Of a stretch of DNA of 33,651 bases, positions 1 to 33,651 are shown piece after piece. This DNA is from Verrucomicrobiia bacterium (GTDB lineage Bacteria > Verrucomicrobiota > Verrucomicrobiia > Limisphaerales > DASXHY01): NCBI GenBank assembly GCA_035629175.1, contig DASPIL010000074.1, positions 1 through 33,651 on the forward strand, written 5' to 3'. The notes under the pieces were generated by a model. It was not told the DNA's origin, did no database searches, and worked only from the letters and a program-made list of their open reading frames with translations. Both the position numbers and the translations under genes were made by a program. Position 1 is the first letter of the stretch, and the number at the start of each line of letters is the position of its first letter.

Positions 1-108
1 TTGCTCTCCACGGTTCATTTCTGAACCGCAGTTACCTTCAGTCTCTGGCGGGAAGCGCCGCCAGACAGGGACTCTCACCCTGCGATGTGCGTTGTATCCC
101 AAGCGCAC
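1..108 (-). ncRNA. 5' end of a probable class C group II intron (truncated by window edge)
   Basis: Read on the minus strand from 108 leftwards, the sequence starts GTGCGC, the usual 5' boundary of bacterial group II introns. A first hairpin pairs GTGCG with CGCAC. It is followed by the hallmark GGGTGAGAGTCCC hairpin of domain I, a CTGGCGG/CCGCCAG hairpin, then CTGAAGGTAACTGCGG. This order resembles domain I of class C introns such as that of Oceanobacillus iheyensis, from memory rather than by alignment. The 5' exon is a perfect stem-loop (112-132) ending three bases before the intron, which is how class C introns choose targets. The maturase gene and domains II-VI would lie left of the window, so whether the intron is complete or a remnant cannot be seen. 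Confidence 0.68.
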
Positions 109-110
109 TA

Positions 111-273
111 GCGTCAGGCATCTTGCCTGACGTAGAGGGCGGGCATCCTTGCCCCCCGGAAAACCGTTAAGCACGAGGAACGCTCAAATGCTCTCCCTGC
201 GCTCGGATCTGGTTAAGGTTCCTTCCTCCGGCCTGGAAGCCCGGTTCCACGGCAGGGAAGGATGCCTGCCGCC
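111..273 (+). repeat. Dispersed palindromic element, copy 1
   Basis: About 163 bp, present again in inverted orientation at 25743-25906. The first 31 bases (111-141) are identical between copies, the 13-mer CGTTAAGCACGAG is shared at the same internal position, and the right part (about 217-273) is shared with scattered changes. The left end is a perfect hairpin, CGTCAGGCA-TCT-TGCCTGACG. The motif GGCATCCTTGCC near the left end recurs as a near inverted copy near the right end (GGCAGGGAAGGATGCC), so the element has imperfect inverted termini like a miniature non-autonomous element. No protein is encoded. The group II intron end abuts its left side. Confidence 0.8.
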
Positions 274-375
274 ACCCGGGGGAAGTGGACCGGACTCTTG
301 GGCAGTTTAACGCGGCAACCCGGCGTTCCGGGAACTTTTATTGAAAGATTTCCGCTCCTGCTCCGTATAAGTGGA

Positions 376-687
376 ATGTCCCATGGTACCACTCAGGCCA
401 GGATGCGTGTCATTCTGAAGGATTTATCGACTGGATTGTTCGCGATGAGCGGCAGTCAGTGGACGCCCGATTCGAGAAACGCATTCGATTTTGGAAACGG
501 TGATCGCGTCATTGAAGAAGCTACGAGATTGCGGATTCCGCAGGCTGCGACCTGCTATTGCTTTGAAGATTCCAAGAACGACCTCGTCATCCCGTTTCGT
601 CCCCAGGTTGATGGAACTTCGTCGACCAAGGATACTCCGTCATCGCCACCTGGCCCTGGCGAGAAAACCCATTTGTCCGGGCTGTGA
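376..687 (+). CDS. Small conserved-looking hypothetical protein
   Basis: Encodes about 103 residues. From the internal Met at 403 the sequence runs MRVILKDLSTGLF, then WTPD, AFDFG and a short amphipathic helix followed by FEDSKNDLVIPF. This alternating strand/helix composition looks like a real small folded domain, and I have the impression of similar small uncharacterised proteins in Verrucomicrobiota. The C-terminal 25 residues are Pro/Ser/Thr rich and probably unstructured. No convincing Shine-Dalgarno precedes either ATG, so the start (376 or 403) is uncertain. Further upstream the frame runs into the dispersed repeat, so the 262 start is rejected. It converges on the small minus-strand gene at 770-979. 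Function unknown. Confidence 0.5.
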   Translation: MSHGTTQARMRVILKDLSTGLFAMSGSQWTPDSRNAFDFGNGDRVIEEATRLRIPQAATCYCFEDSKNDLVIPFRPQVDGTSSTKDTPSSPPGPGEKTHLSGL

Positions 688-769
688 ACGTTTCTTCAGC
701 GGGCATCCTCTGCCCACCTCCTTGGCGTTGCAGCCCGGACTTTGCTATTGGGAAGATTGAATCGCGGGG

Positions 770-979
770 TCAAACGTAGAGCAGCACTCGATGAACGCCG
801 CGGTTTCCGCCTGGCGCCGGAAAATCTTCGATCTGGTGCACAACCCTCTTGATTCGCAAAAAGCCCAAGCCAGGGACAAAGATGCTGTCGCCTACCTTGA
901 AATGCACACGTTCACCCGGGACATCGTGCGATTCCTTGGGGCCAACAACAACGCTCACGGAAACAACACGTTTGGACAT
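770..979 (-). CDS. Small hypothetical protein with a perfect Shine-Dalgarno
   Basis: Encodes 69 residues beginning MSKRVVSVSVVVGPKE. It is rich in Val and beta-branched residues, with a GDSIFVPGLGFLRIKRV segment, suggesting a small all-beta (SH3-like or OB-like) fold; I recognise no family. The start ATG at 979 is chosen over the in-frame GTG at 985 because AAGGAGG lies exactly six bases upstream of the ATG. This is the strongest ribosome-binding site noticed in the window and argues for a real, well-translated gene. There is no signal peptide or membrane segment. It stands alone between the convergent small gene to the left and the GH43 gene to the right, which ends 65 bases upstream on the same strand. 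Confidence 0.6.
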   Translation of the reverse strand: MSKRVVSVSVVVGPKESHDVPGERVHFKVGDSIFVPGLGFLRIKRVVHQIEDFPAPGGNRGVHRVLLYV

Positions 980-985
980 CTGCAC

Positions 986-992
986 CCTCCTT
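986..992 (-). promoter_or_regulatory. Consensus ribosome-binding site for the 69-residue gene
   Basis: The minus strand reads AAGGAGG, fully complementary to the usual 16S 3' end, six bases before the ATG at 979. It decides the start in favour of ATG over the GTG at 985, which lies between the two. Confidence 0.75.
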
Positions 993-1043
993 CCGCCGTA
1001 TTTCTGAGAGGGTCAACAGATTTGGCGTGACAGTGCCCGGCCG

Positions 1044-2885
1044 TTATTGGCGGTCAATCGGTTCGCCCTTCGAGCCTTCAGGGAACACAACCTCGAGCGG
1101 GTCTGATTTTTTGATGCGTCCTTCCGCATCGAACTCCATCTTCGCAAGGCAGGTCTGCCGCGTGTAGCCGTTCCCATTCGGAATCGCGTGTCGATGATAG
1201 ATCATGTACCAGCGATCCGTCCCCGGCACCTGGATCACGGAATGATGCGCGGTTCCCACCGCCCTGCCCTTGCGTTGCAGCACCACGTTATCGCGCGGGA
1301 TTTCGATCGGGCCGAGCGGTGATTTTGCAGTTCCATAAGCCACCTGATATCGTGGATCGCGCGCATCGTTCTCCGACCACATGAAATAATAGAGGCCTTT
1401 TCGCTTGAACACGACCACGCCTTCGTTGAATCCGCGCGGTGTCATACGCACCGGCGCGCCGTCCAGAGTCATCATGTCAGGCTTGAGCTTGAACGCGTAA
1501 AGATTTCCCTGTCCGTAATAGAGATACGCCTGCCCGTCTTCATCGATGAATGCAAACGGATCAATGGTTTGCCCCGGATATTCCCGGCTGGGTGAAATCA
1601 GCGGCTGATCGAGCGCGTCCTTGAATCGGCCCGTGGGAGCTGAATTCGTGGCGACTCCGATTTTTTGTTCCGCGCAGAAATAGAAATAATAAGTGCCATC
1701 CCGGCGGATCATCGCCGGCGCCCAGGCGCGAATCTTCGCCCAGCTCAAATCGCGCGTGACGTCCAGAATCATTCCCTCGTTCTTCCAATGGATCAGGTCC
1801 TTCGAAGACCAGCAGGAGAAATCCGTGGTTTGCCACTGATCCTTGTCCGACGTTGGATACACATAATAAGTGTCATCCAACACCACGGCGTGCGGATCGG
1901 CGGTGAACCCTTCGAGGATTGGCTTGGGCGGTTCGATCGCAAGTTCCCGTTGCTCCTGCGCGAAGAATGGTTCGAGCATCGATTTCTCCACCTGCACAAC
2001 GCTCGCATGGAGCGTTCCGCGCGGGAAGCTCGAGTTGCTGCTCACGTTCATCCAGGTGACCAAATCCTTCGACGCCCACATGCCCATCCGATCACGGCTT
2101 TTGAATCGATCAATGTAAGCCACATACAAGTCTCCCAACTTCATTGGCCACGCGCCTTCCCAATCATCGTTCGTGAACAGCGGCGAAGGATCCGCGTACG
2201 GCCCCGTCAGCGCTTCTCCCGATGCGAACCGGTTGCCCTGCCACGAATGTTTATAGAACAGGTGGAACTTTCCGTCCGCCTCCAGGATGCTTGCATCGAT
2301 TTGGCTGTGGCCTGGATCAAAGAACAGAATCGGCGGCGTGAAGGTTTTGAAATCCTTGGTGGTTGTCGCGTAGGTGCGCCAGTATTCCGGGGTTTCGTTG
2401 GTGAAGCTCGACGACCAATAGATCAGGAAATTCTGATTCTTAGCGTCCCAACGAATCTCAGGCGCCCAGCAGAGCTTGCAATTAGGATCGCTCGCCATGA
2501 CCGGCAAGGCAACGGGCTCGGCCCAATCGAGAAGATTTGTCGATCGCGAATAGCCGATCGTTTTGCCCGTCCAGGATGTGGTCCAGACGAGATGAAACAT
2601 TCCCTTAGGATCACGAATGAGGCAGGGGTCGCGCATGATCCGGCTTTCGCCGACCGTTGGCTTCAGCAGGCTGCGATCGTTCAACAACTCCAGCCATTTA
2701 TAACCGTCGGAACTCCACTGCAGGTGCAAGCCGTCTTCGCCGTTCCCGCGAAACGTCGCCATCACATGGACTGTGGAGTTATCGGCCAGGGGCGCAGCAG
2801 AAGTTGCTGAATCAGCCGCGCCGAATGCCAGTGCGAGCAAGGCGAATCGCGACACAACGGACAGGAAGCAACGTTTCAAGTTCAT
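1044..2885 (-). CDS. Secreted protein with two GH43-type beta-propeller domains
   Basis: 613 residues. The start at 2885 is chosen because it gives a signal peptide (MNLKRCFLSVVSRFALLALAFG, cleavage near residue 25-30); the longer frame to 3029 would overlap maf. Two glycoside hydrolase family 43-like five-bladed propellers follow. The first (about 40-310) shows candidate catalytic acids D86 (MRDP), D197 (SQIDAS) and E243 (DWEGAW). The second (about 322-610) shows D330 (TADPH), D442 (TIDPF) and E488 (FNEG). The family removes arabinose or xylose from plant polysaccharides or oligosaccharides. Substrate specificity cannot be read from sequence. Export suggests periplasmic or extracellular action. 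It lies downstream of maf and may be the last gene of that run. Confidence 0.85.
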   Translation of the reverse strand: MNLKRCFLSVVSRFALLALAFGAADSATSAAPLADNSTVHVMATFRGNGEDGLHLQWSSDGYKWLELLNDRSLLKPTVGESRIMRDPCLIRDPKGMFHLVWTTSWTGKTIGYSRSTNLLDWAEPVALPVMASDPNCKLCWAPEIRWDAKNQNFLIYWSSSFTNETPEYWRTYATTTKDFKTFTPPILFFDPGHSQIDASILEADGKFHLFYKHSWQGNRFASGEALTGPYADPSPLFTNDDWEGAWPMKLGDLYVAYIDRFKSRDRMGMWASKDLVTWMNVSSNSSFPRGTLHASVVQVEKSMLEPFFAQEQRELAIEPPKPILEGFTADPHAVVLDDTYYVYPTSDKDQWQTTDFSCWSSKDLIHWKNEGMILDVTRDLSWAKIRAWAPAMIRRDGTYYFYFCAEQKIGVATNSAPTGRFKDALDQPLISPSREYPGQTIDPFAFIDEDGQAYLYYGQGNLYAFKLKPDMMTLDGAPVRMTPRGFNEGVVVFKRKGLYYFMWSENDARDPRYQVAYGTAKSPLGPIEIPRDNVVLQRKGRAVGTAHHSVIQVPGTDRWYMIYHRHAIPNGNGYTRQTCLAKMEFDAEGRIKKSDPLEVVFPEGSKGEPIDRQ

Positions 2886-2970
2886 CAGGGTGCAGTGTGA
2901 CCCACGCGGGAAAAGAAATGCAACTTCGGGATGACACCCCGGTTCGAGTGGCGGGGCTGATGCGGCGCCC

Positions 2971-3597
2971 TCACTCAGCGTGACTGCTCTTCCCATTTTT
3001 GGAAGCGCCGTTCGGAGAAGCTTCGCCATCCCAGCGCCCGAGTTCCTCCCGCAACATTTCGACAGGCAAGCCCACCACGTTCGTGTATGAGCCTGAAATT
3101 TTTTCGACGATCAAATCGCCATTCTCCTGGATGGCATACGCTCCAGCCTTGTCCAACGGGTTCGTCTGGATCAGGTATCGCTGGATCTGCACGGAGTCGA
3201 GTGTTCGGAAGGTGACTTCAGTGACGTCTGAAAAAACACTCTGGCGCCTGTTGCGATGGTGGATCAGGCAGATTGCCGTGACGACCTGATGTGTTTTGCC
3301 CTGCAGCCGCTCGAGCATCAGGTAAGCCGCCTCGAGATCCCTTGGCTTTCCGAGCAATTCATTCTCGAGGCACACGAGCGTGTCAGCCCCGAGCACCAGT
3401 GCGTCGGGAAACTTTTTCGCGACAGCGTGTGCCTTGCGATAGGCGTTGATCTGGCAGACTTCGCGCGCCGTGAGATCCTGTTGGTGCAACTCCTCCGCGT
3501 CACTTGGAATCACGCGAAAATCCACGCCCAGTTGCTTCAGCAACTCGGAACGGCGAGGCGAGGCCGAGGCCAGTATCATCGGCGGCAAATTCATCAT
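2971..3597 (-). CDS. maf: Maf-like nucleoside triphosphate pyrophosphatase
   Basis: 208 residues, with the family N-terminal signature ILASASPRRSELLKQLG and the downstream VLGADTLVCLENELLGKP segment carrying the catalytic acidic residues. Maf proteins hydrolyse non-canonical or modified nucleoside triphosphates to monophosphates (dTTP/UTP or m7GTP types) and have been linked to septation control. The first of two adjacent Met codons (3597) has GGGGTG a few bases upstream. It begins only 11 bases after folK ends, on the same strand, so the two are probably co-transcribed. The last ~18 residues (after GRWDGEA) form a polar tail not needed for the fold. Confidence 0.93.
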   Translation of the reverse strand: MMNLPPMILASASPRRSELLKQLGVDFRVIPSDAEELHQQDLTAREVCQINAYRKAHAVAKKFPDALVLGADTLVCLENELLGKPRDLEAAYLMLERLQGKTHQVVTAICLIHHRNRRQSVFSDVTEVTFRTLDSVQIQRYLIQTNPLDKAGAYAIQENGDLIVEKISGSYTNVVGLPVEMLREELGRWDGEASPNGASKNGKSSHAE

Positions 3598-3608
3598 GCA
3601 CCCCAGGT

Positions 3609-4106
3609 TTACAACTTTCGGACAGCTTCGTCAGAAGTCAATGCACGCGACAATTCCGACACTGTTTTTACCTGGCCAGGCAGGATCAGGTCCGGCGCGA
3701 TTTCCGCCAGCGGTTCCAGCACAAACCGGCGGAGATGCGCGCGCGGATGAGGAATCATCAGGCCAGGCTGTGCCCGCGTTTCATTACCGAACGCAATCAG
3801 GTCCAAATCAAGCGGACGCGGTTCGTTCAGCACCTCCTTCGGACGGCGCCCAAATTCGCGTTCCAGCACCTGCAACTTCTGCAGCAATGTTTCAGGGGAT
3901 TCGCCTGGAATCGGAACGATGGCTGCGGCCGCGTTGAGGAACAATGCAGATCCGGGAGGACAATCCACCGGTGTGGTTTCCCACAATGAAGAGATTCGCA
4001 ATGGCTCAATCGAAAGCTCTTGAAGCTTCTCAACGGCCTTGAGCAACAATGCGGCCGAATCGCCGAGGTTTGATCCGAGCGCAATGTAAGCGGTCTCGCG
4101 TGACAT
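3609..4106 (-). CDS. folK: 2-amino-4-hydroxy-6-hydroxymethyldihydropteridine diphosphokinase
   Basis: 165 residues from the ATG at 4106, preferred because AGGGA lies eight bases upstream and because family members begin close to YIALGSNLGD. The longer start at 4136 lacks a ribosome-binding site. The signature RPLDLDLIAFG (D100 and D102 bind Mg) and IPHPRAHLRRFVLEPL are present. FolK transfers pyrophosphate from ATP to the pterin in folate synthesis, in the cytoplasm. The folate pathway's first enzyme appears here as folE2 about 5 kb to the right; folB and folP are not in the window. Sits between dapB and maf on one strand. Confidence 0.95.
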   Translation of the reverse strand: MSRETAYIALGSNLGDSAALLLKAVEKLQELSIEPLRISSLWETTPVDCPPGSALFLNAAAAIVPIPGESPETLLQKLQVLEREFGRRPKEVLNEPRPLDLDLIAFGNETRAQPGLMIPHPRAHLRRFVLEPLAEIAPDLILPGQVKTVSELSRALTSDEAVRKL

Positions 4107-4151
4107 GATTCGGTTCCCTGAGATCCCGATCGTCAATCGATGCGGATCAAT

Positions 4152-4886
4152 TCACCTCAAGCCGAGCACATCCTGCATGTCGTAGAGCCCGGGTTTTTGC
4201 GTCACCAGCCACTGCGCGGCCCGCAGCGCGCCATTGGCAAACGTCTCGCGGCTCGACGCCTTGTGCGTCAACTCCACGCGCTCGCCATTCGCCGCCAAGA
4301 TCACAGTATGATCGCCCACGACGTCTCCCCCGCGAATCGCGTGGATGCCGATTTCCGAGTTCGTTCGTTCGCCTGTAATTCCTTTGCGTCCATGACGCAG
4401 CGCATCTGCAAGCTGGAGTTTTCGCACGTCACCCAGGATTTCCAGCAGCGTCGTGGCAGTGCCGCTCGGTGCATCCTTCTTCAGCCGATGATGCATTTCG
4501 ACCACTTCCAGATCGAACGACGGTCCAAGGATCTCCGCGGCCTTGCGCGTCAGCCAGAACAGCGTGTTCACTCCCGTTGAGAAATTCGTCGCCATGACGA
4601 TGGGGATCTGGGACTTCAGCGCCGTGATCTCAGATTTTTCTTCAGGCTTGTGACCCGTTGTGCCAATCACGACCGCTTTGCGATTTTCGGCGCAGACGCG
4701 GGCGATCGGCAGCGTGGCGCTATGAAAACTGAAGTCAATGACGACATCGGCTTTCGAGATCACCGCCCGAAGATCGTCTCCCTGATCAACGGCGCCTACG
4801 ACTTCGATGCCAGGAAAGCGCGGCGCGCAACCCAGCAATGCCTGGCCCATGCGGCCTTTTGAACCTGCGATGATGACTTTGGTCAT
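4152..4886 (-). CDS. dapB: 4-hydroxy-tetrahydrodipicolinate reductase
   Basis: 244 residues. The N-terminal Rossmann motif VIIAGSKGRMGQAL binds NAD(P)H. The catalytic stretch EVVEMHHRLKKDAPSGTA contains the general acid His pair (H132/H133) and substrate lysine (K137). Slightly shorter than the E. coli enzyme (273), which is common outside proteobacteria. It carries out the second step of the diaminopimelate branch, reducing the DapA product towards lysine and peptidoglycan. It follows dapA on the same strand with a 42-base gap, so the two pathway steps are likely co-transcribed. The ATG at 4886 fits the family start. Confidence 0.96.
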   Translation of the reverse strand: MTKVIIAGSKGRMGQALLGCAPRFPGIEVVGAVDQGDDLRAVISKADVVIDFSFHSATLPIARVCAENRKAVVIGTTGHKPEEKSEITALKSQIPIVMATNFSTGVNTLFWLTRKAAEILGPSFDLEVVEMHHRLKKDAPSGTATTLLEILGDVRKLQLADALRHGRKGITGERTNSEIGIHAIRGGDVVGDHTVILAANGERVELTHKASSRETFANGALRAAQWLVTQKPGLYDMQDVLGLR

Positions 4887-4928
4887 GACGTGAAGCGAAA
4901 GAGCGTCGCGATTGAGGCGTGTGTGAAA

Positions 4929-5807
4929 TTATTTCAAAATGCCCGTCGCCTTGAGCGTTGCGGCCAGCGTCTCACGATTCTTCGAAGCCATGGGCACCAG
5001 CGGCAAACGATACTCTTCGTGCATCAAGCCTTTCATGGCGAGCGCGGCCTTGATCGGCACAGGATTCGTCTCGACGAAAAGATCTTTGAAGAGGGGGTAA
5101 AATCGTTGATGGAGTTTCAACGCTTTGGAGTAATCACCCGCAGCGCACGCGTTCACCATCTGTGAGACTTCGCGAGGAATGAGGTTCGACGCCACGCTGA
5201 TCACGCCCTGGGCGCCCACGGACATGAAGGGCACGGTGAGCGAATCGTCGCCGCTCAGGATGACGAACTTCGGGCCGAGCGCGGCGCGCAACTGGCTGAC
5301 GCGATCGCAGTTTCCGCCGGCTTCCTTGATGCCAACGATGTTTTTGCATTCGGCTGCGAGCCGCTTGACGGTGTCGATGGCGATCTCAATGCCGCAACGG
5401 CCCGGAATGCTGTAAAGCATGATGGGCAGTTTGGTTGCAGCGGCAATGGCCTGGAAATGCTGGAACAAACCTTCCTGGGTCGGCTTGTTGTAGTACGGAG
5501 CGACCTGCAGCGAACCATCTGCGCCAGCCTTCTCAGCTTCCTTGGTGAGGTAGATCGCTTCTGTTGTGGAATTGCCGCCTGTGCCGGCGAGGACCTTCAC
5601 CTTTCCGGCTGCGAGTTTCACCGCGAGTTGAACAACGGCGACGTGTTCCTCGTAGCTGAGCGTGGGCGACTCGCCCGTTGTGCCGACCGGGACAATGCCA
5701 TCCACGCCCCCTTTGACCTGTGCCTTGACCAGTCGCTGGAGCGCGGTTTCGTCCAATTGCCCGTTGTGAAACGGCGTTACGATTGCAGTGTAGGTTCCAG
5801 TAAACAT
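4929..5807 (-). CDS. dapA: 4-hydroxy-tetrahydrodipicolinate synthase
   Basis: 292 residues from the Met at 5807 (MFTGTYTAIVTPF), which matches the usual family length and start. Two upstream in-frame starts (5825, 5891) give an unsupported N-terminal extension and none has a clear ribosome-binding site. A class I aldolase TIM barrel: T43/T44 in GTTGES, Y132 in LYSIPGRCG and Schiff-base lysine K161 in VGIKEAGG are all present. It condenses pyruvate with aspartate semialdehyde at the entry to lysine and diaminopimelate synthesis. Followed directly by dapB. Confidence 0.95.
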   Translation of the reverse strand: MFTGTYTAIVTPFHNGQLDETALQRLVKAQVKGGVDGIVPVGTTGESPTLSYEEHVAVVQLAVKLAAGKVKVLAGTGGNSTTEAIYLTKEAEKAGADGSLQVAPYYNKPTQEGLFQHFQAIAAATKLPIMLYSIPGRCGIEIAIDTVKRLAAECKNIVGIKEAGGNCDRVSQLRAALGPKFVILSGDDSLTVPFMSVGAQGVISVASNLIPREVSQMVNACAAGDYSKALKLHQRFYPLFKDLFVETNPVPIKAALAMKGLMHEEYRLPLVPMASKNRETLAATLKATGILK

Positions 5808-5908
5808 GATTTTAGAAACGGCCATACAATCGGGGAGGAAGCCAGGTTTGGCCAGTCGGAAAATCCCCGCGAACGCCACCGCGTATCGCACTGCGTGACA
5901 CCCCGCGT

Positions 5909-6256
5909 TCAGCCTCCCGCGAAAACAGGCCGGAATCCAGCTTCGGTCAGGATCTCGGCAACCTTCTGCCGCTGATCGCCTTGTATTTCGATCCGGCCTT
6001 CCTTGACTGTTCCACCCGTTCCGCAGGCCTTCTGCATCTTCTTCGCGAGCTGTTCCTTTTCAGGCAGTCCAATGCCAACGAAGCCTTGCACCACAGTCAC
6101 CGTCTTGCCCCCGCGATGTGCCGTTTGGCGAAGGATGTCCACACGTCCGCGACTCTTCTTCCTGACGACAATCGGTTCGTCGGGTGGCCCAGGCGGCAAG
6201 CCTGTATTGTCCAATCCCGCGAATGGGTTCTGCCCAAATTGCTGATCACTGGACAT
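5909..6256 (-). CDS. yciH: SUI1/eIF1-like translation factor (YciH family)
   Basis: 115 residues. An N-terminal 30-residue Gly/Pro-rich arm precedes the SUI1 fold: PIVVRKKSRGRVDILRQTAHRGGKTVTVV, then LPEKEQLAKKMQKACGTGGTVKEGRIEIQGDQ. The basic loop and the GTGGTVK..IEIQGD ending are diagnostic of the family. Bacterial YciH binds the small ribosomal subunit and is proposed to influence start-site fidelity or act as an inhibitor under stress; its role is less settled than that of eIF1. It starts 28 bases after the Fur-family gene ends, on the same strand. Confidence 0.9.
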   Translation of the reverse strand: MSSDQQFGQNPFAGLDNTGLPPGPPDEPIVVRKKSRGRVDILRQTAHRGGKTVTVVQGFVGIGLPEKEQLAKKMQKACGTGGTVKEGRIEIQGDQRQKVAEILTEAGFRPVFAGG

Positions 6257-6284
6257 ATCGAAATCGATGAATTGTGCGCGCCAT

Positions 6285-6737
6285 TCACTTCGACTGGCAC
6301 TGCGGACAGATGCCGAAGAACTCCAGGCGATGTGTCACGGCTTTGTATCCATTGGCTTCCGCGATGCGATCTTCGAGCGAATCCATGGGACATTCCTCGA
6401 GTTCCACCACGCCCGAGCAACCCGTGCAGACGAGATGATGATGGTGACCGTCGTCACCCTCCTCCAGCAATTCAAAGCGCGCAACCCCGTCGGCAAAGAC
6501 ATAGCGCTTCACCATGCCTGTCTTTTCCAACACATGCATGGAGCGGTAGACGGTCGCGATGTCGCAATCCCCGGAGCGCATCGCGCCGAAGATTTCGCGG
6601 ATGGACAATGGATGCTGTTGTTCGCGAAGAATTCCGAGGACAGCCTGGCGCGGGCCGGTCAGCTTGTGCGAGCGGCGGCGCAAACGATCGGCGAGTTCCG
6701 GCAACGCTGCGCGCCGATGATGTCGATGCGTTCCCAT
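6285..6737 (-). CDS. Fur-family metalloregulator, probably Zur-like
   Basis: 150 residues. Winged-helix DNA-binding region about residues 20-80 (TGPRQAVLGILREQQHPLS, then DIATVYRSMHVLEKTGMV), followed by the dimerisation and metal domain with HHHHLVCTGC. Structural zinc would be bound by C104/C107 and C144/C147 (ICPQC). Fur, Zur and PerR cannot be separated by sequence alone. The context argues for zinc: the ATG lies one base after the stop of a ZIP transporter gene (TGA-A-ATG), which predicts translational coupling, and a perfect 23-bp palindrome precedes the transporter. Autorepression of the zip-regulator operon is the natural inference. Confidence 0.85.
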   Translation of the reverse strand: MGTHRHHRRAALPELADRLRRRSHKLTGPRQAVLGILREQQHPLSIREIFGAMRSGDCDIATVYRSMHVLEKTGMVKRYVFADGVARFELLEEGDDGHHHHLVCTGCSGVVELEECPMDSLEDRIAEANGYKAVTHRLEFFGICPQCQSK

Positions 6738-6738
6738 T

Positions 6739-7560
6739 TCAGTGGAGCATCACAGTGACGACGCCCAGGACCGTGCCCAGGATGATTGCCGCCAGCTTGC
6801 CCGTGTGGATTTTATGGGCATCGCTGCTTTCGAAGAGAATGGTCGTGGAGATGTGCATGAAGATGCCGATGACGATTGCCATCAATTCTCGCGAATGGTC
6901 GGCCAGCCAGATGAAATGTCCGCTCAGGAACATTCCGATTGGCGCCATGGCGGCGAAGAGCGCGAGCACGCCGAGGGCGCGGTTTCGCGGCAGGCCCCAG
7001 TGCAACAACATCCCGAGCAACGCGATCGAGACGGGGAAATTGTGCACCACGATGCTGAGCAGCAGCAGATGGCGAGACTCGGGGTTGTAGGTCGTGAGGG
7101 GATTCCCCAGCGCGAGGGCCTCGACGAACGCGTGAATGCACAGGCCCGCGACGACACCGTAAGGCGCATGGCCGTGCAGGTGATGCGAATGGCCATGTTC
7201 AATTCCCATCGAGATGAAATCCAGCGCCAGCTGGACGAAGAAACCCCCGAGCATGAGCGCGCCGAGCAGCAACGCGTATTGTTCCATGCTGCGGGGGGCC
7301 TTGGGTTCGCCATGCACATGCGAGTCGCCTGGTGGGTGCTCGTGGTCGTGCGCCTGTTCCGTGATCCGCTGCTCCGTTGCCGAACGATCATGATCATGAT
7401 CGTGATACAGTTCCGGGAGCAGGTGGAGCAAGGTGAGGCTCAGCAAAAAGGCGCCCGTGAAGGAGTTGAGGACCTTGACATGGCGGGGCTCATGGAGCTT
7501 GAATGCGAAGACCACCACGGCGCCCAGCACAATGCTGGATAGGAGAATGATGTATTCCAT
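6739..7560 (-). CDS. ZIP-family metal transporter with histidine-rich loops
   Basis: 273 residues with about eight hydrophobic segments. Residues 53-84 form a His/Asp-rich cytosolic loop (HDHDHD, HDHEH, HVH) and 122-131 a second (HGHSHHLHGH). The transmembrane metal site of the family is recognisable as HAFVEALALG (H143, E147) in helix 4 and HNFP (H173) in helix 5, where the second helix has Asn rather than the commoner Glu. ZIP proteins move zinc or other divalent metals into the cytoplasm. It is the first gene of the unit with the Fur-family regulator, and a palindromic operator candidate lies 42-64 bases upstream. Confidence 0.9.
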   Translation of the reverse strand: MEYIILLSSIVLGAVVVFAFKLHEPRHVKVLNSFTGAFLLSLTLLHLLPELYHDHDHDRSATEQRITEQAHDHEHPPGDSHVHGEPKAPRSMEQYALLLGALMLGGFFVQLALDFISMGIEHGHSHHLHGHAPYGVVAGLCIHAFVEALALGNPLTTYNPESRHLLLLSIVVHNFPVSIALLGMLLHWGLPRNRALGVLALFAAMAPIGMFLSGHFIWLADHSRELMAIVIGIFMHISTTILFESSDAHKIHTGKLAAIILGTVLGVVTVMLH

Positions 7561-7601
7561 AACGGACCCAGGGCAGGCGCAGGATGCAGCCGGGAAAAGT
7601 C

Positions 7602-7624
7602 GAATTGCAAATCATTTGCAATTC
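7602..7624. promoter_or_regulatory. Perfect 23-bp inverted repeat, candidate Zur/Fur operator
   Basis: Arms GAATTGCAAAT and ATTTGCAATTC flank a single central C, giving 11-1-11 perfect symmetry. The inner core is the 7-1-7 arrangement (TGCAAAT, C, ATTTGCA) typical of Fur-family boxes. It sits 42 bases upstream of the ZIP gene, which is co-transcribed with a Fur-family regulator. The rpsR terminator lies on its other side, so the site should serve the zip operon. Confidence 0.72.
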
Positions 7625-7631
7625 ACGGCAA
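7604..7631 (-). promoter_or_regulatory. Possible promoter of the zip operon overlapping the palindrome
   Basis: On the minus strand TTGCCG (7626-7631) and TGCAAT (7604-7609) are separated by 16 bases, each matching four of six consensus positions. The -10 hexamer would lie inside the palindrome's right arm as read on that strand, so a bound repressor would block RNA polymerase. Both hexamers are weak, so this is tentative. Confidence 0.3.
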
Positions 7632-7662
7632 AGAAAAACCCGCAAGCGGGAAGGCTTGCGGG
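7631..7662 (-). terminator. Intrinsic terminator after rpsR
   Basis: Minus-strand RNA forms a 9-bp perfect stem, CCCGCAAGC paired with GCTTGCGGG, with a six-base loop, followed by TTTTTCTT. It begins 12 bases after the rpsR stop and closes the dksA-like/rpmG/rpsR unit, isolating it from the zip operon downstream. Confidence 0.93.
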
Positions 7663-7673
7663 TGTGGGGAAAC

Positions 7674-7934
7674 TTACTTCATCAGCAGCATCTGGCGCGC
7701 GCGCTTGATGGCACGGTTCAACCGGCGCTGATAGTGCGCGGGCAGGCCGGTATATTTGCGCGGCAGAATGCGGCCCTGGTCCGTCACGAACTGCCGAAGC
7801 AGGTTGACGTTCTTGTAATCCAGGGAATCAACGGTGAAATCAATCTTTGGCTTGGGCCTTGGCGTGCGGATTTCGGACGCGGAACGGCGGCCGCCGCGTT
7901 TGTCGGGTTTGTCTGTATGAGTTTTGCGTGGCAT
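7674..7934 (-). CDS. rpsR: Small-subunit ribosomal protein bS18
   Basis: 86 residues. A basic N-terminal arm is followed by the conserved S18 core: [39 protein letters not shown] and [13 protein letters not shown]. The protein contains no cysteine, so it is the zinc-independent (C-minus) form; that form is also the ordinary housekeeping S18 in many bacteria. It binds the 30S platform with S6, whose gene is not in the window. It follows rpmG by five bases and is the last gene before a strong terminator. Confidence 0.95.
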
Positions 7935-7939
7935 AGACG

Positions 7940-8107
7940 TTACTTGATTTCGCGGTGCAGCGTGTGGCGGCGAAGCGCAGGATTGAATTTCTTCAACTGC
8001 AGCTTCTCCGTCTTCAGCTTCTTGTTCCGCGTCGTGGTATAGCGCGACGGGGATTTGCCTTCCTTCCGCGCCTCAGTGCATTCAATGGTGATGATTTCCC
8101 GTGCCAT
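7940..8107 (-). CDS. rpmG: Large-subunit ribosomal protein bL33, zinc-independent form
   Basis: 55 residues, [20 protein letters not shown], then [22 protein letters not shown] and the C-terminal [11 protein letters not shown]. These are the standard L33 segments. Only one cysteine (C10) remains, so the zinc ribbon formed by two CXXC pairs in C-plus L33 is absent. The AGGA-containing ribosome-binding site lies across the end of the DksA-like gene, whose stop is five bases upstream; this predicts tight co-expression of the three genes. Confidence 0.93.
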
Positions 8108-8112
8108 ATAAA

Positions 8113-8700
8113 TTATTCCTTCTCCTTGGTCTTCTCTTCAGGCTCGTCGTCATCGGTTTCCACTTCGTTGGATCCGACGCTGTCAACCGTTCCCAGCTGT
8201 CCCAGGCGGCGCTGGCGCAATGCACCTTCCTTTTCGAGCTGCGCCTGGGCCTGCACCGTGAAACGGGTCCACGGGATGGCTTCGAGACGCGCTTTCGGGA
8301 TGGGCTTGCCTGTCAATTCACAGATGCCGTACGTGTTTTTCTCGATGCGCTTGAGCGCTTCTTCGATTTCGTAAATGGCATCCTGATCGGATGAGAGAAG
8401 GCTCAGCGCGAAGTCACGGTCAAAATTATCCGTGCCGGAATCGGCCATGTGCAGGCTGTACCCGGCCATTTCCTGGGCAGATTCCTTGGCAAGGCCGTTC
8501 ATCTGCCGGAGCAACTGCTCGCGCAGTTCAAGCAGGTTGTTGTAGAAGGCCTGCCACTCAGGCTTGATCCGCGCCGCGCCGTTGGTCTTGCCCTGTGCTA
8601 CAGGACGCCCGAGGATCGCGGCCGCAGTTGCAACACCCGTCGCTTTGCCCTTGGGTGCCGGCTTGTCGTTCTTCTTCTTCGTAGTCACAACTTCAGTCAA
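8113..8700 (-). CDS. DksA/TraR-family protein with a degenerate zinc finger
   Basis: 195 residues. A basic, low-complexity N-terminus (1-45) precedes a coiled-coil pair (about 48-120) whose tip reads DNFDRDFA in place of the usual DxxDxA. The finger region follows: [20 protein letters not shown], then RFTVQAQ. Against the usual C..C..LC..CQ pattern only C127 survives; T130, T148 and A151 replace the other three. An acidic tail ends the protein. DksA proteins enter the RNA polymerase secondary channel and work with ppGpp; cysteine-poor paralogues act without zinc. The start is read as TTG at 8700 with no good ribosome-binding site, so it could lie slightly downstream. First gene of the unit with rpmG and rpsR. 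Confidence 0.8.
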
Positions 8701-8835
8701 AATTCTGTTAAATCTTTGCTCTGGCTCTCATGCTGAGACGATTCCTTCCCATCGAGAGTGCGCGAATCTACCAAACAGCAATGGATATTCCACAACAAAT
8801 TTAAAAAATCTTCGGGTGAGAACCTCGGTTTGACC

Positions 8836-9603
8836 TCAGGCCCGTTCAATGCAGGCGTACGCGTTGTGATTATGGATGCTCTCGTAGTTTTCCGCCTCCA
8901 CCTTGTACCATCGGACCAGCGGATGAGCATTCAGCCGCAATGCCACGTTTCGCACCAGATCCTCCACAAACACCGGGTTTTCATAGGCCCGCTCCGTCAC
9001 GGCCTTCTCATCCTGCCGTTTCAACAGCGCATACAGCTCCGAGCTCGCCGAAGCCTCAATCATGGCGATGACATCCTCAATCCAGACGATCTGGTCAAAT
9101 CGCAATTGAACCGTCACCTGTCCGCGCTGGTTGTGGGCGCCATGGCGAGAAATCGCCTTTGAACAGGGGCACAAGGTCGTGACATTGGCCTTCACTGTAA
9201 GCACGAAATCGATGTCATTGCCGGACGCAGCGGCATCGAATCGCGCCACGTAGTCCATCAGGCTTTCCTTGCGGCTGACTGGCGACTGCTTGCACATGAA
9301 GAACGGGAACTCTATTTCCAGGTGCGACGTCGCCGCGTTGAGCTTCTGCTGCATGGCCTTCAGGATGTCGGTAATATTCTCGACGTGAATCATGTCGCCA
9401 TGCGCGTTGAGCACCTCGATGAAGCGGCTCATGTGGGTGCCCTTGAACTCCTTGGGCAGGTCCACAAACATCCCGACCGTGGCGATTGTATTCTGCGAGA
9501 CGTGGGCTTTGTCGCGGACCTGTATGGGAAATCTCAAGCCGCGAACGCCGACTTTATCGATGCGCAGTTCCCGGGTATCGGGCTCGTTCTGCTTGTCGTG
9601 CAT
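8836..9603 (-). CDS. folE2: GTP cyclohydrolase FolE2 (type IB)
   Basis: 255 residues from the Met at 9603 (MHDKQNEPDTRELRIDKVGV). An in-frame ATG at 9672 would add 23 basic residues; neither start has a clear ribosome-binding site. The hallmark TLCPCSKAISRHGAHNQRG (C145, C147, H154, H157) contains the catalytic cysteine and metal ligands, and the GTHMSRF and FPFFMCKQSPVS segments are also family features. It opens the GTP ring to give dihydroneopterin triphosphate for folate, and can use metals other than zinc. In many bacteria folE2 is induced by zinc starvation through Zur. Divergent from the hybrid kinase gene. Confidence 0.93.
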   Translation of the reverse strand: MHDKQNEPDTRELRIDKVGVRGLRFPIQVRDKAHVSQNTIATVGMFVDLPKEFKGTHMSRFIEVLNAHGDMIHVENITDILKAMQQKLNAATSHLEIEFPFFMCKQSPVSRKESLMDYVARFDAAASGNDIDFVLTVKANVTTLCPCSKAISRHGAHNQRGQVTVQLRFDQIVWIEDVIAMIEASASSELYALLKRQDEKAVTERAYENPVFVEDLVRNVALRLNAHPLVRWYKVEAENYESIHNHNAYACIERA

Positions 9604-9984
9604 GGGGACGGCGCTGGGCCTCCTCGCCTTGACACGGCGTGAATGCCCGTTTGAGCGGAGGGCTTTTTGCATAAGACGGGAACAGTAGCAGCGGCGCAGT
9701 CATTTGCAAAAAACAAAGTCCGTTCCTTGCCGTGCCTTGCATTTCCGCCCCATTGCCATCCACCCCCATCGGCCCGATGTCCACTTTTCAATCACGCGAC
9801 ACGCCCCGCGAAAATTTGCGTCCGAAATGCCACAGTTTTCGGGGAATTTGCCGACAGGGTTACTGCATCGGCAGGCGAAACCCGCTGGGCACGATGCAAA
9901 ACGGAATAGCTAATGACGTCGATTTGGTGTTGGATGTGCTTCGTCATGGCGGCTTTCTGGCGAGTTGTTGGCTGAATCTTAGAC
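9604..9984. other. Divergent intergenic region between folE2 and the hybrid kinase
   Basis: About 310-380 bases depending on the folE2 start. It holds the operator-like half site at 9700-9709 and no other clear gene, hairpin or repeat. The short frames here overlap one another on both strands and have no family-like sequence. It should carry the promoters of both divergent genes, but no convincing -35/-10 pair was found. Confidence 0.5.
9700..9709 (-). promoter_or_regulatory. Half-site matching one arm and the centre of the zip palindrome
   Basis: The minus strand reads TTGCAAATGA, identical to the first arm plus centre and next base of the palindrome upstream of the zip operon. The second arm is poorly kept (CTGCG follows). 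It lies 28 bases upstream of the distal folE2 start and 97 upstream of the preferred one. A weak regulatory site is possible; chance is not excluded. Confidence 0.35.
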
Positions 9985-12471
9985 TTGATGAATATGAACC
10001 GGACTGCATCGCGTGTGCTCTTGATTGAGGACGATTCCAAGATCATGGAACTCCTGGAGGAACTTCTCAGCGCGGACAATATCGCGCTGGATTGCGCCAC
10101 CACCGCTGCCGAGGCGTTGACCCGCACGCGCAAGGAAAACTTCGATCTCATCCTGCTCGACCTTGGCCTGCCCGACAGCAACGGGTTTGATCTCTTGAAA
10201 AGGCTGCAAGAGCAGCCGGAAACGGAATCGACCCCGGCCATTGTCCTGACGGCGTGGAATGAAACGAAGGACAAGTTGCGCGGGTTTGAGCTGGGCGCGG
10301 TGGATTATGTGACGAAGCCGTTTGAAGCCGCTGAGTTGCGCGCGCGTGTCTGCCGGGCGCTGCGAACCAAACGCCTGCAGGATCAGCTGACGCAAACGAA
10401 CCGCGAACTCCTCGCCGCACGCGTCGCCGCCGAAGCCGCCGCCCGTGCGAAGGCCGAATTCCTGGCAAACATGAGCCATGAAATCCGCACGCCCATGAAT
10501 GGCATCATCGCCATGGCCGGGCTGCTTCTTGAAACATCGCTCTCGACCGAGCAACGCGGGTACGTGGATACCGTTTACGCCAGCAGCGAGTCGCTGCTCA
10601 CGATCACAAACGACATTCTCGATTTTTCGAAGATTGAATCGGGGAAGCTGGAATTGGAACGGCAGCCTGTGGATTTGCGCGGTTGCATTGAAGACGCTCT
10701 CGACCTTCTGGCCACCAAGGCCGCTGAGAAGAAGCTCGATATTGCCTACCAGATTGAGGATGGCATCCCGGCTCAGGTCCTGGGTGATATCACAAGGTTG
10801 CGCCAGATCCTCGTGAACCTCGTCAGCAACGGCATCAAGTTCACGCAGTCGGGCGAAGTGGTGGTGCAGGTGAAGCTCCTTTCCGCGCCCGCCGCAGGTT
10901 CCGACAAGTGGCACCTCCATTTCTCGGTTCGCGACACTGGCATTGGAATCCCCGTGGACCGCCTTGCACGGCTGTTCAAATCGTTCAGCCAGGCCGATGC
11001 CTCCACCACCCGGCAATACGGCGGAACCGGCCTGGGACTCGCAATCAGCAAGCGCCTTGTTGAATTGATGGATGGCAAAATGTGGGTTGAAAGCGTTCCT
11101 CAAAAAGGTTCAACGTTTCATTTCACACTGCCCATGCAAACTGCCCCGGCGCCTGAGTTGCGCCAGGTCAACCTTGACGGCCGCCAGGCGCAACTCGCCG
11201 ACCTTCGCCTGCTCGTCGTCGACGACAACCCGACGAATTGCCGGATTCTCACGCTGCAGGCGGGCAAATGGGGAATGATTCCACGCGCGGCGCAGAGTGC
11301 GTCACAGGCGCTGGATTTCCTGAAGGCGGGGGAATCATTCGATCTTGCAATCCTCGACATGCAGATGCCTGGGATGGACGGCCTGATGCTGGCCGCGGAA
11401 ATCCGGAAGCTTCCGAGCACGATGATGATGCCGCTGGTGTTATTGACATCAATGGGAGTTCGGGCGGATGCGCCGGATTTTGCGAGTGCTGCATTCGCCA
11501 GCTGCCTCACCAAGCCGATCAAACCCGCGCAATTGCACGAGGTTCTGATCCGCGTCATCTCCGGTGCGAAACCGGCAGCCCGGAAAGCCCCTGTGCCCTC
11601 GAAGCTCGATCCCACGCTTGCGCTGCGCCTCCCGCTCAGAATGCTCTTGTGCGATGACAACGCCATCAACCAGAAGGTTGCGGTTCGCCTGCTGCAGCAG
11701 ATGGGATACAAGCCGGACATCGCGGCGAACGGCGTCGAAGCGCTCGCGGCACTTGAACGGCAGACCTACGACCTCATTTTCATGGATATCCAAATGCCTG
11801 AAATGGACGGCATGGAAGCCACGCGCATCATTCGCGAACGGCAGAAGGATCGGGCCAAGCATCCCAATTACAAGTCATCGATCATCATCGTCGCGATGAC
11901 TGCAAACGCGATGACCGGGGACCGCGAGAAATGCATCGCTGGCGGCATGGATGATTATCTTTCAAAGCCGGTGCGGCCCGAGGACGTGCGCAAGGTCATC
12001 GAGCGCTGGGCGTCGACAGCGACCGTACCCGAGGCGGCAAACAGCCTGAAGCCTGCACAAACGGAGACCGCGACGGCGTCGACCGCTCCCGTTTCTCCCG
12101 TGAATGAAGTTCCACCCGTGGACATGGAGCGCCTGCTTGATTTCACGAACGGCAATGCAGATGATCTTCGCGAATTGATCAACCTTTACCTCAAGCAGAC
12201 GGGCGATCAGATCGCGCAGCTCAATGCTGCTGTGGCGGCGGATTCCGCGTCCGAAGCGCGGCGGCTCGCTCACAGCTGCGCGGGCGCCAGCGCGACGTGC
12301 GGCATGGGAGCCATCGTGCCCCTGCTCCGCGAACTCGAACGCCAGGGCAATGAAGGGCAGCTTGTCAACGGCGCCCAGCTGGCCGAACGGATTTCGCACG
12401 AATTCAATCGCATCCGCGTTTATCTGGAAACCTTTCTGCAAAAACAGGTCGCACTGGCCGCGAATCCATAG
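9985..12471 (+). CDS. Hybrid sensor kinase: REC-HisKA-HATPase-REC-REC-HPt
   Basis: 828 residues, cytosolic, with no membrane segment or classical sensor domain. REC1 (about 10-125, D59) is followed by a coiled coil and HisKA with H165 in [11 protein letters not shown]. HATPase: N-box near 275-285, DTGIGI at 317, GGTGLGL near 346. REC2 has D458 in [15 protein letters not shown]3 has D601 in [11 protein letters not shown]. The C-terminal HPt has H763 in [12 protein letters not shown], where the lysine usual in HxxKG is replaced by Ala. The N-terminal receiver probably takes input from another kinase, making this a multi-step phosphorelay node. The next gene starts immediately after its stop and encodes a REC-HPt-REC protein. 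Target unknown. Confidence 0.93.
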
Positions 12472-13635
12472 ATGAAGAAAATCCTGCTGATCGAAGATGA
12501 CCAGGTTTTCGCCAATGTTTACCGAAACAAGCTTCTCCTCGAAGGGTTCGAGGTGGAAGTCGCCAACGATGGCGAACTGGGTTATCAGCGGATTCAGCAG
12601 TTTCGCCCCGACGCCGTTCTTCTCGATTTGCTGCTGCCCAAGCTGCCCGGACTCGAACTGCTGAAGCGGATTCGCTCAGAGGCAGACACGCAATCGCTGC
12701 CCGTGGTGGTTTTCACGAACACGTATCTTACCACCTCGATCCAGGAAGCCCGCGCCGCGGGGGCAACGAAATGCATGACGAAATCCACCTGCACACCCGC
12801 TGACGTGATCAGCACGGTCCGCAGCCTCTTAACCGACGCAGTTGCAGAGTCTCCGTCGCAAACGGCTGAGCCCGAGGAGCGCACGGAATCGGCCGCAGCC
12901 GATGTCGATATTGTCGCTGAGCTGCTGGCCACCTTCAGCGAGGAATTTCCCACCACAATTGTTGCCCTGCGGGCGCAGTTGCAGAGCCTGTGCAAGGTCG
13001 AGAACGAAGCCGTCCGCGTTCAACAGCTGAGCAACCTCGGACGCCTGGTTCACGGAGTTGCAGCGAGCGCAGGAATCGTCGGGCTCACCCAGCTCGCGCG
13101 CCTGGCCGCAGCACTGGAATCGCTGTTGAAGGAGCTGCAGGAAAAGCCAAGGAACATCAACGCCTCAACCCTGCGCACCGTCGCTTCGGCAGTGGATTGC
13201 CTCGCCATTGTGTTCGAACGAGGCGAGGCGACCGCGGAAAAGATTGCTTCTGCCCGCATCCTCGTGGTTGACGATGAAATCATTTCGCGTCGCGCTGTGA
13301 CCCACGCGCTTGAAAAAGCAAAGCTCACTTCCGTGGCTGTCGACGACCCGTTGCGCGCGCTGAACCTGACAATGACGAGCCGGTTCGATCTCGTGGTGCT
13401 CGACGTCGACATGCCGAACATGAACGGCTACGAGCTGTGCTCAAAAATCCGGACCCTGCCTGCCTACAAGAAGACGCCTGTCGTATTCGTGACGAGCCTT
13501 AATGACTTCGAGGCGCGTGCGAACTCCACCATGAGCGGCGGCAATGATTTCATTGCAAAACCGTTTTTGTTTACGGAATTGGCGGTCAAGGCACTTATTT
13601 ATGTGCTGAGGTCGCAATTGCCGGAGAAGCGTTGA
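12472..13635 (+). CDS. REC-HPt-REC phosphorelay protein
   Basis: 387 residues. REC1 (1-120) has acidic pair E8/D9/D10, phosphoacceptor D52 and a conserved Lys in the TKS segment. The middle (about 145-240) is an all-helical HPt-like domain with H194 in LGRLVHGVAASAGIVGL. REC2 (about 258-380) begins ILVVDDE, with D311 in VVLDVDMPNMNG and Lys in FIAKPF. No DNA-binding or enzymatic output domain is present, so it should pass phosphate rather than act on DNA. The ATG abuts the stop codon of the hybrid kinase with no spacer, so the two are translated as a pair. Partner and output remain unknown. Confidence 0.9.
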   Translation: MKKILLIEDDQVFANVYRNKLLLEGFEVEVANDGELGYQRIQQFRPDAVLLDLLLPKLPGLELLKRIRSEADTQSLPVVVFTNTYLTTSIQEARAAGATKCMTKSTCTPADVISTVRSLLTDAVAESPSQTAEPEERTESAAADVDIVAELLATFSEEFPTTIVALRAQLQSLCKVENEAVRVQQLSNLGRLVHGVAASAGIVGLTQLARLAAALESLLKELQEKPRNINASTLRTVASAVDCLAIVFERGEATAEKIASARILVVDDEIISRRAVTHALEKAKLTSVAVDDPLRALNLTMTSRFDLVVLDVDMPNMNGYELCSKIRTLPAYKKTPVVFVTSLNDFEARANSTMSGGNDFIAKPFLFTELAVKALIYVLRSQLPEKR

Positions 13636-13725
13636 ATGGTCAGTTGTTCGTTGTCCTCCATCCTTCATCGTCCGTTACTCCCTGGCTGCTTTGACTTTGC
13701 GGGGGACGGTCACTAGCTTGTGACC

Positions 13726-14214
13726 ATGGAACCGCTGCACGCCCCCTGGCGTATTGAATACATCCTCTCGAGCAAACCCGACCTGCCAGAGGAAAGCGTA
13801 TTTACTGCAATCGCGCAGTCAAACGACGACGACTCGAATTATGTCATCGCCCGCGATCGCACCTGCTTCGCCCTGCTCAATAAATATCCCTACACGGGCG
13901 GCCATCTCATGGTGGTTCCCTACCGTCAGACGCCGGATTTGAACGGGCTGACCGGCCAGGAGATGGCCGATATGATGCAACTGACCCGTCGCTGTCAAAA
14001 CGCTCTCACGCAGGTCATGCATCCGCAGGGATTCAACATTGGAATCAATCAGGGCAAGTGCGCTGGAGCCGGGATTCTTGAGCACCTGCATATTCACGTG
14101 GTGCCGCGCTGGAACGGCGATACCAACTTCATGCCGGTCCTCGGTTGCACGACGGTGGTTCCAGAGGCACTCTCTGAGGTCGCCGCGAAATTGCGCGATG
14201 CGTTGCGCCGATAG
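13726..14214 (+). CDS. HIT-family nucleotide hydrolase or transferase
   Basis: 162 residues from the ATG at 13726; a GTG two codons earlier is possible. The N-terminal MEPLHAPWRIEYI resembles the start of bacterial AP4A-phosphorylase-like HIT proteins. The signature EHLHIHVVPRW (H120, H122, H124) is complete and is preceded by GFNIGINQGKCAGAG, the usual phosphate-binding stretch. HIT proteins cleave dinucleoside polyphosphates or nucleoside phosphoramidates; which substrate is used here is not evident. It leads the plus-strand group with phoH, ybeY and recO, 16 bases before phoH. Confidence 0.92.
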   Translation: MEPLHAPWRIEYILSSKPDLPEESVFTAIAQSNDDDSNYVIARDRTCFALLNKYPYTGGHLMVVPYRQTPDLNGLTGQEMADMMQLTRRCQNALTQVMHPQGFNIGINQGKCAGAGILEHLHIHVVPRWNGDTNFMPVLGCTTVVPEALSEVAAKLRDALRR

Positions 14215-14230
14215 CTAACCTATTCTCATC

Positions 14231-15214
14231 ATGGCTTCTGAAACCCTGCACTTTGAAAATGCGCGCATGGCGCAACAACTTTTCAACAATGACCCGCGCA
14301 ACCTTCAGGCGCTTGAAACGCAACTTGGCGTCAAGGCAACCTCGCGGGAAGGATGGATCAAGCTGGAGGGCGAATCGGAAGCCATTGAGCGCGCCAAGCA
14401 GCTGTTCCTTTCACTCGAAGGCTCGCTGAAGGCGGGCTCGCCCGTGCGCAGCCGCGACTTCACCCACGCTTTGAACATCGTCCGCAACGAGGGCGTTTCC
14501 ACGCTCAAGGACCTCATGACCGACCGCATAACGACGTCCGAAAAGAAGGGCGGCGTGACCGCAAAGACGGTTGGGCAGAAGAAATACATGGATGCGATTC
14601 GCTCGCATGACGTGACCTTCGGCATCGGTCCCGCCGGAACGGGCAAGACTTACCTGGCGGTCGCAACCGCCATTGCCGCGCTGCGCGAAGGCAAGGTTTC
14701 ACGGATCATCCTCACGCGTCCTGCCGTTGAAGCCGGCGAGGCGCTTGGATTTCTTCCCGGCGACCTTTACGAGAAAATCACTCCCTACCTGCGTCCCCTG
14801 CATGACGCGCTGCACGACATGCTTCCCGCTGAGGATGTTCAGAAGCACATGGAACGCAGCATCATCGAAATTGCGCCGCTCGCCTACATGCGGGGCCGCA
14901 CACTGAATAACGCGTTCATCATCCTGGACGAGGCGCAGAACTCCACGATGGAACAGATGTTCATGTTCCTGACGCGGCTTGGCGCGAATTCAAAGGCGGT
15001 GATAACAGGCGATGAAACGCAGGTCGATCTGCCGGCCCACAAACAGTCGGGACTCGTTGAAGCCCATCGCGTGTTGCGAAACATTGAAGGCGTTGCCGTC
15101 GTTGAATTCTCGCGCAAGGACGTGGTGCGCCATCCGCTGGTCCAACGCATCATTGCCGCCTACGAGGAACATCGCGGCAAAGGCCGGGGCGCCCCGCGCA
15201 AGAACGACGAGTGA
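14231..15214 (+). CDS. phoH: PhoH-like ATPase
   Basis: 327 residues. The N-terminal ~65 residues form a KH-like segment (LHFENARMAQQLFNNDP, then LGVKATSREGWIKLEG), typical of the PhoH/YbeZ group. Walker A GPAGTGKT (133-140) and Walker B FIILDEAQ (229-236) are intact, followed by VITGDETQVDLP. The protein is a cytosolic P-loop NTPase thought to act with YbeY in rRNA maturation and ribosome quality control. Its stop overlaps the GTG start of ybeY by four bases (GTGA), a classical coupled arrangement supporting joint function. Confidence 0.95.
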   Translation: MASETLHFENARMAQQLFNNDPRNLQALETQLGVKATSREGWIKLEGESEAIERAKQLFLSLEGSLKAGSPVRSRDFTHALNIVRNEGVSTLKDLMTDRITTSEKKGGVTAKTVGQKKYMDAIRSHDVTFGIGPAGTGKTYLAVATAIAALREGKVSRIILTRPAVEAGEALGFLPGDLYEKITPYLRPLHDALHDMLPAEDVQKHMERSIIEIAPLAYMRGRTLNNAFIILDEAQNSTMEQMFMFLTRLGANSKAVITGDETQVDLPAHKQSGLVEAHRVLRNIEGVAVVEFSRKDVVRHPLVQRIIAAYEEHRGKGRGAPRKNDE

Positions 15215-15672
15215 GCGCAAGTCTCCTCATCCGCAATCAACAACGCGCCAGGCCCGTCGACGTGCGTCAACTGCGGCGCGCGACGGAAGTCCTGCTGCAG
15301 GAAATGTTGTCGCTCTCCAATTATGATCTTGCGATTCATCTCGTGGGATCAGCCCGCATGGCCGCGCTGAATTGGCAACACCTGCAGCACGAGGGCCCGA
15401 CGGATGTCATCACGTTCGGCTATGCCGATGGCGGCAAAGTCCTGCATGGCGAGCTGTTCATCTGCATCGATGTCGCCGTTGAGCAGGCGCGGCAATTCCG
15501 CACAACGTGGCAAGATGAACTCATGCGGTATGTGATCCACGGCATCCTGCACCTTCAGGGTTACGATGACATGGAGCCCGCGAAGCGGCGGATCATGAAA
15601 CGGGCGGAAAACCGGCTCTTGAAACAGTTGCCGGCAGAACAAGCCCCCCACAAACTTCGCCGCAGCCCATGA
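15211..15672 (+). CDS. ybeY: Endoribonuclease YbeY (rRNA maturation factor)
   Basis: 153 residues starting at the GTG that overlaps the phoH stop. The central LNWQHLQHEGPTDVITFGY and the C-terminal metal-site stretch HGILHLQGYDDMEP are family hallmarks. Two zinc ligands are kept (H110, H114), while the third histidine of the usual HGxLHLxGYDH is Asp here (D120), a substitution also found in some other lineages and still able to bind metal. YbeY takes part in 16S 3'-end processing and ribosome quality control. Overlaps recO by four bases (ATGA). Confidence 0.93.
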   Translation: MSASLLIRNQQRARPVDVRQLRRATEVLLQEMLSLSNYDLAIHLVGSARMAALNWQHLQHEGPTDVITFGYADGGKVLHGELFICIDVAVEQARQFRTTWQDELMRYVIHGILHLQGYDDMEPAKRRIMKRAENRLLKQLPAEQAPHKLRRSP

Positions 15673-16307
15673 TAGAACGCGCCCAGGGAATCATCCTGCG
15701 CACGCGTCCGTTTACCGAAACGAGCGTGATCGTCGATTGGTTGACGCCGGAACTTGGACGGATCAGCACCGTGGCAAAGGGAGCCCGCCGGGCGAAGTCA
15801 CCATTCCGCGGGAAAGTCGATCTTTTTTATGAGGCGGCGTTCAGTTTCACCCGCAGCCGGCGCTCGGAACTCCACACGCTGGCAGAGGTCATTCTCTTGC
15901 AAACCCATCCCGGCCTGCGACGCGAACTTGGCTACGTTCAGCAGGCCAGTTATGCCTCGGCGCTGATCGTTCAAACGACGGAGAAGGAAAGCCCGGTGCC
16001 GGAGATTCATGAGCTTTTCCACGGTTTTCTCGCGACATTGCCAAAGCGGCCGCCCCAGCCACGGAATATTTTTGCATTCGAACTGAAACTGCTGGCCTTG
16101 CTGGGATTGCAGCCCGATCTCGCTGAAGCGCGGCTAAGTCCTGAGACGCAGAATCTGACCGGGATCCTGACGAACGAGAGCTGGGAGACAATCGCGGAAC
16201 TCAAACCCGCGGCCACGCACGTGAAGCAGCTCCACGGTTTTCTTCACGGTTTCCTGATTTATCACCTGGAGAAGATCCCGAAGGGACGAAGCGACCTGCT
16301 CAGCTGA
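15669..16307 (+). CDS. recO: DNA repair protein RecO
   Basis: 212 residues, slightly shorter than E. coli RecO (242). The OB-fold N-terminus is clear (ERAQGIILRTRPFTETSVIV, then LTPELGRISTVAKGARR), followed by the helical domain with FELKLLALLGLQPDL. The zinc-finger cysteines found in some RecO proteins are absent. RecO acts with RecF and RecR to load RecA onto SSB-coated single-stranded DNA. It is the last gene of a plus-strand chain with overlapping starts and stops (phoH-ybeY-recO), and converges on ispG with an 82-base gap lacking an obvious terminator. Confidence 0.92.
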   Translation: MIERAQGIILRTRPFTETSVIVDWLTPELGRISTVAKGARRAKSPFRGKVDLFYEAAFSFTRSRRSELHTLAEVILLQTHPGLRRELGYVQQASYASALIVQTTEKESPVPEIHELFHGFLATLPKRPPQPRNIFAFELKLLALLGLQPDLAEARLSPETQNLTGILTNESWETIAELKPAATHVKQLHGFLHGFLIYHLEKIPKGRSDLLS

Positions 16308-16389
16308 AGGGTCGTGCGTCCAACCTGCACGAGTCGCGGAATCTCCCGTCGCGTCAGGATGCAGGACTGAAGCGGCGTGAACCGCGCGC

Positions 16390-18183
16390 CTACGAGACCA
16401 CGATGACGTTCTGCTCCTTCAAGTCTGGCTCAACCCACTTGCCGTGTTCGCGAATCAAATCGACAAGGCGGTCGACCGCTTCGTTCTCGGGGATATTGAA
16501 CTTGATCGGAGTTTTCCCGACGTAAAGGTTGATCTTGCCGGGAGCACCGCCGACGTAACCGAAATCTGCATCCGCCATTTCGCCGGGGCCGTTCACGATG
16601 CAACCCATGATTGCGATCTTCACGCCCTTCAAATGTTCCGTTCGCGCCTTGATTCTGGCCGTGACGGTTTGCAGGTTGAACAACGTGCGCCCGCAGCTCG
16701 GGCACGCCACGTAATCCGTCTTGAAACTGCGGCAGCCCGCCGCCTGCAGGATGTTGTAAGCCAGACGCAGGCTTTGCCCGGCGCCGGCTTCGCCCCGCAC
16801 CAGGATTGCATCGCCAATTCCATCGGCGAGCAGCGAGCCAATGACAACAGAGGCCCGAAGCAGGGCAACATCCGGTGTCAATGGTGCCGCCTCAAAATTC
16901 AGGCAGTCCTTCAGCAGAATGGGATTGTTCCGCCCCATGTGCCTCAGCTTGAGCGCCAGCAGGCGAAACGCGGGGATCGCGGGCAAAGAGATTCCATCCT
17001 TCACCGTGACCAATTGCGTGTCGCAGTTGATTTCAAAATCCTCCGCCGGATCAATCTCCGCGACGTTCAAGTCCTCGTAAACCGCCTCAGGCCTGACGTC
17101 AGCTTTCGGCGAAATCTTCGGCGCGACCTTGTCCCATGTCGCTTGGGTAACGACCACGCGCACCGTCTGGTCTCCGCCGCATTTATAAAGCGCGTTGAGT
17201 TCAATCTCCGGCGTCTGCCTTCGATGGAAATGGAACGGATCGAACGGGAACTCCGCAGCATTTCGTGCGACATGCGACGGCGTGAGAATAGGAACCTGCG
17301 CCAGCAAATCGCGGCAGACTGGAATCTCCCGCGGCGAATCCTCAGTTAGGGACACGCGAATCGTATCGCCCAGCCCGTCACACAGGAGGGATCCAATCCC
17401 TATGGCGCTCTTGATGCGGCCGTCTTCGCCCTCGCCTGCTTCCGTGACGCCCAGGTGAATGGGATAATTCCAATCCGCGCCCTCCTGTTCGAGGCGGGCG
17501 ACGAGCAACCGATAGCACTCGATCATCACCTTTGGATTCGATGATTTCATCGAGAACTTGAAATTGTGGAAATCGTGCTTGCGCGCAATGCGGGCGAATT
17601 CCAAAGCACTCTCCACCATGCCCAACGGAGTGTCGCCGTAGCGATTCATGATTCGATCGGAGAGCGAGCCGTGATTGGTCCCGATGCGGAGTGCGCGTTT
17701 CAGTCGTTTGCACTCCAGAACCAGCGGCGTGAACTTCTCTTCGATCCGCTGAAGCTCCGCGATGTATTGGTCGTCCGTGTATTCCTTGATCGCAAACTTT
17801 TTGGAGTCGGCATAATTGCCGGGATTCACGCGAACCACTTCCACCCATTTCACCGCTTCCATAGCGGCCTCAGGCTTGAAATGAATATCGGCAACGATCG
17901 GAACCTTGCAGCCTGCCCGCCGCAATTCCTCCACGATGCATCTCAAGTTCGCCGCGTCTTTGACGGTCGGCGCGGTGATGCGGACGATCTGGCATCCGAC
18001 GGCCACCAACTCGAGCGTCTGCCGAACGCACAGTGCGGTATCCATCGTGTCGCAGGTGAGCATCGATTGCACGACGACCGGGCGATCGCCGCCGATGATG
18101 ACGCCGCCGTCAGCAGGATCGCCCACGATAATCTCGCGGGATTTCCGGCGTTGATAAGCGAAGGGCGACTGGCAATAGCGCAT
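16390..18183 (-). CDS. ispG: 4-hydroxy-3-methylbut-2-enyl-diphosphate synthase, long form
   Basis: 597 residues, the long form seen in plants, chlamydiae and Bacteroidetes rather than the ~370-residue E. coli form. The TIM-barrel N-domain (VVVQSM, then IVADIHFKPEAAM, RVNPGNY) is followed by a large insert (about 270-420), then the ferredoxin-reductase-like domain with 4Fe-4S ligands C494 and C497 (CPSCGRT) and C528 (GCIVNGPGE). It reduces cyclic methylerythritol diphosphate to HMBPP, the penultimate MEP-pathway step. It lies downstream of rseP on the same strand; dxr, the first committed MEP step, is two genes upstream. Confidence 0.96.
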   Translation of the reverse strand: MRYCQSPFAYQRRKSREIIVGDPADGGVIIGGDRPVVVQSMLTCDTMDTALCVRQTLELVAVGCQIVRITAPTVKDAANLRCIVEELRRAGCKVPIVADIHFKPEAAMEAVKWVEVVRVNPGNYADSKKFAIKEYTDDQYIAELQRIEEKFTPLVLECKRLKRALRIGTNHGSLSDRIMNRYGDTPLGMVESALEFARIARKHDFHNFKFSMKSSNPKVMIECYRLLVARLEQEGADWNYPIHLGVTEAGEGEDGRIKSAIGIGSLLCDGLGDTIRVSLTEDSPREIPVCRDLLAQVPILTPSHVARNAAEFPFDPFHFHRRQTPEIELNALYKCGGDQTVRVVVTQATWDKVAPKISPKADVRPEAVYEDLNVAEIDPAEDFEINCDTQLVTVKDGISLPAIPAFRLLALKLRHMGRNNPILLKDCLNFEAAPLTPDVALLRASVVIGSLLADGIGDAILVRGEAGAGQSLRLAYNILQAAGCRSFKTDYVACPSCGRTLFNLQTVTARIKARTEHLKGVKIAIMGCIVNGPGEMADADFGYVGGAPGKINLYVGKTPIKFNIPENEAVDRLVDLIREHGKWVEPDLKEQNVIVVS

Positions 18184-18244
18184 GGGACAGAGTGTCAGGA
18201 TTCAGCGCCTTGGATTCAAGCGGTAAGCAGTTCCGGCGGGCGCA

Positions 18245-19666
18245 TCAGTTCTTGGGGGAGAAAACGATTTCATCGCTCTGGCGATCCGCTCGCGCGCTGC
18301 GAAACCAGTCGCCTGCATCGAAGAACGCGATGAACAACATGAAACCGATCAGGACCATTGCGCATGCGGATTGAATCGTTTGCAGGAGGCGCGCGCTGAC
18401 CGGCCGGCGCCGCACCGCCTCGATGAGCGCCAGCGTGATATGACCGCCGTCGAGCACAGGAAATGGCAGCAGGTTCAACAGCGCCAGGTTGACGTTCAGA
18501 ATGACGCTGAACCACAAGACACGGCGCCAGCCATTTTCGCTCTCAAAGAAATTCTTGTAGGCGCGCAGGATCATGACCGCGCCGCCCAGTTGCTGGAGCC
18601 CGATATCGGACTTCGGCGACGCCACGGCGCCAATTGTCGCAAATATCTGTCCAGCGCTTTCCGCGATCTGTTCCATTGGTTTTGGGTAGACCAATGTTTC
18701 ATTCGTGCTGCCGAACCAAAGCGCCACTCCAAAAACAGGGGGAGCGTTGGTGGGTTGGATCGGCGCTTCAGGCATCAGTTCCCGGTCAAACATCTGGTCG
18801 CCGCGGCGAATGGTGAACTTCACCGGTTGCAACGGACCATTCGTCAGCATTGCCTCAGCGTAGAGAACCGCATCAGGGGCGAGGATCTTCTCGTCATTGA
18901 TTGCGACGATCTCATCGTTCGGCTGCAATCCAGCCACAGCGGCCGGGCTGTTCGACAGCACCTGCGCAACGTGCGCGGGTCGCGCGGGGGCGATCAGGAC
19001 CTGGCGGAAGGACTTGCGCTGGTACCATTTCGTCGGCTCCCGGCGGGGCGCTGCATACGCCATGTGCTCCTGGCCGTCGCGCAGATACTTGAATGCAATG
19101 TTGGTTCCTTCGCTGGTGATGATTTTCCAGGTGATGCTCTTCCGTGAAGCGGAAAAGAATTCCGACACGGGCTCGCCGTCGATCTCGAGGATCTGGTCCC
19201 CGGGCCGCAGGCCAGATTTCCACGCGGGGCCGTTGGGAGAAACCCAGCCGATCGTGGTCGAACTTTCCACCGCGGGAACGGGACGGCCGACGCCCCAAAC
19301 CACGAACGCGAAAGCGACGGCGAGGAGGAAGCTGAAGAGGGGACCCGCAAACGCGACGATGATTTTATCAAGGGCGGAGATGTTGGGGAGCGGCTGTTCG
19401 GAGGTTTCGCTCTTGCCCTCGATGGCTTCCATCGAGGCCATCTGCGGGAGCGAGACGTAGCCGCCGGCGGGGATCCAGCCAAGGGCGTATTCGACGCCGC
19501 CGATGCGCCGTTTCCAGATGGGCTTGCCGAACCAGATGGCGAAGCGATCGATCTTCAAGCCGCGCCATTTTGCGGCGAGAAAGTGCCCGAGTTCATGCAC
19601 TCCAATGAGCAGATTGAAGAGCAGCAGCACTTCCAGGATGATCAGAATCACTTTAATCGTTGCCAT
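18245..19666 (-). CDS. rseP: RIP metalloprotease RseP (site-2 protease)
   Basis: 473 residues, inner-membrane. The first membrane helix contains the zinc site HELGH (H24, E25, H28). Two PDZ domains follow in the periplasmic part (about 135-205 and 215-290). The C-terminal helices carry NLLPFPVLDGGH with the third metal ligand D406. It performs regulated intramembrane proteolysis, typically cutting anti-sigma factors or signal peptides; the anti-sigma target is not in the window. The order uppS, (pfk), cdsA, dxr, rseP is the classic bacterial envelope-isoprenoid cluster, here interrupted by pfk. Confidence 0.95.
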   Translation of the reverse strand: MATIKVILIILEVLLLFNLLIGVHELGHFLAAKWRGLKIDRFAIWFGKPIWKRRIGGVEYALGWIPAGGYVSLPQMASMEAIEGKSETSEQPLPNISALDKIIVAFAGPLFSFLLAVAFAFVVWGVGRPVPAVESSTTIGWVSPNGPAWKSGLRPGDQILEIDGEPVSEFFSASRKSITWKIITSEGTNIAFKYLRDGQEHMAYAAPRREPTKWYQRKSFRQVLIAPARPAHVAQVLSNSPAAVAGLQPNDEIVAINDEKILAPDAVLYAEAMLTNGPLQPVKFTIRRGDQMFDRELMPEAPIQPTNAPPVFGVALWFGSTNETLVYPKPMEQIAESAGQIFATIGAVASPKSDIGLQQLGGAVMILRAYKNFFESENGWRRVLWFSVILNVNLALLNLLPFPVLDGGHITLALIEAVRRRPVSARLLQTIQSACAMVLIGFMLFIAFFDAGDWFRSARADRQSDEIVFSPKN

Positions 19667-19881
19667 ACTTGTAAAACCGCGGATTTCCGGTCAGCGAATA
19701 TACCGAGGAAAACCCCCGTGGCAACAACGCAGAAGGCTGGACGGGATCGGCCTTTCGGAGCGCCGATCGCAATCGGCTTGCGATCATCGAAGAACCGATC
19801 GCGGGGACATTGCGGCTATGTCGGATACCAAGGCAGAAACAGCGTTGCACGAATTGGCATCGCAGGAAAATTGTGGGTTAA

Positions 19882-19948
19882 GCCGACTGAAAGTCGGCGC
19901 TCCGACTTGAGGCCCGGCCGGATTGGAAGCCTGCCAGGCCTTGGCAGG
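19882..19948. repeat. Two palindromic hairpins in the dxr-rseP gap (REP-like)
   Basis: GCCGACT-GAA-AGTCGGC (19882-19898) and CCTGCCA-GGCCT-TGGCAGG (19930-19948) are perfect 7-bp hairpins in the 283-base gap between dxr and rseP. Neither is followed by a T-run on either strand, so they are not intrinsic terminators. The second lies right behind the dxr stop and could stabilise mRNA. No gene was found in the rest of the gap (19667-19881). Confidence 0.55.
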
Positions 19949-19949
19949 T

Positions 19950-21095
19950 TCAGGACGCAGCATGCTCCCGGGCCCAGGCATCGGCCTCCAGGATTTCATC
20001 AAGTGTTGGCCGTTCCACCACCTGATGCGCATTCATCGTTTTTTCGACCAGCGCCGTAATCTGCGGGAAATTAATCCTGCGATTTACAAAGGCATCCACC
20101 GCCACCTCATTGGCTGCATTGAACACCGCGGGCAATGTTCCACTGACCTCCCCTGCCCTGCGCGCCAGGTTGACGGCCGGGAATCGTTCCGTGTCCGGCT
20201 CTTCAAACGTCAGGTTGCCGATCGCCGGAAAATTCGTCTGAACGCGATCGCTCTTCGCGCGGTTCGGATACGTCAACGCATACTGAATCGGCAGGCACAT
20301 GTCGGGCGTCGAAAGCTGTGCGAGCAGCGAGCCATCCACGAACTCGACCATTGAATGCACAATGCTCTGCGGGTGAACCACCACGCCGACACGGGCCATC
20401 TCCATGTCGAAGAGCCACCGCGCTTCAATCATCTCAAGGCCTTTGTTGAACAACGTGGCTGAATCGATGGTGATCTTGCGGCCCATGACCCAGGACGGGT
20501 GCTTGAGCGCGCGTTCGACCGTGATTTCGGAAAATCTTTCGCGCGGCCACTCGGTCCGATTTCTAAACGGGCCGCCGCTGGCTGTCAGCAGAAGGCGGCG
20601 AACCGAGGACGGCGGCTTTCCGTCGAGACATTGAAAAATCGCCGAATGCTCGCTGTCTACTGCAAGCACGCGAACCCCGTGCCTGCGCGCTTCGCTCATC
20701 ACAATCTCTCCCGCCATCACAAGGATTTCCTTGGATGCGACCGCAATGTCCTTGCCCGCGCGAATTGCCGCGAGCGCCGGGCGCAAGCCCGCTGTCCCCA
20801 CGATCGCAATCAAAACGATATCCGCATTGGGCAGGGTCGCGAGCTTGAGCAGTCCGTCCATGCCGCAATGCACTTCAACGCTGGCGCCCAGGGCACTTCG
20901 AAGCGCGCTCGCCTTGGGAGGATCCTGGATCGAAATATGAGCTGGCTGATGTCGTCGCGTCTGTTCGAGCAGCAGTTCAACATTATTTCCTGCGGCAAGC
21001 CCGATAAGCTGGATTTGATCTGGAAGATCCTCCGCCACCTTGATCGTGCTGGTGCCGATCGACCCCGTGCTGCCAAGCAATACAACTCTCTTCAT
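19950..21095 (-). CDS. dxr: 1-deoxy-D-xylulose 5-phosphate reductoisomerase
   Basis: 381 residues. NADPH-binding LLGSTGSIGTSTI at the N-terminus, SKEILVMAGE (K122, E123), metal ligands in VDSEHSAIFQCL (D147, E149), and the substrate loop WVMGRKITIDSATLFNKGLEMIEA are all intact. It converts deoxyxylulose phosphate to methylerythritol phosphate, the first committed step of the MEP isoprenoid route, in the cytoplasm. It follows cdsA on the same strand after 22 bases. With ispG and uppS nearby, the block supplies and uses isoprenoid units for undecaprenyl carrier synthesis. Confidence 0.97.
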   Translation of the reverse strand: MKRVVLLGSTGSIGTSTIKVAEDLPDQIQLIGLAAGNNVELLLEQTRRHQPAHISIQDPPKASALRSALGASVEVHCGMDGLLKLATLPNADIVLIAIVGTAGLRPALAAIRAGKDIAVASKEILVMAGEIVMSEARRHGVRVLAVDSEHSAIFQCLDGKPPSSVRRLLLTASGGPFRNRTEWPRERFSEITVERALKHPSWVMGRKITIDSATLFNKGLEMIEARWLFDMEMARVGVVVHPQSIVHSMVEFVDGSLLAQLSTPDMCLPIQYALTYPNRAKSDRVQTNFPAIGNLTFEEPDTERFPAVNLARRAGEVSGTLPAVFNAANEVAVDAFVNRRINFPQITALVEKTMNAHQVVERPTLDEILEADAWAREHAAS

Positions 21096-21117
21096 GAATG
21101 GGAATGATTGTTGCCGA

Positions 21118-22050
21118 TCACGGCCGGGTGAGCACGTGGCGCAGATAAAGATACATCAGGGGCGCGTTGAACAGGAGGCTGTCGAGCAGGTCCAGGATGC
21201 CGCCGATCCCCGGGAACAGCTTTCCGGAATCCTTCACCCCGGCCTCCCGCTTGAAGATCGATTCGATCAAATCGCCGACGACCGCGCTGACACTCAGGAG
21301 CACGCCTAAAATCACTGCGTGCATGTAATTCATGCCGAACATGCGGTCTCCAAAAAAATATGCGAATGCAACGCTCGCGCCCGTTGAAACCAGGATCGCT
21401 CCACCGAACCCTTCCCACGTTTTGCCGGGACTGATCCGCGGAATCATCTTGTGCTTTCCTATGAGCGACCCCACCGCGTATGCGCCAGTGTCGCTGAACT
21501 TGGTCACGAGAATGAAATACAGGACGTAGATCTTGCCCGTGCCGGCAAGGGGTTCTGCGAACGAGAAGAATTGAATTTTTTGGATGAAGTTCAGGAGCCA
21601 CGGGACGTACATCAATCCGAACAGCGTCGTGGAAATCGCAAGAATGCCTGCCGTGTTGCTCCTGGCGAAAAACTGGCGCAGACACAATCCGAGCACGAAA
21701 AGAATCAGAAAGGAGGTTTCGAAATCATTGACGCGTGCAGGTGAATCCTGCCGCCCGACGACACCCGTCAGGTTCAGGAACGTTCCCGCCATGAGGAGAA
21801 TGCCGCCAAAAATGCCCCAGTTTCTGAAGCACACGAGATCCCGCTTTTGAACCAGCCCGTAGAATTCGATCAAGCCGACGATTGCGAGAAAAACCATCGT
21901 CGCGCCGAAAACGTAATCCGAGAGAACTTTGTTCTTTGAGAACAGCGCAGTGAGCACAACGGTCCAGAGAATCACCGTGCTGGTGAGCCGGCTGGCAAAA
22001 ATTTTCAGCTTTGACTGCGGTGCCGGCGCGGGCGCGGAAGCGTCAGACAT
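21118..22050 (-). CDS. cdsA: Phosphatidate cytidylyltransferase
   Basis: 310 residues from the Met at 22050 (MSDASAPAPAP). The longer frame to 22152 overlaps pfk and reads a low-complexity intergenic stretch, so it is rejected. A short Ala/Pro-rich cytosolic arm is followed by about eight membrane helices. The family C-terminal signature is recognisable: SAVVGDLIESIFKREAGVKDSG, then FPGIGGILDLLDSL, with the acidic and basic catalytic residues. It makes CDP-diacylglycerol from phosphatidate and CTP, the branch point to all anionic phospholipids, in the inner membrane. Followed by dxr. Confidence 0.93.
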   Translation of the reverse strand: MSDASAPAPAPQSKLKIFASRLTSTVILWTVVLTALFSKNKVLSDYVFGATMVFLAIVGLIEFYGLVQKRDLVCFRNWGIFGGILLMAGTFLNLTGVVGRQDSPARVNDFETSFLILFVLGLCLRQFFARSNTAGILAISTTLFGLMYVPWLLNFIQKIQFFSFAEPLAGTGKIYVLYFILVTKFSDTGAYAVGSLIGKHKMIPRISPGKTWEGFGGAILVSTGASVAFAYFFGDRMFGMNYMHAVILGVLLSVSAVVGDLIESIFKREAGVKDSGKLFPGIGGILDLLDSLLFNAPLMYLYLRHVLTRP

Positions 22051-22129
22051 GGGCGAAGAATGCGAAGGCACCCAGCGGCTGTCGAGAGTTTTGCGCTCCC
22101 CGAAAGCGCGCAAGCCGGCGCTCCTGCGG

Positions 22130-23254
22130 CTAATCCCCGAGATTTGTTCCAACGCGGCGGGCAGTTTCGATCCATGGATGATTCAGCGGAACCGTTTTCA
22201 ACCGGCCCGCGACTTCCGCAATCGGCACGGGTTTCACACCGTCGCCCCGCGCTGCCACCATGACGCCGAACACCTTGTCCAGGATCAACTGAGTGCACAT
22301 CGTTCCCAAGCGCGTCGCGAGCAACCGATCTCCTGCTGATGGAGTTCCACCACGCTGAACATAGCCAAGGATCGTCACGCGCGCCTCCAATCGAGTCAAC
22401 TCCTCCAACTCGCGCGAGAGGCGAAGCGTGTTCCCCGCGTGCTGCGCATTCAAAACGGCAAGGTCGGTCTTTGCCTTCTGCTTGGCCGCCTTGTTGGGTG
22501 CTGTTTGCTTGCGGCGCGCTGCCGCCAAAAAGTCGGCCGCCTCCGCCTTCGACATTGCTCCTTCTGCAACGGCAATGATGCTGAAGTTTGTTCCATGCTG
22601 CTGCCGTTTTCGAATCGCCGCCGCAATGTGCTGCACGTCATAGGGGATCTCCGGCACCAGGATGACGTCCGCGCCTCCTGCGATTCCGGCTCCGAGCGCC
22701 AGCCAGCCAGCCCGATGTCCCATGATCTCCGCAATGATGATTCGATGATGGCTGTGCGCCGTGCTGTGCAAACGGTCGACTGCGTCGGTCGCGATCCCGA
22801 GCGCAGTGTCGAAGCCAATCGTCGAATCGGTCATCGGCACGTCGTTGTCGATGGTCTTCGGCAGCGTCACGATGTTCAGTCCTTTTTCGACGAGCCGCAG
22901 CGCGTTCTTGTGCGTTCCCCCGCCCCCGATGCATACGAGCGCCTCCAGCCTGTTCCGCTCGTAATGCTTCACGATGATGTCGGTCACATCGCGGCTCTTG
23001 CCCTTGAAATCCATTTTATGCGGCTTGTCACGGCCTGTTCCAAGAATCGTTCCGCCCACGGTGAGAATTCCCGCAAGCGTGCTCTTGTCCAGATCGCACT
23101 GAAGATTTTCCGCCAATCCGCGAAAGCCATCGCGGAATCCGATCACCTCGATGCCTGATGCGACTGCGGCCTTGCCGACCGCGCGGATGGCGGCGTTCAA
23201 CCCAGGACTGTCGCCGCCAGCCGTGATGATCCCGATACGCCTGTTCTTCTTCAT
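22130..23254 (-). CDS. pfk: 6-phosphofructokinase (phosphate donor uncertain)
   Basis: 374 residues from the ATG at 23254, with AGGA just upstream; a TTG eight codons earlier is less likely. Nucleotide loop GGDSPGLN at 13-20, catalytic TIDND (134-138) and [13 protein letters not shown] are intact. Two positions matter for donor choice. The usual GGDG is GGGG here (G112 replaces Asp), and the residue before TIDND is Lys (K133), as in pyrophosphate-dependent enzymes and some ATP-dependent group III enzymes. About 35 extra residues, rich in Lys/Ala/Gln, lie near 245-280. It catalyses the committed step of glycolysis; the donor (ATP or PPi) cannot be settled by reading. It interrupts the uppS-cdsA pair. 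Confidence 0.9.
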
Positions 23255-23421
23255 ACGTCCTGTATCGCATCCTGACAAAGGAAGCGGGCGGCGTCATCCG
23301 GAAATCGCCGGAAAGGAAAGGCACTGCGAACCTGCCGTTCGACACAGGGAGCCAGTTCACCCCGCCGCATCGGAGGAGGGTGATCGATGCGCGTGCGGCA
23401 ACCACACCGCACACGGCGAAA

Positions 23422-24159
<738 letters not shown>

Positions 24160-24266
24160 GGGCAGGTTCGTGACGCCGTGTTTCAGGGTTGGAGCGCTGG
24201 AACCGGCGATCTGCTCAAAATCAGCTCTACTCCACGCAATCCAGCGCCTTCCGCCTTCGCGGATAC

Positions 24267-25550
<1,284 letters not shown>

Positions 25551-25615
25551 TCAGCAAGAAAGCATTCCAGCACTGCAGGAGCCTCTGGAGCGATCCGCTG
25601 CCGCCGCTTTGCGGC

Positions 25616-25644
25616 AAGAAAAATCCCCGAACTTGCATTCGGGG
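25616..25644 (-). terminator. Intrinsic terminator inside the purA leader
   Basis: On the minus strand CCCCGAA pairs with TTCGGGG around a six-base loop and is followed by ATTTTTCTT. No minus-strand gene ends here: purA starts 81 bases downstream and the candidate promoter lies 25 bases upstream. It could be an attenuator of purA or the end of a very short RNA. A small hairpin GCCGC-AAA-GCGGC follows it in the leader. Confidence 0.72.
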
Positions 25645-25668
25645 CAAAGCGTTCTTCTTTGCGGGCAA

Positions 25669-25697
25669 ACACTAGGAAGCCGGGGTAAACGTGTCAA
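25669..25697 (-). promoter_or_regulatory. Sigma-70-type promoter for the purA leader
   Basis: Minus strand TTGACA (25692-25697, perfect consensus), a 17-base spacer and TAGTGT (25669-25674, four of six). Transcription would start near 25662, giving a leader of about 125 bases before the purA ATG at 25535, with the terminator hairpin inside it. Confidence 0.6.
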
Positions 25698-25742
25698 TCC
25701 CCGAGCGCGCCGCGCGCGCACAACTCAGGACAGGGCGCCGTA

Positions 25743-25906
25743 GCGGCTGGCATCCTTGCCTGCTGTGGAAGCGGGCTTCTAGCCCGGTGGAAGGAACCTC
25801 AAACGGAGGCGAGCGCGTTGAGAGGGTCTGAGTGTCTCTCGTGCTTAACGATTTCTTCCGGGCGGCGAGGATGCACGCCCTCTACGTCAGGCAAGATGCC
25901 TGACGC
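25743..25906 (-). repeat. Dispersed palindromic element, copy 2 (no intron)
   Basis: An inverted copy of the element at 111-273, 164 bp. Bases 25876-25906 match 111-141 perfectly; CTCGTGCTTAACG at 25838-25850 is the counterpart of 165-177; the GGAAGCGGGCTTC region near 25767 matches the other half with a few changes. The perfect hairpin CGTCAGGCA-AGA-TGCCTGACG (25885-25905) is preserved, and the flank after it (CCACCC) lacks the intron boundary seen at copy 1. It lies between the purA promoter and the PHP gene, which is why a start for the latter at 25818 is not credible. Confidence 0.8.
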
Positions 25907-25988
25907 CACCCTCACCTCCGTTACGCTTCGCATAGCGACCATGGCGAATTACATCGACTCGCTTGCGATGCATTTGGAAACTCAGGCC

Positions 25989-26795
25989 ATGGCATTGCCC
26001 CCGGATCTGCACATGCATACACCGCTCTGCCGCCACGCGCGCGGCGAGCCTGTGGATTACGCGCGTCATGCCGCGTCCGTGGGACTTCGCGAAATCGGGT
26101 TTTCAGATCATTCACCCATGCGCGACCCCGACTTCGACGACTGGCGCATGCGCGCGGATCAACTCGACGAATACGTTGAGAAGGTGGAACGAGCGCGGCG
26201 GGAAGTTCCCGCGATCAAGATTCGTCTCGCGCTGGAAGTCGACTACCTTCCCGGACAGGAGGATTGGATCCGCGAACTCGCCCAGCGGCATCCGTGGGAT
26301 TACCTGATCGGCTCAGTCCATTATGTGTCGGACACGTGGGCCATCGACAACCCGCACATGCTTTCAGAATGGAAACAGCGCGACGCGGATGAAGTCTGGA
26401 CGTGCTATTTCGAGCGGCTGATGCAAGCGGCAGGGACGGGCTTTTTTGAGATTCTCGCCCACGCTGACCTTCCCAAGAAATTTGGCCATCGCCCCACTCG
26501 TGATTGTTCCCGCCTTTACCAGGGCCTCATCGCTTCGGCAAAACGGCATGCGTGCGCCATCGAACTGAACACGGCGGGCCTCCGCAAGGAATGCCGGGAG
26601 ATTTACCCAAGCCGCGAAATTCTCACGCTGGCCCAATCCGGGCAGGTCGCCATCACATTTGGGTCAGACGCGCATGCTCCCGAGGAAGTCGGCATGAACT
26701 TCAACGATGCGGTCGCACTCGCGCGCTCGGTGGGTTATGACAGTTGCTGCACGTTCGAAAAAAGGGCGCGGCACATCCTGCCGCTGCCAGCCTAG
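25989..26795 (+). CDS. PHP-domain phosphatase, histidinol-phosphatase (HisJ/HisK) type
   Basis: 268 residues from the Met at 25989 (MALPPDLHMHTPLCRHARG). Upstream in-frame starts at 25941 and 25818 would add residues encoded partly by the dispersed repeat. PHP metal-site motifs are present in order: DLHMHT (H8, H10), FSDHSP, LALEVDYLP, GSVHYV, ILAHADLPKKFG, GSDAHAPEEVG. Family members remove phosphate from L-histidinol phosphate, but related PHP enzymes use other substrates and no other his gene is visible here, so the role is inferred. Its stop shares the CTAG palindrome with the stop of the convergent gene. Confidence 0.85.
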   Translation: MALPPDLHMHTPLCRHARGEPVDYARHAASVGLREIGFSDHSPMRDPDFDDWRMRADQLDEYVEKVERARREVPAIKIRLALEVDYLPGQEDWIRELAQRHPWDYLIGSVHYVSDTWAIDNPHMLSEWKQRDADEVWTCYFERLMQAAGTGFFEILAHADLPKKFGHRPTRDCSRLYQGLIASAKRHACAIELNTAGLRKECREIYPSREILTLAQSGQVAITFGSDAHAPEEVGMNFNDAVALARSVGYDSCCTFEKRARHILPLPA

Positions 26796-29700
26796 GGTCC
26801 CAGCAGCACGCGATAGAATCGCGACGGATCGCTCAGTGATGAATCTGTGAATTCGAGCGGCAGCGCAGGCGAGTTCGTGCTGAACAGCGTTGTCCAGTCC
26901 ACCAGGTTTGTTGAACTCTGCACGGCGTAGTCGGGACCCCCATCTCCGTCCACGCGCAATGTCAGCGACGTGCCTGTCCAATTCACAGCGGTCAACTGCG
27001 GCGCTGCCAGCGGGTTGATGACAACGTTGAAGGTTTGCGTTGCGGCGAGACTGGGCGTGCCATTGTCCGCAACCCGAACTGAAACGGGTTGAATCGTACC
27101 CGCGTGCGCCACCGCGGGCCGCCATGTAAAAACCCCCGTGTTGCTGTCCAACGACGCTCCGGCGGGTCCGGCCAACAACGTAAACGTCAGCATTTGCCAT
27201 GGCAGATTCACGTCCGCCGCGAGGTTCGTCACGACAACGTTGACGCCCACATTCACGGTTGCATCGGAAATCTGCGACAATGTCGGGGCCGCGTTGGCAG
27301 GGACCATGGCGGCAATTTCAGCAGCGGCGAGAGGGCGCGAGTAAATGGCAATGCTATCCAGTGCGCCGCGGAACATCGGTTGCGCGGGATCAGCGCCGCG
27401 CGCAAGGTATTGGTGCGGAGTTGCAGTTGCCGTATTCGGCGCATTCAAGGCGTCGGGCGCAACAGGGATTTCACCCTCGTCCTGCAGCACGCCGTTCATA
27501 AACAGGCGGCCCGTGGTGCCGTCGGATAACGTCACGACAACATGCGTCCAATTTCCTGGAACCAAAGCCGCGGCGGCAGTGAGCGTGTGCTCGACACCTG
27601 AGTGACGCAGGATAAAACGCGCGCGCCCCGAGCCGTCGTCGGGCGTCAAAAACATCGCGTTGGTTGCCGCGGATCCAAAATGCCAGACGGGTTGGTTGGA
27701 CTCGCCACCATTCCATCGAACCCACGCCGTAATCGTCATTTCCTTCAGGTCCGACAAGGAGCGATCCAGGACAACATATTGGTTCGTCCCGCTGAATAAC
27801 ATCGCTCCCACGCGTCCGCTTTCGGACAAGCGCCAGGAAGGACTCCCAATGAGGTAGGCGTCTGTGACACCAATCTGGTCGCGCGTCATGGGGCCGCTGG
27901 CTGAAGCGAATTCATAGGCGGCGAACTGCCGCTCGGGCGCAGTGCGCACCCAATTGTTCGGGACGCCCGTGAACGGCAGATGCCCAAAGGCGAAGCCGTT
28001 GGTCACAGCGCGGCCTGCCTGGAAATCGCCGTCGATCACGCCCCACCCGGCAACGTATCCGCCTTCCAGAATCGCTGAACCTTTTGCAACGCCCCAATTC
28101 GTCACAGACGCACCACGAATCTGCGCGCGCTCCAGCACCCTGGCAAAGTCACCAATGACAGAACCGCCACTCACAACCGCCCAATCCCGAACCTTGGCAT
28201 TGTCGCGGATGACCGCTGAATTCATGACAAGCGCGTGTCCACTCACCACGCCGTTGTTAGTCACCGTTGCGGAATCGCGAACAACGGCAAAATCTTCCAC
28301 GCGCGCATTGCCTCGGACCCGCGCGTTGTTGAGCACCCTCGCATTCGGCCCAATGTAGGCCGACGCATCAACCAGCGCGCCCGCCGAACGCCAGCCGCCG
28401 CCATTCGCGTGCTGGATCAAGCCGGACGTTCCGCCGTTGTTGGATTCCCGTGGCACTGCGCCAAACATCTGCAGCTCGTAATGCAGCCGCTGTTTGGATC
28501 CGTGGGAGCGATACGGATAAACGAGGTCGTCGAAGCCTGTGAATTGAACGCTGTTGGGCGTCCCCGCGACTGAGAGATATACGCGGTTTTCATTCGCCGC
28601 GAGCGTGACGCTGTTGCTGCCGGAATTCCAAAGCGGCGAATACCGTTCGGCACCGGAATCGGAAATGACGATGAACGCCGCGCGCCAGTCCGCGCCGCGT
28701 GTCGTGTCGGGAAGCCCCCGAAAGTTCACGGTGACTTCGCGCCCTGCTCCGATCCCCTGCGGCACCAAATCGTGAATCGCATAGGCGCCCTGCATCGGCG
28801 CCATTTCCATCGGAACCCGCCACCAGTTGATGTCATCCGCCCTCCGCACCAGGTCGGTCGTGATAAATCGACGCCACAGTGCCGGGTTCTGGGAGTTGAG
28901 TGCGTTGGTGATCGCCGCCTGATTTTCGTAATCAAACGTCAATTGCCTGCGAGCGAAGTATCCGATGATGTCCTTAACATTCGAGTGCGGGGTAAGGTTC
29001 TCGAGCGTCGTGTACATGTAAACGCCGGGAAGATTCTGTTTCCAGATCCTGGCCATCGTGCCGAATCCCAGGTCCGTCAACGCATCCGGATTTTCGTCGA
29101 GATACAGGAAAAAGGGCCACGACAGATAGTAGTCCCGGCCGTGCGCCACGGTCATGTGCGCGCTGTGGATGTAGTTCGCATCAATGCCGCTGTCGTTTGG
29201 AAACAGGTTCCTATAGAACGTGATCCACAATTCTCGCCCATAGTTCGCCTGGCCTTCCGACCAGGTTCCATCCACGGCCTGGCCGCCATCACGCTGATGA
29301 AACTGGAACACGTGCATGAGCTCGTGGGGTATCACCCACGAAGGCGGGTCCATCCGAAGCCCGTCAGGAGTGATATTGATGTATCCGAACTGCGTGTTTC
29401 CGTCGCCTCCGGCCCAATAACCGCTGTGCCAGGTGATCATGTTCACCTTGTATTTGCTGCCATTGCGATTGGCGGGATTCCACGATTCAGCAGGTTCGCG
29501 GTATCCAAGATGGTTCACGTACACCTGCCACGTCTCCTCCAGGTTGCGCAGTGTCCATTCAGGCATGTTCACATTCCACGACGCGTGCGATGCGACAGTC
29601 GAATCCCACAGGAATCGAAAGTGTTTCGACTCCATCGACATTACTGTCCGCCCGAATGTGTTCGCCGCGCCCGGAGCGGGACATTCCGTGCTGTAGCGTG

Positions 29701-31381
29701 GGAGGTAGGCGTCGCCGGTGATGTCGCCGGCACGAACGTATCCGACGGCAAACTCCTGGCCCGCCGATGCAGCATTGCCCAGGGGATCGATTCTCAAATC
29801 GCGCAATGTGGCGCGCCAGGAACGTTCAAGTCCGAGCTCAAGTCGATACACGTGCAAGGCGCCGTCCTTGGGGATGAGCGAGTTGGGAATCGTCAGCGCT
29901 CGTGTTGCATTGATGCCGGGCGCAGTCGTGACCCCGTAATAGATCTGAATATTTCCACTGAACGCCGAAGGCACCTGCAGTTGCAATTCCAGGAAGTCGT
30001 TAAATCCAAGATTCAGGTTCGGGCCGTTTGCGAAGTTCAGGCGCGACAGTTGTGGATGACTGCCGCTCGCCGCCCCGCTCAGCACGCCATTCGTCACGGT
30101 CGCGCTGGCGATCCCAGCCATGGTCCAGCCTGCCAAAGCACCATTCGTCTCCCAACTTGCAAGAATCACGAAATTGGTCAACGGCGGCGAAACGGGATCG
30201 ACAACGATGTTGCTTGGCGACCCGTTGGCTGCGTTGTTCGCAACAATAAAAGTCGCTATCGCCGGAATGGCTGAGTAGGCGCGGGCATTGCCGTCACCCG
30301 AAAACGCATACGCTGCGACATGACACGTTGCGCCCGCGGGAAGGTTCGTGAGTTCGGCGTTCGTTCCCGCGCCCGAGTAGACGACATAGGCATTCGTCGC
30401 CAGCAACCGTTCGCCTGCGCCGAAGCTCGGATCACCCGCATACACAAAGCCGTCCACGGGCCGTTGCTTCAGAAGGCTGGATCCCGTCCAGATTGTCACC
30501 AGCGTTCCTGCGCTCGCTGCATCGGGATTCCATGAGATCGTCGCGTTGCGATTCGTTCCCGTGACGACATCGACGCTCGTGACGGGATTGGGAGCGACGC
30601 TGACGGAATCGATGTTCGTTGCAGTCAGGCTGAAGTCGCTGAACCTGGCTTCGCGCGCAGTGTCACTGAACGTGGCGTGGACCAATCCAACCTGCAGGGG
30701 CAAGCCTGCGAAGTCGGCGCGGCGAATGACCGTGCCGCTGATTGGCGCGGGAAAGTTGACGAGTTGCCAGGGATCGCCCGCGTTGGCGCGTTGATAGAAG
30801 TGAAAGTTGGTTCCATTCACTCGATCGATGCGAAGCCAGTAATTGTTGTTGGGAAATCCGCCCGGGTTCACCTGCGTTGTCGCGCCGTTCACCTGGTTCC
30901 GCAAGTAATTCGGGAAATTGAACTGGTCGAATCGCGTCCACGATAAGAAATCTTCACTGCCTCCCAGTGGATTGCCTCCGTCAGAAAACGCCCGCACCTG
31001 CAGGCCCGCCGTATTGAAACTGTTGTTGTCGAATGGCGTGACAACGCGGACTGAGACCGAGAAGTCACCCGGCATCACCTTGTAGAGGAAGAATCCGTCG
31101 TCATCGGCGTGCTCCCACGCAGTCCCTGTCGATTGCACCGACAACACCCCGCTGGCAGTGATGTTCGCATCGAGCTTCAACGTGGCGCCAGGACCTCCGC
31201 CGCCCACGCCCGAGTTCGAAAACTCGCCAGCGCCGAGATACACGCCATCCCAGATTGTCCCGGAAATTCCGGTGCTGAGATAATCGATGGTGGAATTGAA
31301 GTTGTCCGAAAGCGTTGCGGCTTTTGCAGCAATGGATGTCAGGCACAAAGCGAGGGCGACCTTTGCAAACGGCATGTTCAT
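26792..31381 (-). CDS. Large secreted multidomain protein: gluzincin-like protease, beta-helix repeats and LamG
   Basis: 1529 residues. Signal peptide MNMPFAKVALALCLTSIAAKA. Residues about 23-255 look like a jelly-roll (concanavalin/DUF1349-like) domain, then a fibronectin-like stretch. A protease-like domain (about 570-960, reminiscent of DUF6055) has HELMH (H686, E687, H690) and WSEGQANY with E709, the HExxH...E pattern of gluzincins. Residues about 990-1125 are short repeats (VLNNARVRGNARVEDFAVV type), predicted left-handed beta-helix. LamG follows (about 1150-1360), then an Ig/cadherin-like domain and a C-terminal domain ending NLVDWTTLF...RFYRVLLGP, common in Verrucomicrobiota exported proteins. 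Probably extracellular or cell-surface, degrading or binding a polymer; substrate unknown. Confidence 0.85.
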   Translation of the reverse strand: MNMPFAKVALALCLTSIAAKAATLSDNFNSTIDYLSTGISGTIWDGVYLGAGEFSNSGVGGGGPGATLKLDANITASGVLSVQSTGTAWEHADDDGFFLYKVMPGDFSVSVRVVTPFDNNSFNTAGLQVRAFSDGGNPLGGSEDFLSWTRFDQFNFPNYLRNQVNGATTQVNPGGFPNNNYWLRIDRVNGTNFHFYQRANAGDPWQLVNFPAPISGTVIRRADFAGLPLQVGLVHATFSDTAREARFSDFSLTATNIDSVSVAPNPVTSVDVVTGTNRNATISWNPDAASAGTLVTIWTGSSLLKQRPVDGFVYAGDPSFGAGERLLATNAYVVYSGAGTNAELTNLPAGATCHVAAYAFSGDGNARAYSAIPAIATFIVANNAANGSPSNIVVDPVSPPLTNFVILASWETNGALAGWTMAGIASATVTNGVLSGAASGSHPQLSRLNFANGPNLNLGFNDFLELQLQVPSAFSGNIQIYYGVTTAPGINATRALTIPNSLIPKDGALHVYRLELGLERSWRATLRDLRIDPLGNAASAGQEFAVGYVRAGDITGDAYLPRYSTECPAPGAANTFGRTVMSMESKHFRFLWDSTVASHASWNVNMPEWTLRNLEETWQVYVNHLGYREPAESWNPANRNGSKYKVNMITWHSGYWAGGDGNTQFGYINITPDGLRMDPPSWVIPHELMHVFQFHQRDGGQAVDGTWSEGQANYGRELWITFYRNLFPNDSGIDANYIHSAHMTVAHGRDYYLSWPFFLYLDENPDALTDLGFGTMARIWKQNLPGVYMYTTLENLTPHSNVKDIIGYFARRQLTFDYENQAAITNALNSQNPALWRRFITTDLVRRADDINWWRVPMEMAPMQGAYAIHDLVPQGIGAGREVTVNFRGLPDTTRGADWRAAFIVISDSGAERYSPLWNSGSNSVTLAANENRVYLSVAGTPNSVQFTGFDDLVYPYRSHGSKQRLHYELQMFGAVPRESNNGGTSGLIQHANGGGWRSAGALVDASAYIGPNARVLNNARVRGNARVEDFAVVRDSATVTNNGVVSGHALVMNSAVIRDNAKVRDWAVVSGGSVIGDFARVLERAQIRGASVTNWGVAKGSAILEGGYVAGWGVIDGDFQAGRAVTNGFAFGHLPFTGVPNNWVRTAPERQFAAYEFASASGPMTRDQIGVTDAYLIGSPSWRLSESGRVGAMLFSGTNQYVVLDRSLSDLKEMTITAWVRWNGGESNQPVWHFGSAATNAMFLTPDDGSGRARFILRHSGVEHTLTAAAALVPGNWTHVVVTLSDGTTGRLFMNGVLQDEGEIPVAPDALNAPNTATATPHQYLARGADPAQPMFRGALDSIAIYSRPLAAAEIAAMVPANAAPTLSQISDATVNVGVNVVVTNLAADVNLPWQMLTFTLLAGPAGASLDSNTGVFTWRPAVAHAGTIQPVSVRVADNGTPSLAATQTFNVVINPLAAPQLTAVNWTGTSLTLRVDGDGGPDYAVQSSTNLVDWTTLFSTNSPALPLEFTDSSLSDPSRFYRVLLGP

Positions 31382-31777
31382 TCTGGTGTCCGAAATGGTG
31401 ACCGCGGGTTCAGGTCATCATCGTCGAGCACGAGAATGTATCAGCCCATAGGGGTCATGCACGTCTGCATGCTGCAAAACCACAGCCGCTCCAGCGCCAA
31501 GGACTGCATAAGGGATAGCGACACATGGGAATCACGGATGAGATACGAATCAGTGTTCACAGCCTCCACCTTTTTCGTGTGGTTCGTGTGGTTCGTGGTT
31601 GCCTCGCCTCTTCGGATGCCGCGATGAAGGTACTTTGTTAACTGCGGTCATCGCCCTCATCTGCGGCAGACGTTGCTTGCCCACGCTGCCTTTACCCCAG
31701 CGGTCTTGCTGCCGCCACCTCCGCTCAGCTGCGGGGGTTGGACCCGCAGTTTGCTGCCTCTCAACCACTCTCGCTCT
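31382..31777. other. Intergenic region with a small tandem repeat
   Basis: 396 bases between two minus-strand genes; no credible gene seen. A 9-base unit TTCGTGTGG occurs twice in tandem plus a partial third copy (31574-31598), and a palindrome CATGCA-CGTC-TGCATG stands at 31456-31471. The right part (31620-31777) is compositionally like the upstream coding DNA, but frames there are short and low complexity. No terminator was identified after the YsnF-like gene. Confidence 0.45.
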
Positions 31778-33127
31778 TCAGCGGTCGCTCTGCCGCTTGC
31801 TGCGTGGAACCTCCTCGCTCTCGCGCATCCCCGACCCTGCCCTCCTGCCAGTCCCCGTTCGTCGCGCTTCCCCGGTTTCTTCTATTTCCACATCTTCGCG
31901 TCGAACTTCCTCCGAGACCTGCTGTTCGTCCGTGCGCGCCTGTTTGCGCACCCGAACCTCCTCGCGCACATGTGTCTGCTTCTCCACCACCGCCTCCTCG
32001 CGTCGCAAAGGAATGTAGATTTCCTTGTCCGAAAACTCCGTTGTCGCCGCGCCTGATTCCGTGGCCGGCACGCGTTCAATCACGATTTCCTCGCGCTTGA
32101 GCTGGACCGGCTGGTTGACAGTTTCGGTGCGAACAACCTTGCGCAACCGTACTCCGCCGACTTCGACCTCGCGCTTTCCGATCTTCACATCTTCCTGCGC
32201 CAGCTTGATCGTGCGTTCGTCGCCTGCTCGTTGCTGTGTCGTGTTTTGCCCACTCGTCATCGTCCCCTGCGTCTGCGCCCGTTGCTGGGTCGCACCCGTC
32301 CGTTGGGCAGTCGCCAGGCCATAGTAGGAATAGATCGTTTGTTCGTCGTTTACCTGGATGTCGGCATCTGCATCAAACGCGGGGGCGTCCTTCACCCGAT
32401 CCTTCCCATAGGGCAAGCGGATCCGCTTATCGCGCTCATTGACGTTCACTTGCTGCGCAGGCACGACATGGTTCTTGCCAAAGAACCAGCCAGTGCGGAC
32501 GCCTATGAACGCGGGCTCACCCTGGTGATCGGACCAAAGACATTCCAGCGTTCCAATCTTGTCGTTGTTCTGATCGACAACGTCGTAGCCGATGTACTTG
32601 CTCAGGTCGCGATCGAAGCGTGACCACGCAGCACGCGTTGCATGACGGGCTTGATCCCAGGACAGACGCGACTTGCCGTAGTTCTTCTCATACTCGCGGC
32701 GAAGATCGGGTTCCGCCTGGTCGTAGGTTCTGCCCTGGCTGCCGTAGAGACCCCAGCCTTCGTATCCCGTCCGATACGCACCCTGGTAATCGTCATACGT
32801 GTAATCCTTGTTGTAATAGGGTTCACGCTGGTACTGCTCGCGCCAATACGCGTCCTCTTGTGTGGGGTTCACGCGTTCGGCGATGCCTTTTCCGATCAAG
32901 CCGCCCGCCACCGCGCCAACCGCTGCGCCTGCCACAGTTCCGATGGGACCGCCGATACCGGTGCCTGCTGCGGCTCCAGCCAATGCTGCTGCTCCCGCGC
33001 CGCCTGCCGCGCCTCCCGCCGCAGCCCCGAGCCCGGTGCCAACCGGATGTGCGCCCGGCGCGCCGGAGATCGGATCACGGTTTTCGTCATCACCACGTCG
33101 TTGATTGCTTCGATTTTTCTCTGCCAT
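31778..33127 (-). CDS. YsnF-like stress protein: glycine zipper, PRC-barrel, DUF2382
   Basis: 449 residues. The polar N-terminus (1-25) is followed by a Gly/Ala-rich glycine-zipper segment (about 28-82), as in membrane-associated Gly-zipper proteins. A Tyr/Asp-rich linker leads to a PRC-barrel (about 175-260; KYIGYDVVDQNNDKIGTLE, then FIGVRTGWFFGKNHVVPA) and a DUF2382 region (about 305-410; LAQEDVKIGKREVEVGG, then IYIPLRREEAVVEK) of repeated charged strands. The C-terminus is Arg/Glu rich. PRC-barrel plus DUF2382 is the layout of B. subtilis YsnF-type general stress proteins; addition of a glycine zipper is common in desiccation- or radiation-tolerant bacteria. Biochemical role unknown. AAAGG lies about seven bases before the ATG. 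Divergent from cobA. Confidence 0.85.
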   Translation of the reverse strand: MAEKNRSNQRRGDDENRDPISGAPGAHPVGTGLGAAAGGAAGGAGAAALAGAAAGTGIGGPIGTVAGAAVGAVAGGLIGKGIAERVNPTQEDAYWREQYQREPYYNKDYTYDDYQGAYRTGYEGWGLYGSQGRTYDQAEPDLRREYEKNYGKSRLSWDQARHATRAAWSRFDRDLSKYIGYDVVDQNNDKIGTLECLWSDHQGEPAFIGVRTGWFFGKNHVVPAQQVNVNERDKRIRLPYGKDRVKDAPAFDADADIQVNDEQTIYSYYGLATAQRTGATQQRAQTQGTMTSGQNTTQQRAGDERTIKLAQEDVKIGKREVEVGGVRLRKVVRTETVNQPVQLKREEIVIERVPATESGAATTEFSDKEIYIPLRREEAVVEKQTHVREEVRVRKQARTDEQQVSEEVRREDVEIEETGEARRTGTGRRAGSGMRESEEVPRSKRQSDR

Positions 33128-33282
33128 AAAATGCCTTTCGTTTTGGTCCCGCTTAAGTCAGTCACGGGGCCCGCAAACTCTACTGGGGCGATGACCCAAA
33201 ATCCGGGACAGTTCATATCCCAACAACAACCCGCGTCGTGGCGCGCATTGCTCCAGCGCGCCGCAGCCACTAAGCTTCGCGC

Positions 33283-33651
33283 GTGAATTTGAAAGGTATT
33301 GTTTATCTGGTGGGAGCGGGACCGGGTGATGCCGGATTGCTCACGTTGCGAGGAGCCGAACTGTTGCGGCAGGCTGACGTCGTCATCTACGACATGCTCG
33401 TCAATCCCGAACTCTTGCGTCTCGCGCGGCCGGCCGCGGAACTGATTCCGCGCGGAAGCCGCGGCGAAACTGACGCTTTGTCGCAGGCCGATTTGAATTT
33501 GCTCCTCGTCCGCAAGGCGCAGGAAGGCAAGCGCGTGGTGCGGTTGAAGGGTGGCGACCCGTACGTGTTCGGCCGAGGAGCGGAGGAAGCGGAAGAACTC
33601 GTGGCTGCCGGCATTCCTTTCGAGGTGGTGCCCGGCGTCTCGTCCATTGCT
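33283..33651 (+). CDS. cobA: Uroporphyrinogen-III C-methyltransferase (partial, cut by window end)
   Basis: The first 123 codons are visible, starting at GTG 33283. The SAM-binding motif [18 protein letters not shown] (GAGPGD at 11-16), [29 protein letters not shown] (about 87-102) and VVPGVSS are the signature of the SUMT family. The enzyme methylates uroporphyrinogen III twice to precorrin-2, leading to siroheme or cobalamin. The C-terminus is outside the window, so a fusion to uroporphyrinogen-III synthase (HemD), frequent in this phylum, cannot be checked. The 155-base gap to the divergent YsnF-like gene should carry both promoters. Confidence 0.93.

Follow-up and report, generated by a model that had tools for sequence, protein, structure and literature searches.

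Class C (group IIC) introns, among them those of B. halodurans, O. iheyensis and E. rectale and GsI-IIC, are the closest described systems to the intron reported here. In class C introns a stem-loop replaces IBS2 (PMC3898094, PMC10190682). Our intron has in common with them a reverse transcriptase-maturase that lacks the endonuclease domain, insertion 3' of a DNA stem-loop, an IBS1-EBS1 pairing that is short in the window's intron, with the stem-loop standing in for IBS2, and a compact domain I with an IB hairpin. Toro and Nisa-Martinez (2014) described a further variety, g6 (D.p.I1, Pe.th.I1, Al.or.I2, Na.th.I1 and Al.ma.I1), in which class C-like RNA goes with a protein outside monophyletic class C (PMC4244168). 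Structured, repeated DNA is also the target of the class C-attC introns of integrons, which use the attC bottom strand at a consensus TTGT/T (PMC7923331), whereas the sites described below are genomic repeat hairpins reading GCTA/C or ACTC/C. Dispersed palindromic repeats are likewise the targets of REP-targeting insertion sequences (Tobes and Pareja 2006, PMC1525189); as presented there, these elements use DNA transposases, while the one studied here is ribozyme-based. According to a table in the same paper, 2 of the 9 copies of a P. putida group II intron lie at REPs.

The stretch of DNA that we analysed (the window, 33,651 nt) begins at the left end of contig C74, which is part of a draft genome of 5.4 Mb. 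Its positions 1–108, read on the minus strand, are the first 108 nt of a 1868-nt group II intron, as seen from 100% identity to nine genomic 5' ends, one of which runs into a full intron; since the contig begins within the intron, domains V/VI and the maturase are not in the window. The window alone gave no Rfam match, and its first 700 bases, searched at E=10, gave a chance PhotoRC-I match only. On the minus strand, a perfect 9-bp stem-loop with the loop AGA (CGTCAGGCA-AGA-TGCCTGACG, 132..112) is followed by CTA (111..109) and then by GTGCGC (108..103), the first six nucleotides of the intron. The nine 5' flanks part company exactly before GTGCGC, which together with the IBS1-EBS1 pairing places the 5' splice site there, and the 3' flanks diverge after CCCTAT, with C as the first base in all. 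IBS1 is GCTA (112..109, minus strand), which pairs with EBS1 TAGC at intron nt 199–202 of the complete copy, an assignment based on EBS1-IBS1 covariation; the stem-loop, identified from its sequence and from the hairpin statistics given below, takes the place of IBS2. Further into the intron, the GGGTGAGAGTCCC hairpin (80..68, minus strand), an IB-like element of domain I, shows compensatory changes, with as many as 7 of the 17 relatives carrying them at a given pair. The initial annotation had pointed out GTGCGC, this hairpin and the stem-loop three bases before the intron, all with exact counts and coordinates, and what it saw is far beyond chance: these 104 nt are present in nine fully identical copies, one of them running on into a complete intron, and the IB hairpin carries compensatory changes.

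Contig C66 holds one complete copy of 1868 nt (GTGCGC...CCCTAT), and both the domains V/VI and the maturase that the initial annotation had proposed to look for further to the left are present in it. The GTGCGC start fits the group II GUGYG, domain I shows changes on both sides in 18 of 33 predicted pairs, and the 3' end, CCTACCCCTAT, has the branch A and the AY end. The intron encodes an intact 466-aa reverse transcriptase/maturase (TIGR04416, 368 bits) whose Pfam matches are RVT_1 and GIIM only. Searching the genome returned the 104-nt 5' end in nine copies, nearly all cut at contig ends, and the domain V/VI family RF00029 in ten copies at 53.7 bits (gathering score 40); these nine 5' ends and ten 3' ends are identical where compared. 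The assembly evidently broke at intron copies. A weaker domain V/VI match (31 bits) lies on the minus strand of contig C22 at 4760–4831, with a tail, CCTACTTTAC, unlike that of the window's intron, and no reverse transcriptase was recognised near it.

By its choice of target the intron behaves like class C: the insertion lies 3' of a stem-loop, without an IBS2, and the sequence upstream of IBS1 varies between copies. The term 'class C-like' used in the initial annotation therefore holds as a description of target choice; as a statement of class C membership it was not supported, and was rejected in three tests, by protein trees, Rfam D1–D4 models and the domain V triad. Class C forms a 100/100 clade in two trees, comprising E. 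rectale, GsI-IIC, three introns of integrons and the class C intron of the present genome, and the protein falls outside it, within a clade of its own (100/100). Nor does it fall among the references for class D, CL, g1 and class F/g3; those for class F (g3, from Nitrobacter hamburgensis) and for g1 (from Rhodococcus jostii) are plasmid introns taken from their hosts to be Ni.ha and Rh.js, and both are in other clades. The models D1D4-3 and D1D4-1 (RF02001 and RF01998) matched four class C references at 117–137 and 54–71 bits, respectively, and the gathering score was reached by 0 of 9 introns of this lineage. The domain V triad is AGC in the window's intron and in all other members displayed except L055, which has CGC, as against CGC in every class C reference displayed. 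The protein, moreover, has about 50 extra N-terminal residues before the class C start.

These observations bear on whether we are simply dealing with a plain class C intron, so that the known properties of class C would cover everything seen here. The target choice (hairpin, short IBS1, no conserved IBS2) is that of class C, the best solved relatives of the protein are group IIC maturases, the trees place class C among the named clades closest to it, and g6 offers a precedent for class C-like RNA with a protein outside class C. Given the position of the protein, its N-terminal extension, the domain V triad and the lack of D1–D4 matches, we consider this reading unlikely, and descent from within class C is not supported as far as tested. 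The intron belongs to a lineage near class C, which, going by the published description, may be g6 of Toro or a neighbour of it.

The same genome provides a direct comparison, as it has a class C intron of its own (contig C1, around 76765–78667, loci L263 and L019; RF01998 at 55 bits, domain V CGC). That intron stands directly after GGCGTCGGACTTCGGTCCGGCGCTTTTTTCTTT, a canonical terminator made up of a hairpin and a T tract, unlike the window's intron, whose repeat hairpins have no T tract. Outside the lineage, two Firmicutes introns with domain V AGC (L092:1671 and L066:1885) and one further intron (L204:898), none of them class C, start right behind strong hairpins or terminators, their 5' ends being guessed from GTGCG. 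Since AGC-triad introns of Firmicutes also appear to stand behind hairpins, stem-loop targeting is not unique to the lineage described here, and a sound statement on these sequences is that such targeting extends beyond the class C protein clade, with this lineage not its sole other user. After position 3797 of L066, two different group II introns lie back to back, a class C-like 5' region starting where the other intron ends.

In the aligned 5' parts of this intron and its relatives, a loop within the motif GRYGAG...CGAAGYCC is complementary, in all but a few introns, to the final 4–6 nt of the 5' exon, with loop/exon pairs such as TAGC/GCTA, GAGC/GCTC, GAGCGC/GCGCTC, GAGTGC/GCACTC, GACCGC/GCGGTC and TAGGTC/GACCTA. 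For 25 introns the mean run of pairs was 5.2 bp, compared with 2.84 ± 0.22 when exons were shuffled among introns (0 of 5000 shuffles), and in 16 held-out introns 5.4 of 6 positions paired, compared with 3.4 ± 0.27 (0 of 5000). Judged by this covariation, the pairing is that of EBS1 with IBS1, and it independently fixes the exon boundary. It comprises 4 bp in the window's intron and 5–6 bp in most relatives, the latter being another difference from class C. At the same time, some relatives have inserted at sites mismatched within IBS1. The segment before the coordination loop is variable: it is missing in L051, L057 and L062 and forms a variable stem in other members. IBS3 is usually C, and for its partner EBS3 no covarying position held up in a domain I column scan and the held-out introns; intron nt 197, which the scan put forward (23 of 27), was contradicted by the held-out introns L259, L261 and L244.

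The stem-loop before the intron belongs to a dispersed repeat of about 155 bp (111..275 in the window, with its end hairpin as the target), which has an inverted second copy in the window and 57 matches in the genome; these and the other genome-wide counts are from pattern searches. As claimed in the initial annotation, then, a group II intron sits behind the hairpin of a repeated element. Seven of the nine copies of the intron are at the end hairpin of this repeat. The two others (L030 and L032) are at hairpins of unrelated sequence, likewise followed by GCTA. Each of the nine 5' ends is preceded by a hairpin and then by CTA or CCA, the copy on C66 being at GCCA, a mismatch to EBS1. For comparison, the window has 85 GCYAC sites, of which only 8 come with a hairpin of this kind; nine out of nine is thus not a matter of chance (about 6e-10).

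The predicted abundance of landing sites was also borne out: the hairpin motif GATGCCTGMCGCYA has 64 copies in the genome and none for the reversed control, with 6 of the 64 (about 9%) occupied. Empty copies read hairpin-GCTA-C or hairpin-GCCA-C, with C next in 38 of the 39 that have context, which puts the insertion point at GCYA^C. At the other end of the element in the window, for example, a hairpin arm (261..274, plus strand), GATGCCTGCCGCCA followed by C, forms an unoccupied site. The second copy of the repeat (25740..25909, plus strand), which the initial annotation had taken for an empty site, is indeed empty when the copies are compared (...GATGCCTGACGCCA^C, insertion point between 25908 and 25909), but its last four bases are GCCA and not GCTA. 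Elsewhere the target repeat is arranged in tandem, its units spaced at close to 178 bp (contig C67, 244589–246107; C24; C77; C1, 130581–131320).

Close relatives of the intron, with proteins 46–71% identical, come from Verrucomicrobiota, Pseudomonadota, Planctomycetota and others. With their 5' ends placed by profile search, the median hairpin score at 39 junctions was 19, compared with 9.5 at random positions (p=1.4e-20), the introns being not fully independent, owing to shared ancestry among relatives, though their sites differ. In the 16 held-out introns, which were fetched afterwards and not used in setting up the hairpin test, the scores were 18 and 8.5 (p=4e-9), with a weak hairpin at one held-out site (L251); L184 and L169 also score low. 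The negative control, class F-like introns belonging to the same order, showed no strong hairpin at their starts. In G843 and G770 (L253, L255 and L257–L262), two intron types are present in several copies each, at different short hairpins, and at some of their IBS1 sites one internal position does not match EBS1, as though the hairpin outweighed perfect pairing; the repeat pattern of G843 is only about three-fold enriched over its control and is a minor argument. One intron of the lineage (L091:1892-5355) is about 1.5 kb longer than its kin, its reverse transcriptase split, apparently by an insertion.

Could the hairpin be incidental, the repeat being recognised by its sequence in the manner of an ordinary homing intron? 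Seven of nine copies at one repeat family, with IBS1 matched, would fit such an explanation, but against it stand the two copies of this intron whose hairpins are unrelated in sequence, the hairpins before introns in many other genomes, held-out ones included, and the stems themselves, whose sequence is free across relatives and varies even from copy to copy of a single intron (as in the four of G045, below), with the pairing mostly kept. We therefore regard an incidental hairpin as very improbable. Still less credible is a spread of the copies by the repeat carrying the intron along, for although the repeat is itself dispersed and in part tandemly arrayed, differences of 20–25% are common among the repeat copies adjacent to the intron, whose own copies are 100% identical over 104 nt, and two of these are at other hairpins.

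A second host, G045, from another family of the same order, has four copies of an intron with EBS1 GAGTGC, inserted at ACTC^C. Its landing repeat, different from that of the first host, reads AAAGCGCCGCTGGAAGTCGGCGCACTC^CAAACGC (AAAGCGSCGCTGGAAGNCGSCGCACTC^CAAACGC) at copies L171, L172 and L173, and the fourth copy, L184, is in a degenerate version, so that at least three of the four are in the hairpin repeat. The end motif was found 97 times in this genome, compared with 2 in the reversed control and 0–1 in two related genomes. The match between intron and host repeat is thus not peculiar to one genome, and EBS1 may have been tuned to the repeats of its host.

Taken together, the sequences make it very probable that this is a mobile group II intron which targets a stem-loop plus a short IBS1, and for which an abundant host repeat serves as landing pad. 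Under the same explanation, and with the same confidence, the intron has recently multiplied; that it is mobile, including at the present day, is suggested by the identity of its copies. The intron ribonucleoprotein would recognise a DNA stem-loop, presumably reading it as a structure, together with a short IBS1, of which 4–6 nt pair with EBS1, and in most cases a C at the start of the 3' exon, and would then reverse splice between IBS1 and that C, giving hairpin-GCTA^C as the site. As the protein encoded by the intron lacks an endonuclease domain, priming of the second strand would presumably come from the replication fork, where the hairpin would be single-stranded. As the hairpin with GCYA and C is the end of an abundant dispersed repeat, the repeat would act as the landing pad.

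A broader reading, for which we see the balance as roughly even, is that the intron represents a separate and widespread non-class-C lineage (domain V AGC), guided by stem-loops and with EBS1 matched to the repeats of its own host, for which the repeats may be safe landing pads and EBS1 may be retuned from repeat to repeat. A well-supported lineage that is outside class C by protein and domain V, and that has the same form of target, indicates that this mode of recognition occurs more widely, and may provide a second system for studying how a ribonucleoprotein reads DNA shape. Copies of the intron would also explain assembly breaks in such genomes. Finally, the repeat-hairpin sites are natural replicates, with one intron, several stems, one IBS1 and dozens of empty sites per genome, and so whether the stem is read by shape or by sequence becomes testable.
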